A stretch of 64,000 nt of DNA. It comes from Enterococcus malodoratus ATCC 43197 (GTDB taxonomy: Bacteria > Bacillota > Bacilli > Lactobacillales > Enterococcaceae). Below are positions 1-64,000 of the stretch, one piece after another (the stretch's first letter is position 1; every line of letters starts with the position of its first letter). The stretch spans positions 620,001-684,000 of the forward strand of contig NZ_KE136482.1 in the NCBI RefSeq assembly GCF_000407185.1. Direction: 5' to 3'. The notes under the pieces are model-generated. The model searched no databases. It worked only from the letters and a program-made list of their open reading frames with translations, and was not told the origin of the DNA. The translations under genes were made by a program, and so were the position numbers.

Positions 1-682
1 TGATCGCCACTTGACTGGCTACCGGTCCTAAGTAAAGCCAAAGATTCTTTCCTTCAAGACCTTGATAAGCAACCCCTGAATTGAAGGATTGGACTGTTCC
101 TTGCGAAACCAATAGAATGGCAAAAACAAATGCCAGCGGCAATAAAACATAAACCAAGCCGCGAGTTAAATCCTGCCAGAAATTGCCAAGGGCTTTCTTT
201 TTCACTTGCGACAATCCGCGGAGTAAAGCGACTAAGACAGAAAGTCCTACACCTGCTGAAACAAAGTTTTGAACAGTTAAGCCAAACATTTGTGAGGCAT
301 TCGATAACGTTGTCTCACCGGCATAGGCCTGCCAGTTAGTATTCGTTACAAAGCTAACCGCCGTATTCAAGGCTAAGGACAGTGATAAATTTTTCACCGC
401 AGCACCTCCTGGCAGCCAATGTTGTGTCATTAAAATAATAATCAACAATACCATAGAAGAGCAGCTCAGTAAGATGACATTTAAGGCATATCGTTTAGCC
501 GACATTTCTTTCTTGCTGATTGGGCCAATTACTTTATAGAAAAATTTTTCCAGCGGTTGCAAAAAACGTACACCCCTTGGAGTATTTCCCTGCATAATTT
601 CTTTGATATACCAGCCTAATGGCAGCGCCAATACTAATAAAATAAACAAGAAAAATAATCCTTGATAGATAACACTGCTCAT
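1..682 (-). CDS. kdpA: Potassium-transporting ATPase subunit A (KdpA), partial
   Basis: KdpA is the K+-binding, channel-like membrane subunit of the high-affinity KdpFABC pump. The frame starts with ATG at 682 and runs off the left window edge, so only about 227 N-terminal residues of the usual roughly 560 are present. Visible family features are the N-terminal helix followed by a conserved PRGVRFLQPLE-like segment, several membrane helices, and the selectivity-filter motif SFVTNTNWQAY near residue 117. The ATG overlaps the stop of kdpF, so the two are probably translationally coupled. kdpB and kdpC should lie to the left, outside the window. The family call is firm; completeness cannot be judged. 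Confidence 0.95.
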   Translation of the reverse strand, partial: MSSVIYQGLFFLFILLVLALPLGWYIKEIMQGNTPRGVRFLQPLEKFFYKVIGPISKKEMSAKRYALNVILLSCSSMVLLIIILMTQHWLPGGAAVKNLSLSLALNTAVSFVTNTNWQAYAGETTLSNASQMFGLTVQNFVSAGVGLSVLVALLRGLSQVKKKALGNFWQDLTRGLVYVLLPLAFVFAILLVSQGTVQSFNSGVAYQGLEGKNLWLYLGPVASQVAI

Positions 683-759
683 AATTCTTCCCCCTTAAAT
701 AAAAACCAGAAAAGATAGATCATTACTAAGATCCCGATAATTCCCAAAATAATCGTCAT
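679..759 (-). CDS. kdpF: KdpF small membrane subunit, 26 aa
   Basis: This very short frame encodes a 26-residue peptide that is almost entirely one hydrophobic helix and ends in a charged KGEEL tail. That size and the position immediately before kdpA are typical of KdpF, which stabilises the KdpABC complex in the membrane. A strong Shine-Dalgarno (AAGGAGAG) lies a few bases before the ATG at 759. Its TGA stop overlaps the kdpA ATG. Identification rests on position and hydrophobicity, because KdpF has little sequence conservation. Confidence 0.85.
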   Translation of the reverse strand: MTIILGIIGILVMIYLFWFLFKGEEL

Positions 760-834
760 TTCATTTCTCTCCTTTTTTCAAACCGGATATCAAAAAAGCG
801 ATCCAGTATCCTTTACTCTGTAAGCATAAAAAAA

Positions 835-894
835 AAGACCTAAAGATAGTGTGAATCTTGCGATCATTTCTTTACACTATCTTTATATGGTCTT
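835..894 (-). terminator. Intrinsic terminator between the oxidase gene and kdp
   Basis: A long imperfect hairpin has arms containing AAAGATAGTGT and ACACTATCTTT, extended by AAGACC/GGTCTT. On the minus strand it is followed by a run of T. It lies directly after the stop of the gene at 908 and so separates that gene from kdpF. The region 760-834 between it and kdpF probably carries the kdp promoter, but I see no convincing -35/-10 pair. Confidence 0.8.
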
Positions 895-907
895 TTAATT
901 TGATGGT

Positions 908-1312
908 TCAAAAAGGAGTCACTTGGAAATTTTGATAAAACTCTCCATGAGCGAAAGTAAACTTAAGCACTGTAAAATCCGATAATCCGCCGCCCTTCTC
1001 GTAATAAATTTGATAGTCCTCCTTCCAAAACGCAATCTTCTCACTTTCCTGCGATAATACCTGCATCTCTCCAATCAAGGTAATTCCTGTAAAAGTTGCG
1101 GCATCATAAAAATATAAGCAAGCTTTGGGATTATCTAAGAACTGCCGAACCTTATTTGAAGTGGTATTAGTATGAAGATATAAATAATTTTGATCAATTT
1201 TTATCGGTCTCAGCATCGCACGAATCATTGGATATCCCTCATCTGTGATTGACCCTAGAAAACATAGCTCCTGTTGTTCCACCAACTCAATCAATTCCTT
1301 TTCAAAACTCAT
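908..1312 (-). CDS. Pyridoxamine 5'-phosphate oxidase-fold protein
   Basis: A 134-residue protein of the split-barrel, FMN-binding PNPOx-like family (general stress protein 26 type). It has the usual layout: an N-terminal helix, then a CFLGSITDEGYPMIRAM strand pair, then the NKVRQFLDNPKACLYFYD segment that in this family contacts flavin or cofactor. Members reduce or oxidise small substrates with flavin or F420, or simply bind flavin; the substrate cannot be told from sequence. It is a single-gene unit followed by its own terminator. Family membership is clear, the reaction is unknown. Confidence 0.8.
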   Translation of the reverse strand: MSFEKELIELVEQQELCFLGSITDEGYPMIRAMLRPIKIDQNYLYLHTNTTSNKVRQFLDNPKACLYFYDAATFTGITLIGEMQVLSQESEKIAFWKEDYQIYYEKGGGLSDFTVLKFTFAHGEFYQNFQVTPF

Positions 1313-1377
1313 ATTATCACCTGTCCTTTTGTCCAGTATTTCAAACTATAAACGACATTACAATCATGAATATTATC

Positions 1378-1411
1378 AAAAAAAAACACGCCAGCCGTAA
1401 TGACTGACATG
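1378..1411 (-). terminator. Intrinsic terminator after the MFS gene
   Basis: On the minus strand a 10-bp stem with several G-T pairs (CATGTCAGTC with GGCTGGCGTG) is followed by a tract of nine T residues. It lies just past the stop of the MFS gene at 1420. Confidence 0.7.
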
Positions 1412-1419
1412 CTTCCTGT

Positions 1420-2664
1420 TTAATCCTTGACTGTGTGAACGTCGCTTTCTTTGGTTTCTTTAAACATCATGAAGCAGACGCCAGAAATGATGAGAACTAA
1501 AAGACTAATGAAAAGCAATGGCATGAAAACGGTGGTGGTAGTATTTCTGAACAAAAGGCCCATCAATAATTGACCTAACGGCACCGCACATTGAGCGACC
1601 GCAATAATCGTTGCCATGACTTTACCAAGGTTTTCTTTCGGCGTAATTCGCTGAACGAGCGAGATCAAATAGATAGAGATTGCACTTAACATCATTCCAA
1701 TGATGATCTCCATGACGATTATTACCATAAACCCTACACCTGCGCTGGTTGTACTTAATAAAATGTTCATAATCAGCAATAGAATCCCTGAGTAGGTGAA
1801 CACGCGATAAAAATTACTGAATTTCAAATTCTTGGTTAATGGGCCGGCCAAAACGGCTCCCACGATACTGGATAAGCTGAAGACACCCATTCCTATCCCG
1901 TACATCGTGTCATTCACTTGCAGTATCATCCGAAGAATTACCGGTAATCCAACAATAAAGAAAGAAGTCATTACAAAGTTGATCGCCGCCGCAATGACAA
2001 TTGATTTAAAGATAACTTGGTTGTTTTTTACCTCTTTAAAACCATCTTTCAAGTCAGCCGTTAAAATCTGCATAACTGTTCCTGGTGTCTTTTCGCGTTT
2101 TACAAACGGAATCTTCAAGAAGCTTTCGATGATCGCTGCAACTACGAAAAAGACAATACTGCTGGCCACCAGCATTTTTGCACCCATTAGTCCATAGAAG
2201 ATTCCGCCTATGATCGGAGCAACAACATTTGATAATTGCAGGATTCCATTTGATATCCCATTGATTTTTTCCAGTTGATCTTCTTCCACCAACAAAGGAA
2301 TACTGGCTCCGACTACGGGTGTATCAAAGCTGCCAACAATTGCTAAAACGAAAATCAAAATGCCGATACCAAGTACTGATTCAGAAGTCCCCACTACTAA
2401 AAACAGTAATACGGCAATAATTGCATTGGCTACATCCATCAAAACCATTAAAATTTTCCGATCAAAACGATCGGCGATTGCACCGCCAATCGGCGCAAAT
2501 AATACTGGAATACTAGAAATTGCTAAAACAGTCGCAAATATATCTGCTCTGCCTGTTACATCCAAAACAAACAAAGACAATGCAAATCGTAATATAGCCC
2601 CGCCAAACACTGAAATAAATTGCCCCAACATCAAATAGATAATATTTTTTCGATTCCCTTTCAC
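1420..2664 (-). CDS. MFS efflux transporter (MFS_3 / macrolide-exporter type)
   Basis: A 414-residue integral membrane protein with about 12 hydrophobic segments. The loop between helices 2 and 3 carries the motif A-like GGAIADRFDRK, which marks the major facilitator superfamily. The N-terminal layout (LMLGQFISVFGGAI, then FALSLFVLDVTG) resembles the drug-exporter subgroup that includes MefA-like and EntS-like proteins. Substrate is unknown; calling it an antibiotic-resistance gene would go beyond the evidence. It stands alone with its own terminator. Confidence 0.85.
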   Translation of the reverse strand: MKGNRKNIIYLMLGQFISVFGGAILRFALSLFVLDVTGRADIFATVLAISSIPVLFAPIGGAIADRFDRKILMVLMDVANAIIAVLLFLVVGTSESVLGIGILIFVLAIVGSFDTPVVGASIPLLVEEDQLEKINGISNGILQLSNVVAPIIGGIFYGLMGAKMLVASSIVFFVVAAIIESFLKIPFVKREKTPGTVMQILTADLKDGFKEVKNNQVIFKSIVIAAAINFVMTSFFIVGLPVILRMILQVNDTMYGIGMGVFSLSSIVGAVLAGPLTKNLKFSNFYRVFTYSGILLLIMNILLSTTSAGVGFMVIIVMEIIIGMMLSAISIYLISLVQRITPKENLGKVMATIIAVAQCAVPLGQLLMGLLFRNTTTTVFMPLLFISLLVLIISGVCFMMFKETKESDVHTVKD

Positions 2665-2782
2665 ACTCTTTCCTACTTTCTTTTAATTGATACGTTTATC
2701 TTAACGAATTCTTAATATTAGAGCATCAGCCTTAAGTCTCATTATTCTCTAACACTTTAGCATAGCTTTACTCCATTTTTTA

Positions 2783-3553
2783 CTAAGAAATCAACCCATG
2801 ATGTTTGAGTCCTTCCACCACACCATTATTCGTTTTTGCCACATAACTTGCGCACGACTTCAATTGTTCTGTTCCATGCCGCATCGCGATACCGTGATCG
2901 ACCAACTGAAACATGCTCAGGTCATTGTTCTGATCACCAAAGGCATACGTTTCAAGTTCGGAACCAGCCATCGATTTCAAAAGCTTTTGAATCGCTGTCC
3001 CCTTCGAAACATTTTTAGGCAAGACATCAATGGCCAATGGAGCAAAACGAACAGTATCTGCTACAGCCGCCAGTTCACCACTTATCCTCTCTTCTAACTC
3101 AGTATTAAGATACAGATTCATAAAACTAACCGGATTCGTTTGATAAAAGTCCGCCGCAATCGGCACATCATGAATTCCCATGTAGGTCACATGTTCCTTC
3201 ACTACTTTTGAAAGATTTGTTACCGCGAAACCTTGCTGATTGAAGAAACCGGCCGAAAGTTTATTCTTGTTCGCAATGTTTAAAATTGTCTCGATTTCGT
3301 TATTAGAAAACCTTGCATTCAAAATGGTTTTACCCGCAAACTGAACATAGCAGCCATTGGATAGAACAAAATGCTCCGCTTCTAATAATGCCAATAACTC
3401 TTCCACTTCATAAAAACTGCGTCCAGTCGCGATAATCGGCAGGACTTCATTTTCTTTTAACTCTCTAAAGGCCGCAATTGTTTCTTCCTCCACCTGCAAA
3501 CTCCCGCCTGAACACAACGTCCCATCCAAATCAAAAAACGCCAATTTCTTCAT
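2783..3553 (-). CDS. Cof-type HAD-IIB phosphatase
   Basis: A 256-residue cytoplasmic haloacid dehalogenase-superfamily hydrolase. Motif I is FDLDGTL near residue 8 (nucleophile and acid Asp), motif II lies in PIIATGRS, and motif IV is FGDQNNDLSMF. The large mid-protein cap is of the Cof/YbiV type, whose members dephosphorylate sugar phosphates, nucleotides or cofactors such as FMN and PLP. I placed the start at the ATG at 3553, because GGAAGG sits about nine bases before it and an upstream ATG overlaps that site. The gene follows a structured leader that looks like a ykkC-class riboswitch with a terminator, so it is probably controlled by ligand-dependent attenuation. The substrate is not known. 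Confidence 0.88.
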   Translation of the reverse strand: MKKLAFFDLDGTLCSGGSLQVEEETIAAFRELKENEVLPIIATGRSFYEVEELLALLEAEHFVLSNGCYVQFAGKTILNARFSNNEIETILNIANKNKLSAGFFNQQGFAVTNLSKVVKEHVTYMGIHDVPIAADFYQTNPVSFMNLYLNTELEERISGELAAVADTVRFAPLAIDVLPKNVSKGTAIQKLLKSMAGSELETYAFGDQNNDLSMFQLVDHGIAMRHGTEQLKSCASYVAKTNNGVVEGLKHHGLIS

Positions 3554-3619
3554 AAATACCATCCTTCCAAAATTTGAGTTGAATTTATTTAAAATGCACG
3601 AACGTTTCTCTGAGTACAC

Positions 3620-3770
3620 AAAAAAAGGAAAGTCAGTGCATCACAAATACACTGAACCTTTCCCCTCGGATCTTTTCTATCATTAGGTGCCTTTTACATA
3701 CGGTAAAAGATGAAGCCCTCGGTCGCAGTCCTCGTTTGAGCGGAACCCTAGCTCCAGTTTTCCAGTTCGA
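3620..3770 (-). promoter_or_regulatory. ykkC-class riboswitch candidate with attenuator
   Basis: Read on the minus strand, this leader contains the ykkC core: CTAGGGTTCCG (3741-3751), a small CTC/GAG hairpin, then GGACTG and GACCGAGG (to 3717). Further 3' there is a hairpin with arms TTTTAC/GTAAAA and a conserved-looking GAAAAGATC stretch. It ends in a terminator (3620-3663) with paired GGAAAG/CTTTCC and CAGTG/CACTG arms and a T7 tail. The aptamer's 3' edge overlaps the terminator's 5' arm, as expected for transcriptional control. ykkC-class RNAs include guanidine-I, ppGpp, PRPP and nucleoside-diphosphate sensors; I cannot assign the subtype. The regulated gene is the HAD phosphatase. Confidence 0.65.
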
Positions 3771-3775
3771 AATCA

Positions 3776-3805
3776 ATCATACCATGTCTTATTTATAGGT
3801 GGCAA
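3776..3805 (-). promoter_or_regulatory. Promoter of the riboswitch-HAD unit
   Basis: On the minus strand TTGCCA (3805-3800) and TATGAT (3781-3776) are separated by 18 bases. Transcription would begin just before the first ykkC core bases, which supports the leader assignment. Confidence 0.6.
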
Positions 3806-3808
3806 TCG

Positions 3809-3847
3809 CAAAAAAGATCCAAGCAACAGAATCATTGCTTGGATCTT
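3809..3847 (-). terminator. Terminator of the adhesin gene
   Basis: A perfect 13-bp stem (AAGATCCAAGCAA with its complement) has an 8-base loop and a T tract on the minus strand, six bases past the stop at 3854. Confidence 0.92.
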
Positions 3848-3853
3848 GGCTGA

Positions 3854-6800
3854 TTATTTATTTTTTCTTCTAAAGTAGATTGTTCCAGCAATAACAATTG
3901 CGGCGATTCCAACTACTATTAACCACGAATTACGCGTATCATTGGTTTTCGGGTAACTTCCTGTTTGTGTTCCCGAAGCAGTTTTTGAATCACTTGAATG
4001 ATTCGATGACGTCGGTGTTTTTGGAATCTCTTGATTCACGACTTTTCCGGCATCAACGATAGCGGGTTTATTTTCTTTTGAAGAGTCGATAGTAAATTTA
4101 CGTTTTTCTTTATTGATCGTATAGCCTGTTGGAGCCTTGGTTTCTGTAAAGTAATACTCGCCTGGCGAAAGCTTATTCACCACAATCTGACCAGATTTAT
4201 CAGAAGTGTACTCTCCGACTTGCTTACCGTCTGCATGATATAAATTGAAGACCGCATCGGCCAATGCTTTATCAGCTTGCGAAACTTTTTGTAATTTCAC
4301 AGAACCTTGATAGTTGATAAAATCAGCTAGCGTGATCGTCTCAGGTTTTCCTGAAGCCTTCGCTGAAACTGTAAAGTCCACGACCTTTTTATTCAACAAA
4401 TAGTTATTCGGCGCTTTATTTTCAATTAATTGATAGCTGCCAGGAATTAATCCAGTCGCAAAGATCTTTCCATCTTTGTCTGAGACAAGCTTCTCAGTTT
4501 CTTCTCCTGCTGAATTAAAAACTGTTTGAACATTGCCTTTTTTATCCTGAATTTCGAATTCGGCACCCTTCAAGGCTTTGCCGTCTTCATTTTTCTTAGT
4601 AACAGTCACAGAACCTTTATAGTTTAGGAAGTCTCCTAAGTTCACTTTATCAGGTTTACCTACTTGTCCAGTGATATCAAATGGATGAGGTTTCGTGTCT
4701 AAGATGTAACCCTTAGGTGCTTTGGTTTCAACTAGTACATAATGACCTTCTTTTAAACCTTGGAAGTAGATCTCCCCTTTTTCATCGGTAGTGATTGTGT
4801 CGATTTTTTTACTGTCACGATTTTTAACCGAAATTGGATTTCCTATTGGTTTATCCTGATCATCCGCCTCATAAACTTGATATTCAGCACCCTTCAAGGC
4901 TTCCTTATTTTCATTAACTTTACGACCGATAACGCCGGATTCATAATTTTCAAAATTCATATTATCAATATTAGGATCATGATCATCGTTTTCATTCACC
5001 ACAAAATAGATCGGCTGTTTATTAATAATGTAGCCTGGTGCGGCTTTGGTTTCGACTAGTTTATATTCACCTGCACCTAGACCAGTTAGATTTAAGACTC
5101 CATCTTCAGGTGCTGTGATCTCTCTAACTTTTTGTTCCTCACCGTCTTTGATTTGATAAAGGTCGAATTCCGTTCCCGCAATCGAGCCGCCGTCTCCGAC
5201 TTTTGTGATTTGAGCTTTTCCACGGAAGTTTTGGAAATCACCCAATTCTGCGATTCTTGGATCTCCATTCGCATGATCCGTTATTTCGATTTTGATCAAA
5301 GCCGGATTGATAACATAATCCGTTCCTTCTGTAACTTTCGGAGCCTTAGTTTCTTGATAATAGTAGGTCCCCGGTGCTAGATGATCAAAAACGACATGGC
5401 CCTCTTTATCACTAACTGCTTTTTGAATGACTTCTTTTTTGTCCTCTTTAAACAATGTGAATTCCGCTCCATCAAGTCCTTCGCCATCGGTATTTCGCTT
5501 AACGATTTCAAAGGCTCCCTGATAATTGATAAAGTCAGAAAGTTCGATTGTCGGTACTTCACCGTTGTTGGATGCCTTTACGGTGAATGAGATTTTTTTA
5601 TCATTCAATAAATAGTTATCCGGTGCTTTTGTTTCAACAAAAGTGTACTTACCTGGTGCAAGATTGTCGACAGATACTTTTCCTTTTGCACCGGAAACAA
5701 GCGGCTGATCGTTGACTTTCTCCCCCTTCGAATTAAATAAATCGAATTCGGCACCATCTAACGTTTTTCCTTCATTATTTTTCTTAACAAAGCTGACAGA
5801 ACCTTTGTAGTTAGTCAATTCTATCGGTTCGCCATTAGGTTGTGTCGTAACTGTTTTAGGCTTACCATGCGCACTTTCTACTATAGTAAATGGAATTTCT
5901 TTTGTATTAATTACGTAACCATCTGGAGCTTTTGTTTCGACAAAGGTATAATTTCCCGGTGCTAAACCTGAGACGGAAACTTTTCCTTTTTCATCAGAAA
6001 CAAGCGGCTGGTCATTGACCTTTTTACCTGTAGAGTCGTGAACATCAAACTCCGCTCCAGCTAATGGATTTCCATCGCTGTCTTTTTTGATTAATTCTGC
6101 TTTTCCTTGATAATTTTTATATTTCACATGAATTGTTGGTACTTGATGATCACTATTCCGATAAACAAAGAACAGAACAGGATTTGTATTTAATACATAA
6201 CCCGTTGGCGCTTCAATTTCAGTCAATCGATACGCGCCAACTGGCAGGCTCTCAATTTCCAGAATCCCCTCGCTATTTAGTCGATCAGGGTTCAACGCAA
6301 CTGGTTCCCACAAAGCATGGCTAGGAGAAAGATTACTGAAACGCTCTAATTTGAAACGCGCTCCTAGTTTTATCTCGTCATTAAACTTGATAGGATTTCC
6401 GGCTTCATCTGTTTTTTGTAAAATCACCTTATTGCGTTCATTCGGAATCGTCAAAGGTACTGCGTCGGCAGTAGATGTCTTGTCATCGATTGTAATCCGC
6501 TGCCCATTAACTAAATCATCGGAAATAGTGAAGCCTTTCGGAGCTTCCGTCTCGATCAGCAAATATTCTCCATAAGGTAAATTACCAAAGGTTAATTGTC
6601 CCTCTTCATCCACCGTTCCTTCACGTAAAAGCTGAGTTTTAGTCGTATTCCAAAGCTGGAATTTTGCGCCGGCTAATTTTGTTTTTCCGTCAGCTTCAGT
6701 TTTTTGAATCATCAATTTACCTTTTTTACCTGAAGCCGATCCCCCGCTATGATTGATTTCAACGGTGACGTCCTTATCATCTCCACCTGAGATGGTTTGT

Positions 6801-9800
6801 TCATTATCTCCAGTAACAGTGATCTTATTCGAAACAGTATCCTTATTTCCACTTGCCGAAGAAGTAATGTAACTGCGGTATTCCAATTGATACGCCGTGT
6901 GGATCGTATCTGACAGTTTTATCGTTAAGACCTGTTTTCCTGTTTCGTTATCTGTCGTCACTTCAACGGTATAATCCTTGTTCAAAGTTAACGGTTTATC
7001 ATAGTTTGGCGCAACCGTTCCATCTTCAGCAACAGTTGTTTCATACAACTTAATTGACTCATGATCGATGACTTGATTTTCAGAGGGTTCATCCTTGATC
7101 ACTACATGCTCTAGTGTTGATTGAGAAGGATTAATAACTGCTTGCCAATTGACATAATCAGGGTCATTGCTGTCTTGTGCACCTGATTTTTGGACGTATT
7201 TCCCGCCATTTTTTATCCCGACTTCACCAATCACATCACGTTCATCGCCGTTATTTTCATATTGAGCGACATTGGTATATTGGTTAGAGCCTGCAATGAT
7301 TTTTCCTTCAACTGATGTTTCAAATTCAATCAAATAAGTATTGGCAACATTGTCCGGAAAATCAATTTGAAGTGTCTGATCAATGGATGAACTCGGTTCA
7401 ATCACCTTTTTCATCTCATCATTCACAACTTTTTCCGGTTGTTTTTTGACGACCGTTCCGTCATTTTTAACGTCCGCTTCATAGACCTTCACGGAGCCGT
7501 TCACATAATCTTGATTTTCCTTGATTTTATCAATTAATTGCGCATCTTTTAAAATATTGCGGCTATGGTTGACGGCCACAGTCCATGTAATATGCTTCGT
7601 TTGTGCATTATACTTCCCGCTTTTATGTGCATTTAATTGGAATGGATCATCTGGCTTAAAGTCTTTGTCATCATCTGAGGTGTGCTTCCCTCCGCTTTTG
7701 TCTTCCCAATCTGCCCGCATGTTGTTTTTGAAGCGATCTAGGTTTGGATTTGTAGGATCCAGTAAGCTCACATCGAAATTCGTACGGTAATTAATTTCTA
7801 ATTCTGATTCAGTTGGATTGTATTGGTTTTTGAACGTAACCTTGAATCCTGTCTCAAAATTGCCTGATTCATCATTAACTAAGACTAAGTCATAATCTTC
7901 GCCAGGCACCAAGACCTTATTTTTGGTGACATCACGAATTTCAAAATCAGGTTTTAAATCATCTTTCACAGCCATAGATAAACCCGGGGTCGGTGAATAG
8001 GTATCTGTCAGGACCAAATTTTCCATGTAATAATTATTTTTATTGACGTTAATTCTCCAGCCAACTTTTTTATCGGCATAGTCAATATCCGTAATATCCT
8101 TAATCACATTTTGCTGCTGAGCGGTTCCTTTATCACCATCTGTTTGTCCTGTTCCAGTTGTCACGTTATTACTTACTTGAGTAGGGTCTGTAACGATACC
8201 GTTTACTTTTGTTTTGTATTCAACTCGAACGGCCTCGTCAACATCGTGTAAAAATCTGATCACAAACCCTTCGCCATCCGGATTGGGTTCTAAAACATAA
8301 TCTTTGCCTTCTTCTAAAGGTGTCCCCTTTACTTCCTTACCTTTTTCGTCAAAAGTAATCGGGTAAAGTTTGATCGAACCATCAACTAAATCCATATTTT
8401 TACTGATCGTATCTGTAATAACCGCTTGATCTTTAGCGATTTTCTTTTCATTATAATTGTATTTGATTGCCCAGCTGAATTCTTGATTGGTTGGATCGTA
8501 TCCTTCCATATTTTTTTCAACCGGTTTTCCAAAATTATTGGTGACAGTGGCCTTAGCATCCAGACCGTCTTCGTCGTTTTTATCTGTTAATGTGGCGGTA
8601 TTGGTGAAGCTGATCTTGCCGCCTTCTTCTGGTTTAGCTGAATCATTGATATCCGTTTGATAAACTAAACGATAAGCTTTATTGGTTTCTCCAAGAATGG
8701 TCACATTACCATTCTTATCGACGGTATACTCACTAGGGTCCAATTCACGACCGACCTCTTTTACTGTCCCGTCCAAGTTCATCACCAATTCTGTAACCTT
8801 GACTGATTTGTAGTCAATTCCAGAAGGCCATTTTTCAGTAATCGTCGGATCTTCTAGATGATTCATCGATTGGTTAAAATCAACCGTCCATTCAACACTG
8901 CTCGGATTTGGCGTGCGGTCAAAATGACCCTTTTTATCAATCGATTGCTCTGTGTCTGGTCGAATCTCCACATTGACTGGCGGTAAATCATCTTCCACCG
9001 GATAATGAATCGTAATGTCGCCAGGACCTTCTATATGGTCTTTACGAAATTCTGTGTCAAAGAAAAAATACCCTTCGATATCACTTTGGTTTTTAACCTC
9101 TTCGGTGAATTCAAAGCGAATATTTCCTTCTTCGTCAATCGTATATTTCGCATATACTTCTCCAGCTTCATTTTTCAGTTCTCCGCTTAACGGTTGTTTA
9201 GGTTTTAATTCCCCTGGCAATTTGAAATCAAAATAATCTCCCGGCTCAATCTGCTGGCGAACATCTTCCGGAATACTCCATGTATAAGAAATTCGTACAT
9301 TCGTATCAGCCGTTACCGGTGGTTCGGCAACATTGCCGTTCTCGTCCAGATAGACAATATTCGACCCCGTAATGATCGTGCCTGTACCGTTGGGGAAATA
9401 CTCGCGAATATCAGTTGGTCCTTCTGCACGTTGCACTGCTTTTTTATCAGTCGATTCCTTCTGAGTTTCACTCGTCTTAGACTCTTCTGTTGAATTCACT
9501 GCTTCACTATTTTTTTCTGACTCAGTCGAACTCTCCGTACTTGCTTCTTCACTCGCAGATGTTTGCTCAGTTTCGCTTTGCGGGGATTCTGTTTGTTCTG
9601 TCGAATCTGGCTCACTAATTTCAAAAGTATAGGAAAGTTTTTGTTGTTCGTAGGTTACATCAACTGACGGTACCTTAGTTGTATCCGCTAAAGTTAGATG
9701 AATGACTCCCTCACCACTTTTCGTTAACGGGACCGTGAGAATCTGACGATTTTTAACTTCTAATTTTGTTGACTGTCCATCTTGTTCAAAAATGGCTTCT

Positions 9801-10027
9801 TCAACAATTGCTTCAGAGATATTGAGCGCTGCTGTGCCTTCTCCAGCAGCTGTTTCAATTTTTACATCAACTTGATTTTCTGTTTGCCCTTTCGTAATCT
9901 CTTCTAATTTCACAGCTGGCTCTGGGACTGTTTCCGCCAACGCCATCAAAGGGGCCAAAGAATTTAGTAAGATCACTAAAGTCATCAGGCTATAAATAAT
10001 CTTTTCCAAAAATTTTTTCTCTAACAT
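3854..10027 (-). CDS. Giant Cna/SpaA-type cell-wall-anchored adhesin, 2057 aa
   Basis: A surface protein of MSCRAMM architecture. Residues 1-35 form a signal peptide. A linker rich in Ser, Thr and Glu follows (about 140-199). Residues about 205-1095 hold tandem collagen-binding-like modules; I count about five recurring blocks of the type ITDTISKNMDLVDGSIKLY. About 1103-2000 is a stalk of nine SpaA/Cna_B domains, each with a K..D/E..GAEF start and a YxFxETKAPxGY-like end, the set-up for intramolecular isopeptide bonds. The C-terminus has a sorting signal with the unusual motif YPKTN (Y2025), a hydrophobic helix and RRKNK. I placed the start at 10027, seven bases after GAGAGGTG. The ligand is unknown. 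The Mga-like gene upstream is the likely activator. Confidence 0.92.
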   Translation of the reverse strand: MLEKKFLEKIIYSLMTLVILLNSLAPLMALAETVPEPAVKLEEITKGQTENQVDVKIETAAGEGTAALNISEAIVEEAIFEQDGQSTKLEVKNRQILTVPLTKSGEGVIHLTLADTTKVPSVDVTYEQQKLSYTFEISEPDSTEQTESPQSETEQTSASEEASTESSTESEKNSEAVNSTEESKTSETQKESTDKKAVQRAEGPTDIREYFPNGTGTIITGSNIVYLDENGNVAEPPVTADTNVRISYTWSIPEDVRQQIEPGDYFDFKLPGELKPKQPLSGELKNEAGEVYAKYTIDEEGNIRFEFTEEVKNQSDIEGYFFFDTEFRKDHIEGPGDITIHYPVEDDLPPVNVEIRPDTEQSIDKKGHFDRTPNPSSVEWTVDFNQSMNHLEDPTITEKWPSGIDYKSVKVTELVMNLDGTVKEVGRELDPSEYTVDKNGNVTILGETNKAYRLVYQTDINDSAKPEEGGKISFTNTATLTDKNDEDGLDAKATVTNNFGKPVEKNMEGYDPTNQEFSWAIKYNYNEKKIAKDQAVITDTISKNMDLVDGSIKLYPITFDEKGKEVKGTPLEEGKDYVLEPNPDGEGFVIRFLHDVDEAVRVEYKTKVNGIVTDPTQVSNNVTTGTGQTDGDKGTAQQQNVIKDITDIDYADKKVGWRINVNKNNYYMENLVLTDTYSPTPGLSMAVKDDLKPDFEIRDVTKNKVLVPGEDYDLVLVNDESGNFETGFKVTFKNQYNPTESELEINYRTNFDVSLLDPTNPNLDRFKNNMRADWEDKSGGKHTSDDDKDFKPDDPFQLNAHKSGKYNAQTKHITWTVAVNHSRNILKDAQLIDKIKENQDYVNGSVKVYEADVKNDGTVVKKQPEKVVNDEMKKVIEPSSSIDQTLQIDFPDNVANTYLIEFETSVEGKIIAGSNQYTNVAQYENNGDERDVIGEVGIKNGGKYVQKSGAQDSNDPDYVNWQAVINPSQSTLEHVVIKDEPSENQVIDHESIKLYETTVAEDGTVAPNYDKPLTLNKDYTVEVTTDNETGKQVLTIKLSDTIHTAYQLEYRSYITSSASGNKDTVSNKITVTGDNEQTISGGDDKDVTVEINHSGGSASGKKGKLMIQKTEADGKTKLAGAKFQLWNTTKTQLLREGTVDEEGQLTFGNLPYGEYLLIETEAPKGFTISDDLVNGQRITIDDKTSTADAVPLTIPNERNKVILQKTDEAGNPIKFNDEIKLGARFKLERFSNLSPSHALWEPVALNPDRLNSEGILEIESLPVGAYRLTEIEAPTGYVLNTNPVLFFVYRNSDHQVPTIHVKYKNYQGKAELIKKDSDGNPLAGAEFDVHDSTGKKVNDQPLVSDEKGKVSVSGLAPGNYTFVETKAPDGYVINTKEIPFTIVESAHGKPKTVTTQPNGEPIELTNYKGSVSFVKKNNEGKTLDGAEFDLFNSKGEKVNDQPLVSGAKGKVSVDNLAPGKYTFVETKAPDNYLLNDKKISFTVKASNNGEVPTIELSDFINYQGAFEIVKRNTDGEGLDGAEFTLFKEDKKEVIQKAVSDKEGHVVFDHLAPGTYYYQETKAPKVTEGTDYVINPALIKIEITDHANGDPRIAELGDFQNFRGKAQITKVGDGGSIAGTEFDLYQIKDGEEQKVREITAPEDGVLNLTGLGAGEYKLVETKAAPGYIINKQPIYFVVNENDDHDPNIDNMNFENYESGVIGRKVNENKEALKGAEYQVYEADDQDKPIGNPISVKNRDSKKIDTITTDEKGEIYFQGLKEGHYVLVETKAPKGYILDTKPHPFDITGQVGKPDKVNLGDFLNYKGSVTVTKKNEDGKALKGAEFEIQDKKGNVQTVFNSAGEETEKLVSDKDGKIFATGLIPGSYQLIENKAPNNYLLNKKVVDFTVSAKASGKPETITLADFINYQGSVKLQKVSQADKALADAVFNLYHADGKQVGEYTSDKSGQIVVNKLSPGEYYFTETKAPTGYTINKEKRKFTIDSSKENKPAIVDAGKVVNQEIPKTPTSSNHSSDSKTASGTQTGSYPKTNDTRNSWLIVVGIAAIVIAGTIYFRRKNK

Positions 10028-10071
10028 GTGTGCACCTCTCATATCCATTTTCAAAAAAACGATCATTTTAA

Positions 10072-10080
10072 GTTATACCA
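10072..10080 (-). promoter_or_regulatory. Extended -10 promoter of the adhesin gene
   Basis: TGGTATAAC on the minus strand fits an extended -10 element. I see no good -35 hexamer at the right spacing, which would fit dependence on an activator such as the adjacent Mga-like protein (inference). Confidence 0.4.
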
Positions 10081-10138
10081 GATTTTCTTTTCATGTAATT
10101 TTCAAAAAGTGCACTGTCCAAGTTTCATTTTTGGAACT

Positions 10139-11677
10139 TTAGTTTGATTCGTCTTGTTTTTTTGTTGCGACCTGCTCCAAAACTTCATTGATCCGTTCAA
10201 GGTCATTCATTAATAAACTTTTTCCCACTACAACAATCTGAGCTTCTGGATAAACGCTTGTCATGTCTTTCAATGTAGACGTCGTTAGTAAAATGTCCAC
10301 ATTGGTTTCAGTTGTCTCAAAAACATCATTGATGGATAGATTGTAAAGATAATTAAAGTATCCAGAAAGCTGACGAATAAAATTTTTCGTCATTAAACTA
10401 GGCATATCACTTTCTACCAAAATCGAAATTGGAACCTCATACCGGCATGGATCGGCTAAAAATAGAATGTTTTTCAAATAAGGAATCAGTAAAAAATCAA
10501 GCTCTAGAAAGATGGGATTCGCCGATTCCTCATATAAACGTTCAACGAATGCACGTGTTTTCTTAATTAACTGAGGATAGCGCTCTTTGAAGATAGCCTT
10601 GTACGTATTTCCCGTCATGTCTGTATTAAATCCTTTAAAATATTTTGCAAAGAAATGAGCGCTTAGTATGTAAGAACGAAAACGCCACAAATCCTCCTCT
10701 TTAATAGGAAAGAATTCTTTTTGAAATCTAGTCACCATCAATTCCGTCGCAGCGTAAATCTGTGTCTGTTGTGCTGCTTGCTGCCGCATCAACTCATCCA
10801 CAAGCGGTTCTTTAAAAACATCAATTGTTTTAGACATAGACACCCACACTAAAAAGAAGAAAGGAATCTCTGAGTCTCTTGTATTAATTACTCCATGCTC
10901 ACTGGTCATGATTTCTTTAAAGCCGGAGTATAACGTGTTTGTCGTGATTTGGTCTTCTAAGGGTTGAGGCATTTTTAAAATATGACCTTTTCTAGTTCGA
11001 ATAATCGCTTCCGCAAAAATATATGCGAGCTGTTTCTTATAGGCGTAGGGAATGTTCGGATAAACCGTAAATCCACTATCAAGCATATGATCAACAAACT
11101 GTTCGACTCGTTCTTCATCGATGTGTGGGAATGGCCAGCTATTTCCCCGATAGATACTCCAAAAAAAGATCACTAAAAACATTCGAATCTGATATTCCTC
11201 GCCTATCAGCTGAAAACTTTCACGGCTGATCTCAATCCCATAGCGATCCAACAACGGTTGGACTTTGCTCAGGTCCCTTCGGACGGTAGACTCACTGATA
11301 AAATATTTCAAAGCATAATGCCGAACATTCTCAAACTCATCCGTTATCAATGCTTCAAGCAGCTTGACGGTTGAACACTCTTTCACGATTTCAGTGACTA
11401 GCTGGTATACATCGGCGTCCCTTTTTATGAAAAGCCGGACTCCTTTTCCTTTAGACAATTGAAAAGAAAATTGACTAGTATTTAAGTTCTCAATTTTTTC
11501 CTGCAACTCATTAAGTACACCCACAGTTGTGTGCTTGCTGATTCCTAACGAGTCACTTATCCATTGTCTGCTCACCCAACGCCCATTGGTTTTGCTCAGC
11601 AGCAAAACCATTCTTCGTTGAAGAAATGTCCCGCGATCAAATAACTCTTCAAAAAAATCTTTTTTTCTTGCTTTCAT
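10139..11677 (-). CDS. Mga-like virulence-type transcriptional activator
   Basis: A 512-residue regulator with an N-terminal winged HTH (residues about 15-70, including WVSRQWISDSLGISKHTTVGVLN-like helices), a second Mga-type HTH (about 95-150, with YFISESTVRRDLSKV) and a long PRD-like plus EIIB-like C-terminal half. This is the layout of Mga/AtxA-family regulators, which in Gram-positive pathogens switch on surface-protein genes. The ATG at 11677 has AAGGGATG just before it. It lies directly upstream of the adhesin on the same strand, 111 bases away with no strong terminator, so it may control or partly co-transcribe it. The region 11678-11835 is very AT-rich and presumably holds the promoter; I see no other gene there. 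Confidence 0.85.
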   Translation of the reverse strand: MKARKKDFFEELFDRGTFLQRRMVLLLSKTNGRWVSRQWISDSLGISKHTTVGVLNELQEKIENLNTSQFSFQLSKGKGVRLFIKRDADVYQLVTEIVKECSTVKLLEALITDEFENVRHYALKYFISESTVRRDLSKVQPLLDRYGIEISRESFQLIGEEYQIRMFLVIFFWSIYRGNSWPFPHIDEERVEQFVDHMLDSGFTVYPNIPYAYKKQLAYIFAEAIIRTRKGHILKMPQPLEDQITTNTLYSGFKEIMTSEHGVINTRDSEIPFFFLVWVSMSKTIDVFKEPLVDELMRQQAAQQTQIYAATELMVTRFQKEFFPIKEEDLWRFRSYILSAHFFAKYFKGFNTDMTGNTYKAIFKERYPQLIKKTRAFVERLYEESANPIFLELDFLLIPYLKNILFLADPCRYEVPISILVESDMPSLMTKNFIRQLSGYFNYLYNLSINDVFETTETNVDILLTTSTLKDMTSVYPEAQIVVVGKSLLMNDLERINEVLEQVATKKQDESN

Positions 11678-11835
11678 CTGCTCATCCCTTTTTTATTGCA
11701 ACGATTTCATCTTATTAAGGATAATAAAAATTTTAGAAAAGCGACATTTTAATGCTCACTTTTAATCTATTATTCTAATTTTCGAAGATAATGAATTAAA
11801 GAAAATTCATTTTATTTTAATTTCCGAGCCTTTTT

Positions 11836-11871
11836 ACAAAAAAAGATACACCCGGTAAATGGGTGCATCTT
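11836..11871 (-). terminator. Terminator of the rgg-like gene
   Basis: An 11-bp stem (AAGATGCACCC with GGGTGTATCTT, one G-T pair) and a T7 tract on the minus strand, 70 bases past the stop at 11941. Confidence 0.9.
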
Positions 11872-11940
11872 GAAATACAAACGTTTTTATAGTTAATTTT
11901 TCCCTTAATCATAAAGTCAGCAGAAAATTGCCACACTATT

Positions 11941-12924
11941 TTAGGAAAAAATGAAGCCGTCATTGAGATTCTCACGATTCGTCAAAATTGCCTGAAGCAT
12001 ATTTTCATACATTATCTGCAATGCCGGCTGCTTCAATATGCGAAAAATCGAAATCGCCTGCTCACAGCTTCGCTTCCCAGCAGTGATTGAACCTGAAACA
12101 ATCCTCAACCATCCTTGATAAAAAAGCAGTTTTGTACTATTTAATAAGTCTCCTTGATCGTGAAGCAAGGATTCCGTTTCCTCTAATACTTCTCTCGCCC
12201 AAGGCAATTTCCGGAAATTGATGAACGTCGCGCAAGTGCCAAACAATAACTCAAATTTCATCCGTTGCATTAACTGTACACCAGCTTCTTTTTGAGTTCG
12301 TGAAACGGCCGTCCGTAATAACTGATGAACAGTCGACACCGGAAAGCTGAATTGAAAAAAGCGAAAGAGCAAGACTTCAAATACACCCCAGTTATCAACA
12401 CTATATAAATGATTCACTACGGGCGCTGATAATGTTTGAAGTTTAGCGAATAAAGCGTCCACATTTACTTCTATTCCTTGATCTCGTTCATCATTCAATT
12501 GATAACTTAAACTCAATAATTGACATAAGATTTTTAAAAATTCTTCACTTTGCGTTTCTCCCTGAATCATCTTCTTCAGCTCATTCAACTGATTGATACC
12601 TTCCGCAAAATTTCGAGATTGATTCACTTCGTCATTATATTTAAAGATTTGATTCAAGTAGAACGTAAACTTGCCGGTCATGAAAAACGGCCGATCGGAT
12701 AGATAATCGTATATTCCGACATTATCATTTTTTGCTCGCAAGTAAAGAAACTCTTCTAATGTTACATTGATTCTTTCCAATAAATGTTCGAGCCGGTGAA
12801 AACTAATATTCGAAAGTCCATTTTCAAATTTACTGATAAAAGAAAGACTGTTTACCTCATCTGATACGTCTCCCATACTCATCCTGCGGTCTTTTCTTAA
12901 TTGACGAAAAATTTCACCTTCCAT
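11941..12924 (-). CDS. Rgg/GadR/MutR-family regulator
   Basis: A 327-residue protein. Residues 1-65 form an HTH_3 DNA-binding domain (FRQLRKDRRMSMGDVSDEV, then SFISKFENGLSNISF). The rest is the all-helical, TPR-like C-terminal region typical of Rgg proteins, which bind short secreted peptides or act alone. Many Rgg genes sit beside a short hydrophobic pheromone gene; I examined both flanks (11678-11940 and 12925-13037) and found none. Targets are unknown; the adhesin cluster downstream and the broken GNAT gene divergent to it are candidates only by position. Confidence 0.85.
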   Translation of the reverse strand: MEGEIFRQLRKDRRMSMGDVSDEVNSLSFISKFENGLSNISFHRLEHLLERINVTLEEFLYLRAKNDNVGIYDYLSDRPFFMTGKFTFYLNQIFKYNDEVNQSRNFAEGINQLNELKKMIQGETQSEEFLKILCQLLSLSYQLNDERDQGIEVNVDALFAKLQTLSAPVVNHLYSVDNWGVFEVLLFRFFQFSFPVSTVHQLLRTAVSRTQKEAGVQLMQRMKFELLFGTCATFINFRKLPWAREVLEETESLLHDQGDLLNSTKLLFYQGWLRIVSGSITAGKRSCEQAISIFRILKQPALQIMYENMLQAILTNRENLNDGFIFS

Positions 12925-13037
12925 AATTGTCCTCGCTTCTTTCCAATCGATTAATTCCTCTATAGTGTAATTTTTGATTTCTTCCAGTGTAAGTTATCTA
13001 TACTAAATGAACAAGTAATAAATTGAGGAGTGATCTT

Positions 13038-13652
13038 ATGAGAAATGCCACAATCGCCGATTTACCAGAAATTGTTGATTTTATTTATGACCAATTTTCA
13101 CCGCTTGAACATTTTATTTTTTTATCCGAAGACCTCACTGATTCTGAAACGGTACTGAGAAAGTTCGTTCAGGCAGAAGTTTCACTATTTCTAAGGTATG
13201 GGGAGCTCAGAGTATGCGGTTATCCAATTCATGGACTCATCAGCAGTATTCCATCAAAAAAGTTCACTCTGTTTCACCAAATGATCTATTCCCTGCCGTC
13301 TAGAAAACTTTTAAAAGAAATATCAAAAGACGATCGAAAAAGGCTATTAGAACAAAACAAATTTATCGCAGAGATTCATTCACCCATCGCTTGACATAAA
13401 AAACATTCAAAAAACAGTCATTACATCTCAATGATTGCTGTTGCAAAAGAGGCTAGAGGAACTGGCGTCTTGCGAAAAATGCTGACAACAGTCATAGATG
13501 AGTGTCAAAAGGAGAATAAAGATATTGTGTTAGAAACAATGACCGAAGCGAATGTTCCAATCTATCAGCACTTTGGTTTTGAATTGATCGAGTATCATAC
13601 AAGCCCGAATGTTCCATTCGCCGAATACTGTTTCATTAAACGACCAAACTAA
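13038..13652 (+). pseudogene. GNAT N-acetyltransferase with in-frame stop
   Basis: Two open segments in the same frame make one GNAT protein. The first (13038-13394) has the N-terminal MRNATIADLPEIVDFIYDQF. The second (from 13395) carries motif A as ISMIAVAKEARGTG followed by the usual YQHFGFELI end. They are separated by a single TGA at 13392-13394 with no frameshift; a TGG there would restore one protein of about 204 residues. The start at ATG 13038 follows GAGGAGTG. It is either a recent nonsense pseudogene or a sequencing error. The acceptor substrate is unknown. Confidence 0.8.
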
Positions 13653-13696
13653 AAAAGATAAGCAGCCGCTCTTCCGAACGGCCGCCTATCTTTTTA
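13651..13696. terminator. Bidirectional terminator
   Basis: A hairpin with AAAAAGATA/TATCTTTTT outer arms and GC-rich GCCG/CGGC inner arms lies between the converging GNAT and VOC genes, with A and T tracts on both sides. Confidence 0.85.
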
Positions 13697-13705
13697 TTTC
13701 AGTTT

Positions 13706-14107
13706 TTAAGGCATTTCCATCCAAACAGGTTCAAATTGATTTCCATCAAGATCCAATACTTCTAAACTAAACATCTGATCCTCAGGAATCCCCATATCGA
13801 CCGTAAAATAATCGCCGCCATTAGCTCTGGCCGCTTCCGCAATTTCTCTGACAACATCTGGGCTCTCTACCGAAAAGGCCGTTAATGATCCGCTCTTAGT
13901 TTTCGTATCCGCAATCTCTTTATCTTTTAAAAACAATCCATAAAATTCATAATCTAATACCATAATCCAAAAAGTATCGTCCCAGACCATTGAACTAGAA
14001 TGCTCGTTGGAGAAATCTTCATTCTTCTTAAATCCCAACTTTTCATAAAACTCTGTGGAGGCTTTTACATCTTTTACAGGAAAATTAGTAAATACTATCG
14101 TTGACAT
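13706..14107 (-). CDS. VOC-family (glyoxalase/bleomycin-resistance fold) protein
   Basis: A 133-residue protein with the paired beta-alpha-beta-beta-beta modules of the vicinal oxygen chelate superfamily. The N-terminus, FTNFPVKDVKASTEFYEKLGF, is the standard module start, and the C-terminus, LDLDGNQFEPVWM, carries the metal-ligand Glu position. It resembles the predicted lactoylglutathione-lyase group (COG3607). The start at 14107 was chosen for the TTGGAGTG before it, rather than the upstream ATG. Substrate unknown. The interval 14108-14306 shows no gene. Confidence 0.8.
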   Translation of the reverse strand: MSTIVFTNFPVKDVKASTEFYEKLGFKKNEDFSNEHSSSMVWDDTFWIMVLDYEFYGLFLKDKEIADTKTKSGSLTAFSVESPDVVREIAEAARANGGDYFTVDMGIPEDQMFSLEVLDLDGNQFEPVWMEMP

Positions 14108-14306
14108 ATTATTCACTCCAATCAAATTTTCTTATATTATGCAAGATTCGCAATACTAAAACAAAGAAAACGCTTGTATAAAATGTAACGAAATGATTTA
14201 TTTGTCCTATTTCCCGAAAATCAGCTGGTCACAATTTTCACAGGATTCCTCTTATTCATTCGAAGTAATCTTTCAAAAAAATTAAAAATAGAGGTTTTTT
14301 ATTTTA

Positions 14307-16385
14307 CTAGAGAAAATCCGTAATCCATTGATATGCCTCTTCCGAAGATTGGACGGAATCTAACATTTCAAAGAAATCAGATTGATCGATCAATGTGACA
14401 AGTTCAGCTAATGCGGTCAAATGTTTTCGATTATCCACCGCAGCAAGAGTAAAGATGTATTTCATGGGAGTTTTCCCTAGAATTTTAATCGGATTCTTTA
14501 ACACAGTAATTCCTAATCCGACTTTTTCCGCACCATCTTCAGGTCGCGCATGAGGCAACGCCACCAAATCAGAAATAACCATATATGGTCCTTCCTCAAA
14601 GGTCGTTTGAATAATCTTATCGATGTAACGACGACTGACAATTTCTGACTCGATTAATGGTGTTGCTGCGACATAAAAAGCCTCTTCCCAACTATTGGTT
14701 GAAAGATTCAGCTGAATGAACGCCGGTGAAAGAATATCAGTCAAGCTCAAATCGTTGTCTTCATCTTGTGAGCTTCTATTTCTTTTACGGCTCAGGGGTT
14801 TAGGCTGACGAATCTCCTTCATCAATTCTTTTCTCAAACCATTTTCGTCACGCACATCGGCATACTTATTTATTATCGACAAGAACACCTCAAAAGAAGA
14901 CTCGTTTGAGAAATTCCTTACCCCATTTTGAACTTCTAAGACTAAGCCGTATTTCTCATCGATTGACATAATAGGATTTACTGTATAAACGGGTTTTTTT
15001 AATGAATAAAGGCGCATATTCGGAACAGTCGTGAAGATCATGTCATAATCTTGCTTTTTATGATAAATTTCATTCGTTTCAATTGGACCAATAAAAATCA
15101 TTTCTGGAAAAAGATTTTTTAATTCATTATAAATAATTGCAGAACTACCGATCCCGTTCGGACATACGATGATACCGACTTTTCGTTTGACCTGATATTC
15201 ATCATTATCATTTATTAATGAGGCGAAATGCATCGTTAAAAAGGATATTTCTTCGTCTGGGATCAAAGTTCCAAATAGATTTGCGATTGGCTTCATTGTT
15301 TCTTTCACGATTTGAAATAGATCGGGATATTCTTTTATAATCTTTTCATTTAATGGATTAATAATCGGCAGATTGAAAAACAACCGATAGTAGGCCGGTC
15401 GAAAATGACTATACAATTGTTTTCTTACGCCGGCCTTTTCTTTGAAACGAATACCAGATAGTTGTTCAAAGCGATCGAATATCCGCTCAACTAGCTCATT
15501 AATAATCGAATAATCTGGTGTTTTTTCATCCGCATTGCCAATGGCCATTCCCAACATCCAACCGCATATATATAGGTTGGCATATTTACTTTCCACTGAA
15601 AATTTCTCAAGTAAGCTTTGGGAGAAAACGTATTCTTTGGTTTGATAAAATGTCTGGAAATTATAGCGATCATAAAATTCTGACCATTCTTTCGTTAATC
15701 GCGGCAATAAAAAAATCAGCATGTAGCTAAATTCAAGGAGCCGATTCTCCACTAATACAATGGAGTAGCGTTCCAGCTCCATCGCGATCTGTTGAAACAT
15801 CTTGTCCTTTTCGATCGAACTTTCATTAAAGAGAAAATAATCCCAAAGGAAACTGCCATTGTCGGATCGTAAATCCTCTAAAACCAGTTTCATTAATTGA
15901 TAGCGTAAGACAGATTCATCACCGGACAAGGAGTAACCATTCTTTCGATCATAGTTTATTTCTACACCAATAGTTTCCAGCTCTTTTTCCACTTTTTTTA
16001 GGTCATTGATAAAGGTAGTCTTTCCAATATCCAACACCTCTAAAAAATGATTAACCGACAAATAGTCTTCACAATGATAAAACAGCATTAAATAAATATA
16101 TTTTTTTCGTTCCTCTATATCCATTTCATAATGATGATAGACCTGATCACCAGAAAAAAACTCAACAAGAAACAAACGTCCAATATCTGATAGGTGATAA
16201 TAATTTCCATCAAACCAGACAGGAGGTAATGCCTCATCAACCAACCATTCGTTGACTTTTGTGATTACATAGTCGATTTGAACCTTTGACAGTCTCAATT
16301 GACCCATCAAATTTTTTTGAGAAATAACAGGCTTCTCAATCAGTTTTATTAATACATGTTTAGTTCTCTGATCGATTTTCTGCAT
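14307..16385 (-). CDS. PRD-containing PTS-regulated transcriptional activator (MtlR/LicR type)
   Basis: A 692-residue regulator. The N-terminus has HTH domains (residues about 1-150), followed by two PTS regulation domains (about 190-395), an EIIB-like domain with its Cys in IIVCPNGIGSS (about 400-490) and a C-terminal EIIA domain with the active His in VALPHARPEDGAE (about 545-690). Such proteins sense sugar flux by phosphorylation from HPr and cognate EII proteins and activate their own PTS operon. The gene is the last of the operon that begins with EIIA at 20691, 28 bases after the aldolase, and AGGAGG precedes its ATG. It most likely controls that operon. Confidence 0.9.
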   Translation of the reverse strand: MQKIDQRTKHVLIKLIEKPVISQKNLMGQLRLSKVQIDYVITKVNEWLVDEALPPVWFDGNYYHLSDIGRLFLVEFFSGDQVYHHYEMDIEERKKYIYLMLFYHCEDYLSVNHFLEVLDIGKTTFINDLKKVEKELETIGVEINYDRKNGYSLSGDESVLRYQLMKLVLEDLRSDNGSFLWDYFLFNESSIEKDKMFQQIAMELERYSIVLVENRLLEFSYMLIFLLPRLTKEWSEFYDRYNFQTFYQTKEYVFSQSLLEKFSVESKYANLYICGWMLGMAIGNADEKTPDYSIINELVERIFDRFEQLSGIRFKEKAGVRKQLYSHFRPAYYRLFFNLPIINPLNEKIIKEYPDLFQIVKETMKPIANLFGTLIPDEEISFLTMHFASLINDNDEYQVKRKVGIIVCPNGIGSSAIIYNELKNLFPEMIFIGPIETNEIYHKKQDYDMIFTTVPNMRLYSLKKPVYTVNPIMSIDEKYGLVLEVQNGVRNFSNESSFEVFLSIINKYADVRDENGLRKELMKEIRQPKPLSRKRNRSSQDEDNDLSLTDILSPAFIQLNLSTNSWEEAFYVAATPLIESEIVSRRYIDKIIQTTFEEGPYMVISDLVALPHARPEDGAEKVGLGITVLKNPIKILGKTPMKYIFTLAAVDNRKHLTALAELVTLIDQSDFFEMLDSVQSSEEAYQWITDFL

Positions 16386-16413
16386 ATCATTTCCTCCTGT
16401 CTATATTTTAGTA

Positions 16414-17031
16414 TTACCCAATTTTTTGGCGTAATGTTCGCGCATTTTCGGCAATTTCTTCTTTTGTTCCTTTTGATAACAGCGTACCGATTCCCATACA
16501 ATCGACACCGGCTTCTAGCCACTCATCGATATTGTCTACCGTAACACCGCCTGAAGACAATACTGGAACTTGAGGCATAGGTGTTTTAATAGTAGAAACA
16601 ACTTTGGGACCAATGAAAGATGAGGTTGGGAATGCTTTGACCATGTCCGCCCCAGCCTCAAGCGCCTCGACAATTTCTGACATGGAAGTACAGCCAGGCA
16701 TATATGGAATTTGATAACGATTGCACAATTTGGCAACATCCTTATTGAAGTTCGGCGCTATAATGAACTCAGCTCCTTTTAATAGTGCGTGACGAGCAGT
16801 CTCACTGTCAAGTACTGTTCCAGCACCAATGACAATTCTGTCCTGATATATTTTCTTTAATTGCTCAATAATATCTCCGGCATTTTTATTGGTATAACTT
16901 ATTTCCAAGCATGATATCTCTCCCGTAAGACAGCCGTCCACAATCTCCTGCGCACGTTCGATCGTCTCCACTCGGATGATTGCCATTAATTTTTCTTGAT
17001 AAATTCGAGTTAACGTGGTTAATTTTTTCAT
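16414..17031 (-). CDS. KDPG/KHG-type class I aldolase (Eda family)
   Basis: A 205-residue TIM-barrel aldolase of the family that splits 2-keto-3-deoxy-6-phosphogluconate (or 4-hydroxy-2-oxoglutarate) into pyruvate plus an aldehyde. The Schiff-base lysine is K132 in DMVKAFPTS, and the GAGTVLD and LSSGGV loops that hold the phosphate are present. The segment that in the E. coli enzyme reads E-x-T-x-R is here EISYTNK, so that arginine is absent, as in other Firmicutes members of the family. Its ATG overlaps the stop of the DapA-like gene (ATGA), implying translational coupling. The real substrate is set by the operon and is unknown. Confidence 0.85.
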   Translation of the reverse strand: MKKLTTLTRIYQEKLMAIIRVETIERAQEIVDGCLTGEISCLEISYTNKNAGDIIEQLKKIYQDRIVIGAGTVLDSETARHALLKGAEFIIAPNFNKDVAKLCNRYQIPYMPGCTSMSEIVEALEAGADMVKAFPTSSFIGPKVVSTIKTPMPQVPVLSSGGVTVDNIDEWLEAGVDCMGIGTLLSKGTKEEIAENARTLRQKIG

Positions 17032-17927
17032 GACAGCTTTTCGATCCCTTCTATTCCCTTATATTGTTCCAATATGTTACGAATCTCAGCATCTAATTCT
17101 GGAGATACCACTCTGACTGGGCTTTTCGGTGCACCCACGGGAATCCCTAATAGACCTAAGCTATATTTCAAAACACTTGGAACTGTAGCTAATTTTAAAA
17201 CTCCGCGAAAAGCATTAATGCTTTCCTGAAGCAACTCAGCTTTTTCTAAATTATTTTCTAGATAGGCCTGATAAATGCCTAAATCGGTTTTTGTTAAAAT
17301 ATTGGAGGTTGCAGCTACCGCGCCATCTGCGCCCTTTTTCAATGCTGAAAGAATCAAGGAATCAGAACCGACCAAGACTGAAAAATCTTCTCGATCATTC
17401 ACATCCAAATACATTTGAATATTTTCTATTTCTCCACTGCTGTCCTTGATTCCGATAATTTGCGGAACTTTGACTAGTTCTTTAAAAACCGACTCGCTAA
17501 TCGAAATTTTGGTATTCGCTGGAATATTGTAAAGGATGATCGGCAAATCTGTATTCGCGGCAATCGTTTGATAATGCTGAATCAGCTCCTGATCGCTCAC
17601 TTTGATCAAATAAGGAGTAATTATTGAGACGGCATCTACGCCAAGTTCGGTAAACTTGTTTGTCAACTTGATAACCGCATCTGTAGAGACTCCGCCGGAT
17701 CCGGCAAAAACAGGAACACGACCAGCTGTTTCATCAACAACTATTCTGACCAATGCTAACTTTTCTTCCTCGCTAAGTGCGTAAAACTCGCCATTTGTTC
17801 CCAGTATAAATAATCCATGAATACCGCTATCGATCAATTTATTGACCAGCTTACGCGTCGCTTTTTCATCGATGCCATTTTCTAACAGCGGTGTGACCAT
17901 TGCTGTGACGATTCCTTTGATTTTCAT
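17028..17927 (-). CDS. DapA/N-acetylneuraminate-lyase family aldolase, not lysine-biosynthetic
   Basis: A 299-residue pyruvate-dependent class I aldolase. Schiff-base Lys is K161 (IIGIKDSSG) and the general Tyr is Y133 (ILYNIPANT). Two residues that define true dihydrodipicolinate synthase are changed: position 138 is Asn instead of Arg, and the TT pair at 44-45 is TN. It is therefore more likely a keto-deoxy-sugar-acid aldolase or lyase of the KDG/sialic type. I placed the start at ATG 17927, which overlaps the SIS stop (ATGA); the longer upstream frame lies inside the SIS gene. It sits between a SIS isomerase-like gene and a second aldolase. Confidence 0.85.
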   Translation of the reverse strand: MKIKGIVTAMVTPLLENGIDEKATRKLVNKLIDSGIHGLFILGTNGEFYALSEEEKLALVRIVVDETAGRVPVFAGSGGVSTDAVIKLTNKFTELGVDAVSIITPYLIKVSDQELIQHYQTIAANTDLPIILYNIPANTKISISESVFKELVKVPQIIGIKDSSGEIENIQMYLDVNDREDFSVLVGSDSLILSALKKGADGAVAATSNILTKTDLGIYQAYLENNLEKAELLQESINAFRGVLKLATVPSVLKYSLGLLGIPVGAPKSPVRVVSPELDAEIRNILEQYKGIEGIEKLS

Positions 17928-18547
17928 TGTGTGCCAACTTCTTTCAAATTTTTGATTGATTCGCCTAAAGCACCACCTGGATGCCATTGGTAATACTTGT
18001 CCAGATCCAACTGCTCCTCTTGCTGCAATAAAATCGAAAGACATTGTAGTACTATGATTTCCGCAATAATCGAGATTCTCGGTGGTTTATTCAAATCATC
18101 ACCTTCCTGATTAACTCCAGCTAGAAGAAAAACTGTTGAATGGTCCTTTAACCAAGAATTCTCTCCTCCACTGACGCCAATGATTTTTGCACCCAGTCGT
18201 TTCAATGATTCCACAGTTCGCTTTAGCTCTTCTGTTTGTCCGCTATTTGAAATTGCGATAACAACATCTCCCGGAATCACTTGACCAGCAGAACCGTGGA
18301 TTGCTTCTGTTGTATCTAAGTAATATGTGGGCGTCCCAACAGATGAGTTTAAGGCAGCAATGTATTCCGCCACATGACTTGGTTTTCCAACGCCAGTAAT
18401 ATGAACCCGCCCATGATTTCTTTTTGACTCTGAAATTACTTCACAGGCCTCGACAACTTTCTCCTTATCTAAACGATTGATATAGTCATTGATTTCAGGT
18501 TGAAGGACTTCGATGTATGCTTCTAATTTGTTTGTAGTGATCCCCAT
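17924..18547 (-). CDS. SIS-domain sugar-phosphate isomerase-like protein (KpsF/GutQ type)
   Basis: A 207-residue single SIS domain. The nucleotide-like binding loop HITGVGKPSH, the mid segment TEAIHGSAGQV, the SNSGQTEEL sugar-phosphate loop and the C-terminal WHPGGALGES match arabinose-5-phosphate isomerase-like SIS proteins without the CBS domains. Members interconvert aldose and ketose phosphates or act in amino-sugar metabolism. It lies after the EIIC gene and overlaps the DapA-like gene, so it probably acts on the phosphorylated sugar that the PTS imports. The exact substrate is not readable from the sequence. Confidence 0.82.
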   Translation of the reverse strand: MGITTNKLEAYIEVLQPEINDYINRLDKEKVVEACEVISESKRNHGRVHITGVGKPSHVAEYIAALNSSVGTPTYYLDTTEAIHGSAGQVIPGDVVIAISNSGQTEELKRTVESLKRLGAKIIGVSGGENSWLKDHSTVFLLAGVNQEGDDLNKPPRISIIAEIIVLQCLSILLQQEEQLDLDKYYQWHPGGALGESIKNLKEVGTQ

Positions 18548-18616
18548 TTTATTGACCTCTCCTCTTTTGAAAACAGACTTAACAGATTGCTGCTAAGTCT
18601 GTTAAGTCCGAAAATT

Positions 18617-19879
18617 TTAAATGCCAAAGACTGACAGTATCTTGTCTAACAATATTCCCATAACGTTGTAGTCGATATTTGGGAAGGTAGAACCTTCGAT
18701 ACCTAATGTTCCATATAACGGGTAAAGGACCGTCGGCAGAAAAGCTAATAACAGACCGATAACAAATGACCCAACGACGGCTCCACGCCATCCGCCAGTA
18801 GAGTTTCCGAAAACACCCGCGGTCCCTCCAGAGAAGAAACAAATGTGAGCAGCCGGAATAATGACTACCGGAAACTTAAGAGCTACCATGATAAATACAC
18901 CGATCAATCCTGCAGCGTAAGAAGATAAGAAGCCAACGATTACTGCTGTAGGTGCGAATGGGAAAACGGTCGGCACATCTAATGCGGGACGAGAATTCGG
19001 AATAAATTTTTCAGAAATCGAAACAAATGCTGCTGTGATCTCTGCTAAGAACATCCGTACACCTGTCATCAGAATTGACATACCGGCAGTAAAGGTAAAT
19101 GCCTGAACGAATGGGAAAACCAGCCAATGTTGCGTGCCAGCTAATTCCTCCACGGCAGGACGCCCTGCTTTTAACGCTGAGACATAAAATAGAATCAGCA
19201 TGACCACTGAAACACCCATTAAGAAATCGCGGAAAAAAGACAACCATTTAGGAAAATTGATATGCTCTGTCGTTTTATCTTTGTGTTTACTAAACAACAT
19301 GCCAATATAGCCTGACAATGCATAACCAATCATATTGAAATGCCCAATCGCTGTTGTATCACTATTTGTAATTTTGCGCATAAATGGCTGGCATAATTCT
19401 GGCAATGCTGCCGAGAAGAAGCCTAATAATAACCCGCCAATAACAATTGCTGGAATATCCGCTACGTGATGCGCCTTTAAAATCAAAGAAAGCACACAAG
19501 CGAAAAATAAACTATGCCCTGTTGTAAAGAAAATGTTTTTAAACGGTGTAATTCTGGCGATCACAAGGTTCATGACAAAACCAACGATCAAGGTACAACT
19601 TGTAACAAAGGCAAACTCGGTTTGAGCCAGTGCGGTTGCCGCTTCAGGTGAAGCGACGACTCCTTGAATATGAAAGCCCGTTTGGAACAATTGGTTGAAG
19701 TTTTGCAAAGCGCCCGTCATAATCGACCCGCCGGCGCTGAAAACTAAGAATCCGATAATTGTTTTAAAGGTTCCCGTAAGTACCTCTGTCCCGCTTTTCT
19801 TTTGTGCCACTAAACCAATCAATGCTACCATCCCTAGCATGACTGCTGGTGTACTCAAGAAACTGATCAAAAAATCCAT
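18617..19879 (-). CDS. PTS EIIC, ascorbate (UlaA/SgaT) family
   Basis: A 420-residue membrane permease with about ten or more hydrophobic segments. The N-terminus (LGMVALIGLVAQKKS, then TIKTIIGF-like) and the later blocks GVRMFLAEITAAF, FAPTAVIVGF and VFGNSTGGWRGA match the SgaT/UlaA family that imports L-ascorbate in E. coli. Other members carry different sugar acids or pentitols, so ascorbate is not assured. It is 25 bases downstream of EIIB and 69 bases before the SIS gene. Confidence 0.9.
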   Translation of the reverse strand: MDFLISFLSTPAVMLGMVALIGLVAQKKSGTEVLTGTFKTIIGFLVFSAGGSIMTGALQNFNQLFQTGFHIQGVVASPEAATALAQTEFAFVTSCTLIVGFVMNLVIARITPFKNIFFTTGHSLFFACVLSLILKAHHVADIPAIVIGGLLLGFFSAALPELCQPFMRKITNSDTTAIGHFNMIGYALSGYIGMLFSKHKDKTTEHINFPKWLSFFRDFLMGVSVVMLILFYVSALKAGRPAVEELAGTQHWLVFPFVQAFTFTAGMSILMTGVRMFLAEITAAFVSISEKFIPNSRPALDVPTVFPFAPTAVIVGFLSSYAAGLIGVFIMVALKFPVVIIPAAHICFFSGGTAGVFGNSTGGWRGAVVGSFVIGLLLAFLPTVLYPLYGTLGIEGSTFPNIDYNVMGILLDKILSVFGI

Positions 19880-19904
19880 TTTTATTTCCCTCCCATGATG
19901 TTTC

Positions 19905-20189
19905 TTACTTTAATTCTGCCAAGGCCGCTTCCAGTTTTGCTTTGATTTCATTTTTGTCGACAATATTGCTTATTCCGATTAATTTATAAGGCAGATTTTT
20001 TTGTGCTAACTCTTCTGCTACATCCGGTAAAGTGATGATCATTTCTCCGCCAAACCCTGGTACGCCATCAAGTGAAGAGTGCTCAACCTCAATCGGAAAA
20101 TCATTGGCTTTGACAACCTCTGCTACTTTGATTTTTAACATTAAACTTGATCCAACTCCTGCGCGACACGCAACTAATGCTTTATACAT
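19905..20189 (-). CDS. PTS EIIB, ascorbate/lactose-like fold
   Basis: A 94-residue phosphotransfer domain. The active-site cysteine lies in the P-loop-like VACRAGVGSSLM near residue 8. It receives phosphate from EIIA and passes it to the sugar entering through EIIC. I chose the second of two in-frame ATGs because AAGGGAGAG lies seven bases before it; the first ATG (20195) is too close. It lies between EIIA and EIIC of the same operon. Confidence 0.88.
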   Translation of the reverse strand: MYKALVACRAGVGSSLMLKIKVAEVVKANDFPIEVEHSSLDGVPGFGGEMIITLPDVAEELAQKNLPYKLIGISNIVDKNEIKAKLEAALAELK

Positions 20190-20238
20190 ACTCATTCTCT
20201 CCCTTACTGTTTGATTGCTGAAAATTGTTTAATCACTT

Positions 20239-20682
20239 TTATTGATTGTTAAAATAGCTGATAAATGCTTCTTTTGAAGAAACGTTTTCTAAAAACTCAA
20301 TGAAGCTTTCTTGGCTTAATAAATCCGCTAACTTTGACAGCAGCTCAATGTGCTCATTGCTCGCTTTGGCGCTAAGCGGAAACAAATATTTTACAGGATC
20401 ATTCGTTGCATGACCCGAAACGACCGGGGCTTTTAATCGAACAAACCCTAAACCTAATTTGTTCGCGCCATCTTCCACCGGCGCATGAGGCAATGCGATA
20501 TTTTTTGTAATTACAATATAGGGGCCTGTCTCTCGATAAATGCGGAGGACAGATTCTACATAATTATCTGTTACAGCCCCATCTTCTATTAATGGATCAA
20601 AAGATCTTTTTACCGCTTCTTCAAAATTTTCCGCCTCTACATCCAATTGGATATAGGATTCATCGATGCTTTCTTGCAGCAC
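20239..20682 (-). CDS. PTS EIIA (fructose/mannitol-like EIIA_2 domain)
   Basis: A 147-residue EIIA domain with the active histidine in NIALPHAPVEDGANK, which is nearly the same motif as the EIIA domain at the C-terminus of the PRD activator of this operon. Two GTG codons could start it, at 20691 and 20682. AGAGAGG directly abuts the first and is eight bases from the second, so I prefer 20682. It is the first gene of the seven-gene operon that runs down to 14307. Confidence 0.85.
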   Translation of the reverse strand: MLQESIDESYIQLDVEAENFEEAVKRSFDPLIEDGAVTDNYVESVLRIYRETGPYIVITKNIALPHAPVEDGANKLGLGFVRLKAPVVSGHATNDPVKYLFPLSAKASNEHIELLSKLADLLSQESFIEFLENVSSKEAFISYFNNQ

Positions 20683-20691
20683 TTCGTTCAC

Positions 20692-21202
20692 CTCTCTTTT
20701 ATAAATTTTCTTTACATCCTCACTATATTTGACAACGCATACATCCGCAATCCAAAGTCAGTTCGCTTTATTTTAGAAAAGACACAAGGAGTGAACCGTA
20801 CTATTCTTTATAGAGAAAGACCGTCTATAAAAATATTGATTCACTAACTATATTTATCTTTTCAACCAAAAAGAGTTCACAACTTTTTTTATATTCAGAA
20901 AAGTTGGTCTAACATTTACATTTTTAGTCAGCTTTCCAGAACTAAAAAAGGGTTTGAGTATTTTTGATTTGAGGATACGGCTTCTAGTTTCTTTCGTATA
21001 AAATTTCTAAGCTGCAATCAACGCTATTGGAGAGCATCCAGAATCATCATTTTGTTGCTTATCACTATTTTGATCAAATCAATAAAATGGTCTTCACTGC
21101 CTTTGATCAAGGAATATAAAAACATCAATCTACTAATTGCCGCCTTATTAATAAGCGGGGTCATTGCTAGTCTCATCTTGATAGAGATAAAAATGGCTAT
21201 AC
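20692..21202. other. 510-bp intergenic region with possible membrane-protein remnant
   Basis: The left part (20692-20850) must hold the promoter of the PTS operon, though I see no convincing -35/-10 pair. On the plus strand an open frame without an ATG runs from about 20968 into the terminator at 21203. It encodes two strongly hydrophobic stretches (about IIILLLITILIK and LLIAALLISGVIASLILI) and a basic tail. It could be the decayed 3' end of a membrane-protein gene or a small membrane peptide using the TTG at 21052. I see no RBS and hold this weakly. Confidence 0.25.
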
Positions 21203-21234
21203 ACAAAAAGAAGGGAAGTCAAATGACTTCCCTT
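21203..21234 (-). terminator. Terminator of the 6-phospho-beta-glucosidase gene
   Basis: A near-perfect palindromic stem (AAGGGAAGTC with GACTTCCCTT, 4-base loop) is followed on the minus strand by C and five T, 15 bases after the stop at 21249. Confidence 0.88.
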
Positions 21235-21248
21235 TTCATGTCGTACGA

Positions 21249-22664
<1,416 letters not shown>

Positions 22665-22714
22665 TTATAATGCCTCTTTTCTATTTGATTTGGTAGTTTT
22701 TCGCATAAAACGTC

Positions 22715-22792
22715 AAAAACCCGCCAACAAATAAGCGTTCTTCACGCGTAATTTGCTAACAGGTTTAGCTTGCTTGATGCAATCACTATCCA
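22715..22792 (-). promoter_or_regulatory. LicT/BglG-type RAT antiterminator and overlapping terminator
   Basis: On the minus strand the leader has a ribonucleic antiterminator sequence, GGATAGTGATTGCATC followed by AAGCAAGCTAAACC (22792-22761). It overlaps a terminator whose long stem pairs AACCTGTTAGCAAAT with ATTTGTTGGCGGGTT and ends in five T. This is the classical mutually exclusive RAT/terminator pair bound by BglG/LicT proteins. The gene controlled is the GH1 enzyme at 22664. Confidence 0.82.
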
Positions 22793-22813
22793 TTTGTATT
22801 CATTTCTAATTGA

Positions 22814-22843
22814 ATTATAGCATTACGAATCAAAAAAATGCAA
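22814..22843 (-). promoter_or_regulatory. Promoter of the GH1 gene
   Basis: TTGCAT (22843-22838) and a perfect TATAAT (22819-22814), spaced by 18 bases on the minus strand, directly upstream of the RAT leader. Confidence 0.7.
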
Positions 22844-22856
22844 ACGCTTTTTCAAG

Positions 22857-23597
22857 CTAAAAAAAACGTTCCTGCATTTCTTTGACCCGCTGTTTTAATT
22901 CACAAGCATTCTTCTTCGCTTTTTCCAAAGAGTCGATTAAATTATCACAAGCGGTAATAATACTGTCGTCTGGCTTCGTTGGATTCAACAATAATTTGAT
23001 GTCCTGTCTTTCTTGATTGATCGCGTTCAGCATTCGCAAAATCGCCGCCAAAGAATATTTGGCTCCTCTCAGAGTTCGAATGATTTTTAAGCGCTTAAGG
23101 TCTTCACTATCATAAATCCGATAGTTATTCTTGCTTCTTTTAACTGCAAGCAGACCGTTTCGCTCCCAGTTTCGCAATGCCTCCGAGGTAACGCCTAAAT
23201 ACTCCGCGACCTCACTTCTGGTCAGGTATATTTCCGTCCCATCGTTTTTTCCTGCAAGGATGCTTTCTGCCACTTCGATGACATCTGTTGCCTCGTTTAT
23301 TTCCTGATCCACTAACTTAAGATAACGATCAAGCAATGCCTGAGCCGTTACAAAATCATAACGTGCTATAGCCTTTACCATATCCACCATTGTGATTCGC
23401 AAACCTGATTGCAGTACTTCGATCTGAAAAGCGATTTGAGCAATTTTGATTGTCTCAATATGATAATCAGTAAAAACACGGTAGCCATTTTCCGCTCTTG
23501 GAGGAATAGGAATCAACTCCCACTCCTCATAACGGCGAATCGTATTCGGATGTAAGCCGACGATTTTCGCTACCTCCGAAGTTCTATAAGTTTTCAT
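22857..23597 (-). CDS. MerR-family regulator with two HTH domains
   Basis: A 246-residue protein that carries two MerR-type winged-helix domains: YRTSEVAKIVGLHPNTIRR at the N-terminus and LTRSEVAEYLGVTSEALR near residue 125, each followed by a dimerisation-like helix. Normal MerR proteins have one. The start at 23597 is set by GAAGGGG six bases upstream; the longest frame begins inside the preceding gene region. It is co-oriented with the helicase gene, whose stop is 15 bases upstream, so the two are probably one operon. I see no metal-binding cysteine cluster; the inducer is unknown. Confidence 0.82.
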   Translation of the reverse strand: MKTYRTSEVAKIVGLHPNTIRRYEEWELIPIPPRAENGYRVFTDYHIETIKIAQIAFQIEVLQSGLRITMVDMVKAIARYDFVTAQALLDRYLKLVDQEINEATDVIEVAESILAGKNDGTEIYLTRSEVAEYLGVTSEALRNWERNGLLAVKRSKNNYRIYDSEDLKRLKIIRTLRGAKYSLAAILRMLNAINQERQDIKLLLNPTKPDDSIITACDNLIDSLEKAKKNACELKQRVKEMQERFF

Positions 23598-23612
23598 CGC
23601 AAGCCCCTTCAA

Positions 23613-25583
23613 TTAATCGTTAATCAAGAGTGTTAATTCGTGCAGCGCGCGCGAACAACTGGTGTAGAGAATCGTGCTTCTCTGATTCATTTGACGCGCT
23701 TGAATATCCGGCAAAATTACTTGATCAAATTCTAACCCTTTGGCAAATTGGGCAGTGGTAATGATGATCCCTTCAGTAATTCTTTTAGTATCCTTTTCAA
23801 AACGAATCAAGTTCTCCTGAGGAAAATCAGCTTCGATCTGTGCCGCCTCTTGCCAATTCTGACAAATTATACCACAAGATCCATAGCTGCTTTGCTTGAA
23901 CTCTGCAATTTTTTGCGCCAGCAGTTTTTTTCTATATGGAAGAACTTCGACATCTTTCCCATGCCGTTCCACAGGTTGTAGATCCTCCGCCGCGATAAAT
24001 CGTTTAGCAAATGCCATGATTTCAAAACTTGAACGGTAACTCGTATTGAATTTTAATAGCCTTGCGTTTGGAAGCAGATTTTGAATTTCTATCAGAAAGT
24101 CATTATCCGTCGGAATTAATGACTGATGAATATCGCCGCAAATCGTTTTTTGACAAGGAAATAACCGATCAATAACCGAAAGCTGCAGCAAAGAATAATC
24201 CTGCATTTCATCGATCACCAAGTGCTGAACTTGTTTATTAGGTTTAATCCCTTCGATCATCGACTTGAAAAATAGGTAAGGGAATAAATCAGAATAATTA
24301 ATGAGATTGCCTACCTTCCCATGTTCCAAGTTCTTTGCGGCCAAAAATTGATAATAATCAGATAGACTTCCCGTTGTACTGATTTTTTTCTTGAAGATTT
24401 GCTCCAACTGCTTTGAAATTTTTTCACGTCTTAATTCTGATACTTGTCTGCTAAGTAATCGCGAAACTTCCTGAATGATTTCGGTTAAACTTTTTTCTGA
24501 CTGCTGTTCAACAAAGCGACCGATCTCTTCTGATGTAAACCGTTGATTGTCAACGACTATTTCTGTTGAAGCAAGGCGTTCCTTCAAGTTTTCGAAATGT
24601 TTCCGTAACTGGCAAAAAAATTCTTTCGATTGTTTGAATCTATAATTCTCAGCTTGTTTAGAATTGGGATTTTCCAGTACTGCTTTCAATTCATCGTGGC
24701 GATCAGTCACTTGGTATTTTTCGTCAAGAAACATTGAGCCCAAGTTTACTATGTCCACTTGCGTCAGCTCGTCTTCCCCCAACTCGGGTAGAACGGTGGA
24801 GATATAATCCGCGAAGACTTGATTTGGTGAAACGATCAGAATATCCGAAGCTGCTAATTCGTCCTTTTTTTGATAGAGCAGATAAGCCATGCGATGAAGC
24901 GCAATCGATGTCTTCCCCGAACCGGCAACACCTTGGATGATTAAATTTTTAGTTTTCGTGTCTCTTATCGCCGCATTTTGTTCCTTTTGAATCGTGTGAA
25001 TAATTGTTTTCATTTCATTCGAGGTACTCTTACCCAGCTCACGCATGAGCAGTTCATCATTGATCGCATCATTCGTATCGACCATAAAACTGATCGTGCC
25101 ATCCTTAATTTCAAATTGTCGTTTCAAACGCAATTTTCCGTGAAATTCTCGACCGTGGGACTCGTAATAAGCATCGCCCAAGGAAAAATCATAATAGAGG
25201 GACGAGATGGGAGCCCGCCAATCATAAATCAATTGTTCGCCGAAACGATCCGCAAATCCATAACGCCCGATGTAAAAATCCTCCACTTCATCTTCCTCTA
25301 AAAACTGAAATGCAATCTTACTGAAATAAGGTGTATTCTTTTGATAGTTTAATTTCTTCAGTATATTTGATTCCAGTACGCTGCGGCTGTCGATGAATTT
25401 CAAATTTTGATGGTGATTGTACACTTCATATTTGTCCAACTCATTTTTATAATCAATCGTGTAGTGTTTTAGCTCTTTATAATTGGCTTCATTCATATCC
25501 AAAGTGTTCTCAACTTCTGCAATCTTACTCTCTAGTTTGTTCTTTACAGTGGCCAAATAATTCGTCTCATTGATCGAACTCAT
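23613..25583 (-). CDS. HelD-like superfamily 1 helicase (RNA polymerase recycling factor)
   Basis: A 656-residue UvrD/Rep-type ATPase. The N-terminal coiled-coil arm (residues about 1-60, highly charged), the YIGRYGFADR and YDWRAPISSLYYDF blocks, the Walker A GVAGSGKTSIALHR near residue 220, the Walker B-like LVIDEMQDYS and the C-terminal KGLEFDQVILPD are the HelD signature. In Bacillus HelD pulls stalled RNA polymerase off DNA, and related proteins give rifampicin tolerance. This copy is shorter than the usual roughly 770 residues. It is followed at once by the double-HTH MerR gene. Confidence 0.85.
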   Translation of the reverse strand: MSSINETNYLATVKNKLESKIAEVENTLDMNEANYKELKHYTIDYKNELDKYEVYNHHQNLKFIDSRSVLESNILKKLNYQKNTPYFSKIAFQFLEEDEVEDFYIGRYGFADRFGEQLIYDWRAPISSLYYDFSLGDAYYESHGREFHGKLRLKRQFEIKDGTISFMVDTNDAINDELLMRELGKSTSNEMKTIIHTIQKEQNAAIRDTKTKNLIIQGVAGSGKTSIALHRMAYLLYQKKDELAASDILIVSPNQVFADYISTVLPELGEDELTQVDIVNLGSMFLDEKYQVTDRHDELKAVLENPNSKQAENYRFKQSKEFFCQLRKHFENLKERLASTEIVVDNQRFTSEEIGRFVEQQSEKSLTEIIQEVSRLLSRQVSELRREKISKQLEQIFKKKISTTGSLSDYYQFLAAKNLEHGKVGNLINYSDLFPYLFFKSMIEGIKPNKQVQHLVIDEMQDYSLLQLSVIDRLFPCQKTICGDIHQSLIPTDNDFLIEIQNLLPNARLLKFNTSYRSSFEIMAFAKRFIAAEDLQPVERHGKDVEVLPYRKKLLAQKIAEFKQSSYGSCGIICQNWQEAAQIEADFPQENLIRFEKDTKRITEGIIITTAQFAKGLEFDQVILPDIQARQMNQRSTILYTSCSRALHELTLLIND

Positions 25584-25989
25584 ACAATCCTCCCCTTTCG
25601 TCAGACTTCATCTTAGCAAATCAGATCAGGCATGGTGTTATAGTGGAGGGTTTAAAAATAAAAAAACATCGAAAAAAACGGAATATCCCATTCCACAACT
25701 CCTCGGCCGATTCATTGTACAAGTTGTATTATTCGACCTCAGCAGATACCAACCTTTGAGATTAATCAGATATTTACGATTCTAGTAAACATAATTATTT
25801 TATGTGCACGAAAGATTAAATCTTCAATTTGATCTAACTTACTTTTTGCTCACAAAACATAAAAACAACTATGAATTTTTACGTTTTATGAATTTGTTCA
25901 TTTTGTCTTTCCTCTATAGAATGACTTATATAGGCTGCGCTCACAGCAAAGTACATAGAACAGACTATTTCAAACAAGGAGGAAGAAAA
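25584..25989. other. 405-bp divergent intergenic region
   Basis: AT-rich region between the helicase and the small plus-strand gene. A plausible plus-strand promoter is TTGTCT (25903-25908) with TATATA (25927-25932) at 18-base spacing. On the minus side a TATAAC near 25630 could serve the helicase. A longer frame upstream of the 62-residue gene (from 25804) is open but has no RBS and odd composition, so I do not call it. Confidence 0.4.
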
Positions 25990-26178
25990 ATGGATACTAG
26001 AGACGGACCGCACCCAGAAACATACCTTAACTATGCAATATTCAACGGTGATTATCCCGCAATCAAGATGTTTCCCGACACCGGGTTCATCTATGTTCGC
26101 TTGATTTCGGTGATCTTTGCTTTAGCAGGATGGCATAAAAGGACGCTCAATTTTGATTATTTCACCGAAGAAGCCTAG
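25990..26178 (+). CDS. Orphan 62-residue protein of unknown function
   Basis: I do not recognise this protein. It is a 62-residue frame with a very strong Shine-Dalgarno (AAGGAGGAAG) five bases before its ATG, a candidate promoter about 60 bases upstream, and a strong terminator whose stem begins inside its last codons. The N-terminal half is polar with Asp, Pro and aromatic residues (MDTRDGPHPETYLNYAI); the middle has one moderately hydrophobic stretch (FIYVRLISVIFALAGW); the C-terminus is acidic (DYFTEEA). It could be a small membrane-associated or regulatory protein. The expression signals make it more credible than most short frames. Confidence 0.6.
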   Translation: MDTRDGPHPETYLNYAIFNGDYPAIKMFPDTGFIYVRLISVIFALAGWHKRTLNFDYFTEEA

Positions 26179-26210
26179 CAGAAAAATTCTGCTAGGCTTC
26201 TTATTTATTT
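26168..26210 (+). terminator. Terminator of the 62-residue protein gene
   Basis: A perfect 16-bp stem (AAGAAGCCTAGCAGAA with its complement, 3-base loop) followed by a T-rich tail; the stem includes the stop codon of the gene. Confidence 0.92.
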
Positions 26211-26391
26211 TACTATATCTGAAAGGATATCTTTTCTACTTCAGTCTTCCCCAAAAAACTATCTTCCAAATTAATGATGCGCTTTCACCTGCATTTTGAT
26301 AGTATTTATATAATGAACTAAATGGAGGTTTGGAATGAAAAAGAAATTATTTTTAATGCGGCATGGCGAAACACTTTTTAATCAACGCCGA

Positions 26392-27441
26392 TTGTAAAAT
26401 TAAGCTAGACAACTAAAAAAGCCATTTGTGCTACACTCAAAATAGTTCTGACCAAAGAATTATAAGGAGTGAGTACAAATGACCTATACCCATCTTACAA
26501 CGGATGAACTTGTAATGATAGAGTCTTATTTCAAAATAAATCAATCTGTTGCGAAAACTGCGCATTGCTTGAATCGTTCAAGACAAACGATCCATAAAGT
26601 ATACCTATTCTTCAAGCAAGGAAAATCAGCCTTAGAATACTATCAACAGTATAAGAAAAACAAATCAAACTGTGGTAGACGCCCGCTTGTTTTACCCGAG
26701 GAACAATCAGAATATATTCAAAGAAAGGTTGTTCAAGGATGGACACCCGATGTGATTGTTGGTCGTGCAGCGTTTCCTATTCGTTGTTCTGCTCGTACCA
26801 TTTATCGTATGTTCAAAAAGGGGCTATTTAATCCTTCTGACTTACCGATGAAAGGCAAGCGTAAACCGAATGGACATCAAGAAAGGCGTGGAAAACAAGC
26901 TTTCCGCCGCTCTATTCATGAACGTGAAAAAGATTATAGCCAATTCTCAAATGAGTTTGGTCACCTTGAAGGTGACACTATCGTAGGTCTGAAACATAAA
27001 AGTGCTGTAATTACCTTAGTTGAACGATTATCAAAAGTTATCATCACATTGAAACCGTGTGGTAGACAAGCGATTGATATTGAAAAAAAATTAAATCATT
27101 GGTTTGAATCTGTACCGAAAAATCTATTCAAATCCATCACTTTTGATTGTGGAAAGGAATTTTCAAATTGGAAACAAATCAGTAATGCCAATGATATTGC
27201 CATTTATTTCGCTGATCCAGGAACGCCGTCTCAAAGAGGCCTAAACGAGAATTCTAACGGATTGTTACGTAGAGATGGTTTATTGAAATCTATGGATTTC
27301 AATTCAGTAGATGAATCTTTTATTCAATCTGTCACATCTAAACGAAATAATATTCCTAGAAAATCACTGGATTATCGAACACCTTTGGAAGTATTTTTGA
27401 GTTACGTAAGTATTGATGATTTGTCTAACTTAATTTGACAA
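26392..27441 (+). mobile_element. IS30-family insertion sequence
   Basis: A 1.05-kb element with one transposase gene and terminal inverted repeats: TTGTAAAATTAAGCTAGACAA at the left and its near-complement at the right (two mismatches in 21). The size and transposase fit the IS30 family common in enterococci. On the right, about 15 A/T-rich bases lie between the repeat and the resumed phosphatase codons; they do not belong to the gene and include a partial copy of the repeat end (TTAAGACAATT), so the true outer border may lie a little further right. The target duplication could not be fixed. Confidence 0.85.
26479..27438 (+). CDS. IS30-family transposase
   Basis: A 319-residue DDE transposase. 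The N-terminal HTH (about residues 1-60, SYFKINQSVAKTAHCLNRSR) recognises the element ends. The catalytic core has GHLEGDTIVG (first Asp), SITFDCGKEFSNW (second Asp) and RGLNENSNGLLR (Glu), the IS30 family layout. The length is the family norm and the frame is intact, so the element may still be active. AAGGAG precedes the ATG. Confidence 0.92.
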   Translation: MTYTHLTTDELVMIESYFKINQSVAKTAHCLNRSRQTIHKVYLFFKQGKSALEYYQQYKKNKSNCGRRPLVLPEEQSEYIQRKVVQGWTPDVIVGRAAFPIRCSARTIYRMFKKGLFNPSDLPMKGKRKPNGHQERRGKQAFRRSIHEREKDYSQFSNEFGHLEGDTIVGLKHKSAVITLVERLSKVIITLKPCGRQAIDIEKKLNHWFESVPKNLFKSITFDCGKEFSNWKQISNANDIAIYFADPGTPSQRGLNENSNGLLRRDGLLKSMDFNSVDESFIQSVTSKRNNIPRKSLDYRTPLEVFLSYVSIDDLSNLI

Positions 27442-27991
27442 TTAAGACAATTAAAAAAAATCCAAGGCTCCTGCGATTCTCCTCTGACCGAGCGCGGTAT
27501 TCAGCAAGCGCAGCTGGCACGTCAATATTTTCAAGAAAATAATATCCAATTTGATCAGCTGTACTCTTCTACTCAAGAACGTGCCAGTGATACTTTAGAA
27601 ATTATTACCGAAAGTAAAAATTATCAGCGTCTGAAGGAATTGAAAGAAATGGGGTTCGGCTCTTTTGAAGGTGAGCAACAGTTTTTACAACCAGCAGGGC
27701 AAGATTATTACGACTCCTTCTATTTGCAATTTGGCGGTGAATCAATGACGCTCGTTCAAGAACGAATGTTCAAGATTCTGCATCAGATTATGGCGCGCGA
27801 GGATCATCAGAATGTTTTAGCTATTTCTCATAATGGTGCCTGCGTCAGCTTTCTACAAACGATCTGGCAAGGTGATCCAAATGATTTGATCAGAGCCTTT
27901 CCGAATTGCTCGATATTTGTCTTAACCTATGAGAATCAGCAATTTCAACTAGAGGATATTATCGACCCTGCCACAAAACAAAGTATCTTAT

Positions 27992-28035
27992 AAAAAAACC
28001 GCAACGATCGAATTGCAGATCGTTGCGGTTTTTTT
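27992..28035. terminator. Bidirectional terminator
   Basis: An 18-bp stem (AAAAAAACCGCAACGATC with its complement) with an 8-base loop lies between the converging phosphatase fragment and histidine-kinase gene; its A and T flanks serve both directions. Confidence 0.93.
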
Positions 28036-29071
28036 ATATTTCTGGCAGCATTAGACGAAAAATACTGCCATTTCCATAATCACTTTCTACCTTCAACTCG
28101 CCTTTTAACTGTTCAGTTAAACTTTTACTGATATAAAGACCCAATCCTGAGCCGCCGGTTTCCGGGTTCCTTGATTTTTCTACTCGATACAACCGATCAA
28201 AGATTTTTTGCTGATCAATGGTTTTGATCCCAATCCCTTCATCCTTGATTGAAAAAATGATTTGTCCATTCACAGCTTCGATTTTCAAATAGATCGTCGT
28301 ATTGACGGGAGAATACTTGCTGGCATTTTCGATCAAATTAGTTAAAATTCGATTCAATTTTCCTTCGTCGGTCATTAAGGTCTTCACTTTCGGGTCGACT
28401 TGAAGTGTAAGTTTTTGCTGCTTCTTCCTTAATATGTAATCAAAGCTAGATAACAACTTCAATAAAAACTGATCCAGCCAAACCTTTTGCTCCTGATTTG
28501 CTGGGCTTTGAGGCAAGGCTTTCTCCATAATCGTAATCTCCATTAACTGTTTCGTTAACGAACTCAGCCGCTCGACTTGAAACGCCATTTGATCCAAAGT
28601 TTGGTCAATCTCCTCCTTTGAAATGACGCCATCTTGAATCGCTTCAATTTGATTTTTGATGGCCGTAATAGGTGTTTTGATGTCATGCCCTAGCTGCGCA
28701 ACCAGATTGCTTTTATCCTGTTCACTTTTTTCCAACGCCGTAAAGCTATCAGCTAAAGCAGCCACCATTTCATTAAAGTCATCTGCCAGAGTCTGCAGCT
28801 CTTTAGGCGCGTGCTCTAACTGGATTTCAGTGAATTGATTTTCCTTAATAACTTTCGTTTGTTTGCTTAACTTATCTAACGAATGAAACGTATTTCGCAG
28901 TGAAAATAATCCGATGATCGTTCCTAAAATGTTCGCTAAGATGGTAATACCGATGATCAAATAGCCATCGTAATCTGTCAGATACATTTTACTAATACTG
29001 AACCAGACAATCAAAACCACCACTATACTTGAAGTAAGAAATGACAAGATCAACATATTCCGTAATTTCAT
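28034..29071 (-). CDS. Sensor histidine kinase
   Basis: A 345-residue membrane sensor. Two transmembrane helices (about 7-27 and 37-57) flank only about ten extracellular residues, so it probably senses a membrane or protein signal. A HAMP-like linker follows, then the H-box LGHDIKTPI with phospho-acceptor H129, the N-box NLIENASKYS, and the G1/G2 boxes DEGIGI and GGSGLGLYIS. It pairs with the response regulator two bases upstream. The very short sensing loop is typical of intramembrane-sensing kinases linked to envelope stress. Confidence 0.9.
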   Translation of the reverse strand: MKLRNMLILSFLTSSIVVVLIVWFSISKMYLTDYDGYLIIGITILANILGTIIGLFSLRNTFHSLDKLSKQTKVIKENQFTEIQLEHAPKELQTLADDFNEMVAALADSFTALEKSEQDKSNLVAQLGHDIKTPITAIKNQIEAIQDGVISKEEIDQTLDQMAFQVERLSSLTKQLMEITIMEKALPQSPANQEQKVWLDQFLLKLLSSFDYILRKKQQKLTLQVDPKVKTLMTDEGKLNRILTNLIENASKYSPVNTTIYLKIEAVNGQIIFSIKDEGIGIKTIDQQKIFDRLYRVEKSRNPETGGSGLGLYISKSLTEQLKGELKVESDYGNGSIFRLMLPEI

Positions 29072-29073
29072 CG

Positions 29074-29763
29074 CTAGCCCTCCATTTTGTAACCTAAACC
29101 CCAGACAGTCTGAATGTGCGGGTAAGGTCGTTCATCAGCAACCTTTTCCAACTTTTCTCTTAAGCTATGAATATGAACATTTAATGTATTGGCATCATCA
29201 AAATATTCTGAATGCCAGATTTTTTCATACAACTCCGATTTAGGAAAAACCTTGCCTAAGTTTTTTAGAAATAATAGCAGCAACTGAAATTCCTTGATAG
29301 ATAATTCCAATGGACGATCATAGAGCGAAGCTTTGAACTTTTCCTCATCAATCCGAAAGGGGCCCTCTTCGATCGCGTTTCCAGCACGTTCTTCTTTACT
29401 GCCCACGCGCCGCAAAATATTTTTTACCCGTAGCGTCAGCTCTCTAGGACTAAACGGTTTTGTAATGAAATCATCCGCCCCCAAGGTCAAAGAAAAAATC
29501 TTGTCTTTTTCTTGATCCTTCGCGCTGACAAAAATAAATGGAGTGTCTTCATCTTTTTCCAATACTTGTTCAATAAAATCATAGCCGTCCATTTCCGGCA
29601 TCATAATATCGGTAATAATTAAATCGAGTGATTCCTTTTGAAAAAAAGTTAGGGCCTCCTTGCCGTTTGCGGCCGCAAAAACCTTATATCCTTCTCTTGC
29701 TAAATAACGTGACACAATATCCAAAATCGCTTTTTCATCATCTACGACTAATATTTTCTGCAT
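29074..29763 (-). CDS. OmpR/PhoB-family response regulator
   Basis: A 229-residue regulator: receiver domain with acceptor D52 (LIITDIMMPEMDG), acidic DDE pocket at the start and Lys in FITKPFSPREL, then an OmpR-type winged helix (about 130-229) with the LNVHIHSLREKLE recognition segment. I placed the start at ATG 29763 because GTGAGGTG lies before it. It is the first gene of the two-component operon. CTTAA elements at 11-base spacing upstream (29843-29880) are candidate binding sites for this protein. Confidence 0.92.
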   Translation of the reverse strand: MQKILVVDDEKAILDIVSRYLAREGYKVFAAANGKEALTFFQKESLDLIITDIMMPEMDGYDFIEQVLEKDEDTPFIFVSAKDQEKDKIFSLTLGADDFITKPFSPRELTLRVKNILRRVGSKEERAGNAIEEGPFRIDEEKFKASLYDRPLELSIKEFQLLLLFLKNLGKVFPKSELYEKIWHSEYFDDANTLNVHIHSLREKLEKVADERPYPHIQTVWGLGYKMEG

Positions 29764-29842
29764 AGTATACACCTCACGCCTATAGTAATCCAGGTTATGA
29801 AAAAAAGCACCTGATTGACTCATAAATTAGCGTAAATTAAGT

Positions 29843-29880
29843 CTTAAATCTTTCTTAATTGATTCATTTGAAATACTTAA
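29843..29880. repeat. Helically phased CTTAA repeats, candidate regulator sites
   Basis: CTTAA occurs at 29843, 29854 and 29876, that is at spacings of 11 and 22 bases. This one-turn and two-turn phasing is typical of sites for OmpR-type dimers. They lie in the region shared by the two-component operon and the WxL gene. Confidence 0.35.
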
Positions 29881-30017
29881 ATCGGCAAACATCAGTCCGA
29901 AAAAATGATGCTCGATTTTCTTCAACAATCTATAACCACAACTCTTTATTTTGACCAAAAATAACTTAAACCGTTGAGTTATCCGAAAGACTGTTTTTTC
30001 CCTTTATCAGTTATGAA

Positions 30018-30998
30018 TTGCTTAAGGAACAGCTCTTTTGTTTTTTTATTCCCACAGCCGTAAAGTTATACCCGTTAAGAGAAACTCGCAAAAAACAAAA
30101 AATTGGTACAGTAGCAGCTGTCACGGCCTTAAGCACCATCGCATTAGGTGGTTTCATCAAGGCAGATTCAACAAATGTCCATGCTGCGGCAAACTTTACT
30201 CAAGGAGATAAAGAAACTCGAAATCCGATGGGTGCAGCCCTCGGCAGTACAATGGCTAAAAAATACAACATTTCCATGCCGGAAGCGAATAAAGGGTATT
30301 TTTCAGGCGGGTCAACCTATATTGGGCCGCGTGTGGGAACCAGTGCGGCCGGTGCAACTTCAACGATCCAAGTAAAAGTTTCTAAAACGACCAAAGGCAC
30401 AACCTTTGAACTAGAACCGGCAAAAGCCGGAAAGCAACCAGCTAAAGCTACCCTGCGTTTAGACGGTGTCCCAAATATTTCTTTCAGCAATACGATGAAA
30501 GACGATGTTAAAAAAGGCGATGTTACATTGATGGCCGACGGATATAAAGTCAGCAAAGGGACAAGTGCTGAAAAGATGGCCTTTGACGGTAATAAAGATG
30601 GTTTGATCGAAGTTACCGACAAAACAATGAGTGATAAAAGTATGGGCTGGTCGTTATTTGCGGCTATTACACCCTTGATGGATAAAGAAGGCGACACATT
30701 GAATGCCACTTTGAATCTAAAACTGATGGGCGCAAATGGTGTTGAAGGAACCTCAACTAGTCTCAATAGTATGAACGGCGAAGCTAAGCCAGTCTTGACC
30801 GCTGCTAAAGGAATGGGCATGGATACAACAAAGGCAATGATTGATCAAAAAGGAACTACCCTAATGATCAATACAAACGAAGATATTCAAGCCGGCGTTT
30901 ATCAAGCCAATGTTGTTTGGACGCCAGCAAATGACGCGAATGCACAAGCAAATATGGCTAACGCCAATGCCAATCGCGGTGCAATCAATAATCAATAA
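30018..30998 (+). CDS. WxL-domain surface protein, start unclear
   Basis: A cell-surface protein of the WxL class, which binds peptidoglycan without sortase. A signal peptide is visible in the frame (KKQKIGTVAAVTALSTIALGG, cut near VHA). The two WxL motifs are MGWSLFAAITPL and, near the end, YQANVVWTP. The C-terminus extends about 20 residues further as an Asn/Ala-rich tail, which is unusual. The frame has no ATG before the signal peptide; only a TTG at 30018 without an RBS is available. A good RBS (AAGGA at about 30024) points to a TTG at 30038 that is one base out of frame across a T7 tract. It may be a frameshifted or slippage-controlled gene. It stands opposite the two-component operon. 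Confidence 0.72.
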   Translation: MLKEQLFCFFIPTAVKLYPLRETRKKQKIGTVAAVTALSTIALGGFIKADSTNVHAAANFTQGDKETRNPMGAALGSTMAKKYNISMPEANKGYFSGGSTYIGPRVGTSAAGATSTIQVKVSKTTKGTTFELEPAKAGKQPAKATLRLDGVPNISFSNTMKDDVKKGDVTLMADGYKVSKGTSAEKMAFDGNKDGLIEVTDKTMSDKSMGWSLFAAITPLMDKEGDTLNATLNLKLMGANGVEGTSTSLNSMNGEAKPVLTAAKGMGMDTTKAMIDQKGTTLMINTNEDIQAGVYQANVVWTPANDANAQANMANANANRGAINNQ

Positions 30999-31008
30999 TT
31001 TCCTAAGT

Positions 31009-31047
31009 AAAAAACGCCTGCTCCATTATCGGAGACAGGCGTTTTTT
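31009..31047. terminator. Bidirectional terminator
   Basis: A 12-bp stem (AAAAAACGCCTG with its complement) separates the converging WxL and aldo-keto reductase genes. Confidence 0.9.
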
Positions 31048-31051
31048 GCGA

Positions 31052-31924
31052 TTACTTTCTTTTGTCCATAATTTTTCGGAAAACAGGTGTGTCATTGCTT
31101 TTTCCATAATCAAAGTCACTATTCAGAGCCTTCAATTTCTCCATATCTTCGTCCGAAATTTGGAAATCAACATCTGCATTATTCTGCATATGTTCGGGGT
31201 TCTCTGTTTTTGGCAGCGGCAAAAGATCTAGCTGCAAGCAATAGCGAATCGCTAATTGCGGAATTGTCACTTCGTATTTCTTCGCAAGACTAGTGATCGT
31301 TTCACTTCGCAACATCGCTCCATGAGCGATTGGTGAATAGGCTTCAACCAGTAATTGATGGTTTTGCGAATAATCGATCACTTCAAAGGGTGTTTGACCA
31401 ATGTGGGCTAGCACTTGATTGACCATTGGCTTAATCGTCGCATGTTTTAACAGATTTTCCAGATCCGCTACTTCAAAATTGGATACACCGATTGCTCTTA
31501 GCTTCCCTGCTTGATAAGCTTCTTCTAGTGCACGCCATGCGGCAACATTTCCTTCAAAATAATGATCGTCGCCTTGAAAATCCGCCCATGGTTTAGGACT
31601 ATGGATAATCATCAAGTCAATGTAATCCAGTCCTAACTTTTCTAACGAGCCTTCAATTGCTTTGACCGCGCCAGCATAATCCTTGATCTCAGCCGCAAGT
31701 TTAGTAGTAACAAAAAGTTCTTCGCGTTTCAGTTCAGCAGCTTGAATCGCTGCCCCGACGCCTTCTTCATTTCCATAAGCCTGTGCCGTATCGATATGAC
31801 GGTAGCCAAGTTTAATCGCTTCAAGTACTTTTTCAGTTGCTTGATCGTTATCAATCATCCAAGTGCCATAACCGATCTTGGGTATCTTGACGCCGTTTGT
31901 TAATGTATATGATTCTTCTAACAT
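31052..31924 (-). CDS. Aldo-keto reductase
   Basis: A 290-residue NADPH-dependent (beta/alpha)8-barrel reductase of the 2,5-diketogluconate-reductase-like AKR5 group. The full catalytic tetrad is visible: Asp and Tyr in DTAQAYGNEEG, Lys in VTTKLAAE and His in MIIHSPKP. The cofactor-binding end (LPLPKTENPEHM) is present. It probably detoxifies small aldehydes and ketones; the native substrate is unknown. The lipoprotein gene ends 18 bases upstream, so both are likely co-transcribed. Confidence 0.9.
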   Translation of the reverse strand: MLEESYTLTNGVKIPKIGYGTWMIDNDQATEKVLEAIKLGYRHIDTAQAYGNEEGVGAAIQAAELKREELFVTTKLAAEIKDYAGAVKAIEGSLEKLGLDYIDLMIIHSPKPWADFQGDDHYFEGNVAAWRALEEAYQAGKLRAIGVSNFEVADLENLLKHATIKPMVNQVLAHIGQTPFEVIDYSQNHQLLVEAYSPIAHGAMLRSETITSLAKKYEVTIPQLAIRYCLQLDLLPLPKTENPEHMQNNADVDFQISDEDMEKLKALNSDFDYGKSNDTPVFRKIMDKRK

Positions 31925-31941
31925 AAATTTTTCCTACTTTC

Positions 31942-32421
31942 TTAGTGGATTCTTTCAACTTCTAGCGCGCCGTTTCCCAGCTGGTCCGCCAGATTCCCCT
32001 CATTTTTTATTCGTCCGATCCTAGTATAAGAATAACTGGTTTCGAAAGAGTGATAAAAAATGACCAAGGTACTATTACCATACAACATGACATCCCCTGC
32101 CTCAATCATTCCAACTCGTTGTGCATTTGTTGGCAGTTTTTGGGACAGGTCATAGTATTTCTCATTTTGATGCAGGTCATTCATCGAGAACGTATCGGGC
32201 AATATTTCCTGTAACTTTTTTGCTGCTGAGTTTTTTTCTAAAACTACATGGAATTCCGTCCCATTTATTCGTAATCGAATCATGTCCCCGTCCCCCTTTT
32301 TACTGCTAACAGTGGTTTCATTTGAACTCACTTCTGAGGACTGCTTTTCAGCACAAGCGCCTAGCAAACCGAAGCAAGCAGCAAGTAAACTTATTAAAAG
32401 GGCCTTTTTTAAATATGTCAT
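31942..32421 (-). CDS. Cyclophilin-like-fold lipoprotein
   Basis: A 159-residue exported protein. The N-terminus is a lipoprotein signal with lipobox LLGAC, followed by a Ser/Thr-rich linker (about 22-42). The remaining 115 residues match the cyclophilin-like domain family (PF18050): IRLRINGTEFHVVLEKNSAAK, then GDVMLYGNSTLVIFY and the SYSYTRIGRI strand. These domains have the fold of cyclophilin but no proven isomerase activity. ATG 32421 is eight bases after GAGGG; an upstream GTG is possible. Confidence 0.75.
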   Translation of the reverse strand: MTYLKKALLISLLAACFGLLGACAEKQSSEVSSNETTVSSKKGDGDMIRLRINGTEFHVVLEKNSAAKKLQEILPDTFSMNDLHQNEKYYDLSQKLPTNAQRVGMIEAGDVMLYGNSTLVIFYHSFETSYSYTRIGRIKNEGNLADQLGNGALEVERIH

Positions 32422-32503
32422 CTTCACTACCCTCAGTCCCCTTTTGCTTCTATTGTATTAGTATCTTTACACTTGAAATAAATGCTGTAAAAAAGCAGCA
32501 GCT

Positions 32504-33064
32504 CTAAATTTCTTTGATCACTTTTGCAGGGGAACCCACCACAATCACATTTTCTGGAACATCCTTGGTGACCGTCGAGTCTGCAGCAACGATCGAATTT
32601 TTACCGACTGTTACACCGGGAAGAATCGTAACATTCGCTCCCAGCCAAGCGTTTTCTTCAATTTTGACCGATGCTACGGACAGCCCTCTGCGCTTTTTAG
32701 GATCCACCAAGTGATTGACGGAGATGATGCGGCACATCGGTCCAATCAATACATGATCTTCAATCACGATTCCGCCTAAATCGACAAATGTGACATTTTG
32801 GTTGATAAAAATGTCTTTTCCAAAAGAGATATGTTTACCAAAGTCTGTATAAAAGGGTTGCGAAACTGTCACAGAATCATCGATGCTCCTACCAGTAATC
32901 TCTTGCAAGTACCTTCGAATTTCTTCCGGTTTATGATATTTTTCATTCATCTCCATAACGAGCTGCTCATTGTTGGCCTTCAATACATGGATTTCGTCAT
33001 AAATACGTGATCCTGGCAAAATTTCAATTCCTTGAATTTTCACTAATAATTGATGTCTATTCAT
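32504..33064 (-). CDS. Hexapeptide-repeat O-acetyltransferase (maltose/galactoside type)
   Basis: A 186-residue acyltransferase with a left-handed beta-helix. The hexapeptide repeats run from about residue 70 to 180, including DFGKHISFGKDIFIN, the catalytic-histidine segment RIISVNHLVDPKKRR and the terminal GSPAKVI. It transfers acetyl from acetyl-CoA to a sugar hydroxyl. The gene is divergent from a LysR gene with 110 bases between them, so that regulator is its likely controller. Confidence 0.85.
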   Translation of the reverse strand: MNRHQLLVKIQGIEILPGSRIYDEIHVLKANNEQLVMEMNEKYHKPEEIRRYLQEITGRSIDDSVTVSQPFYTDFGKHISFGKDIFINQNVTFVDLGGIVIEDHVLIGPMCRIISVNHLVDPKKRRGLSVASVKIEENAWLGANVTILPGVTVGKNSIVAADSTVTKDVPENVIVVGSPAKVIKEI

Positions 33065-33174
33065 CGTATCTGCCCTCCTTTAGTTGCTGACTCTAGTATA
33101 CTTCGCTATACTTGCAATGAATAATACTTATATTGAATAGCCAACTATCGTTTTTAGTTATAGGAGGAAATAAG

Positions 33175-34044
33175 ATGGAATTACGTGTATTGAATTACTT
33201 TTTGACTGTCGCGAGAGAAAAAACAATCAGTAACGCCGCAAAAGTATTGCATCTTTCCCAACCGACCTTGTCAAAACAATTAAAAGACCTTGAAGAAGAA
33301 TTAGGAGTACAGCTTTTTATTCGCGGAAACCGTGAAATCTCTCTCACCGAAGACGGTGTCTATCTGCAAAACCGCGGAAAGGAGATTTTATCACTCGTAA
33401 ATGCTACAACGTCAAACTTGCAAAAAAACGAAGTCATCGGCGGTGATATTATGATTGGCGGCGGTGAAACGCAGGCTTTCCAATTTTTATCAGTCATTTT
33501 GAATGATTTGATGAAACGCTATCCCGATATCAATGTTCATATGTACAGCGGAAACGCGGACGATGTAAAAGATAAGATCGACAAAGGCCTATTGGATTTC
33601 GGCTTAGTGATCGATCCAGTAGAAAAACAAAAATACGAGTATGTCCCACTTCCCGTTTCGGATCGTTGGGGTGTCTTGGTCAGTGATACACACGAGCTGG
33701 CTCAGTTAGAAGCTGTTACCCCAGATGATTTGAAAGATCAAGCGCTGCTGATCTCTAATCAAACACTTGTGAATAACCAACTGTCAGAATGGTTAGGAGG
33801 AAACTTGGCCAATTACCCTGTCATTGGCTCTTATAATTTGCTTTACAATGCCTCATTGTTCGTTAAAGAAGGAACTAGCGTTGCATTTTGTATCGATGGC
33901 ATTATCAATACGAAAGACAGCGGATTAGTTTTCATCCCCCTCGCCCCTGCACTTACTTCACGGATCACTGTTATTTGGAAAAAGAAACAGATTTTCTCTA
34001 ATGCCGGAGCGCTTTTTCTAAAAAGGCTAATAGAAGCGAAATAA
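33175..34044 (+). CDS. LysR-family transcriptional regulator
   Basis: A 289-residue LysR regulator. The N-terminal HTH (residues 1-60) contains YFLTVAREKTISNAAKVLH and LSQPTLSKQLKDLEEELG; the rest is the periplasmic-binding-like effector domain. The start at 33175 is fixed by TAGGAGGAAA before the ATG; the longer frame lacks an RBS. It is divergent from the acetyltransferase gene and upstream of the isochorismatase-like gene, both plausible targets. Confidence 0.9.
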   Translation: MELRVLNYFLTVAREKTISNAAKVLHLSQPTLSKQLKDLEEELGVQLFIRGNREISLTEDGVYLQNRGKEILSLVNATTSNLQKNEVIGGDIMIGGGETQAFQFLSVILNDLMKRYPDINVHMYSGNADDVKDKIDKGLLDFGLVIDPVEKQKYEYVPLPVSDRWGVLVSDTHELAQLEAVTPDDLKDQALLISNQTLVNNQLSEWLGGNLANYPVIGSYNLLYNASLFVKEGTSVAFCIDGIINTKDSGLVFIPLAPALTSRITVIWKKKQIFSNAGALFLKRLIEAK

Positions 34045-34239
34045 AACGAAATCTTCGAGATTTTTTTAGATAAGCAGTACAATAGTCATGTTAATCAAAT
34101 GAATGTCACTATTATTCAAACAAATTTGAAATTAATTTCTAGAGAGATTCATTTTATTAACAGAATAGTATTCAGCAACATCCTCAGAGCTATTTTTTAT
34201 GTAAGAAAAATACATTAATAGGAATTAGGAGTGGATAGA

Positions 34240-34857
34240 ATGACTAGCTATGCTAAAAGAACCGAAGACGAATTACTTTCACCAGAAAACACCGTGTTAA
34301 CTGTGATCGATTATCAACCGACACAAATCAACTCGGTCAATTCAATGAATCGTTCAGAATTGATCCGCAATACGGAAATCGTTATTGAGCTGGCAAAACT
34401 TTATAATATCCCGATCGTCCTTTCTACTGTAAACGTTGAAAAAGGCTGGAATACCGATACGATCCCAGTCTTGAAGAAAGCCATTGGCGAAGATGTCCCT
34501 TCATATGACCGCAGTTCGATCAATGCTTGGGAAGACAAAGAATATAATGAAGCCATCAAGGCAACTGGACGGAAAAAAATCTTGATCGTCGCTTTGTGGA
34601 CGGAAGCTTGCCTGACCTTCCCAACATTAGACGCATTAAAAGAAGGCTATGAAGTCTATCCGATCGTTGATGCTGTCGGCGGAACTTCACCAATTGCACA
34701 TGAAACTGCTTTGCGTCGCGTTGAACAAGCCGGTGCGCAATTAACTTCTATCGCTCAACTTGCTTGCGAATTGCAACGTGATTGGAATCGTGAAGAAACG
34801 GTTCCAGGTTTTGATGAATTGCTGACAAAATTAGGTGCCTTTTCAAATCTAAGATAA
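34240..34857 (+). CDS. Isochorismatase-family hydrolase (YcaC-like)
   Basis: A 205-residue cysteine hydrolase. The nucleophile cysteine lies in ALWTEACLTFPTLDAL, the catalytic Asp in VLTVIDYQPTQ, and a conserved cis-peptide-like segment before the Cys is present. YcaC-type members hydrolyse amides of unknown identity and form large rings. ATG 34240 with AGGAGTG just before it is preferred to the GTG at 34231. The 195 bases upstream (34045-34239) show no gene and presumably hold its promoter. Confidence 0.85.
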   Translation: MTSYAKRTEDELLSPENTVLTVIDYQPTQINSVNSMNRSELIRNTEIVIELAKLYNIPIVLSTVNVEKGWNTDTIPVLKKAIGEDVPSYDRSSINAWEDKEYNEAIKATGRKKILIVALWTEACLTFPTLDALKEGYEVYPIVDAVGGTSPIAHETALRRVEQAGAQLTSIAQLACELQRDWNREETVPGFDELLTKLGAFSNLR

Positions 34858-34865
34858 GCTTAATA

Positions 34866-34903
34866 ATCCCCTCACCGAAAATTCGATGAGGGGATTTTTT
34901 TTT
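34866..34903 (+). terminator. Terminator of the isochorismatase-like gene
   Basis: A stem of CCCCTCACCG with its near-complement (one mismatch) and a T9 run. It also lies at the 3' end of the converging phosphatase gene. Confidence 0.88.
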
Positions 34904-35681
34904 ATTCGATATACTGAGTGTCGCCGATTTTATCTAACGTATATTTGCCATCTTTGTAGTTAAGCGTCGTCACACTGCAATTATCCATCATTTCTCCATT
35001 GTATTCATTTGGAGTTAGCAGTTCTAACAGTGTGGGAATCATCCCGCCGGAAGAGACGATCATGACGTTTTTGGCGTTGGTCTTTTTAGCATCCTTGATT
35101 ACTTTGGCCATGGCTGCTTTTCCACGTGTCGTGATTTCGTCATAATTTTCTGCCGCCTTCAAGGGATCATTTTCAGCAATGGCGTTCGCGATTCCATCAT
35201 CGCCGATTTTCTCCACCAGCTTATCGTAATCAGACCAATCATCATCCAGCTTGAAGCCGTTCGCTTCAAAGATCGGTGTCCACATTTCCTTGTCGGTCTT
35301 TCCTTCGTAACCGCCGTAGTTCCATTCTTTGAAGCCATCGTGTTCCATTAATTTTGGCTTTTTATTGTCATTTTTGGAAAGAATCAGTTTTGCTGTATTT
35401 CTCTGGCGACCTAGATCGCCTGAATACGCTAAATCAAATGTTACATCCTTTAGTCCTGTACCAAGTTTTTTGGCTTGGCTGATTCCTTTGTCCGTCAGCG
35501 GTGAATCCGCAAACCCTTGAACTTGCCCGGTCGTATTGAAAAAGGTTTTTCCGTGACGAATCAAGTAAACCGTGACCTCATCATTTTTCTTTGCGGCTTC
35601 TGCTTCATTATTTTTGGAAAAACCGCCTATTATTGTTAATCCCAACAGGCAAACCAGCAATGTTCCGAAATTCTTCTTCAT
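34902..35681 (-). CDS. Secreted histidine phosphatase
   Basis: A 259-residue phosphatase of the phosphoglycerate-mutase-like superfamily with an N-terminal export signal (hydrophobic stretch at about 5-22, likely cut after AEA; no lipobox cysteine). The RHG motif is VYLIRHGKTFFN, and the second catalytic His position is replaced by Ser in VMIVSSGGMIPTLLE where SHGG is usual, so activity is uncertain. The acidic loop segment FKEWNYGGYEG carries the expected Glu. Its RBS overlaps the last codons of the upstream GH1 gene, so it is the final gene of the licT operon. It may act on phosphate esters outside the cell (inference). Confidence 0.85.
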   Translation of the reverse strand: MKKNFGTLLVCLLGLTIIGGFSKNNEAEAAKKNDEVTVYLIRHGKTFFNTTGQVQGFADSPLTDKGISQAKKLGTGLKDVTFDLAYSGDLGRQRNTAKLILSKNDNKKPKLMEHDGFKEWNYGGYEGKTDKEMWTPIFEANGFKLDDDWSDYDKLVEKIGDDGIANAIAENDPLKAAENYDEITTRGKAAMAKVIKDAKKTNAKNVMIVSSGGMIPTLLELLTPNEYNGEMMDNCSVTTLNYKDGKYTLDKIGDTQYIE

Positions 35682-35683
35682 GT

Positions 35684-38979
<3,296 letters not shown>

Positions 38980-38980
38980 A

Positions 38981-39841
38981 TTAATTCTCCTCTTCTCGTT
39001 TCGTGACACGCTGGATGTGAAGCATCAAGTAGGCCTCTTCATCCTCCGATAGTTCTTTTTCAAACGTGTCTCGGACATAAATTCGTATTTTATTGACGCA
39101 ACTGTAAGCTTCTGGATAAAGTTTGCGAATTTGTCGATTCAGCTCAGTCTCATTTGACGTATGTGCTTCATCTTTATACATGCGAACGATAAAATACTGT
39201 AAATGTGTGACTAGACGAATATAGTTGAGGCAGTCTTCCTTGAAATCTAATTTGTAATGATACTTGACGATCGACAGAATATTACGCACTGCCTCCATCA
39301 TCTTCATCATGTTGTCGGCTTCATCTCCCTGATTTTGCAGGTTAATGAAATGCAGAGCGATCGAAACCGCTTCTTCATTCGGACATTCTTCCCCTGAAGC
39401 CTGCTTCATCAAATCCACGGCATATAAGCCGATTTGATAATGATCAGGATAAAATTTTCGTACCTCCCAATCCAATGGACTTTTGACGATTTGACCTTTT
39501 TTCAGGCGCTTCATCGCGAAATCAATATGATCGAGAAGTGCTAAATAGAGATAATCGGAGACACTTTTTTGAATGACTTTCTCACCGTATTCAATCGTCT
39601 TCGTCACGATCTGAAGGTATTCATCTTTGGTATTTGAAAGTAAATAACTGAAATGCTCCAATTTATCGTGTGAATCCAGTACATAGGTTTTCTGGATTTC
39701 CTTTTCCTCGATACTATCACCGACCTTGTGTTTAAAAGACACACCTTTTGAATAAACGATGACTTCATTGCCGCGTGTTTGTTGATTGCTACCTTTTTTT
39801 ACAATGGCTACATTATTGTTCAAAATTTGACTGATTATCAT
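38981..39841 (-). CDS. licT: LicT/BglG-family transcriptional antiterminator
   Basis: A 286-residue RNA-binding regulator. The N-terminal CAT domain (about 1-56, MIISQILNNNVAIVKKG) binds the RAT hairpin; two PRDs follow, with histidines in LLDHIDFAMKR and LMLHIQRV regions that are phosphorylated by HPr and the cognate EII. The unphosphorylated-by-EII form prevents termination at the leader. Its own leader has a RAT site and terminator at 39866-39940, so it is autoregulated. It is a good candidate to act also on the RAT at 22761-22792. The ATG at 39841 follows GGAAGGAGGG. Confidence 0.92.
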   Translation of the reverse strand: MIISQILNNNVAIVKKGSNQQTRGNEVIVYSKGVSFKHKVGDSIEEKEIQKTYVLDSHDKLEHFSYLLSNTKDEYLQIVTKTIEYGEKVIQKSVSDYLYLALLDHIDFAMKRLKKGQIVKSPLDWEVRKFYPDHYQIGLYAVDLMKQASGEECPNEEAVSIALHFINLQNQGDEADNMMKMMEAVRNILSIVKYHYKLDFKEDCLNYIRLVTHLQYFIVRMYKDEAHTSNETELNRQIRKLYPEAYSCVNKIRIYVRDTFEKELSEDEEAYLMLHIQRVTKREEEN

Positions 39842-39865
39842 GTTTTCCCTCCTTCCAAACAAAAA

Positions 39866-39940
39866 AACCCAAATTACCTGAGGATAGCGTATTTATCCCA
39901 AGGTAATTTGAGTTCTGCCTGCATAATCAGTAACATACTC
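39866..39940 (-). promoter_or_regulatory. RAT antiterminator and overlapping terminator of licT operon
   Basis: The RAT core reads GAGTATGTTACTGATTATG and GCAGGCAGAACTC (39940-39910) on the minus strand, with the GTTACTG and GCAGGCA signature of LicT targets. It overlaps a long terminator stem (CTCAAATTACCT with AGGTAATTTGGG, inner GGATA/TATCC) and seven T. This arrangement gives substrate-dependent antitermination. Confidence 0.88.
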
Positions 39941-39987
39941 AAAGCAGCAACTACCACCGTTGCTTTGATTTAAGTTTTCTCACCACC

Positions 39988-40024
39988 ATTGTAAGGGAGA
40001 AAAAATCGTATGTCAACGCTTTCT
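39988..40024 (-). promoter_or_regulatory. licT operon promoter with overlapping cre site
   Basis: TTGACA (40016-40011) and TACAAT (39993-39988) with 17-base spacing on the minus strand make a near-consensus promoter. TGTCAACGCTTTCT (40011-40024, plus strand) matches the cre consensus TGWNANCGNTNWCA at 13 of 14 positions and covers the -35 hexamer, so CcpA should repress the operon when preferred sugars are present. Confidence 0.78.
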
Positions 40025-40063
40025 TTGCGTAAGTATTTTCAATTACTTTTAAACTACGCAAAG
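40023..40063. repeat. Perfect 9-bp inverted repeat, possible operator or terminator stem
   Basis: CTTTGCGTA (40023-40031) and TACGCAAAG (40055-40063) are perfect complements with 23 bases between, which themselves contain AGTA/TACT. It lies just upstream of the licT promoter and just after the EamA gene stop. It may be a weak terminator for that gene or a protein-binding site. Confidence 0.4.
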
Positions 40064-40079
40064 ATTTCTGCTCTTTGGC

Positions 40080-40979
40080 TTATTCAGCTGTCTTTTTGAC
40101 AGGGATCGTTTTCTTGGCCGTATATTGCGCCTTAACTGAGAAAACGCCTAGTATCACAAGTAAAATCCCGGCTAGTTCTATTAATGATAATTTTTCAGCG
40201 AAAAAGAAAAATGAATAAATCGACGCAATCACCGGTTGGCACAAACACACGATTGCCGATAGATTTACATTTAGCTTTCCCTGACAGTGAGCCAGTAAGT
40301 TATGGCCGATCACCTGCAAGCAAAGAGTCAAACCAATCAAAGGAGCTAGTTCCCCAATACTGCTGGGCACTTGGATGCCTTCAGTTATCGCAGCCATTCC
40401 GCCTAATGTAATAATACTGCCGAACCCGCTCACAAACATGATCACACTGCTCTCATACCGATCCCGCAAACGATAAGAAATCAACAGAAAACCCGCATAA
40501 AAGATCGAAGCGCTAAAGGCCAAGAAATCACCAAAATAATTGGCCGAAACGGGATTTGCCTTTCCGCCTAATAAGACAAAAACACCGATCAAAGTAACTG
40601 CTGCTCCAATCAAAAAGAATTTTGGCGGTTTTTCTTTAAACAGAAAATAAGATACAGGAACTACCGTAAAAGGCGTCAGATTTGTCAGCAAGTTCGCATT
40701 TGCCACCGATGTATAGCTGAATGAAAGATTCCATAGAGCAATATCTCCGGCTAAAAAGATCCCAGCCAAGCCAAGAATCTGAATATCTTTTTTGGTAAGC
40801 GTCCGCAACCCTTTATATGCCAAGGGAAACAGGAAAGGAATGGCAAAAAGGACTCGATAAAGGCCCGTATTAATCGGCGACAATCCGCTAAGTTTGACGA
40901 AGATTCCGCCTGTAGCCAAAAAAGCCACCGCAACTAATTCAAGCAAAATATTTTTTGTATCATTGGTTCGTTGATTCAT
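40080..40979 (-). CDS. EamA/DMT-superfamily transporter
   Basis: A 299-residue membrane protein with ten predicted helices arranged as two EamA repeats (about 10-140 and 150-285). Typical landmarks are the FVKLSGLSPINTGLYRVLFAIP start of the first repeat and EKLSLIELAGILLVILGVF at the end of the second. Members export metabolites or amino acids. It is divergent from a MocR-type regulator, a common pairing in which the regulator controls the transporter in response to a PLP-related ligand. Confidence 0.85.
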   Translation of the reverse strand: MNQRTNDTKNILLELVAVAFLATGGIFVKLSGLSPINTGLYRVLFAIPFLFPLAYKGLRTLTKKDIQILGLAGIFLAGDIALWNLSFSYTSVANANLLTNLTPFTVVPVSYFLFKEKPPKFFLIGAAVTLIGVFVLLGGKANPVSANYFGDFLAFSASIFYAGFLLISYRLRDRYESSVIMFVSGFGSIITLGGMAAITEGIQVPSSIGELAPLIGLTLCLQVIGHNLLAHCQGKLNVNLSAIVCLCQPVIASIYSFFFFAEKLSLIELAGILLVILGVFSVKAQYTAKKTIPVKKTAE

Positions 40980-41099
40980 TTTCTATACCTCCACCATCTT
41001 CTTAGCTGTTCTTGAGAGTATGATATACTGGCGTTGGTACTATAAAAAGACCCACTAAACAAAATAATGATGGAACCACTTGAAGAACGAGGTGATGCT

Positions 41100-42512
41100 A
41101 TGATCTATCTGAATCGACAAAGCAACGAGCCATTGTATGCTCAGATTTATGACCAAATCAAAGAGGAAATTTTAACAGAAGCGCTTAAAGAAGATGATCT
41201 TCTAACCGGCAGCCGCGCCTTTGCGGAAATTTTAGGTGTTGGCCGCAACACAGTGAATACTGCTTACAGCCAATTAATCGCAGAAGGGTATGTTCACTCG
41301 GCTAAAGGGATCGGTCTGCGGGTTAAAAAAGTTCCTCGATTATCCATAAAAAAAGAAAAAATCACAAAAAAGCAAAAGAGCTCCTCAACAACGAGCAGCC
41401 CTTCCAAAACGGTGGTCTATGATTTAACGAACAGCAGTCAAACCAGTGAACTATTCCCGAAAAAATTATGGAAACGCTACACGATCGACTGTCTTGATTT
41501 TTTAGCAGATGAAGCCCGCCTTTCCTCGTATCAAGACAAACAAGGCGAAATTTATTTAAGGAAAAATCTGTTGGCCTATTTAGCGAAAACCCGTGGCGTC
41601 CATTGTGACGAAAGTCAGCTGATCCTTACCTGCGGCCTGCAGCAGTCCCTAGAATATCTCTGTAAACTGATTCCATTTGAACAAGACTCGCTGCTAATGG
41701 AGGACCCAGGTTTTGATAAAGCGGCTGCGGTTTTTCGAACAAATAAAATCCCTATTCGTACTATCCCAGTCGACGACGAAGGCTTGATCGTTTCCGAACT
41801 GCCTGAGCAAACAACTGTTCGGGCCGTTTATGCGACGCCTTCTCATCAATTTCCGACTGGTGCGACGCTATCGATTGACCGGCGCTACAAGTTATTGGAT
41901 TGGGCGGAGCAAAATGGTTCTTTCATTATCGAGGACGATTTTGATAGTGAATTACGTTATTATTCCAAGCCGATTCCGGCCCTGCAATCGATCGACGAAC
42001 ACGATCGGGTTATCTACCTAGGAACTTTTTCAAAAGCTTTATCCCCTTCGATCCGAATGGGATATATGATTTTGCCGCCGCAGCTGCTCCAGCGTTATCT
42101 CGAAATGTTTGAACTTTACAATAGCAGTGTCCCATTACTGAATCAATATGTGATTGCCCGTTTAATAGAGACCGGGCATTATGAACGCCATATTCGCCGT
42201 TTGAATCATACGTTTCGAAAACGACTAGAGGCCTTTACCGCTGAACTGGCAGATGTAAAGGATAAAATCAAAATTTCCAGCAACGGCAGTGGACAATACT
42301 TTCTGCTGACATTTACACAAGAAGTTCAGCAGAAGCAATTGATCAATCAGGCATTAAAACGAGGCGTCAAAGTTTACTCTACTATGCAGTTTTGGCAGGA
42401 AAAGGCGGAATGCCCGCCCAATACATTATTTCTCGGGTTCAGTAAAATTGATTTAGCGGACATCCCCGACTGTGTTGCGAGATTAAAACAAGCTTGGGCG
42501 GAGTGGCTTTGA
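41100..42512 (+). CDS. MocR/PdxR-type regulator (GntR HTH plus aminotransferase domain)
   Basis: A 470-residue fusion: GntR winged HTH at the N-terminus (about 1-75, QIKEEILTEAL and GRNTVNTAYSQLIAEGY) and a fold-type I aminotransferase domain (about 110-465) with the PLP lysine in GTFSKALSPSIRMGY and the cofactor-binding Asp in IIEDDFDSELR. Such proteins use PLP or an amino-acid aldimine as effector. The start at 41100 follows GAGGTG and avoids the longer frame's extra residues. It is divergent from the EamA transporter. Confidence 0.9.
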   Translation: MIYLNRQSNEPLYAQIYDQIKEEILTEALKEDDLLTGSRAFAEILGVGRNTVNTAYSQLIAEGYVHSAKGIGLRVKKVPRLSIKKEKITKKQKSSSTTSSPSKTVVYDLTNSSQTSELFPKKLWKRYTIDCLDFLADEARLSSYQDKQGEIYLRKNLLAYLAKTRGVHCDESQLILTCGLQQSLEYLCKLIPFEQDSLLMEDPGFDKAAAVFRTNKIPIRTIPVDDEGLIVSELPEQTTVRAVYATPSHQFPTGATLSIDRRYKLLDWAEQNGSFIIEDDFDSELRYYSKPIPALQSIDEHDRVIYLGTFSKALSPSIRMGYMILPPQLLQRYLEMFELYNSSVPLLNQYVIARLIETGHYERHIRRLNHTFRKRLEAFTAELADVKDKIKISSNGSGQYFLLTFTQEVQQKQLINQALKRGVKVYSTMQFWQEKAECPPNTLFLGFSKIDLADIPDCVARLKQAWAEWL

Positions 42513-42535
42513 CCTAATCGGCAAATTTGACCAGC

Positions 42536-42901
42536 TTACGGTAAAACTTCGATTCGATCACTCAATTTGAAAATTTTTGCAGAAGACATTGGGACCGCCT
42601 GTCTTGAACGATTTTCATCGACTGTCAGCTCCTGATTCAGCGGATCGTGTTCCAATTCTTTCGATACACTGTTTGTCGTTGTACTTTTTTTGTTGGTCTG
42701 AGGGGCATTTGCTTTTCGGGAGGATCTTGCCGTCGTTCCAGTTTTTGGCAAAACTTTCTTGCTGACAAAGGTCACCTGCAGCACCGGCTGATAAAAATGC
42801 TGATACACGAGATAGCTTCCTAAACTGCTTACGATCAGCAGTACGGAAATAAGCAGCGTCACGCGGCGAATCTTGTTTTGTTCTTTTGTTGTTTCTTCCA
42901 T
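42536..42901 (-). CDS. Small single-pass membrane protein of unknown function
   Basis: A 121-residue protein that I do not recognise. A charged cytoplasmic N-terminus (about 1-12) precedes one transmembrane helix (about 13-32), and the remaining roughly 85 residues should be outside: basic, Ser/Thr/Asn-rich and low in complexity, ending in FKLSDRIEVLP. The segment VLPKTGTT directly after the helix looks like a sortase motif but is in the wrong place for anchoring. The start at 42901 has TGGAGG eight bases before it, and a promoter (TTGACA, 16 bases, TATCAT) lies at about 42928-42955. It is separate from the PASTA operon because of the terminator at 43010-43042. Confidence 0.55.
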   Translation of the reverse strand: MEETTKEQNKIRRVTLLISVLLIVSSLGSYLVYQHFYQPVLQVTFVSKKVLPKTGTTARSSRKANAPQTNKKSTTTNSVSKELEHDPLNQELTVDENRSRQAVPMSSAKIFKLSDRIEVLP

Positions 42902-43009
42902 TTCTAAAGCCTCCATTTTAAAAAAGCCAATAAATGATATTATCAATTGTTTTAATGTCAATATAATTAATATTATAACACAAATAGTTATATTGTAACG
43001 CACACAAAT

Positions 43010-43042
43010 AAACTCATTCACTAAAAAAGCTGAATGAGTTTA
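43010..43042 (-). terminator. Terminator at the end of the ABC-PASTA operon
   Basis: An 11-bp perfect stem (AAACTCATTCA with its complement, 11-base loop) lies about 57 bases after the stop at 43099. The T tail is short (ATTTG). Confidence 0.6.
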
Positions 43043-43098
43043 TAATTTATATTTTCATTTCACTTATATTAATCGATCATTTGATCACAACCGAACCT

Positions 43099-44517
43099 TT
43101 ATTCGCTCGGTTTTTCTTGATTTCCTTCACTGTCACCTCCGCCATTATTATTCGGGAAGCTGGTTGGTGCTGAACCTAAATTTCCCAGGCTAATATCGAT
43201 TGATACTGTCAGATTTAACGGGACATAATCACTAAAGTGGCTCATTCCTACGACCGTTCCCTTAGGCTGATCTGAGTCTACACGCCGAATGACATAATTG
43301 ATGTTGGCGCCTTTTGATTGAAACTCCTCATGGAAGTATTTTTGCAGTCCGCCTTCCACCATCGTTCCTCGCAAATCCTTCATGTAGGGTCGGCCCAACG
43401 AGTATAGGACTTTAATTGTTAAATTATCTTTTGTGCTTAAAACCTTTCCCGCCTCAACACTTTGCGAGACCATTTGACCATAAGGCAGATTTTCAGTATA
43501 AATCCCTTTTGCCTGTACCTGCACCCCTTCCAAAGCGGTCCCCGCATCTTCCAAGCTGTAATCCGCAAAATTAGGAACAACATAGCCTTTTCCTAATGAA
43601 ACGGTAACGGTCATTTTATCTTTTTTCGCGATTTTTTCGTCCTTAGGAATACTTTGTTCCATGATACTGTCAGCAGGAATATCATTAGACGTTTTCTCCT
43701 CGTAAGTCAGATCGATCTCATTATTTTTCGCCCAGCTCTCGACTTCACTGCGAGGTTTTCTCTGGAAGTCCGGGACTTTGATGTCTTTTTGGTAGGTCTG
43801 CTTTCCTTTTGAGTAGTACACCTTTGCGGCATCTTTTCGCTGATAATTTTCCGGCGTTACCTCTGCATTGGCGATTTCCGTGCGGAGCGGCCGGTCTTTT
43901 TCTACAGTGTCACTAAACTCTTCGATCAAGGAAAGATTCTCTGCTTTATGCTCTTTGATCCATTGCTCGGCTTGCTGTTTGTTCATTTTCATAAAGTCGG
44001 GTAACGGAATCTTCTCTTTAGGATCAGCCCCTAAGCTATTCGTAACATTCAATACATCGCCTTTTTTGATCCTTGATCCCGCCTTTTGTTCTTGCGCTAG
44101 AATTGTATTGGCCTCTTTTACCCGGTCATAGGATTGTTTGACCTTGGGCTTTAGTTTATTTTCCGATGCCCAGACCTGCATATCCGTCAGACTTTTACCG
44201 ACAAAGTTAGGAACTTTGACATGGGTCTGCTGATAATAAATGAAACCCAGCAGCAGACTAACTGCGATAGCGCCCAAGATTATCCAACGTCTTTTTCGTT
44301 TTTTCTGCTGCTTATAGGCGGGATCGATCCCTTCCTCTTCCTGCGGGGCTCTGTTTCTGCGTTTTATTTTTGGATCTGGCGACTTTTTCGACTCCTTCGA
44401 GGGAGCGTCTTTTTTCGGCATCTTCTCTACTTTTTCTACTGTCTCTTCAATCGGTTCTTTTTCTTGTTTTCTTCGATCGTAATTATCCCCATTAAAATTC
44501 GATAGAAAATCACTCAT
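43099..44517 (-). CDS. Membrane-anchored PASTA protein without kinase domain
   Basis: A 472-residue protein. The N-terminal 75 residues are cytoplasmic, very rich in Lys and Glu and probably disordered. One membrane helix (about 78-95) follows, then four PASTA domains outside (starting at VKVPNFVGKSL, IPLPDFMKM, IKVPDFQRKP and YVVPNFADYS), a further folded C-terminal part and a Gly/Asn/Ser tail. PASTA domains bind peptidoglycan fragments or beta-lactams in PrkC kinases and penicillin-binding proteins; here no kinase or transpeptidase is present. Its ATG lies within five bases of the ABC ATPase stop, so it belongs to that operon and may link the transporter to the cell wall. Confidence 0.88.
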   Translation of the reverse strand: MSDFLSNFNGDNYDRRKQEKEPIEETVEKVEKMPKKDAPSKESKKSPDPKIKRRNRAPQEEEGIDPAYKQQKKRKRRWIILGAIAVSLLLGFIYYQQTHVKVPNFVGKSLTDMQVWASENKLKPKVKQSYDRVKEANTILAQEQKAGSRIKKGDVLNVTNSLGADPKEKIPLPDFMKMNKQQAEQWIKEHKAENLSLIEEFSDTVEKDRPLRTEIANAEVTPENYQRKDAAKVYYSKGKQTYQKDIKVPDFQRKPRSEVESWAKNNEIDLTYEEKTSNDIPADSIMEQSIPKDEKIAKKDKMTVTVSLGKGYVVPNFADYSLEDAGTALEGVQVQAKGIYTENLPYGQMVSQSVEAGKVLSTKDNLTIKVLYSLGRPYMKDLRGTMVEGGLQKYFHEEFQSKGANINYVIRRVDSDQPKGTVVGMSHFSDYVPLNLTVSIDISLGNLGSAPTSFPNNNGGGDSEGNQEKPSE

Positions 44518-45184
44518 ACGGCAACAGCTCACCCTGATTTAAATAGAAGGTCTGATCCGACTGTTCAGCAATTTCTCGCGAGTGGGTCACCACGATCACA
44601 CATTTATTGTGGATCGCCGCCAATTCTTTAAAGATCGTGACAATCTCTTTTTCCATCCCTACATCTAAATTTCCTGTTGGCTCATCTGCCAAAATGATAT
44701 CGACATTGGTCGCTAATGCTCGCGCGATCGCGATCCGTTGCTGTTCACCCCCTGAGAGCTGATTGACTAACCGATCCGCTTTTGCCTTGGTGATTCCAAT
44801 GTAATCCAAAAGATTATAGGCAATTTCCTGCATATCTTGCGGCATTTCGTTATCTGTGATTGACATCGCCACTAAGACATTCTCCAGTCCGGTCAAATAT
44901 GGGACGAGGTTATAATTCTGAAAAATAATACTGACATCGTCGCGGCGAAAACGGTCATAGCCGATTTGCTTGATGTCCTCTCCGTTATATAAAATCTCAC
45001 CTGAAGTTGGAGCATCCAACGCGCTGATTAAGGATAAAAAGGTCGTCTTTCCCGAACCGGATTCCCCAAGTATGGTATAAAATTGTCCTTTTTCAAATTT
45101 CACGGAAGTATCTTGCAAGATCATGCGGCGTTTTCCGCCATCCTGATAGAAATAGCTGAGCTCTCTTGTCTCTAATATGGTCAT
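44510..45184 (-). CDS. ABC transporter ATP-binding protein (LolD/Vex2-like)
   Basis: A 224-residue nucleotide-binding protein with all motifs: Walker A GESGSGKTT (about 40-48), Q-loop in IIFQNYNLVPYL, signature LSGGEQQR, Walker B ILADEPTG and the H-loop His in VVTHS. It resembles the ATPases that work with FtsX-type permeases in export of peptides or lipoproteins and in bacitracin/antimicrobial-peptide defence. It lies 66 bases after the permease at 45251 and overlaps the PASTA gene. Confidence 0.92.
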   Translation of the reverse strand: MTILETRELSYFYQDGGKRRMILQDTSVKFEKGQFYTILGESGSGKTTFLSLISALDAPTSGEILYNGEDIKQIGYDRFRRDDVSIIFQNYNLVPYLTGLENVLVAMSITDNEMPQDMQEIAYNLLDYIGITKAKADRLVNQLSGGEQQRIAIARALATNVDIILADEPTGNLDVGMEKEIVTIFKELAAIHNKCVIVVTHSREIAEQSDQTFYLNQGELLPYE

Positions 45185-45250
45185 CGTTTTTCCTCCTAAT
45201 TGATCGTTATCTGCTTTTTCATGTTTGTAGTTAAACGTCGAAATCGACTA

Positions 45251-46723
45251 CTACATCATGATTTTCTTAGAATTAAGCCGCATCACATAGGTCAGCGGTA
45301 AAATGGCAGCTAAAAGAATTGTCCCGATCCCAGCGATGAGATAGGTCGCGATATAAGTCATAGAGAAGCGGACCTCATAGTTATTTAACACATCTTGACT
45401 TGATAACGAAGAACCTAAGACTGATCCGCCGCCCATCGAAACGATTTGATTTCCGATATTTTGCGCCGCTTGATCCATCGTGTCCCCGGCAATCAATGAT
45501 TCCGAGACCATTTTCCCCAAAATGTTTCCTGAGATGAGGGAGATCAACAGTGCCGCGAGACTGATCACAAATAATTCGGCAACGACCTGCTTCATAATAT
45601 TCTTTCGCTGTTCTCCTAGAGATAAATAGATGCCCCACTCGTGACGGCGATCTTTCATAAAGAGCACAACGACGAGAGAAATGATCAATAAGGATGCTAA
45701 AACGGCCAATAAAACAACATAGCCGGAAATCTTGGACAAACGTTTGACGCTTGCTCCGACTTTATCAAATTCATCGGTAGACGCAACGGCTTTGTAGCCA
45801 TCCGGCAGCAGTGGTTTAATTTCCGCTTTGAACGCGCCAACATCATCTGGCGATTTCAAGGTAAAGACTGGTGATACTTCTTCCTCGACTTCTTCTTTTT
45901 GGTCCGCAGGCAGATTGTCCGTCTCGATCTTGTTGATGTCACGAGCAACCCCATTAGAAACAAACGCCGTATTGTATTGCTCCATTTCGGTAATTTGCTG
46001 ATTTAAAGCATCCTGACCGTTTTGACCATCGCTTTTCTTTTTTTCCAGCTTAATTGGTTCAAACAAACCCACGATTTTAACCGCATGTTCTGTCGAATCC
46101 TGCGAATCAAGCGTACCATCTTCTTTAGGCGTCAAGGTAACTGTATCCAGCACCATTTGATCGCCAACGGATAGACCATTTTCATCGGCTACTTTTTTCG
46201 AGATTAGAGCGACTGGCTTTTTCCCCGTCAATTCTTCCTTCGTAAGCATTCGGCCATCGACCAGTTTGACCTTTTTATTTTTAAAGTCCATCGGTTCTGT
46301 GCTGTTGCTGCCTTTTAAAGTCATCGATTTGTACGGCGTTGCCACCTGCACATCGCCCTGCTGCTTCATTTCATAAGTCTTGAATTTTTTTACATTCAAG
46401 TAGGCCATGTAACTATAATCGTAGTCCTTCACATAAGGCGAGGCGCCCATTTTTTTGATTGTCTCTTCCTTTAAATTATCCGGACGTGTCATAGACTGGA
46501 CTTCGCCGTTTTCGTTTTGTTCCAACAGCTTATTCAAATCAGGTTCAGCGGAAACTGTCGCTCCCAGCTGCTGTTTCATCTTCTTCTCAACATTGCCCGT
46601 CGATTGCTGAATCGCAATCGCTCCGGCAATCACATTTCCTAAAACAAAAATAACTGCAAATAAGATTACCGATTTTCCTTTAGTTCTAAAAATACTATTT
46701 TTCGCTCGTTTCCAATAATTCAT
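45251..46723 (-). CDS. FtsX-like ABC permease (Vex3-like)
   Basis: A 490-residue permease of the MacB/FtsX type: one N-terminal helix (about 18-40), a large extracellular domain of roughly 300 residues rich in Lys, Asp and Gln, then three helices (about 348-485). The SLGEQRKNIMKQ loop after the second helix is the coupling segment usual in this family. The start at 46723 follows AAAGGATG; the longer frame overlaps the upstream ATPase gene. It resembles pneumococcal Vex3 in layout. Confidence 0.88.
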   Translation of the reverse strand: MNYWKRAKNSIFRTKGKSVILFAVIFVLGNVIAGAIAIQQSTGNVEKKMKQQLGATVSAEPDLNKLLEQNENGEVQSMTRPDNLKEETIKKMGASPYVKDYDYSYMAYLNVKKFKTYEMKQQGDVQVATPYKSMTLKGSNSTEPMDFKNKKVKLVDGRMLTKEELTGKKPVALISKKVADENGLSVGDQMVLDTVTLTPKEDGTLDSQDSTEHAVKIVGLFEPIKLEKKKSDGQNGQDALNQQITEMEQYNTAFVSNGVARDINKIETDNLPADQKEEVEEEVSPVFTLKSPDDVGAFKAEIKPLLPDGYKAVASTDEFDKVGASVKRLSKISGYVVLLAVLASLLIISLVVVLFMKDRRHEWGIYLSLGEQRKNIMKQVVAELFVISLAALLISLISGNILGKMVSESLIAGDTMDQAAQNIGNQIVSMGGGSVLGSSLSSQDVLNNYEVRFSMTYIATYLIAGIGTILLAAILPLTYVMRLNSKKIMM

Positions 46724-46769
46724 CGTGACATCCTTTCTGTCAAAAAACTTGGATGATTGGAAAGCGAGA

Positions 46770-47447
46770 TCAGAGGACAGGATCTTGTTCTTTGATAAAG
46801 AGTAATTTTCCTTCATTAAGTCCCCATAATTCATCCGCGAATTTCACCGATTGGATCGATTGAGTAGTAAAAATCAAACATTTTTTCTGCTGCAGACAGT
46901 GTTCTCTCAGCCGTTTCATTGCATAATCAGCGCCGCATTCGCTAAATACTTTTTCAGACTCATCGACTAAGATCAGCTTAGCGCTCTTTTTCATTAGCAG
47001 TTTGGCTAAAGCGGTTAATTGACGGTCCTTCTCCGTTAGTTTGCTGACGGAGGTTTTTAGCTGATTTTCTGCTAATCCAACGGACAATAAACCTTTTTTC
47101 AACGCTTCTTTAGTAGACTTGCCGCCGGAAAGCAGCATTTCCATCTCCAAATTAGCCAAGGGAGAATCCTTCAGCAAGCTGCTCTTTTGAAACAGACAAG
47201 CTGTCTCACGGCCGCGATAAGTGTTCCGATCAATTTCAGCCAACTCGTGCCCTACAAAGGTCAAGGATCCCTTAGAGCAAACCACCAATCCTGCAAACAA
47301 TGCTAGAATTGTGGTTTTACCGCTGCCGGGGGCTCCAAAAATCTGATAACTTCTGCCTGTTTGAAAGCTTCCGCTAACTCCATCTAACGTCTTTACTTCT
47401 GATTGCTTATAGCAATAGTCAACTTGCTCCAATCCCCATTCATTCAT
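46770..47447 (-). CDS. ABC ATPase-like protein with degenerate catalytic motifs
   Basis: A 225-residue ABC domain. Walker A is intact (GAPGSGKTT, about 38-46) and a Q-loop-like CLFQKSS is present. The signature is not LSGGQ but KLTEKDRQL, the Walker B ends in VDES instead of DEP, and the H-loop histidine is replaced by Gln (TTQS). It probably binds ATP but may not hydrolyse it efficiently, and could serve as the silent partner in a heterodimer with the ATPase at 44510. Its ATG overlaps the stop of the permease at 47444 (ATGA). Confidence 0.85.
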   Translation of the reverse strand: MNEWGLEQVDYCYKQSEVKTLDGVSGSFQTGRSYQIFGAPGSGKTTILALFAGLVVCSKGSLTFVGHELAEIDRNTYRGRETACLFQKSSLLKDSPLANLEMEMLLSGGKSTKEALKKGLLSVGLAENQLKTSVSKLTEKDRQLTALAKLLMKKSAKLILVDESEKVFSECGADYAMKRLREHCLQQKKCLIFTTQSIQSVKFADELWGLNEGKLLFIKEQDPVL

Positions 47448-48715
47448 CGTTTCGCCACCTCCTGTAATGGTTCACGAACGATTTTAGCAATTCTAAGATT
47501 GACCAGCAGCAGCGTAATCACCAGATACAGCCCTAAAAAAATGAAACCTAAGTAATCTGACCAGCTATTAAGCCAAAGGGCCGTCTGATCAACATGGGGA
47601 AAGAGCCAATCGACAAAGGGTTCCTGATCTGTTAGGCTTTTTTGAAGCTTGATCAGCCATTCGCCAGTGATCCACTTGCTGAGCTGCTGCGAAATAGCAA
47701 CCGCGGCAAGGGTGATTCCTAAAATAAGCATTACGTTCTCAAGCGAGCTGCTAAGTGCCAGCGTTCTTTGATCCATTCCCATCAAATACAGCGTATAGAA
47801 ATCCTGCCGTCGTTTGACTGTCAGCTGATAAATTACCGCTATTAGAACGATTCCTAAAATCAATGCCACGATTAACCCATTAAAAAGCAGGTCGATCGTA
47901 TCTTTAACGGACTGTAAAATCCCCTGAGACCAGCCTTGACTGATTAAGGAAAAATCTTTAAAAGATTCGGTCTTTTTAAAATCTTTTACAAAATTTTTAA
48001 TTTCCTTTTTACTGGTCAATTGAAACATCACATTTGAAATCGTCTGTAGGATCGTTCCTTCCATGGCAGTGCCCGTTTTCCAGTTGATCAAGACTGTACT
48101 GGAGGTTGTCAGCCATTCAGCCGTTGAAAATTCGGCAATTCCGACAATCGTCACTTTCTGTTCCTGACCTTTTGTCCCTAATAGAATGGTGTCCTTCAGC
48201 TTCAATTTGTTCGCTTTTGCTAGAGATCTGCTGATTACACAAGTATTCTCTTTAAGCGGAGCGGAGCCTTGCAGTTTCTCTTTTTTGTTTGTTAGCAGTG
48301 TTTTCAACGAGTCGTTATCCAGCATCGTCACTGACAAGTAATTTCCATTTGTTTGATCCGGCGGAAAGCTATAAAAACCTGTCGTGGTCTGATCCTTTTC
48401 CTTCGGCTGCACCAATGTTGAGGCAGCGATACCTTGTCCAAGTAATTGACTCTTTTTTACATAGGACAAATTTTTCAATCTTTCATAATCGGTTGGATTC
48501 ATTTTGTTTGCTTGTCCTGTTTGATTTAACTCTTGCACGCCCTTTACTACAGTCGCCGCCTGCTCACGATAATCTAAAAAATAGACCGTTGCCATTCGAT
48601 AGATTTGCAGCAGTGAAAAAACGATCAGCAGTATCAATAAAATAAAGCTGCCGGCTTTCAAGTGACTGAAACGATTGCGTTTAAGATTTAGCCAAGCATG
48701 TCGGATGATGATCAT
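47444..48715 (-). CDS. FtsX-like ABC permease (Vex1-like)
   Basis: A 423-residue permease with one N-terminal helix (about 21-43), an extracellular domain of about 210 residues and three C-terminal helices (about 275-410), the MacB/FtsX arrangement. The TLYLMGMDQRTLAL segment after the second helix is the cytoplasmic coupling loop. It is the first transporter gene after the histidine kinase, 55 bases downstream, and overlaps the degenerate ATPase gene. Confidence 0.88.
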   Translation of the reverse strand: MIIIRHAWLNLKRNRFSHLKAGSFILLILLIVFSLLQIYRMATVYFLDYREQAATVVKGVQELNQTGQANKMNPTDYERLKNLSYVKKSQLLGQGIAASTLVQPKEKDQTTTGFYSFPPDQTNGNYLSVTMLDNDSLKTLLTNKKEKLQGSAPLKENTCVISRSLAKANKLKLKDTILLGTKGQEQKVTIVGIAEFSTAEWLTTSSTVLINWKTGTAMEGTILQTISNVMFQLTSKKEIKNFVKDFKKTESFKDFSLISQGWSQGILQSVKDTIDLLFNGLIVALILGIVLIAVIYQLTVKRRQDFYTLYLMGMDQRTLALSSSLENVMLILGITLAAVAISQQLSKWITGEWLIKLQKSLTDQEPFVDWLFPHVDQTALWLNSWSDYLGFIFLGLYLVITLLLVNLRIAKIVREPLQEVAKR

Positions 48716-48769
48716 CGCTTTCGTCTCCTCCTATGAGCGTATAGTAGCAAATCCTCTGTTAACTGAATG

Positions 48770-49864
48770 TTAACCGGCACTAGGAAAACTCAAATAGAAT
48801 GTCGATCCTAGTTTTTCTTCACTTTCCAAGTAAACAAACCCGCGACACAAATCACAAACATGTGATACGACCGAAAGACCAATACCGTAGCCATCTTGTT
48901 TCAGACCATGTACCCGATAACGATGAGAAAAAATCGCTGGTTGCTTCTCTTGCGGAATGCCGATCCCTCGATCTTTTACTTGAATGATCACACTTCCGTT
49001 TTTGTTGGTGATCTTTACAGTCACTAATTTTCCGTCCCCATATTTGATGGCATTATCCACCAAATTCGAGACTGCACGATAGATCCAGCGGTCGCGTCCT
49101 TTGATCAGCGTCGTCTCCTCTTCGCAAAATTCAAATAAAAGATCCGGATAATTCTTCTTATACGCGTCACAAACCTCAGCACAAACTAAGGAAACATCCA
49201 CGAACTCGTTTCCTAGATCCTCTGTATTGTTCGATAGCGTCAGAATATCATCAATACTGTCCGTTAAACGATCCAACAACGCCAGATTTCCCTGATTCGC
49301 CTGCTGCCGTTCGATCTCAAGATTCGCTCGTAAAATAGCGATGGCATTTTTTTGCTCATGGGTCAGATAACTATTCAAACGGCGATAATCCTCTAAATGG
49401 CCATCAAATTTATCCTTCAATTTATTGAACGCTTCACTGAGCGCCTCGTCCTTTACCGAATTCTTAGGTAATTGATCAATAAAGTTCAGATCATGAGTAA
49501 TTGCTAGTATTTGATTGGTATAAATTTTTCGTAAGACCAGCCAAAGTAAAAAGGTCAATAGAAGTACGGCGGAACAAATAACTAAAACCATCGCCGGCAA
49601 ATATTTGAACAGCTCGTCTTGATATGCCTTTTCTAACATGGAAACATTCAGTATTTGATTTTTCCCGGGCTCTGCAGTTTCTACTTTCGTTTTCGACTGA
49701 ACAGCTGAGTCCGTTCCCATAAAATAAACGTCTTCGCCAAGAGTAGAAGCGATACTGACTCCTTGCACATTATTCCGCAAGAAGAAGAAACTCACTAAGA
49801 TGACCCCAGTTACCAGCAGCGAAAATGTCAGCATCGTTACCGTCATTTTAAAATTTAATCGCAT
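48770..49864 (-). CDS. Sensor histidine kinase of the ABC-PASTA operon
   Basis: A 364-residue sensor: two membrane helices (about 8-29 and 89-111) around a 58-residue extracellular loop, then the H-box LTHEQKNAIAIL with H169, which is a divergent sequence (HExKN rather than HDxRTP), the N-box NLVDNAIKYG, and the G1 and G2 boxes DRGIGIP and GYGIGLSV. Its ATG overlaps the response regulator by ten bases. The H-box variant and the gene order resemble VncS of the pneumococcal vex/vnc locus. Confidence 0.9.
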   Translation of the reverse strand: MRLNFKMTVTMLTFSLLVTGVILVSFFFLRNNVQGVSIASTLGEDVYFMGTDSAVQSKTKVETAEPGKNQILNVSMLEKAYQDELFKYLPAMVLVICSAVLLLTFLLWLVLRKIYTNQILAITHDLNFIDQLPKNSVKDEALSEAFNKLKDKFDGHLEDYRRLNSYLTHEQKNAIAILRANLEIERQQANQGNLALLDRLTDSIDDILTLSNNTEDLGNEFVDVSLVCAEVCDAYKKNYPDLLFEFCEEETTLIKGRDRWIYRAVSNLVDNAIKYGDGKLVTVKITNKNGSVIIQVKDRGIGIPQEKQPAIFSHRYRVHGLKQDGYGIGLSVVSHVCDLCRGFVYLESEEKLGSTFYLSFPSAG

Positions 49865-50523
49865 AATTGATACCCCTTCGCTCGAATCGTTCTTAGGACT
49901 TCATGCTCCGCAGATTCAGCCAGCTTCTTTTTTAGACGAGCCAAATGAACCCGCAAGACCGAGGAAAACGGGTCAAAATCTTCGTCATAAACATGTTCAG
50001 AAATTTCCTCTGATGACACGACCGCCGGATGACGTTGCGCGATGCAGAGTAAAATATCAAACTCCTTCGGCTTTAAAAGAATCTCCTTTTGCTGATAGCG
50101 GACCTTTCGGCAAACCGGATCAACGGTCAAGCCACCAATTGAAATCTGCGGCAATGAACGTCCATGATAACGCCGAACGACCGCGCGTAACCGCGCTTTC
50201 AATTCTAATAATTCAAACGGCTTCACCAAATAATCGTCCGCACCGAAGTCCAGTCCCTTTGCCCGCTCTTCAATCTCATCACGAGCGGTGATGATGATGA
50301 CCGGACTTTCGACTTCTTCCTCTCGTAAATTTTTCAGTACTTCTAACCCATCCCTTTTAGGTAAATTCAAATCCAGCAAGATGCCATCATAAGAATTCAC
50401 GAAGGCCTTTTCTTCTCCCTGTTCTCCATCGTAGGCCAGATCCACCGAAATATTCTCCTGCTCCAAGCCCTTTTTTACCGATAAAGCCAATTCACGATTG
50501 TCCTCAACCACCAGTACGCGCAT
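49855..50523 (-). CDS. OmpR-family response regulator of the ABC-PASTA operon
   Basis: A 222-residue regulator with receiver acceptor D51 (GILLDLNLPKRDG), the Lys in YLVKPFELLEL and an OmpR-type winged helix (about 125-222) including FSSVLRVHLARLKKK. It is the first gene of the operon; AAGGAGTG lies before its ATG. It very likely controls the transporter genes and its own promoter in 50524-50650. Confidence 0.92.
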   Translation of the reverse strand: MRVLVVEDNRELALSVKKGLEQENISVDLAYDGEQGEEKAFVNSYDGILLDLNLPKRDGLEVLKNLREEEVESPVIIITARDEIEERAKGLDFGADDYLVKPFELLELKARLRAVVRRYHGRSLPQISIGGLTVDPVCRKVRYQQKEILLKPKEFDILLCIAQRHPAVVSSEEISEHVYDEDFDPFSSVLRVHLARLKKKLAESAEHEVLRTIRAKGYQLCD

Positions 50524-50883
50524 CTATTTTCACTCCTTATTTGGATAAAATAATACTTCTTGTTCTTTTTAGAATAGTACAGCTCCTTCGCCAAAGTCTA
50601 TTTCCTTTTTGTGAAGATTTTAAGATTTTTATCAAAAAAGCGAACAACTGGACCTATTTATTTACCAATCACAAACTATTTCAACAAACCAGTAAACGTT
50701 AAAAATAGTTTCTAATTTCAAAATAAACATTTTTGATAATATGTAAAAACAAAATAAATCTATTGTGATATAATATTGAAAGAAATAAATCAATTAAATA
50801 GTGTCCCTGATGGATCAAATTCGTTTGAAGGTTGAATAGTTTTTATTATCGCTTGCTCAAAGATAAATTTGGAGGGGTTAAAA
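50524..50883. other. 360-bp divergent regulatory region
   Basis: No gene is visible. The left part should hold the minus-strand promoter of the response-regulator operon; TATTCT near 50567 is a weak -10. On the plus strand TGATATAAT (50766-50774) is an extended -10 element for the DUF5648 gene, leaving a leader of about 110 bases. The stretch 50640-50760 is very AT-rich. Confidence 0.45.
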
Positions 50884-51414
50884 ATGAAGAAAAAGAATCT
50901 ATCAATTATCATGATGGTTATGATCGTTGGACTTTGCTTACTGGGAGCGGTTGGTTTCGGTTCAAAAGCAGATGCAGCCGAATCACCAAGAACCACGATC
51001 AATCGGCTTTATAATCCAAATTCAGGGGAGCATTTATTTACTCCTAGTGATTTTGAACGTGCTACGTTGATTAATTTTGGCTGGAAAGATGAAGGTATCG
51101 GTTTTTACGGACAAGGTTACACGACTGAAAAGACGTCCTATGTTAGTCGTGTTTATAATCCAAATGCTGGAGATCATCATTACACTGCGAGTAATGATGA
51201 GGTTCAGCACTTAGTAAAAGTTGGCTGGCATGACGATAACATTGGATTCCATATGCCTTTCAGCGGGGGGCAGCCAGTCTATCGCTTATACAATCCAAAT
51301 GCCACAGCGGGTGCTCATCACTTTACACTGCTAAAAAGTGAACGTGACCATTTAATCAAAGTTGGCTGGAAAGATGAAGGTATCGCCTTTAACGCGTATG
51401 ATAAATTGCAATAA
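50884..51414 (+). CDS. Secreted protein with three DUF5648 repeats
   Basis: A 176-residue exported protein. The signal peptide (about 1-31) ends at KADA-A. The mature part is three repeats of roughly 45 residues, each beginning YNPN(S/A) and carrying a G.H..T segment and a final GW(K/H)D(E/D)(G/N)I(G/A)F: INRLYNPNSGEHLF, VSRVYNPNAGDHHY and VYRLYNPNATAGAHHF. This is the DUF5648 repeat, often joined to cell-wall hydrolases, here alone. Its function is unknown; wall or glycan binding is plausible. GGAGGGG precedes the ATG at 50884. It is divergent from the two-component/ABC/PASTA operon and may be co-regulated. Confidence 0.85.
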   Translation: MKKKNLSIIMMVMIVGLCLLGAVGFGSKADAAESPRTTINRLYNPNSGEHLFTPSDFERATLINFGWKDEGIGFYGQGYTTEKTSYVSRVYNPNAGDHHYTASNDEVQHLVKVGWHDDNIGFHMPFSGGQPVYRLYNPNATAGAHHFTLLKSERDHLIKVGWKDEGIAFNAYDKLQ

Positions 51415-51420
51415 TCGACA

Positions 51421-51461
51421 AAAAAAGGACGATGAACAGTTCAATGTTCATCGTCCTTTTT
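51421..51461. terminator. Bidirectional terminator
   Basis: A 17-bp stem (AAAAAGGACGATGAACA with its complement) and a 6-base loop between the converging DUF5648 and lacD genes. Confidence 0.93.
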
Positions 51462-51466
51462 CATTT

Positions 51467-52459
51467 TTATGATAGAGTTGTTTCCAGCACTTCTACTGGT
51501 GTTGCGGTTTCTTTCAATACCGCATTCAGTTCTTCGATATTCTTACATCCTTGAGTATTCATCCATTCGATGGCTGCTTCTTTGCCTGCTGTAATGTAGC
51601 TTTCTACACCGTCCGCCCATGTAGCCCGTCCACAAAGTACTCCATTGAAGGTTGACCCGGCGTCTTTTGCAAAATGAAGCGTTTCTTGGAATAGCTCCGC
51701 TTTAACACCGGCGCTTAAAAATATGAACGGTAAGTCAGTCGCTCCAGCTTGTTCTTTGAAAAAGTTGGCGGCTTCCGCTTTGGTATGAACAACTTCGCCA
51801 GTCGCGTAGCCTTCGACATAGTTCATATTGACAGGCACTTCAACCTTCAATACATCCACTCCGTAACGCGGATCAGAGAACTCCTTCATCATATCGTTCA
51901 CCTTATGCGGTTTTTTGATCGCGTATTCTCTCGATGTCGCATCAGAAATAGTTGCGTCGTAGGAGACCAATTCTAAGAAAAACGGTAGATTTTCCGCCTG
52001 ACATTCTGAACCGATCCGCTCGATAAAGGCATGCTTTTGATCATTGATTTCATCAGATTCATCGACATCATAGTAAAGTAAAAATTTGCAGGCGTCCGCG
52101 CCCGCTTCTTTTAAGCGTTTGACAGACCAGATTGATAATAGATCCGGTAAACGCCCCGGAGTTGATGCGTCATAGCCGGTTTTTTCATATGCTAATAATA
52201 AACCGGCATTTTCGGCTCTGACATCTGCTGCTGGCAAGCCGTATTCAGGATCTAATAAAATCGATGAGGCGTATTTCGTTAATTGCTCAGAGACGATTTC
52301 TTTGAATTCGACAATCTCTGACTCTTCAGCCTCGCTGCCTTTGAACTTGGTGATCATCTTCTTCAACGCACCGCGCTGATCAATCGCTAAAGCCCCGATT
52401 ACTCCATCTTCATTGCACAACTGCTTGATAAACTGACGCTTTTCTTCACTTGTTTCCAT
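51467..52459 (-). CDS. lacD: Tagatose 1,6-diphosphate aldolase
   Basis: A 330-residue class I aldolase that splits tagatose 1,6-bisphosphate into dihydroxyacetone phosphate and glyceraldehyde 3-phosphate, the last step of the tagatose-6-phosphate pathway. Family landmarks are [17 protein letters not shown] at the N-terminus, [11 protein letters not shown], the Schiff-base-region VDVLKVEVP and [13 protein letters not shown]. The length matches the family. It is the last gene of lacR-lacABCD, 18 bases after lacC. Confidence 0.95.
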
Positions 52460-52477
52460 ACTGTTCGCTCCCCTTAT

Positions 52478-53404
52478 TTAGACTTCTTCAACTTTAATTT
52501 GATCGAATAGTGTTTGATAATTGGCCAACTCGACGTAGCCGGTTGTTGCTTCTTGTGCGTTTAACATACCAAGGACATTCCCTTGTTTTAAAATGGCTTC
52601 GTCTGAAAATCCTTTTTCGATTGCATCTGTCAGGCCTGCCACTGTCGCATCACCAGATCCAACGGGATTAACGACAGCGATCTTAGGAATCATTACGCGA
52701 TAAAATTTATCGAAATGTTTCGCAAAAGCACCCTCGCCGCCCATCGAAACAACGATCCATTCAATCCCATCGAAGATCGAATCGGATAAAGCCGCTTTTA
52801 GTTCCACCGCATTTGTAGAAATCGGTTTTTCCAATAGACCAGCTAATTCTTCCGTGTTTGGTTTGATTAAGTGCGGCTTAGCATCCCCTGTAAGTACCTC
52901 TTTCAATGCTTCACCGGAACAATCCAAAACAACTGGTTTTCCCTCACACCGCTGCAGCATCTGACTATAAAAATCCACTGATAATCCTTCAGGCAGACTG
53001 CCTGAAAACGAGATAATAGATGCTCTCTTCGCTAATTGCTCGAAATGTTCTAAGAACGCCGCAGCTTCCTCTTTGGTGATAACTGGTCCGCTTTCCAGAA
53101 TTTCGGTCTGCTGGCCCTCGTGTAAAACAGCGATACAATTTCGCGTTTCACCGCTGATCGGCAAAAAATCATGAGCGATCTTTGTTTGATCTAAATCCTT
53201 TTTAATTTCCTCTCCCAGAAATCCGCCGATCAAACCGCTGGCCACTACATCAGCATCTAATTGTTTCAAAATACGGGTAACGTTCAAGCCTTTGCCACCT
53301 GCCGTTTTGCGAACATTGCGCACACGATTAACGGTATCCAGCTTGAACTCTGCTAAGGGATAAGAAATATCGATCGACGGGTTCATCGTAATTGTTAGAA
53401 TCAT
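52478..53404 (-). CDS. lacC: Tagatose-6-phosphate kinase
   Basis: A 308-residue PfkB-family kinase that phosphorylates tagatose 6-phosphate at C1. The N-terminal PSIDISYPL and [11 protein letters not shown] motifs and the C-terminal signature [12 protein letters not shown], with the catalytic Asp, are present. 1-phosphofructokinase (FruK) is a close relative, but the position between lacB and lacD supports LacC. Confidence 0.94.
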
Positions 53405-53416
53405 TGGCCGCTCCTC

Positions 53417-53932
53417 TTAATCGTGGTATTCGCCGCGATCCCATTTTTCGATAAATTCATCGAAGAAATGCGGATCTGACTGATTAGCACTGGCTTTTTC
53501 AACATGATCAATCTTCGCGATCAACTTCTTATTTTCTTCTGTCTCTTGATATTCCGCCTTAATGAACGCGTCTAAAATGTCGCAGATCAGAAATTCCCCA
53601 GTGATCCGTGCGCCGAAGCCGATCACATTTGCGTTCAATTGTTCTTTCGCATAAATGGCAGTAGTCATATCTCGCACCAATGCACTGCGAATGCCAGGAA
53701 CTTTGTTGACAGCATTATTAATACCGACACCGGTTCCGCATAAGCAAACACCTAAATCCGCCTCGCCATTCGTTACGGCCTCGCCGACTTTCTTTCCATA
53801 GATTGGATAGTGGGTTCGCGTAAAGTCATAAGTCCCCATGTCCAACACTTCATGTCCTTTTGATTTCAAAAAATCTGATACAGCCATTTTAGTATCTGTG
53901 ACGATATGGTCACAGCCGATTGCGATTTTCAT
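53417..53932 (-). CDS. lacB: Galactose-6-phosphate isomerase subunit LacB
   Basis: A 171-residue RpiB-fold subunit. LacA and LacB together convert galactose 6-phosphate to tagatose 6-phosphate. [10 protein letters not shown] at the N-terminus and the active-site loop [14 protein letters not shown] are the LacB landmarks. I used the ATG at 53932, nine bases after AAGGAAGG; the alternative ATG at 53941 lies directly on that site. Confidence 0.95.
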
Positions 53933-53947
53933 TTTATTCATCCTTCC

Positions 53948-54376
53948 TTACGCCATTTTATTTAACATATCGACACGAACTTGATGCCGTCCGCCGTCGT
54001 AATCCGCTTGCAGAAATTCTCGTACAATATTCAATGCCAACTCATCCCCGACAATTTCAGAACCTAGTGTGATCATGCGGGAATTGTTGTGCTCTCTCGT
54101 CATATAAGCACTGCGTTCATCTGAAACTTCTGCCGCTACCATTCCTTTGACCTTTACCGCCGTAATAAAGCTGCCGGCACCATAGCCATCAAAAGCAACT
54201 CCTAGACTGCCTTCGTTTTCATTCAAATCATTGGCGATCGCCAAGGTCGACTCAACAAAATCCTCCGAAGCAGTTTCACTTTTATCGACGACGGTAAAGC
54301 CTTTAGCGATTAAGTCTTTCTTGACCAATTCCTTTAGTCTCATGCCTTCTTTGTCTGAACCAATTACTACACGCAT
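53948..54376 (-). CDS. lacA: Galactose-6-phosphate isomerase subunit LacA
   Basis: A 142-residue RpiB-fold partner of LacB, with [16 protein letters not shown] at the N-terminus and the [12 protein letters not shown] loop in place of the catalytic CGTG loop, as is normal for LacA. It starts the lacABCD run 51 bases after lacR. Confidence 0.95.
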
Positions 54377-54427
54377 TTTTGTTTCCTCCTAGTTAGATAG
54401 TCGTATTCTTTGTGTTGCCCGCACATC

Positions 54428-55216
54428 CTATTGAATGATCTTGGTGTATTGCTGATAATAACTCTTCAGTTCGGCTGAAAGAGTAGAATCCGTAAATAGC
54501 GCGTCGATCTTGCGCAAATCATAGAAATTATAAAAATCACTATGATCGAATTTGTTTGCATCCGAAACCAAACATTTTTCGGCCGCGTTGTCTAAAACGA
54601 TCTTCTGCAAAGTCCCCTCCTCAATACTGAAGTTTGAAACCTCAGTACCTTTTAATCCGTTGACTCCGACAAAAGCCTTCTTGATTCCAATTTTCTGCAC
54701 CGCTTCATTGGCGATCGAGCCGACAAATGCTCCCGTTTTCTCACGATAAAGCCCGCCAATTAAATAGAGCTCAAATCTTTTTGTCTCACTTAATAGATTG
54801 AAGACCGGAAGACTGTTCGTCACGATCCGTAGTGAATCGTGTTCGATATATTGCGTCATCAGCTCGATGGTCGTTCCTGATCCAAGAAAGATCGTGTCAT
54901 CTTCTTTGGTAATATAAGCGGCCGCATGTTTGGCGATGTATTCCTTTTCTTTGGTATGCAGCTTCTTCTTTTCATTATGGGAAAGCTCGTTTGCTGCTTT
55001 TGTTCCTTCTATAGAAGAAATCAGTTGTTCTTCACTGGTCATTTTTTGTGCGCCGCCGTGGACTCTTAAAAGTTGTTTCTTTTGTGCAAGCTCTTCAAGA
55101 TCTCGTCGAATGGTCATATCAGAAACAGCTAAAACTTCTTGAATAAACTTAACCGTGATCGTCCCATAGCGATCACACATGGCCAAGATTGATTGTTGAC
55201 GCTCTGTTTTCAGCAT
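54428..55216 (-). CDS. lacR: DeoR-family repressor of the lac/gat genes
   Basis: A 262-residue repressor: DeoR HTH at the N-terminus (about 5-55, RQQSILAMCDRYGTITV and VSDMTIRRDLEEL) and a sugar-phosphate-sensing domain (IFLGSGTTIELM, IVTNSLPVF, FVGVNG). The start at 55216 follows GGAGGG. Its position before lacABCD and opposite the galactitol-type PTS makes it the probable repressor of both, released by tagatose 6-phosphate or a similar intermediate (known for LacR, inferred here). Confidence 0.9.
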   Translation of the reverse strand: MLKTERQQSILAMCDRYGTITVKFIQEVLAVSDMTIRRDLEELAQKKQLLRVHGGAQKMTSEEQLISSIEGTKAANELSHNEKKKLHTKEKEYIAKHAAAYITKEDDTIFLGSGTTIELMTQYIEHDSLRIVTNSLPVFNLLSETKRFELYLIGGLYREKTGAFVGSIANEAVQKIGIKKAFVGVNGLKGTEVSNFSIEEGTLQKIVLDNAAEKCLVSDANKFDHSDFYNFYDLRKIDALFTDSTLSAELKSYYQQYTKIIQ

Positions 55217-55237
55217 GTGTTGTCCCTCCACACACTT

Positions 55238-55266
55238 ATAATAAAACATAATCGAACAATAATCAA
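55238..55266 (-). promoter_or_regulatory. Promoter of lacR-lacABCD
   Basis: TTGATT (55266-55261) and TATTAT (55243-55238) on the minus strand with 17-base spacing, 22 bases before the lacR ATG. Confidence 0.6.
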
Positions 55267-55287
55267 CATAATATGTTTATTTATTTT

Positions 55288-55348
55288 CGTTTTGTGTTGA
55301 CAAAGCAAATGTAAGCGATTATACTCAACATGTAAACAAACACAAACG
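55288..55348 (+). promoter_or_regulatory. gat operon promoter with cre site and inverted operator-like arms
   Basis: TTGACA (55297-55302) and TATACT (55320-55325) with 17-base spacing form the promoter. TGTAAGCGATTATA (55310-55323) matches cre at 13 of 14 positions and lies between the hexamers. The arms CGTTTTGTGTT (55288-55298) and its near-complement AAACACAAACG (55338-55348) flank the promoter symmetrically and are candidate LacR operators that could be bridged by a loop. Confidence 0.72.
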
Positions 55349-55371
55349 GACTTAGAAAGGAGCTGTTTTGT

Positions 55372-55863
55372 TTGAAAAAGCTTTTTTTCAAAGACACGAC
55401 CTATGTTTCTAGTCGAAGTACACAAGAAGAAGTTTTTGAGGAAGTTTATTTGGATCTGCTAAACAAACAATTAGTTACTGAAGATTTTTTGGCCAGTCTT
55501 TTAGAGCGGGAACGAAATTATCCGACCGGTTTAGATCTCTCACCCGTTTCAGAGGTATTGCCCGACATCGCGATTCCTCACACCGAGAGTGAATATGTGC
55601 GAACGACGCGCATTATTCCGATCAAACTGAAAAATGAGATTACTTTCCATAATATGATCTCGCCGAGCGATCAAATTTCTGTCCGTTTCCTATTTATGAT
55701 TTTGAATGAAAACGGTGAAGCGCAAGCCGGCATGCTGGCGGATATCATGGATTTTATTAATTCGGTGGACAAAGAAAAATTATGTGCATTTTTCAATCTA
55801 CAAGACATTGAAGCAATCTATCAGTTTTTAGAGGAACACTTTACTATGGAAGTTTCTGCATAA
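55372..55863 (+). CDS. gatA: PTS EIIA, galactitol/galactose type
   Basis: A 163-residue EIIA domain with active H70 in DIAIPHTESEYVR. The frame begins with TTG at 55372, nine bases after AAAGGAG; no ATG is available, so a TTG start is likely. It takes phosphate from HPr and gives it to the EIIB encoded next. It is the first gene of the PTS operon divergent from lacR. Confidence 0.88.
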   Translation: MKKLFFKDTTYVSSRSTQEEVFEEVYLDLLNKQLVTEDFLASLLERERNYPTGLDLSPVSEVLPDIAIPHTESEYVRTTRIIPIKLKNEITFHNMISPSDQISVRFLFMILNENGEAQAGMLADIMDFINSVDKEKLCAFFNLQDIEAIYQFLEEHFTMEVSA

Positions 55864-55904
55864 TGCAGGATAAAAAATAAACATATTTTAAGGAGAGAAA
55901 AATC

Positions 55905-56207
55905 ATGATCAAAATTTTAGCAGCTTGTGGCGCGGGAGTTAATTCAAGCCATCAAATCAAAAGTGCCCTAGAAACAGAACTAAACAATCGCGGCTATCAA
56001 GTCACCTGTGACGCCGTTATGATCAAAGATATCAATGAGGAAATGTTGTCTCACTACGATATTTTCGCTCAGATCGCTAATACTGATTTAGGATTTAACG
56101 TAAATATCCCGATCGTTGATGCAGGAGCGATCCTTTACCGCATCCCGGCAATGGCTGAACCTGTTTACCAAAGTATGGAAAGCGCTATCCAATCAATCAC
56201 TAAATAG
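55905..56207 (+). CDS. gatB: PTS EIIB, galactitol/galactose type
   Basis: A 100-residue EIIB with phosphocysteine C8 in ILAACGAGVNSSHQI, the GatB motif. The TDLGFNVNIPIVDAG segment is also typical of this family. It lies between EIIA and EIIC, with AAGGAGAG before the ATG. Confidence 0.92.
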   Translation: MIKILAACGAGVNSSHQIKSALETELNNRGYQVTCDAVMIKDINEEMLSHYDIFAQIANTDLGFNVNIPIVDAGAILYRIPAMAEPVYQSMESAIQSITK

Positions 56208-56228
56208 GCACCAAGAAAGGACAAGCTA

Positions 56229-57689
56229 ATGAGTACAATTATTGATATCGCCAATCAAATATTTACTCCCCTAATCAATTTAGGGGCGGCACCATTAATG
56301 ACCATCGTACTGACCGTTATCGCCTTATTCTTCAAAGTAAAACCGACTCGTGCTCTAGAGGGCGGGATCAAACTCGGGATTGCTTTGACCGGTATCGGAG
56401 CTATTATTGGAATTTTAACGACTGCATTCTCAGACGCCATGACCGCTTTTGTTGAACGAACAGGAATTTCTTTAAATATTACTGATGTCGGCTGGGCTCC
56501 TTTAGCAACGATCACTTGGGGCTCCCCTTACACGCTTTATTTCTTATTAGTAATGGTGATCGTCAATATCATCATGTTGGCAATGAAAAAAACCAACACA
56601 TTAGATGTTGATATTTTTGATATTTGGCATTTAGCTATCGTTGGATTGTTCGCGATTTTCTCTGGCGCGAACCTATTTATCGCTACCGCTTTGGTTATCT
56701 TCATCGGTGTACTCAAGATTTGGAATTCTGATTTGATGAAGCCAACCTTCAATGATTTATTGAACGCACCTGATAGTAACCCTATGACAACAACGCATAT
56801 GAACTATATGATGAATCCGATCATTATGGTTTTCGACAAAATTTTTGATAAAGTCTTCCCTTGGTTAGACAAATACGATTTTGATGCTGCTAAACTAAAC
56901 AGCAAAATCGGTTTCTGGGGATCAAAATTCGCAATCGGGATTTATTTGGGTATTTTTGTTGGATTATTAGCAGGACAAACACCAACACAAATTTTTTCAT
57001 TGGCCTTTACCGCGGCTGTATGTTTGGAATTGTTCTCTTTGATTGGCGCTTGGTTTATTGCCGCTGTCGAACCCTTATCACAAGGGATCACCGACTTTGC
57101 CAACAAACGTTTGAAAGGTCGTACGATCAACATCGGTTTGGATTGGCCTTTCCTAGCAGGTCGCGCAGAAATCTGGGCTGCTGCGAACGTTTTAGCACCA
57201 ATCATGTTACTTGAAGCAATTATTTTGCCAGGCAATAAATTATTGCCGCTGGGCGGAATCATCGCTATGGGTGTCACTCCAGCCTTGTTAGTTGTCACTC
57301 GCGGTAAATTGATCCGCATGATCGTGATCGGTGCCATTGAATTACCATTGTTCTTATGGTCAGGTACCTTAATCGCGCCATTCGTTACTCAAACGGCCAA
57401 AGCAGTCGGTGCTTTCCCTTCAGGACTAAGCGAATCTGCTTTGATCTCTCATACAACAATGGAAGGTCCGATCGAGAAATTCTTAGGCTACTTAGTTGGT
57501 AACGCCTCTCAAGGACAAATCGAATTCGTGATCTACGCCGCATTAGCATTGGCCGCTTACCTATTAATCTTCATCTGGTATGCACGTCAAATGAAGAAAC
57601 GCAACGCTGCGTATGCTGCTGAAAAAGAAGAAAAAGCCGCTCCCGCAGCAGCTAAAGGCAATGTAGCTTATGCCGCTGAAGTGAAATAA
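56229..57689 (+). CDS. gatC: PTS EIIC, galactitol/galactose type
   Basis: A 486-residue permease with about ten hydrophobic segments and the GatC landmarks: FFKVKPTRALEGGIKLGIALTGIG near the N-terminus, TSMNYMMNP-like HMNYMMNPI in the middle loop and GRAEIWAAANVLAP. The end is an Ala/Glu/Lys-rich cytoplasmic tail. With lacABCD beside it, the sugar is likely galactose (giving galactose 6-phosphate) or galactitol; several streptococci and lactobacilli use this PTS type for galactose. Confidence 0.9.
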   Translation: MSTIIDIANQIFTPLINLGAAPLMTIVLTVIALFFKVKPTRALEGGIKLGIALTGIGAIIGILTTAFSDAMTAFVERTGISLNITDVGWAPLATITWGSPYTLYFLLVMVIVNIIMLAMKKTNTLDVDIFDIWHLAIVGLFAIFSGANLFIATALVIFIGVLKIWNSDLMKPTFNDLLNAPDSNPMTTTHMNYMMNPIIMVFDKIFDKVFPWLDKYDFDAAKLNSKIGFWGSKFAIGIYLGIFVGLLAGQTPTQIFSLAFTAAVCLELFSLIGAWFIAAVEPLSQGITDFANKRLKGRTINIGLDWPFLAGRAEIWAAANVLAPIMLLEAIILPGNKLLPLGGIIAMGVTPALLVVTRGKLIRMIVIGAIELPLFLWSGTLIAPFVTQTAKAVGAFPSGLSESALISHTTMEGPIEKFLGYLVGNASQGQIEFVIYAALALAAYLLIFIWYARQMKKRNAAYAAEKEEKAAPAAAKGNVAYAAEVK

Positions 57690-57697
57690 AACAAACA

Positions 57698-57725
57698 AAA
57701 CCCGGAGATTTTAAATCTCCGGGTT
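57698..57725. terminator. Bidirectional terminator
   Basis: A perfect 14-bp palindromic stem (AAACCCGGAGATTT with its complement) between the converging gatC and DeoR genes. Confidence 0.92.
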
Positions 57726-57729
57726 TATT

Positions 57730-58482
57730 TTATACAAGATGCTTTGTCGCTTTTTCAATTACTTCGTAATGCCTTCGTTCATGTTTATTGGTAATGACCG
57801 CCGTCACATCACGCAGATTGTAGAAGACTGAAAAGTCACTCTTTCCGATTTTAGAGTGATCAATCAGCAAATAGCGGTCAACAGAATTATTTAACGCAAT
57901 TTGCTGGGTCTGCCCCTCTTCAAAGGTAGCGGTCATGATCTTTTGTCCGCTTAAGGCATTGCAGCTGAAGAAGGATTTATGAAAATTCATGTCCATCAGT
58001 GATTTGTTTGTGATTTCTCCAATGAAACACTGGGTAGCTACTCTCAGTTCGCCGCCAATCAGATAGATTTTCCAGTTCTTTTTACACTGATTTAATCGAT
58101 CAAAAATCGGCTGGCAATTCGTCACGATCCGCAAAAAGTCTGCTTGAATATACTGGACAGTCAATTCGACCGTCGTTCCTGGGCCTAGAAAAACAGTATC
58201 ACCATCATTGATGAATTCCACTGCTCTTTTAGCAATCTTTTCTTTTTCATTGTAATGGACAATTTTCTTTTCACTGTGAGAAAGTTCTTCCTGACGGTAA
58301 AGGTTTTGTAATCGCGCGCCGCCATGAACGCGTTCTAACAAGCCTTGTCCCTCAAGCTCATCTAAATCTCGGCGAACGGTCATATCAGAAACAGATAACT
58401 CCGCCATGATCTCACTACTGCGAATCGTTCCGTCCGCCTCTAACATTGCCAGAATCGCCCGAAATCTATCTTCCTTTAACAT
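57730..58482 (-). CDS. DeoR-family regulator of the sulfatase-PTS operon
   Basis: A 250-residue DeoR protein. The HTH is at about 5-55 (RFRAILAMLEADGTIRS, LSVSDMTVRRDLDELEG); the effector domain contains VFLGPGTTVELTVQYI and IVTNCQPIF. It is a paralogue of LacR in this window with the same order of motifs. The start at 58482 is preceded by GGGATCGGGA. It overlaps the end of the TauE/SafE gene and is the last gene of the operon that enters from the right edge, so it probably represses it in response to a sugar phosphate. Confidence 0.88.
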   Translation of the reverse strand: MLKEDRFRAILAMLEADGTIRSSEIMAELSVSDMTVRRDLDELEGQGLLERVHGGARLQNLYRQEELSHSEKKIVHYNEKEKIAKRAVEFINDGDTVFLGPGTTVELTVQYIQADFLRIVTNCQPIFDRLNQCKKNWKIYLIGGELRVATQCFIGEITNKSLMDMNFHKSFFSCNALSGQKIMTATFEEGQTQQIALNNSVDRYLLIDHSKIGKSDFSVFYNLRDVTAVITNKHERRHYEVIEKATKHLV

Positions 58483-58496
58483 TCCCGATCCCCATT

Positions 58497-59273
58497 TCAG
58501 AAAAATAGTTTTATTCCATTGAAACAATTAATCAGCAGCACTAGAATGATCACCCCTTGGTACACGGTATTCACCTTATCTGCCGGTAATACACCGCTAA
58601 CTTTAGCTCCGAACCAGCCACCTAGAATAGCGGCCGGAATAATGAAAAGGAAAAGTGATAAATCATAGCGCTGATAGCTGGACGATAAAAAAATGGCGAA
58701 TAGTTTTGAGGATTGGGAGAAAAAGATTGTGATGATCGAATAAACGGTTGCCTCTTTGATAGTTAATCCGAAAAACAGCATCAGCATCGCCACATTGATC
58801 GGACCTCCCCCGATTCCCAACAAACTGGCCAGAAATCCTAGAATAAAACCAACAAATACGTACACAACAGATATTTGACAAGAAAAGCTGAACGCTTCTT
58901 TTTTCGAATAAATAAGTGCAAAAAGCAACGTAATGATGGTTAAAACTATCTGAACGATTTGAGTCGTTCTTTCACTTGAGAAGCGTAGGATCCATTCGAA
59001 AGCACTATTACCCAAAACACCGCCACCCATTGATCCGACAGAAATCAATAGTGCTTTCCCCCAATGAATCGTGACCTTATTCTTTAATTGGCGAATCGTC
59101 GACACGATCGACATCGTAAAAACAGCCATAGATGAATAAAACGAAATAGCGGCCAATGAATGGGCACCGATGAAATCAAAAATCGGCTTGATCAAAACCC
59201 CGCCACCCATTCCTGAGATTGCCCCGACAGTATTTGCTGCTACTATAACTAAAAAATAGATAAGTCCGATCAC
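58497..59273 (-). CDS. TauE/SafE-family anion exporter
   Basis: A 258-residue membrane protein with about eight helices in two repeats. Each repeat begins with the family glycine motif: AISGMGGGVLIKPI and GFLASLLGIGGGPINVAML. Members export sulfite, sulfoacetate or related anions. In an operon with a sulfatase, it would remove the sulfate or sulfite released in the cytoplasm (inference). It is 15 bases after the maturase gene. Confidence 0.88.
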   Translation of the reverse strand: MIGLIYFLVIVAANTVGAISGMGGGVLIKPIFDFIGAHSLAAISFYSSMAVFTMSIVSTIRQLKNKVTIHWGKALLISVGSMGGGVLGNSAFEWILRFSSERTTQIVQIVLTIITLLFALIYSKKEAFSFSCQISVVYVFVGFILGFLASLLGIGGGPINVAMLMLFFGLTIKEATVYSIITIFFSQSSKLFAIFLSSSYQRYDLSLFLFIIPAAILGGWFGAKVSGVLPADKVNTVYQGVIILVLLINCFNGIKLFF

Positions 59274-59287
59274 TTTCCTTCTCCCTT

Positions 59288-60412
59288 TTAACTATTTTTC
59301 ACTGTCTGTTGTTGCAGACATTCTAAGATTGCACTTATTTTAGGAACTAGCGTATTCAGCAAAACTTGATAACCGCACATTTCCTTTTGTTCGTCCACAT
59401 AAACAGCATCCTTCATTCGTTTACATCCGCCGCCGCAGTAATTTTTAAATGGGCAATCCATGCAAAGTTTGGTGTCCGCTGATCTTTCACAGAGAAATTT
59501 TTTAGTGATATCTTGTTCAAATAGTTCCCTTAAACCTTGTTCTTGGATGTATCCCATACGATACTCGTCCAAAACATAAAAGTCGCAGGGATAAACACTG
59601 CCGTCTGCTTCGATTACATATTGAACTTGACAATTTCCCAACAACCCGCAAGCATTCACTTGTTTGCGGGCGAATAAATGAACAAGATCATCAAATAATT
59701 TGATACTTATGTAGTTCCCTTTTCCCAATTCTTTGAACCATAGTTTGAACAGCTGCTGATAAAACGTAGCGAAGCGCTGCGGTGTCAACGCATAACTGCT
59801 TCTTCTCTCTGCATTTATTTCATCCAAACAGGGAATAAATTGAACATATCGAATGCAATTATCTTGTAAGAACCGGAAAACCTTTTTGGCTTCCTTTGCT
59901 AATTGATTAGTTAACACGCATAAAATATTGTAGTTAATTTGATGGTCGTCAAACAGTTTTTTTGTCGCCATTACGCGATGGTAGGTGCCGCGCCCTTTGA
60001 TGTCTAAACGATTCAGATTATGATAAATCGGACTGCCGTCAACCGATAGACCGACTAAAAAGTTGTACCGCTTAAACAAACGGCACCAGCGTTGATTGAT
60101 CAATATGCCATTTGTTTGAATCGCATAATGAACAGTGACTCTTTTGGTCTGCTGTTCAACCAATTCTGCAAGCTTCTCAAAATAGCCGATTCCTGCTAAG
60201 GTCGGCTCTCCACCTTGAAAGGCCAGTGTCAGCTCATCTCCGTCTTCCAGATCCAAGTAAAGATTGGCAATCATTTTTTGAGTTGTGTCATCCGTCATTT
60301 TCCCATAAGAGCGCACGTCTCTAAGTGAACTGATATCTGCATAGAAACAGTATTTGCAACGAATATTACAAAGCGATGATGCCGGTTTGATCAAAACAGA
60401 GATGTGCTTCAC
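59288..60412 (-). CDS. Anaerobic sulfatase-maturating enzyme (radical SAM/SPASM)
   Basis: A 374-residue radical SAM enzyme that oxidises the sulfatase active-site Cys or Ser to C-alpha-formylglycine without oxygen. The radical SAM cluster is C15-x3-C19-x2-C22 (SLCNIRCKYCFYAD), the SAM-binding FQGGEPTLAG follows, and the SPASM region has its cysteines in NACGLLGNC, YPCDFYVL (with the presumed catalytic Asp) and LCMDCPFKNYCGGGC. Its length fits the anSME family. It lies two genes downstream of a Cys-type sulfatase, its obvious client. Confidence 0.94.
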   Translation of the reverse strand: MKHISVLIKPASSLCNIRCKYCFYADISSLRDVRSYGKMTDDTTQKMIANLYLDLEDGDELTLAFQGGEPTLAGIGYFEKLAELVEQQTKRVTVHYAIQTNGILINQRWCRLFKRYNFLVGLSVDGSPIYHNLNRLDIKGRGTYHRVMATKKLFDDHQINYNILCVLTNQLAKEAKKVFRFLQDNCIRYVQFIPCLDEINAERRSSYALTPQRFATFYQQLFKLWFKELGKGNYISIKLFDDLVHLFARKQVNACGLLGNCQVQYVIEADGSVYPCDFYVLDEYRMGYIQEQGLRELFEQDITKKFLCERSADTKLCMDCPFKNYCGGGCKRMKDAVYVDEQKEMCGYQVLLNTLVPKISAILECLQQQTVKNS

Positions 60413-60428
60413 TGCTTAAAACTCCCAT

Positions 60429-61283
60429 CTATTTAAGAATTTTTGATAGATTACCATTGTGCTTAGCGAGTAGATCACGACTCTCATTTTGAGTAAGAGC
60501 TAAGCGCTGAATCAAAATGACCATCGGAAGATCAAAATCGTTCTCTTTTAAAAGTATTTCCGCTTCTTCGTTCGTTATCTTGGCTATCTTGCTCAAAATA
60601 GCGATAGAACGCTGAACCAATTTTTGATTGATTGGCTGAACATAGATCATTGCCTCTTCAAAAACTTTACCCAAACGAATCATTAGAGACGTAGAAAACA
60701 TATTTAGAACTAGCTTTTGAGCGGTCCCAGCCTTCATTCGGGTCGAACCGCTAACAACTTCTTTCCCGACAGGAAGATCAATCGCAACTTCTGCCAGTTC
60801 GCCTAGCTCACTTGTTTCAACGCAAGAAATGCCAATCGTGGACGCACCGATCTCTTTTCCATACTTTAGCGCCGCCATACAATATGGTGTTCTTCCGCTG
60901 GCAGCAATCGCTACTACAACGTCTGAGGCGTTCAATTGAACCTTTTTTACCTCTTGATAAGCTTGTTCTTCTGAATCCTCGGCCTGTTCGACTGCGCGAA
61001 ACATTGCTTCCTCGCCACCCGCTAGTAAACAAAAATAGCGCGCAGGATCAATTCCGTAAGTCGGCGTCATTTCCAGTGCATCCATTGCGGCGATACGGCC
61101 AGAACTGCCGGCACCGCAATAGATGATTCTTCCACCTTGTAAAAATTTTTGACAAGCTAATTCAACAGCTTCCTCGATTTTGGTTATTTTCTTTTCAACG
61201 ATACCCGCGATCTCTTGGTCCGATGAATTGATTCTTCTCAACACTTCATTCGTAGATAACTGATCAATATATGTTTCTTTCAT
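60429..61283 (-). CDS. murQ: N-acetylmuramic acid 6-phosphate etherase (MurQ-like)
   Basis: A 284-residue SIS-fold enzyme. MurQ removes D-lactate from N-acetylmuramic acid 6-phosphate to give GlcNAc 6-phosphate. Family signatures are YCGAGSSGRIAAMDALEMTP, ARYFCLLAGGEEA, AIAASGRTPYCM and GSTRMKAGTAQK; the proposed catalytic Glu lies in ALEMTP. It is slightly shorter than usual (about 298). Its place between a sulfatase and an anSME is unusual, and the true substrate might be another 3-O-substituted amino-sugar phosphate. Confidence 0.92.
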   Translation of the reverse strand: MKETYIDQLSTNEVLRRINSSDQEIAGIVEKKITKIEEAVELACQKFLQGGRIIYCGAGSSGRIAAMDALEMTPTYGIDPARYFCLLAGGEEAMFRAVEQAEDSEEQAYQEVKKVQLNASDVVVAIAASGRTPYCMAALKYGKEIGASTIGISCVETSELGELAEVAIDLPVGKEVVSGSTRMKAGTAQKLVLNMFSTSLMIRLGKVFEEAMIYVQPINQKLVQRSIAILSKIAKITNEEAEILLKENDFDLPMVILIQRLALTQNESRDLLAKHNGNLSKILK

Positions 61284-61327
61284 TCGAAATCCACTCTTTC
61301 CTACTCATTCAGCGAAAGTCGTTCAAA

Positions 61328-62782
61328 TTATTCGACTGGCGCCTCCAAAATGTCTAACTGCGTCTTTAAATGGGTTTTATACCGTTCTTCGATCTCTGGA
61401 TCAATGACCGGGTTTTGCTGCATTGGGTCTTTTTTAAGATCAAACAGCAAACTATCCTTGGTATATTCAGAGACATCCGGCAAGCCATCTAAAATTGCAG
61501 CGCGTTTGATCGGCACTTTGAAAACAGGGAATTCCGTCCTAGCCAAAAAGCGGCCAGTTTGAATAGCTGCAGGATCTGCTTCTCCTAAATAATGTCGAAT
61601 CGTTGTTGGAATCCCCGCATACTCGAACAACGGCTGATTCTCTTCATTTGGCGAACGGAAATAGCTGTATTTGCCATCGGTGATATTGACTGTGATTCCA
61701 TGAGCCCCATAAAGCGCGAAGGATTTATCTCGCGGTTCGTCTTCAAAAATCGGCTGCCAAGAAGCTCCTTGCACCTCTTCTGGAGTGGTTGCTCCAAATG
61801 CATCCAGCACAGTTGGCATCACATCGATATTTTGCGTTACCTCATCTGTCCTTTCACCCGCTTTTTTCCCTTGCGGATGCTTAACAAACAACGGAATCGC
61901 GGCTAGCTCGTTGAAATTATGCATATAGTTTTTTCCAAACAGCTCGCGATCACCCAAGAAATAGCCATGATCAGAGGTTACAATGATCTGCGTATCCTCA
62001 TACATCTCCGTTTCTTTTAACTTATCGATTAAACGCCCGAAATGAACGTCTGTCATAGTCACCAGGGCCGAATAACGATTTCGAATATATTCTTCCGCTT
62101 CCGCAGGGACATCGACTTCTCCGTAGACCGGTGTTTCGAAAAATGGACCTGAATAGTCCTTTTGATAGATATCCATGTATTTTTGGGGCACATCAAAAGG
62201 CTCATGCGGATCAAAAACTTCTACTTGCAGAAAGAAGTCATCTTCTCCTTTATTCGTTTCCAGCCAATCACAAGCTGAAGCAAAAGTTCGCGGTGTCGGA
62301 TAAGCCTCTTCATTCTCATGCCATAGTTCGCGGTTCGCTTGATATTGTTTTCTTAAACGCCCGTGGTATTGTTCCGGCATCCACTCAGGATCGCGCATGA
62401 TCGAATGCCATGGATCCCCTTCTTGTCCGCGCTGAAAATCCCACGTCGTAAACTGATTGATGTACCCTTCGCCGCCTAATCTGAAATAATGGGTGTGATC
62501 CGTCGTCAGATGTGAAAAGACCTCCTGCTCAGCCAGCACTTTAGGCAACGTAATATCAAAGGGTTCAATCGGCCCCCAAGAACGTTCCAAAAAGTTTAAT
62601 CGACCAGTCATTAAATCCCGCCGTGCAGGCATACACGGCGTTGAACCAATATAGTGATTATCAAAAGTCAGCGAATCCTCGGCAAAGGCATCTAAGTTAG
62701 GAGTTAGTACATTGGTCGTTGGATTATAAGTGGATAAGTAATCCTTTCGTAACGTATCCATCAAAACTAAAATTGTACGCAT
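61328..62782 (-). CDS. Cytoplasmic Cys-type sulfatase
   Basis: A 484-residue alkaline-phosphatase-fold sulfatase without a signal peptide. The formylglycine motif C-x-P-x-R is Cys50 in STPCMPARRDLMTGR, and metal ligands are in ILVLMDTLRKDY (Asp9) and IIVTSDHGYFLGD. Because the protein stays inside and the operon encodes a PTS, it should desulfate an imported, phosphorylated sulfo-sugar. The residue downstream pattern (WGPIEPFDITLPKVL, EVFDPHEPFDVP) is common in the large N-acetylhexosamine/glycan sulfatase group. The exact sulfated position cannot be told. Confidence 0.92.
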   Translation of the reverse strand: MRTILVLMDTLRKDYLSTYNPTTNVLTPNLDAFAEDSLTFDNHYIGSTPCMPARRDLMTGRLNFLERSWGPIEPFDITLPKVLAEQEVFSHLTTDHTHYFRLGGEGYINQFTTWDFQRGQEGDPWHSIMRDPEWMPEQYHGRLRKQYQANRELWHENEEAYPTPRTFASACDWLETNKGEDDFFLQVEVFDPHEPFDVPQKYMDIYQKDYSGPFFETPVYGEVDVPAEAEEYIRNRYSALVTMTDVHFGRLIDKLKETEMYEDTQIIVTSDHGYFLGDRELFGKNYMHNFNELAAIPLFVKHPQGKKAGERTDEVTQNIDVMPTVLDAFGATTPEEVQGASWQPIFEDEPRDKSFALYGAHGITVNITDGKYSYFRSPNEENQPLFEYAGIPTTIRHYLGEADPAAIQTGRFLARTEFPVFKVPIKRAAILDGLPDVSEYTKDSLLFDLKKDPMQQNPVIDPEIEERYKTHLKTQLDILEAPVE

Positions 62783-62795
62783 CTTTTTCCTTCCC

Positions 62796-63605
62796 TTATA
62801 CCAAGATTCCGAATGCTGATAAAGCGATCGCGATAAAGATAATGACGAAAATCATGGCAACTACGTGTTTCCCATTCCATTTTTTTAACAAATACAAACA
62901 TAGAATCGTCATTAACATCGGTAGCATATTCGGCATTACTTTGTCTAACATTTCCTGAACCTTGATCGCTGTATCCCCTTTACCATACTGCAAGCCAAGA
63001 GTGATATTAACGGTCGAGGCGATCAACGCGCCTGTAACCATTACCCCTAAAACATTGGCGGACGTACTGATCCGGTCTAGCAGCTTCTTGCCATTTTCAG
63101 AAGTCAGCAGCTCCCGCCCCTTTGTATACCCCATATGAACGCCATAATACTTCAACGGGAAATAAAGCGCATTGATCATGACGAACATCAAAACCGGGCC
63201 GATAAAGTTCCCGTCAACAGCAAAGGAGGCTCCGATACTTCCGGCGATCGGAAACCAAGTGAAATTCAATAAACTGTCGCCTAAACCGGCTAATGGCCCC
63301 ATCAAACTGGTCTTAACGGCGATAACTGATTCTTTTTCGTCTTCATCGGTACTTTCTTCCAATGCGATCGTGATTCCCAGAATAAACGGTACCAAAACTG
63401 GATGACTATTAAAAAACTCCAAGTGTCGCTGCTGAGCTTCGATCTTTTCTTCAACCGGACGGTCTTTGTAAAGACGTTTCAACACTGGTGTGATCGAGTA
63501 GAGCGTTCCGAGACTCTGCATCCGTTCGTAATTGTGAGAAAATTGGATTAATTGCGAACGCCAAAATACTTTGTTCAGATCTTTTTTCGTGATTGTACTT
63601 TCCAT
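62796..63605 (-). CDS. PTS EIID, mannose/sorbose family
   Basis: A 269-residue EIID, the second membrane component of mannose-type PTS. Landmarks are FWRSQLIQFSHNYERMQSLGTLYSI at the N-terminus, SLMGPLAGLGDSLLNFTWFPI and the C-terminal hydrophobic helix. Members import mannose, GlcNAc, GalNAc, sorbose and other amino sugars. Its ATG overlaps the stop of EIIC (TAATG). Confidence 0.94.
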   Translation of the reverse strand: MESTITKKDLNKVFWRSQLIQFSHNYERMQSLGTLYSITPVLKRLYKDRPVEEKIEAQQRHLEFFNSHPVLVPFILGITIALEESTDEDEKESVIAVKTSLMGPLAGLGDSLLNFTWFPIAGSIGASFAVDGNFIGPVLMFVMINALYFPLKYYGVHMGYTKGRELLTSENGKKLLDRISTSANVLGVMVTGALIASTVNITLGLQYGKGDTAIKVQEMLDKVMPNMLPMLMTILCLYLLKKWNGKHVVAMIFVIIFIAIALSAFGILV

Positions 63606-64000
63606 TACAGATCAAAGCTCCCTTCATCATCAGCAACGGTAACCGTCGAGCTGTCTGAGTCCCCGTCATTTCCGCCACCGGCCCGATTCATTAAAATGTC
63701 ATATAAGGCTGCCGCACATAAAGCGAACATCGCTACCGCAATCGTCGGCAGTTCTAAGAACGTTGCTAAAGCAAAGCCTAAAAGCAGGAAAATCCACATG
63801 TTCTTTTTCATCATCATCGAAAGCAGCATCGCCAACCCAACAGCCGGAATCACTTTCGAAGCGATGGTCAAGCCAGATAATATGAATGCTGGAACAGCAT
63901 CTAAAACCGCTTCAATCGCTGGTGCTCCAAGATAAACAGCGATGAAAACAGGAATCGCCCGACTTAGGAAAAAGAAAAACCCGCCAAGATATTGCAGTTT
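63605..64000 (-). CDS. PTS EIIC, mannose/sorbose family, partial
   Basis: The C-terminal 131 residues of an EIIC subunit; the frame is open to the right edge. The visible part includes FFFLSRAIPVFIAVYLGAP and VIPAVGLAMLLSMMM, normal for mannose-family IIC, and a Gly/Asp/Ser-rich acidic tail (about 35 residues) that is longer than in typical members. EIIA and EIIB of the same PTS are presumably just outside the window. Confidence 0.9.
   Translation of the reverse strand, partial: KLQYLGGFFFFLSRAIPVFIAVYLGAPAIEAVLDAVPAFILSGLTIASKVIPAVGLAMLLSMMMKKNMWIFLLLGFALATFLELPTIAVAMFALCAAALYDILMNRAGGGNDGDSDSSTVTVADDEGSFDL

Follow-up and report, generated by a model that had tools for sequence, protein, structure and literature searches.

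A predicted cytoplasmic sulfatase coupled to a mannose-family PTS in Enterococcus malodoratus and its possible substrates

Sulfate protects mucin glycans. Lactic acid bacteria catabolize galactose by the Lac/Gat pathway, in which galactose-6-phosphate is converted through tagatose-6-phosphate to triose phosphates. The Firmicute Clostridium perfringens contains a cytosolic arylsulfatase of the Cys type, which is not exported and is activated by a radical SAM anaerobic sulfatase-maturating enzyme (anSME); we know of no PTS coupling of this enzyme. In Bacteroides, as far as the source describes, desulfation occurs before import into the cytoplasm (PMC9067506). A streptococcal PTS route for hyaluronan is known as well (SP0321-3-4-5, PTS-Man); as the same source describes it, the unsaturated hyaluronan disaccharide is cut by a glucuronyl hydrolase. 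The closest published locus is the pneumococcal accessory island SPH1922-1930, which encodes a ROK regulator, a Lac-family PTS, a sulfatase, a sulfatase-modifying factor and TauE; in the available accounts, 4-methylumbelliferyl sulfate gave no detectable sulfatase activity (McAllister 2012, PMC3283741; Bidossi 2012, PMC3302838).

The window analysed here is a 64,000-nucleotide stretch of the Enterococcus malodoratus ATCC 43197 genome (NZ_KE136482.1, positions 620,001 to 684,000). Open reading frames and profile searches place seven genes, EIIC-EIID-sulfatase-MurQ-anSME-TauE-DeoR, on one minus-strand run at its right end. The original prediction had named these genes as a single run, which was correct, but its gene order was not, since MurQ sits between the sulfatase and the maturase. 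The features are as follows.

51467..54376, minus strand: LacD, LacC, LacB and LacA genes of the tagatose-6-phosphate pathway (open reading frames; homologues in the relatives' loci)
57698..57726, bidirectional: terminator-like hairpin of 13 pairs between the sulfatase operon and the convergent gat operon
57730..58527, minus strand: DeoR-family regulator, last gene of the unit (PF08220, PF00455)
58497..59273, minus strand: predicted anion exporter of the TauE/SafE family (PF01925, E 1e-30)
59288..60412, minus strand: putative anSME, radical SAM/SPASM (best matches PRK13758 and TIGR03942, both below cut-off; CxxxCxxC)
60429..61283, minus strand: paralogue of the MurQ-type SIS etherase (PRK05441)
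61328..62782, minus strand: Cys-type sulfatase, 484 residues (PF00884, E 3.9e-36; C50-M-P-A-R)
62796..63605, minus strand: EIID, mannose-family PTS (PF03613, E 4.5e-94)
63605-64402 (63605..64000 in the window, the C-terminal part), minus strand: EIIC, mannose-family PTS (PF03609)
L008:10522-10905, right of the window, same run: EIIB (PF03830), frame broken in this assembly
L008:10953-11372, right of the window, same run: EIIA (PF03610)

The EIIC gene (in full, L008:9605-10402) crosses the right window edge. By ORF coordinates, EIIC and EIID overlap by 1 nt, the successive gaps from EIID to TauE are 13, 44, 16 and 14 nt, and TauE and DeoR overlap by 31 nt. The predicted pattern of overlaps or gaps below 50 bases is thus confirmed. 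The last DeoR gene starts with TTG; with its alternative internal ATG at 58482 the overlap becomes a 14-nt gap. EIIA and EIIB had been expected to the right and were both found there, EIIB with its broken frame, completing the four EII subunits of a mannose-family PTS by PF03610, PF03830, PF03609 and PF03613. EIID scored 255.2 bits with TIGR00828, below the cut-off of 292.75. Of the glycosidases expected in the same direction, visual inspection of the ORFs as far as L008:12398 showed none. To the right, a glycyl radical enzyme (L009:6867-9296) was considered as a sulfonate enzyme and rejected, as it scored above cut-off only with the general PFL2-3 model and below it with every specific one among the models listed.

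Beyond EIIA lies a divergent DeoR gene, and a near-consensus promoter (11/12) precedes EIIA. Terminator-like matches weaker than the hairpin also occur inside genes. The best cre-like matches agree at 9-11 of the 11 specified positions and lie 33-72 nt upstream of EIIA at seven promoters (all subtype loci, defined below, except G911). Of 300 shuffled sequences, 37 scored at least as high as the window, and therefore we regard these cre sites as no more than suggestive. A DeoR-box-like motif matched once in L008; with up to 2 mismatches allowed, the window contained no match.

The sulfatase, which we take to be a member of the S1 formylglycine family, carries the Cys-type signature C50-M-P-A-R, in agreement with C/S-x-P-x-R. 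Residues D9, C50, P52, R54, D271, H272 and K284 are invariant in an alignment of 31 sequences. No signal peptide was found on the window sulfatase, and no ATG, GTG or TTG occurs among the 23 codons that separate its ATG from the preceding stop, which bears out the predicted lack of an export signal and leaves no better start that could supply one. In Streptococcus hyovaginalis, two TTG codons precede the sulfatase ATG, which counts against an unexported enzyme there. In the anSME, the CxxxCxxC cysteines are C15, C19 and C22, and both PF04055 and PF13186 are present; the scores are 337 bits with TIGR03942 (cut-off 349.45) and 364.1 with PRK13758 (cut-off 441).

We defined a subtype as the loci whose sulfatase is about 70% identical or more. 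It comprises eight loci: the window, G001, G082, S. hyovaginalis, G911, L. daqingensis, S. pseudopneumoniae and G053. The subtype is rare, being found in 5 of the 395 genomes covered for the order, and in a plasmid scan the 536 records were all less than 60% identical. EIIABCD stands directly before the sulfatase in all eight loci, which span at least three families plus L. daqingensis, and every locus has a nearby anSME. The core of EIIABCD, sulfatase and anSME is therefore conserved in other Lactobacillales-type genomes. Together with the gene run, it supports a cytoplasmic sulfatase with its own predicted anSME coupled to PTS import, and as a prediction from genes this idea holds. FGE, the O2-dependent activator, is present in four of the eight; once other branches are counted, the loci with both anSME (O2-independent) and FGE number eight, of which four belong to this subtype. 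We recognised no description of such dual maturation at one locus in the open-licence PMC literature. TauE is likewise encoded in four of the eight loci, and its lack in the other four counts against sulfated galactose as the substrate.

In the window assembly, EIIB loses its reading frame roughly three quarters of the way along, and function in this strain is therefore uncertain. The sulfatase also ends about 8 residues earlier than its relatives because of a TAA codon. Both features raise the question of whether the operon is in decay and has lost its function in this strain, a reading compatible with any view of the substrate. We consider it rather unlikely, because the remaining frames are open, an isolated frame break may come from misassembly, and each of the seven relatives has four open EII frames including EIIB. 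Moreover, dN/dS against G001 was low, 0.010-0.095 across all 11 gene pairs compared (the set leaves out EIIB and the last DeoR), with synonymous sites near saturation.

On balance, judging from the genes present, we favour the view that the operon serves the catabolism of a small sulfated hexose, with sulfated galactose as the most likely candidate. EIIA-B-C-D would import the sugar and phosphorylate it at C6, the usual chemistry of mannose-family PTS, and therefore the sulfate would be on C2, C3 or C4. The anSME would turn Cys50 of the sulfatase into formylglycine without O2, and the sulfatase would then release sulfate by ester hydrolysis inside the cell, leaving galactose-6-phosphate. The enzymes of the neighbouring cluster (LacAB, LacC and LacD) would convert this through tagatose-6-phosphate to triose phosphates. 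An anion exporter had been predicted in this unit, and TauE (PF01925) fits that role; sulfate would leave the cell through it. The DeoR regulators, perhaps with CcpA, may control the operon. No description of a PTS route for sulfated galactose was recognised in the open-licence PMC literature.

The link to galactose comes from the neighbouring genes. Tagatose-6-phosphate pathway genes, named in our loci by sequence recognition and not by profile search, lie near six of the eight loci, although LacABCD is common in this order, which counts against the link. Both LacA and LacB are in the fetched neighbourhood of five (the window, G001, G082, S. hyovaginalis and G911), and L. daqingensis has LacA without LacB. 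In G082 the genes follow on a single strand as EIIABCD-sulfatase-anSME-FGE-LacA-LacB-LacC-aldose epimerase (mutarotase), and in G911 the order is FGE-anSME-EIIABCD-sulfatase-DeoR-LacA-LacB. LacAB was found neither within 10 kb on each side of the S. pseudopneumoniae locus nor near that of G053, whose contig starts just upstream of the operon; these two loci, and the broken EIIB of the window, count against sulfated galactose. The LacABCD genes of the window form a unit of their own, 3.4 kb from the sulfatase operon, and adjoin a second, gat-type PTS, which may be their true partner instead.

The formylglycine enzyme might also have a substrate other than the sulfate of a simple sugar, such as a disaccharide sulfate or, as in the PMH branch, a mono- or diester of phosphonate or phosphate. 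Its solved relatives are distant and mixed in specificity, which also counts against sulfated galactose: a phosphonate monoester hydrolase is the top match, besides GlcNAc-6-sulfatase and choline sulfatase. Other branches of the family lie beside beta-glucoside-type EII genes (6 loci) or GAT-type EII (1 locus), so substrates vary. This reading appears improbable, because TauE-family genes, found beside sulfatases of other branches as well as in half of the subtype loci, fit sulfate release, and no intracellular glycosidase for a disaccharide was seen in the operon.

The original prediction favoured a sulfated amino sugar with lactyl-ether or related cleavage. Here an N-acetylhexosamine or muramyl-type sugar would be imported and desulfated, and MurQ would release GlcNAc-6-phosphate and lactate. 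The operon MurQ scored 346.6 bits with PRK05441 (cut-off 168) and 301.6 with the equivalog TIGR00274, just under its cut-off of 302. It aligns with solved MurQ (4s12/4lzj) over nearly its whole length, including the two glutamates that are catalytic in MurQ, and the dN/dS of 0.095 against G001 was obtained for this gene. Among proteins of solved structure, the best matches to the sulfatase include a GlcNAc-6-sulfatase. For the pneumococcal island, the authors noted that the ROK protein resembles a ManNAc repressor and that another protein resembles ManNAc-6-P epimerase (PMC3283741); these hints of amino-sugar metabolism favour an amino sugar over sulfated galactose. However, MurQ is found only in the window and G001, two of the eight loci, and was rejected as a core step. 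MupG and a MurNAc PTS do not accompany it; they flank a second murQ in the same genome (G000:C1), forming a mupG-murQ-PTS operon whose PTS is identified from its blastp similarity and location alone. At E<=1e-80, the window's copy was the only one returned from 398 genomes of the class, a lower bound of at least one, as part of the candidates was scored in some genomes (e.g. 6/19) and the G001 copy was not returned. Visual inspection of the ORFs at the eight loci revealed no gene of amino-sugar catabolism of the NagA/NagB/AgaS type, whereas LacA and LacB lie near six and five of them. A 6-sulfated sugar, moreover, could presumably not be phosphorylated at C6 by a mannose-family PTS. We regard this route as unsupported and the least probable. 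If sulfated galactose is the substrate, MurQ may play an accessory part in these two operons from the window's genus, acting perhaps on a form of the sugar with a 3-O-substituent.

A secreted GH51-like enzyme is predicted in three of the eight subtype genomes, and two of its four bearers have it fused to GH84- or GH95-type domains. It has no match in G000 (the window's genome), G053, G911 and L. daqingensis, and G001 gave weak GH51-type matches only; with no match in G000, it was rejected as a component of the system in the window. More tentatively, the sulfated galactose might come from host mucin. LamG/GH51-like enzymes would release it intact, the mannose-type PTS would make a sulfo-sugar-6-phosphate, and desulfation would take place only inside, by a sulfatase activatable with or without oxygen where FGE and anSME share a locus. 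In the two operons that have it, the MurQ-type lyase might beta-eliminate a 3-O-substituent, even sulfate. If true, this would be an import-first strategy of Gram-positive bacteria in which the sugar is not shared with other cells, and it would explain the use of sulfated host sugars by lactic acid bacteria; the GH51-like enzyme would be a candidate new glycosidase for sulfated glycans. It also offers a testable substrate idea for the uncharacterised streptococcal PTS-sulfatase islands.

The window enzyme resembles the C. perfringens arylsulfatase in being an unexported Cys-type sulfatase with a predicted radical SAM activator, and differs in its predicted PTS coupling. Unlike in Lac/Gat catabolism, galactose-6-phosphate would come from desulfation after PTS import. 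With the hyaluronan route the window operon would share a mannose-family PTS importing a host-glycan fragment for cytoplasmic processing, whereas sulfatase, anSME and TauE do not appear in the available description of that route. The original prediction called the system unusual, a view to be moderated: an island with PTS, sulfatase, sulfatase-modifying factor and TauE had been published in 2012 (PMC3283741, PMC3302838). Both combine PTS, sulfatase, maturase and TauE in one unit; SPH1922-1930 has a Lac-family PTS and ROK in place of the mannose-family EII and DeoR, and its available accounts describe no tagatose-pathway link and do not state the maturase type. Judged by its genes, the window operon is a variant of this already published, uncharacterised type of PTS-sulfatase island.

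The operon lies on the minus strand of the window (G000:C2:620001-684000; genome size 4.62 Mb), and its order of transcription is EIIA, EIIB, EIIC, EIID, sulfatase, MurQ, anSME (the O2-independent sulfatase activator), TauE and DeoR. The gene order of the original prediction stood apart from one swap: MurQ sits between the sulfatase and the maturase. EIIA and EIIB both lie beyond the right edge of the window, in DNA covered by stretch L008. From EIIC onward the genes overlap or are at most 44 nt apart. The following features frame or concern the operon:

Upstream of EIIA, promoter-like site TTGACA-17-TATCAT, 11/12 consensus match
Window 57698-57726, bidirectional terminator-like hairpin of 13 pairs
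L008:10522-10905, minus strand, EIIB, frame broken about three quarters along in the window assembly
G000:C1:861185-861967 (L154), second MurQ, in a mupG-murQ-PTS operon for muropeptide recycling, distinct from the MurQ of the sulfatase operon

Promoter-like matches are not enriched in the operon region (17 vs 17.8 in shuffles), and weaker terminator-like matches were also found within its genes. A second DeoR gene is divergently oriented. The operon is bordered on its two sides by distinct gat-type PTS clusters that also contain DeoR genes (window 55372-57689 and L008:15553-19773). In a comparison of 101 residues, the operon DeoR shares 67% identity with the DeoR at L008:15553-16305, a likeness which suggests that the two are related by duplication. 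Farther right, L009:6867-9296 encodes a PFL2-3-type glycyl radical enzyme with a likely activase close by, as judged by eye.

The sulfatase has 484 residues and begins MRTILVLMDTLRKD. The claim that it carries no export signal was borne out: Asp9 is invariant across all 31 aligned sequences, which leaves too little N-terminal length for a signal peptide; ATG, GTG and TTG are all absent from the 23 in-frame upstream codons scanned. An upstream start was likewise absent in five of six relatives scanned (G911 was outside this set); the S. hyovaginalis gene has two TTG among 17 upstream codons. The sulfatase signature is C50-M-P-A-R. Its closest solved structures (phosphonate monoester hydrolase 4upk, GlcNAc-6-sulfatase 5g2v and choline sulfatases) are all distant, so the substrate is not readable from them.

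We scanned genome contigs for sulfatase relatives (the best 80 of 525) and defined a subtype of eight loci, namely the window and those whose sulfatases are about 70% identical or more to it:

Genome G001, 89%
Aerococcaceae bacterium NML190073 (G082), 76%
S. hyovaginalis (G153), 74%
Genome G053, 73%
S. pseudopneumoniae (G185), 72%
Lacticaseibacillus daqingensis, 70%
Genome G911, 69.8%

The subtype is rare, with 5 of 395 genomes across the order, to which the Streptococcus and Aerococcaceae genomes compared also belong. EIIA-B-C-D immediately precede the sulfatase in 8/8 loci, and anSME is near it in all eight; the S. pseudopneumoniae anSME is divergently oriented, and that of G911 lies upstream. 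FGE, the O2-dependent activator, is found in four (G082, S. hyovaginalis, S. pseudopneumoniae, G911), TauE in four (window, G001, S. pseudopneumoniae, L. daqingensis) and MurQ in two (window, G001). EIIB is open in all seven relatives; in the assembly of the window genome it reads through 127 codons before the frame is lost, and the last quarter lies in a different frame that ends 16 nt before EIIC. The window sulfatase, in this assembly, ends about 8 residues sooner than those of its relatives. Both changes may be genuine damage or assembly errors.

Distant sulfatase relatives (35-39%) adjoin beta-glucoside-type EII genes, labelled by recognition and blastp without a profile run, in six loci (G097, G056, G005, G018, G064, G123:C5), and a GAT-type EII, by Pfam, in G101. 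A scripted scan of 93 loci, including 79 of the best 80 of 525 relatives (one was a duplicate of G082), detected an EII gene within 6 kb in 15; four of the 93 were dropped because the sulfatase ORF was missing, and the script overlooked the EII of G101. No PTS neighbour was detected for the majority of the wider family sampled. The gene neighbourhoods indicate that sulfatase-PTS coupling recurs with differing PTS families.

Both maturases occur together in eight loci: G082, S. hyovaginalis, S. pseudopneumoniae, G911, G056, G005, G018 and G123:C5. FGE was assigned with PF03781 for four proteins and by blastp for the remainder. The FGE genes of these anSME-bearing loci are:

L041:12030-12911
L049:12640-13503
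L050:11499-12362
L044:12696-13559
L045:12831-13682
L046:5499-6350
L151:13065-13928
L164:4702-5619

FGE was found with no anSME detected nearby in G097 and at L121. The motif GGS[FY]LCHxSYC[NK]RYR, which we take to be that of active FGE, is kept in 8/8 proteins examined (G911 and L121 outside the set). Such pairing would permit sulfatase activation with or without oxygen; we recognised no published description of dual anSME and FGE maturation in a literature search on the topic.

LacA and LacB are the subunits of galactose-6-phosphate isomerase. Both genes, labelled by sequence recognition and blastp against the window genes without a profile search, lie near the operon in the window, G001, G082, S. 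hyovaginalis and G911; near the L. daqingensis operon there is LacA alone. Neither was present within 10 kb either side of the S. pseudopneumoniae locus, nor seen at the G053 locus, whose contig begins just ahead of the operon. G082 carries a single-strand string, EIIABCD-sulfatase-anSME-FGE-LacA-LacB-LacC-aldose epimerase. This proximity suggests galactose as the most likely substrate sugar, and we prefer a route of PTS uptake of sulfated galactose, cytoplasmic desulfation and the tagatose-6-phosphate pathway. However, the window LacABCD form their own unit, 3.4 kb from the operon, adjoining the gat-type PTS at 55372-57689, which may be their real partner. In G001 the stretch separating LacABCD from the sulfatase operon shows its DeoR and gat genes only as short fragments in the ORF list (L040:14579-15812), so LacABCD is close to the operon there. 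Beside the L. daqingensis operon are LacA and genes for a DUF4867 protein and an aldose-epimerase-like protein (L051:2789-5444); DUF4867 may be part of a galactose/tagatose route.

The original prediction favoured an amino sugar processed with MurQ. The operon MurQ is 70% identical to the G001 copy and 41% to the other MurQ of the genome, and in alignment it retains the two catalytic glutamates. Its dN/dS against G001 is 0.095; 11 operon and neighbour gene pairs (EIIB, LacD and the last DeoR left out) range from 0.010 to 0.095, with synonymous sites near saturation. Operon-type MurQ occurs in 2/20 genomes of the genus, and at E<=1e-80 the window copy was the only one found in a search of 398 class genomes, a lower bound since candidates were partly scored in some. 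Low dN/dS, kept glutamates and rarity together point to a maintained yet accessory gene, which may act on lactyl ethers or instead remove a different 3-O group by elimination.

A possible outer-surface partner for the galactose route, and candidate releaser of sulfo-galactose, is a LamG/GH51-like enzyme whose solved sequence relatives are alpha-L-arabinofuranosidases. In S. pseudopneumoniae this 999-aa protein is encoded directly downstream and has a signal-peptide-like N-terminus, judged by eye. The S. hyovaginalis homologue is a 2279-aa stretch with a PF07555 (GH84-type) domain; that of G082 (1576 aa) has a YSIRK signal and LPXTG anchor; that of Streptococcus G237 has a GH95 domain, and the neighbouring protein combines GH20 and alpha-fucosidase domains. 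All four are GH51-like surface or secreted glycosidases, with GH84- or GH95-type domains in 2/4; their genes are:

L050:13232-16231
L156:3-6839
L157:4503-9233
L165:7696-15807

Among 197 Streptococcus genomes, two have the type-A (subtype) sulfatase, three this enzyme and two both; among 395 order genomes the counts are five, two and two. S. pseudopneumoniae, the discovery genome, belongs to both sets; without it the remaining overlap has a chance of about 0.01 per set by a hand calculation that ignores kinship. The enzyme is present in 3/8 type-A genomes (two streptococci and an Aerococcaceae). G000 (the window genome), G053, G911 and L. daqingensis gave no match to it, and G001 weak GH51-type matches only.

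According to two reports, a pneumococcal island combines a PTS of the Lac family with a sulfatase, its modifying factor and TauE (PMC3283741, McAllister 2012; PMC3302838, Bidossi 2012); no sulfatase activity was detected there and the substrate was not known. McAllister 2012 points out resemblances to ManNAc-type regulators and epimerases, so an amino sugar would fit there, a counter-point to the galactose reading. As a review describes (PMC9067506), streptococci import hyaluronan disaccharides by PTS, and in Bacteroides desulfation comes before import into the cytoplasm. A mannose-PTS/anSME/DeoR arrangement with a tagatose-pathway link was not found in print in searches of the open-licence literature on the PTS/sulfated-galactose route. 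Whereas the pneumococcal island has a Lac-family PTS, the window operon combines a mannose-PTS, anSME, DeoR and a tagatose-pathway link, and on its gene content we consider it a mannose-PTS, anSME, DeoR variant of the published PTS-sulfatase islands.
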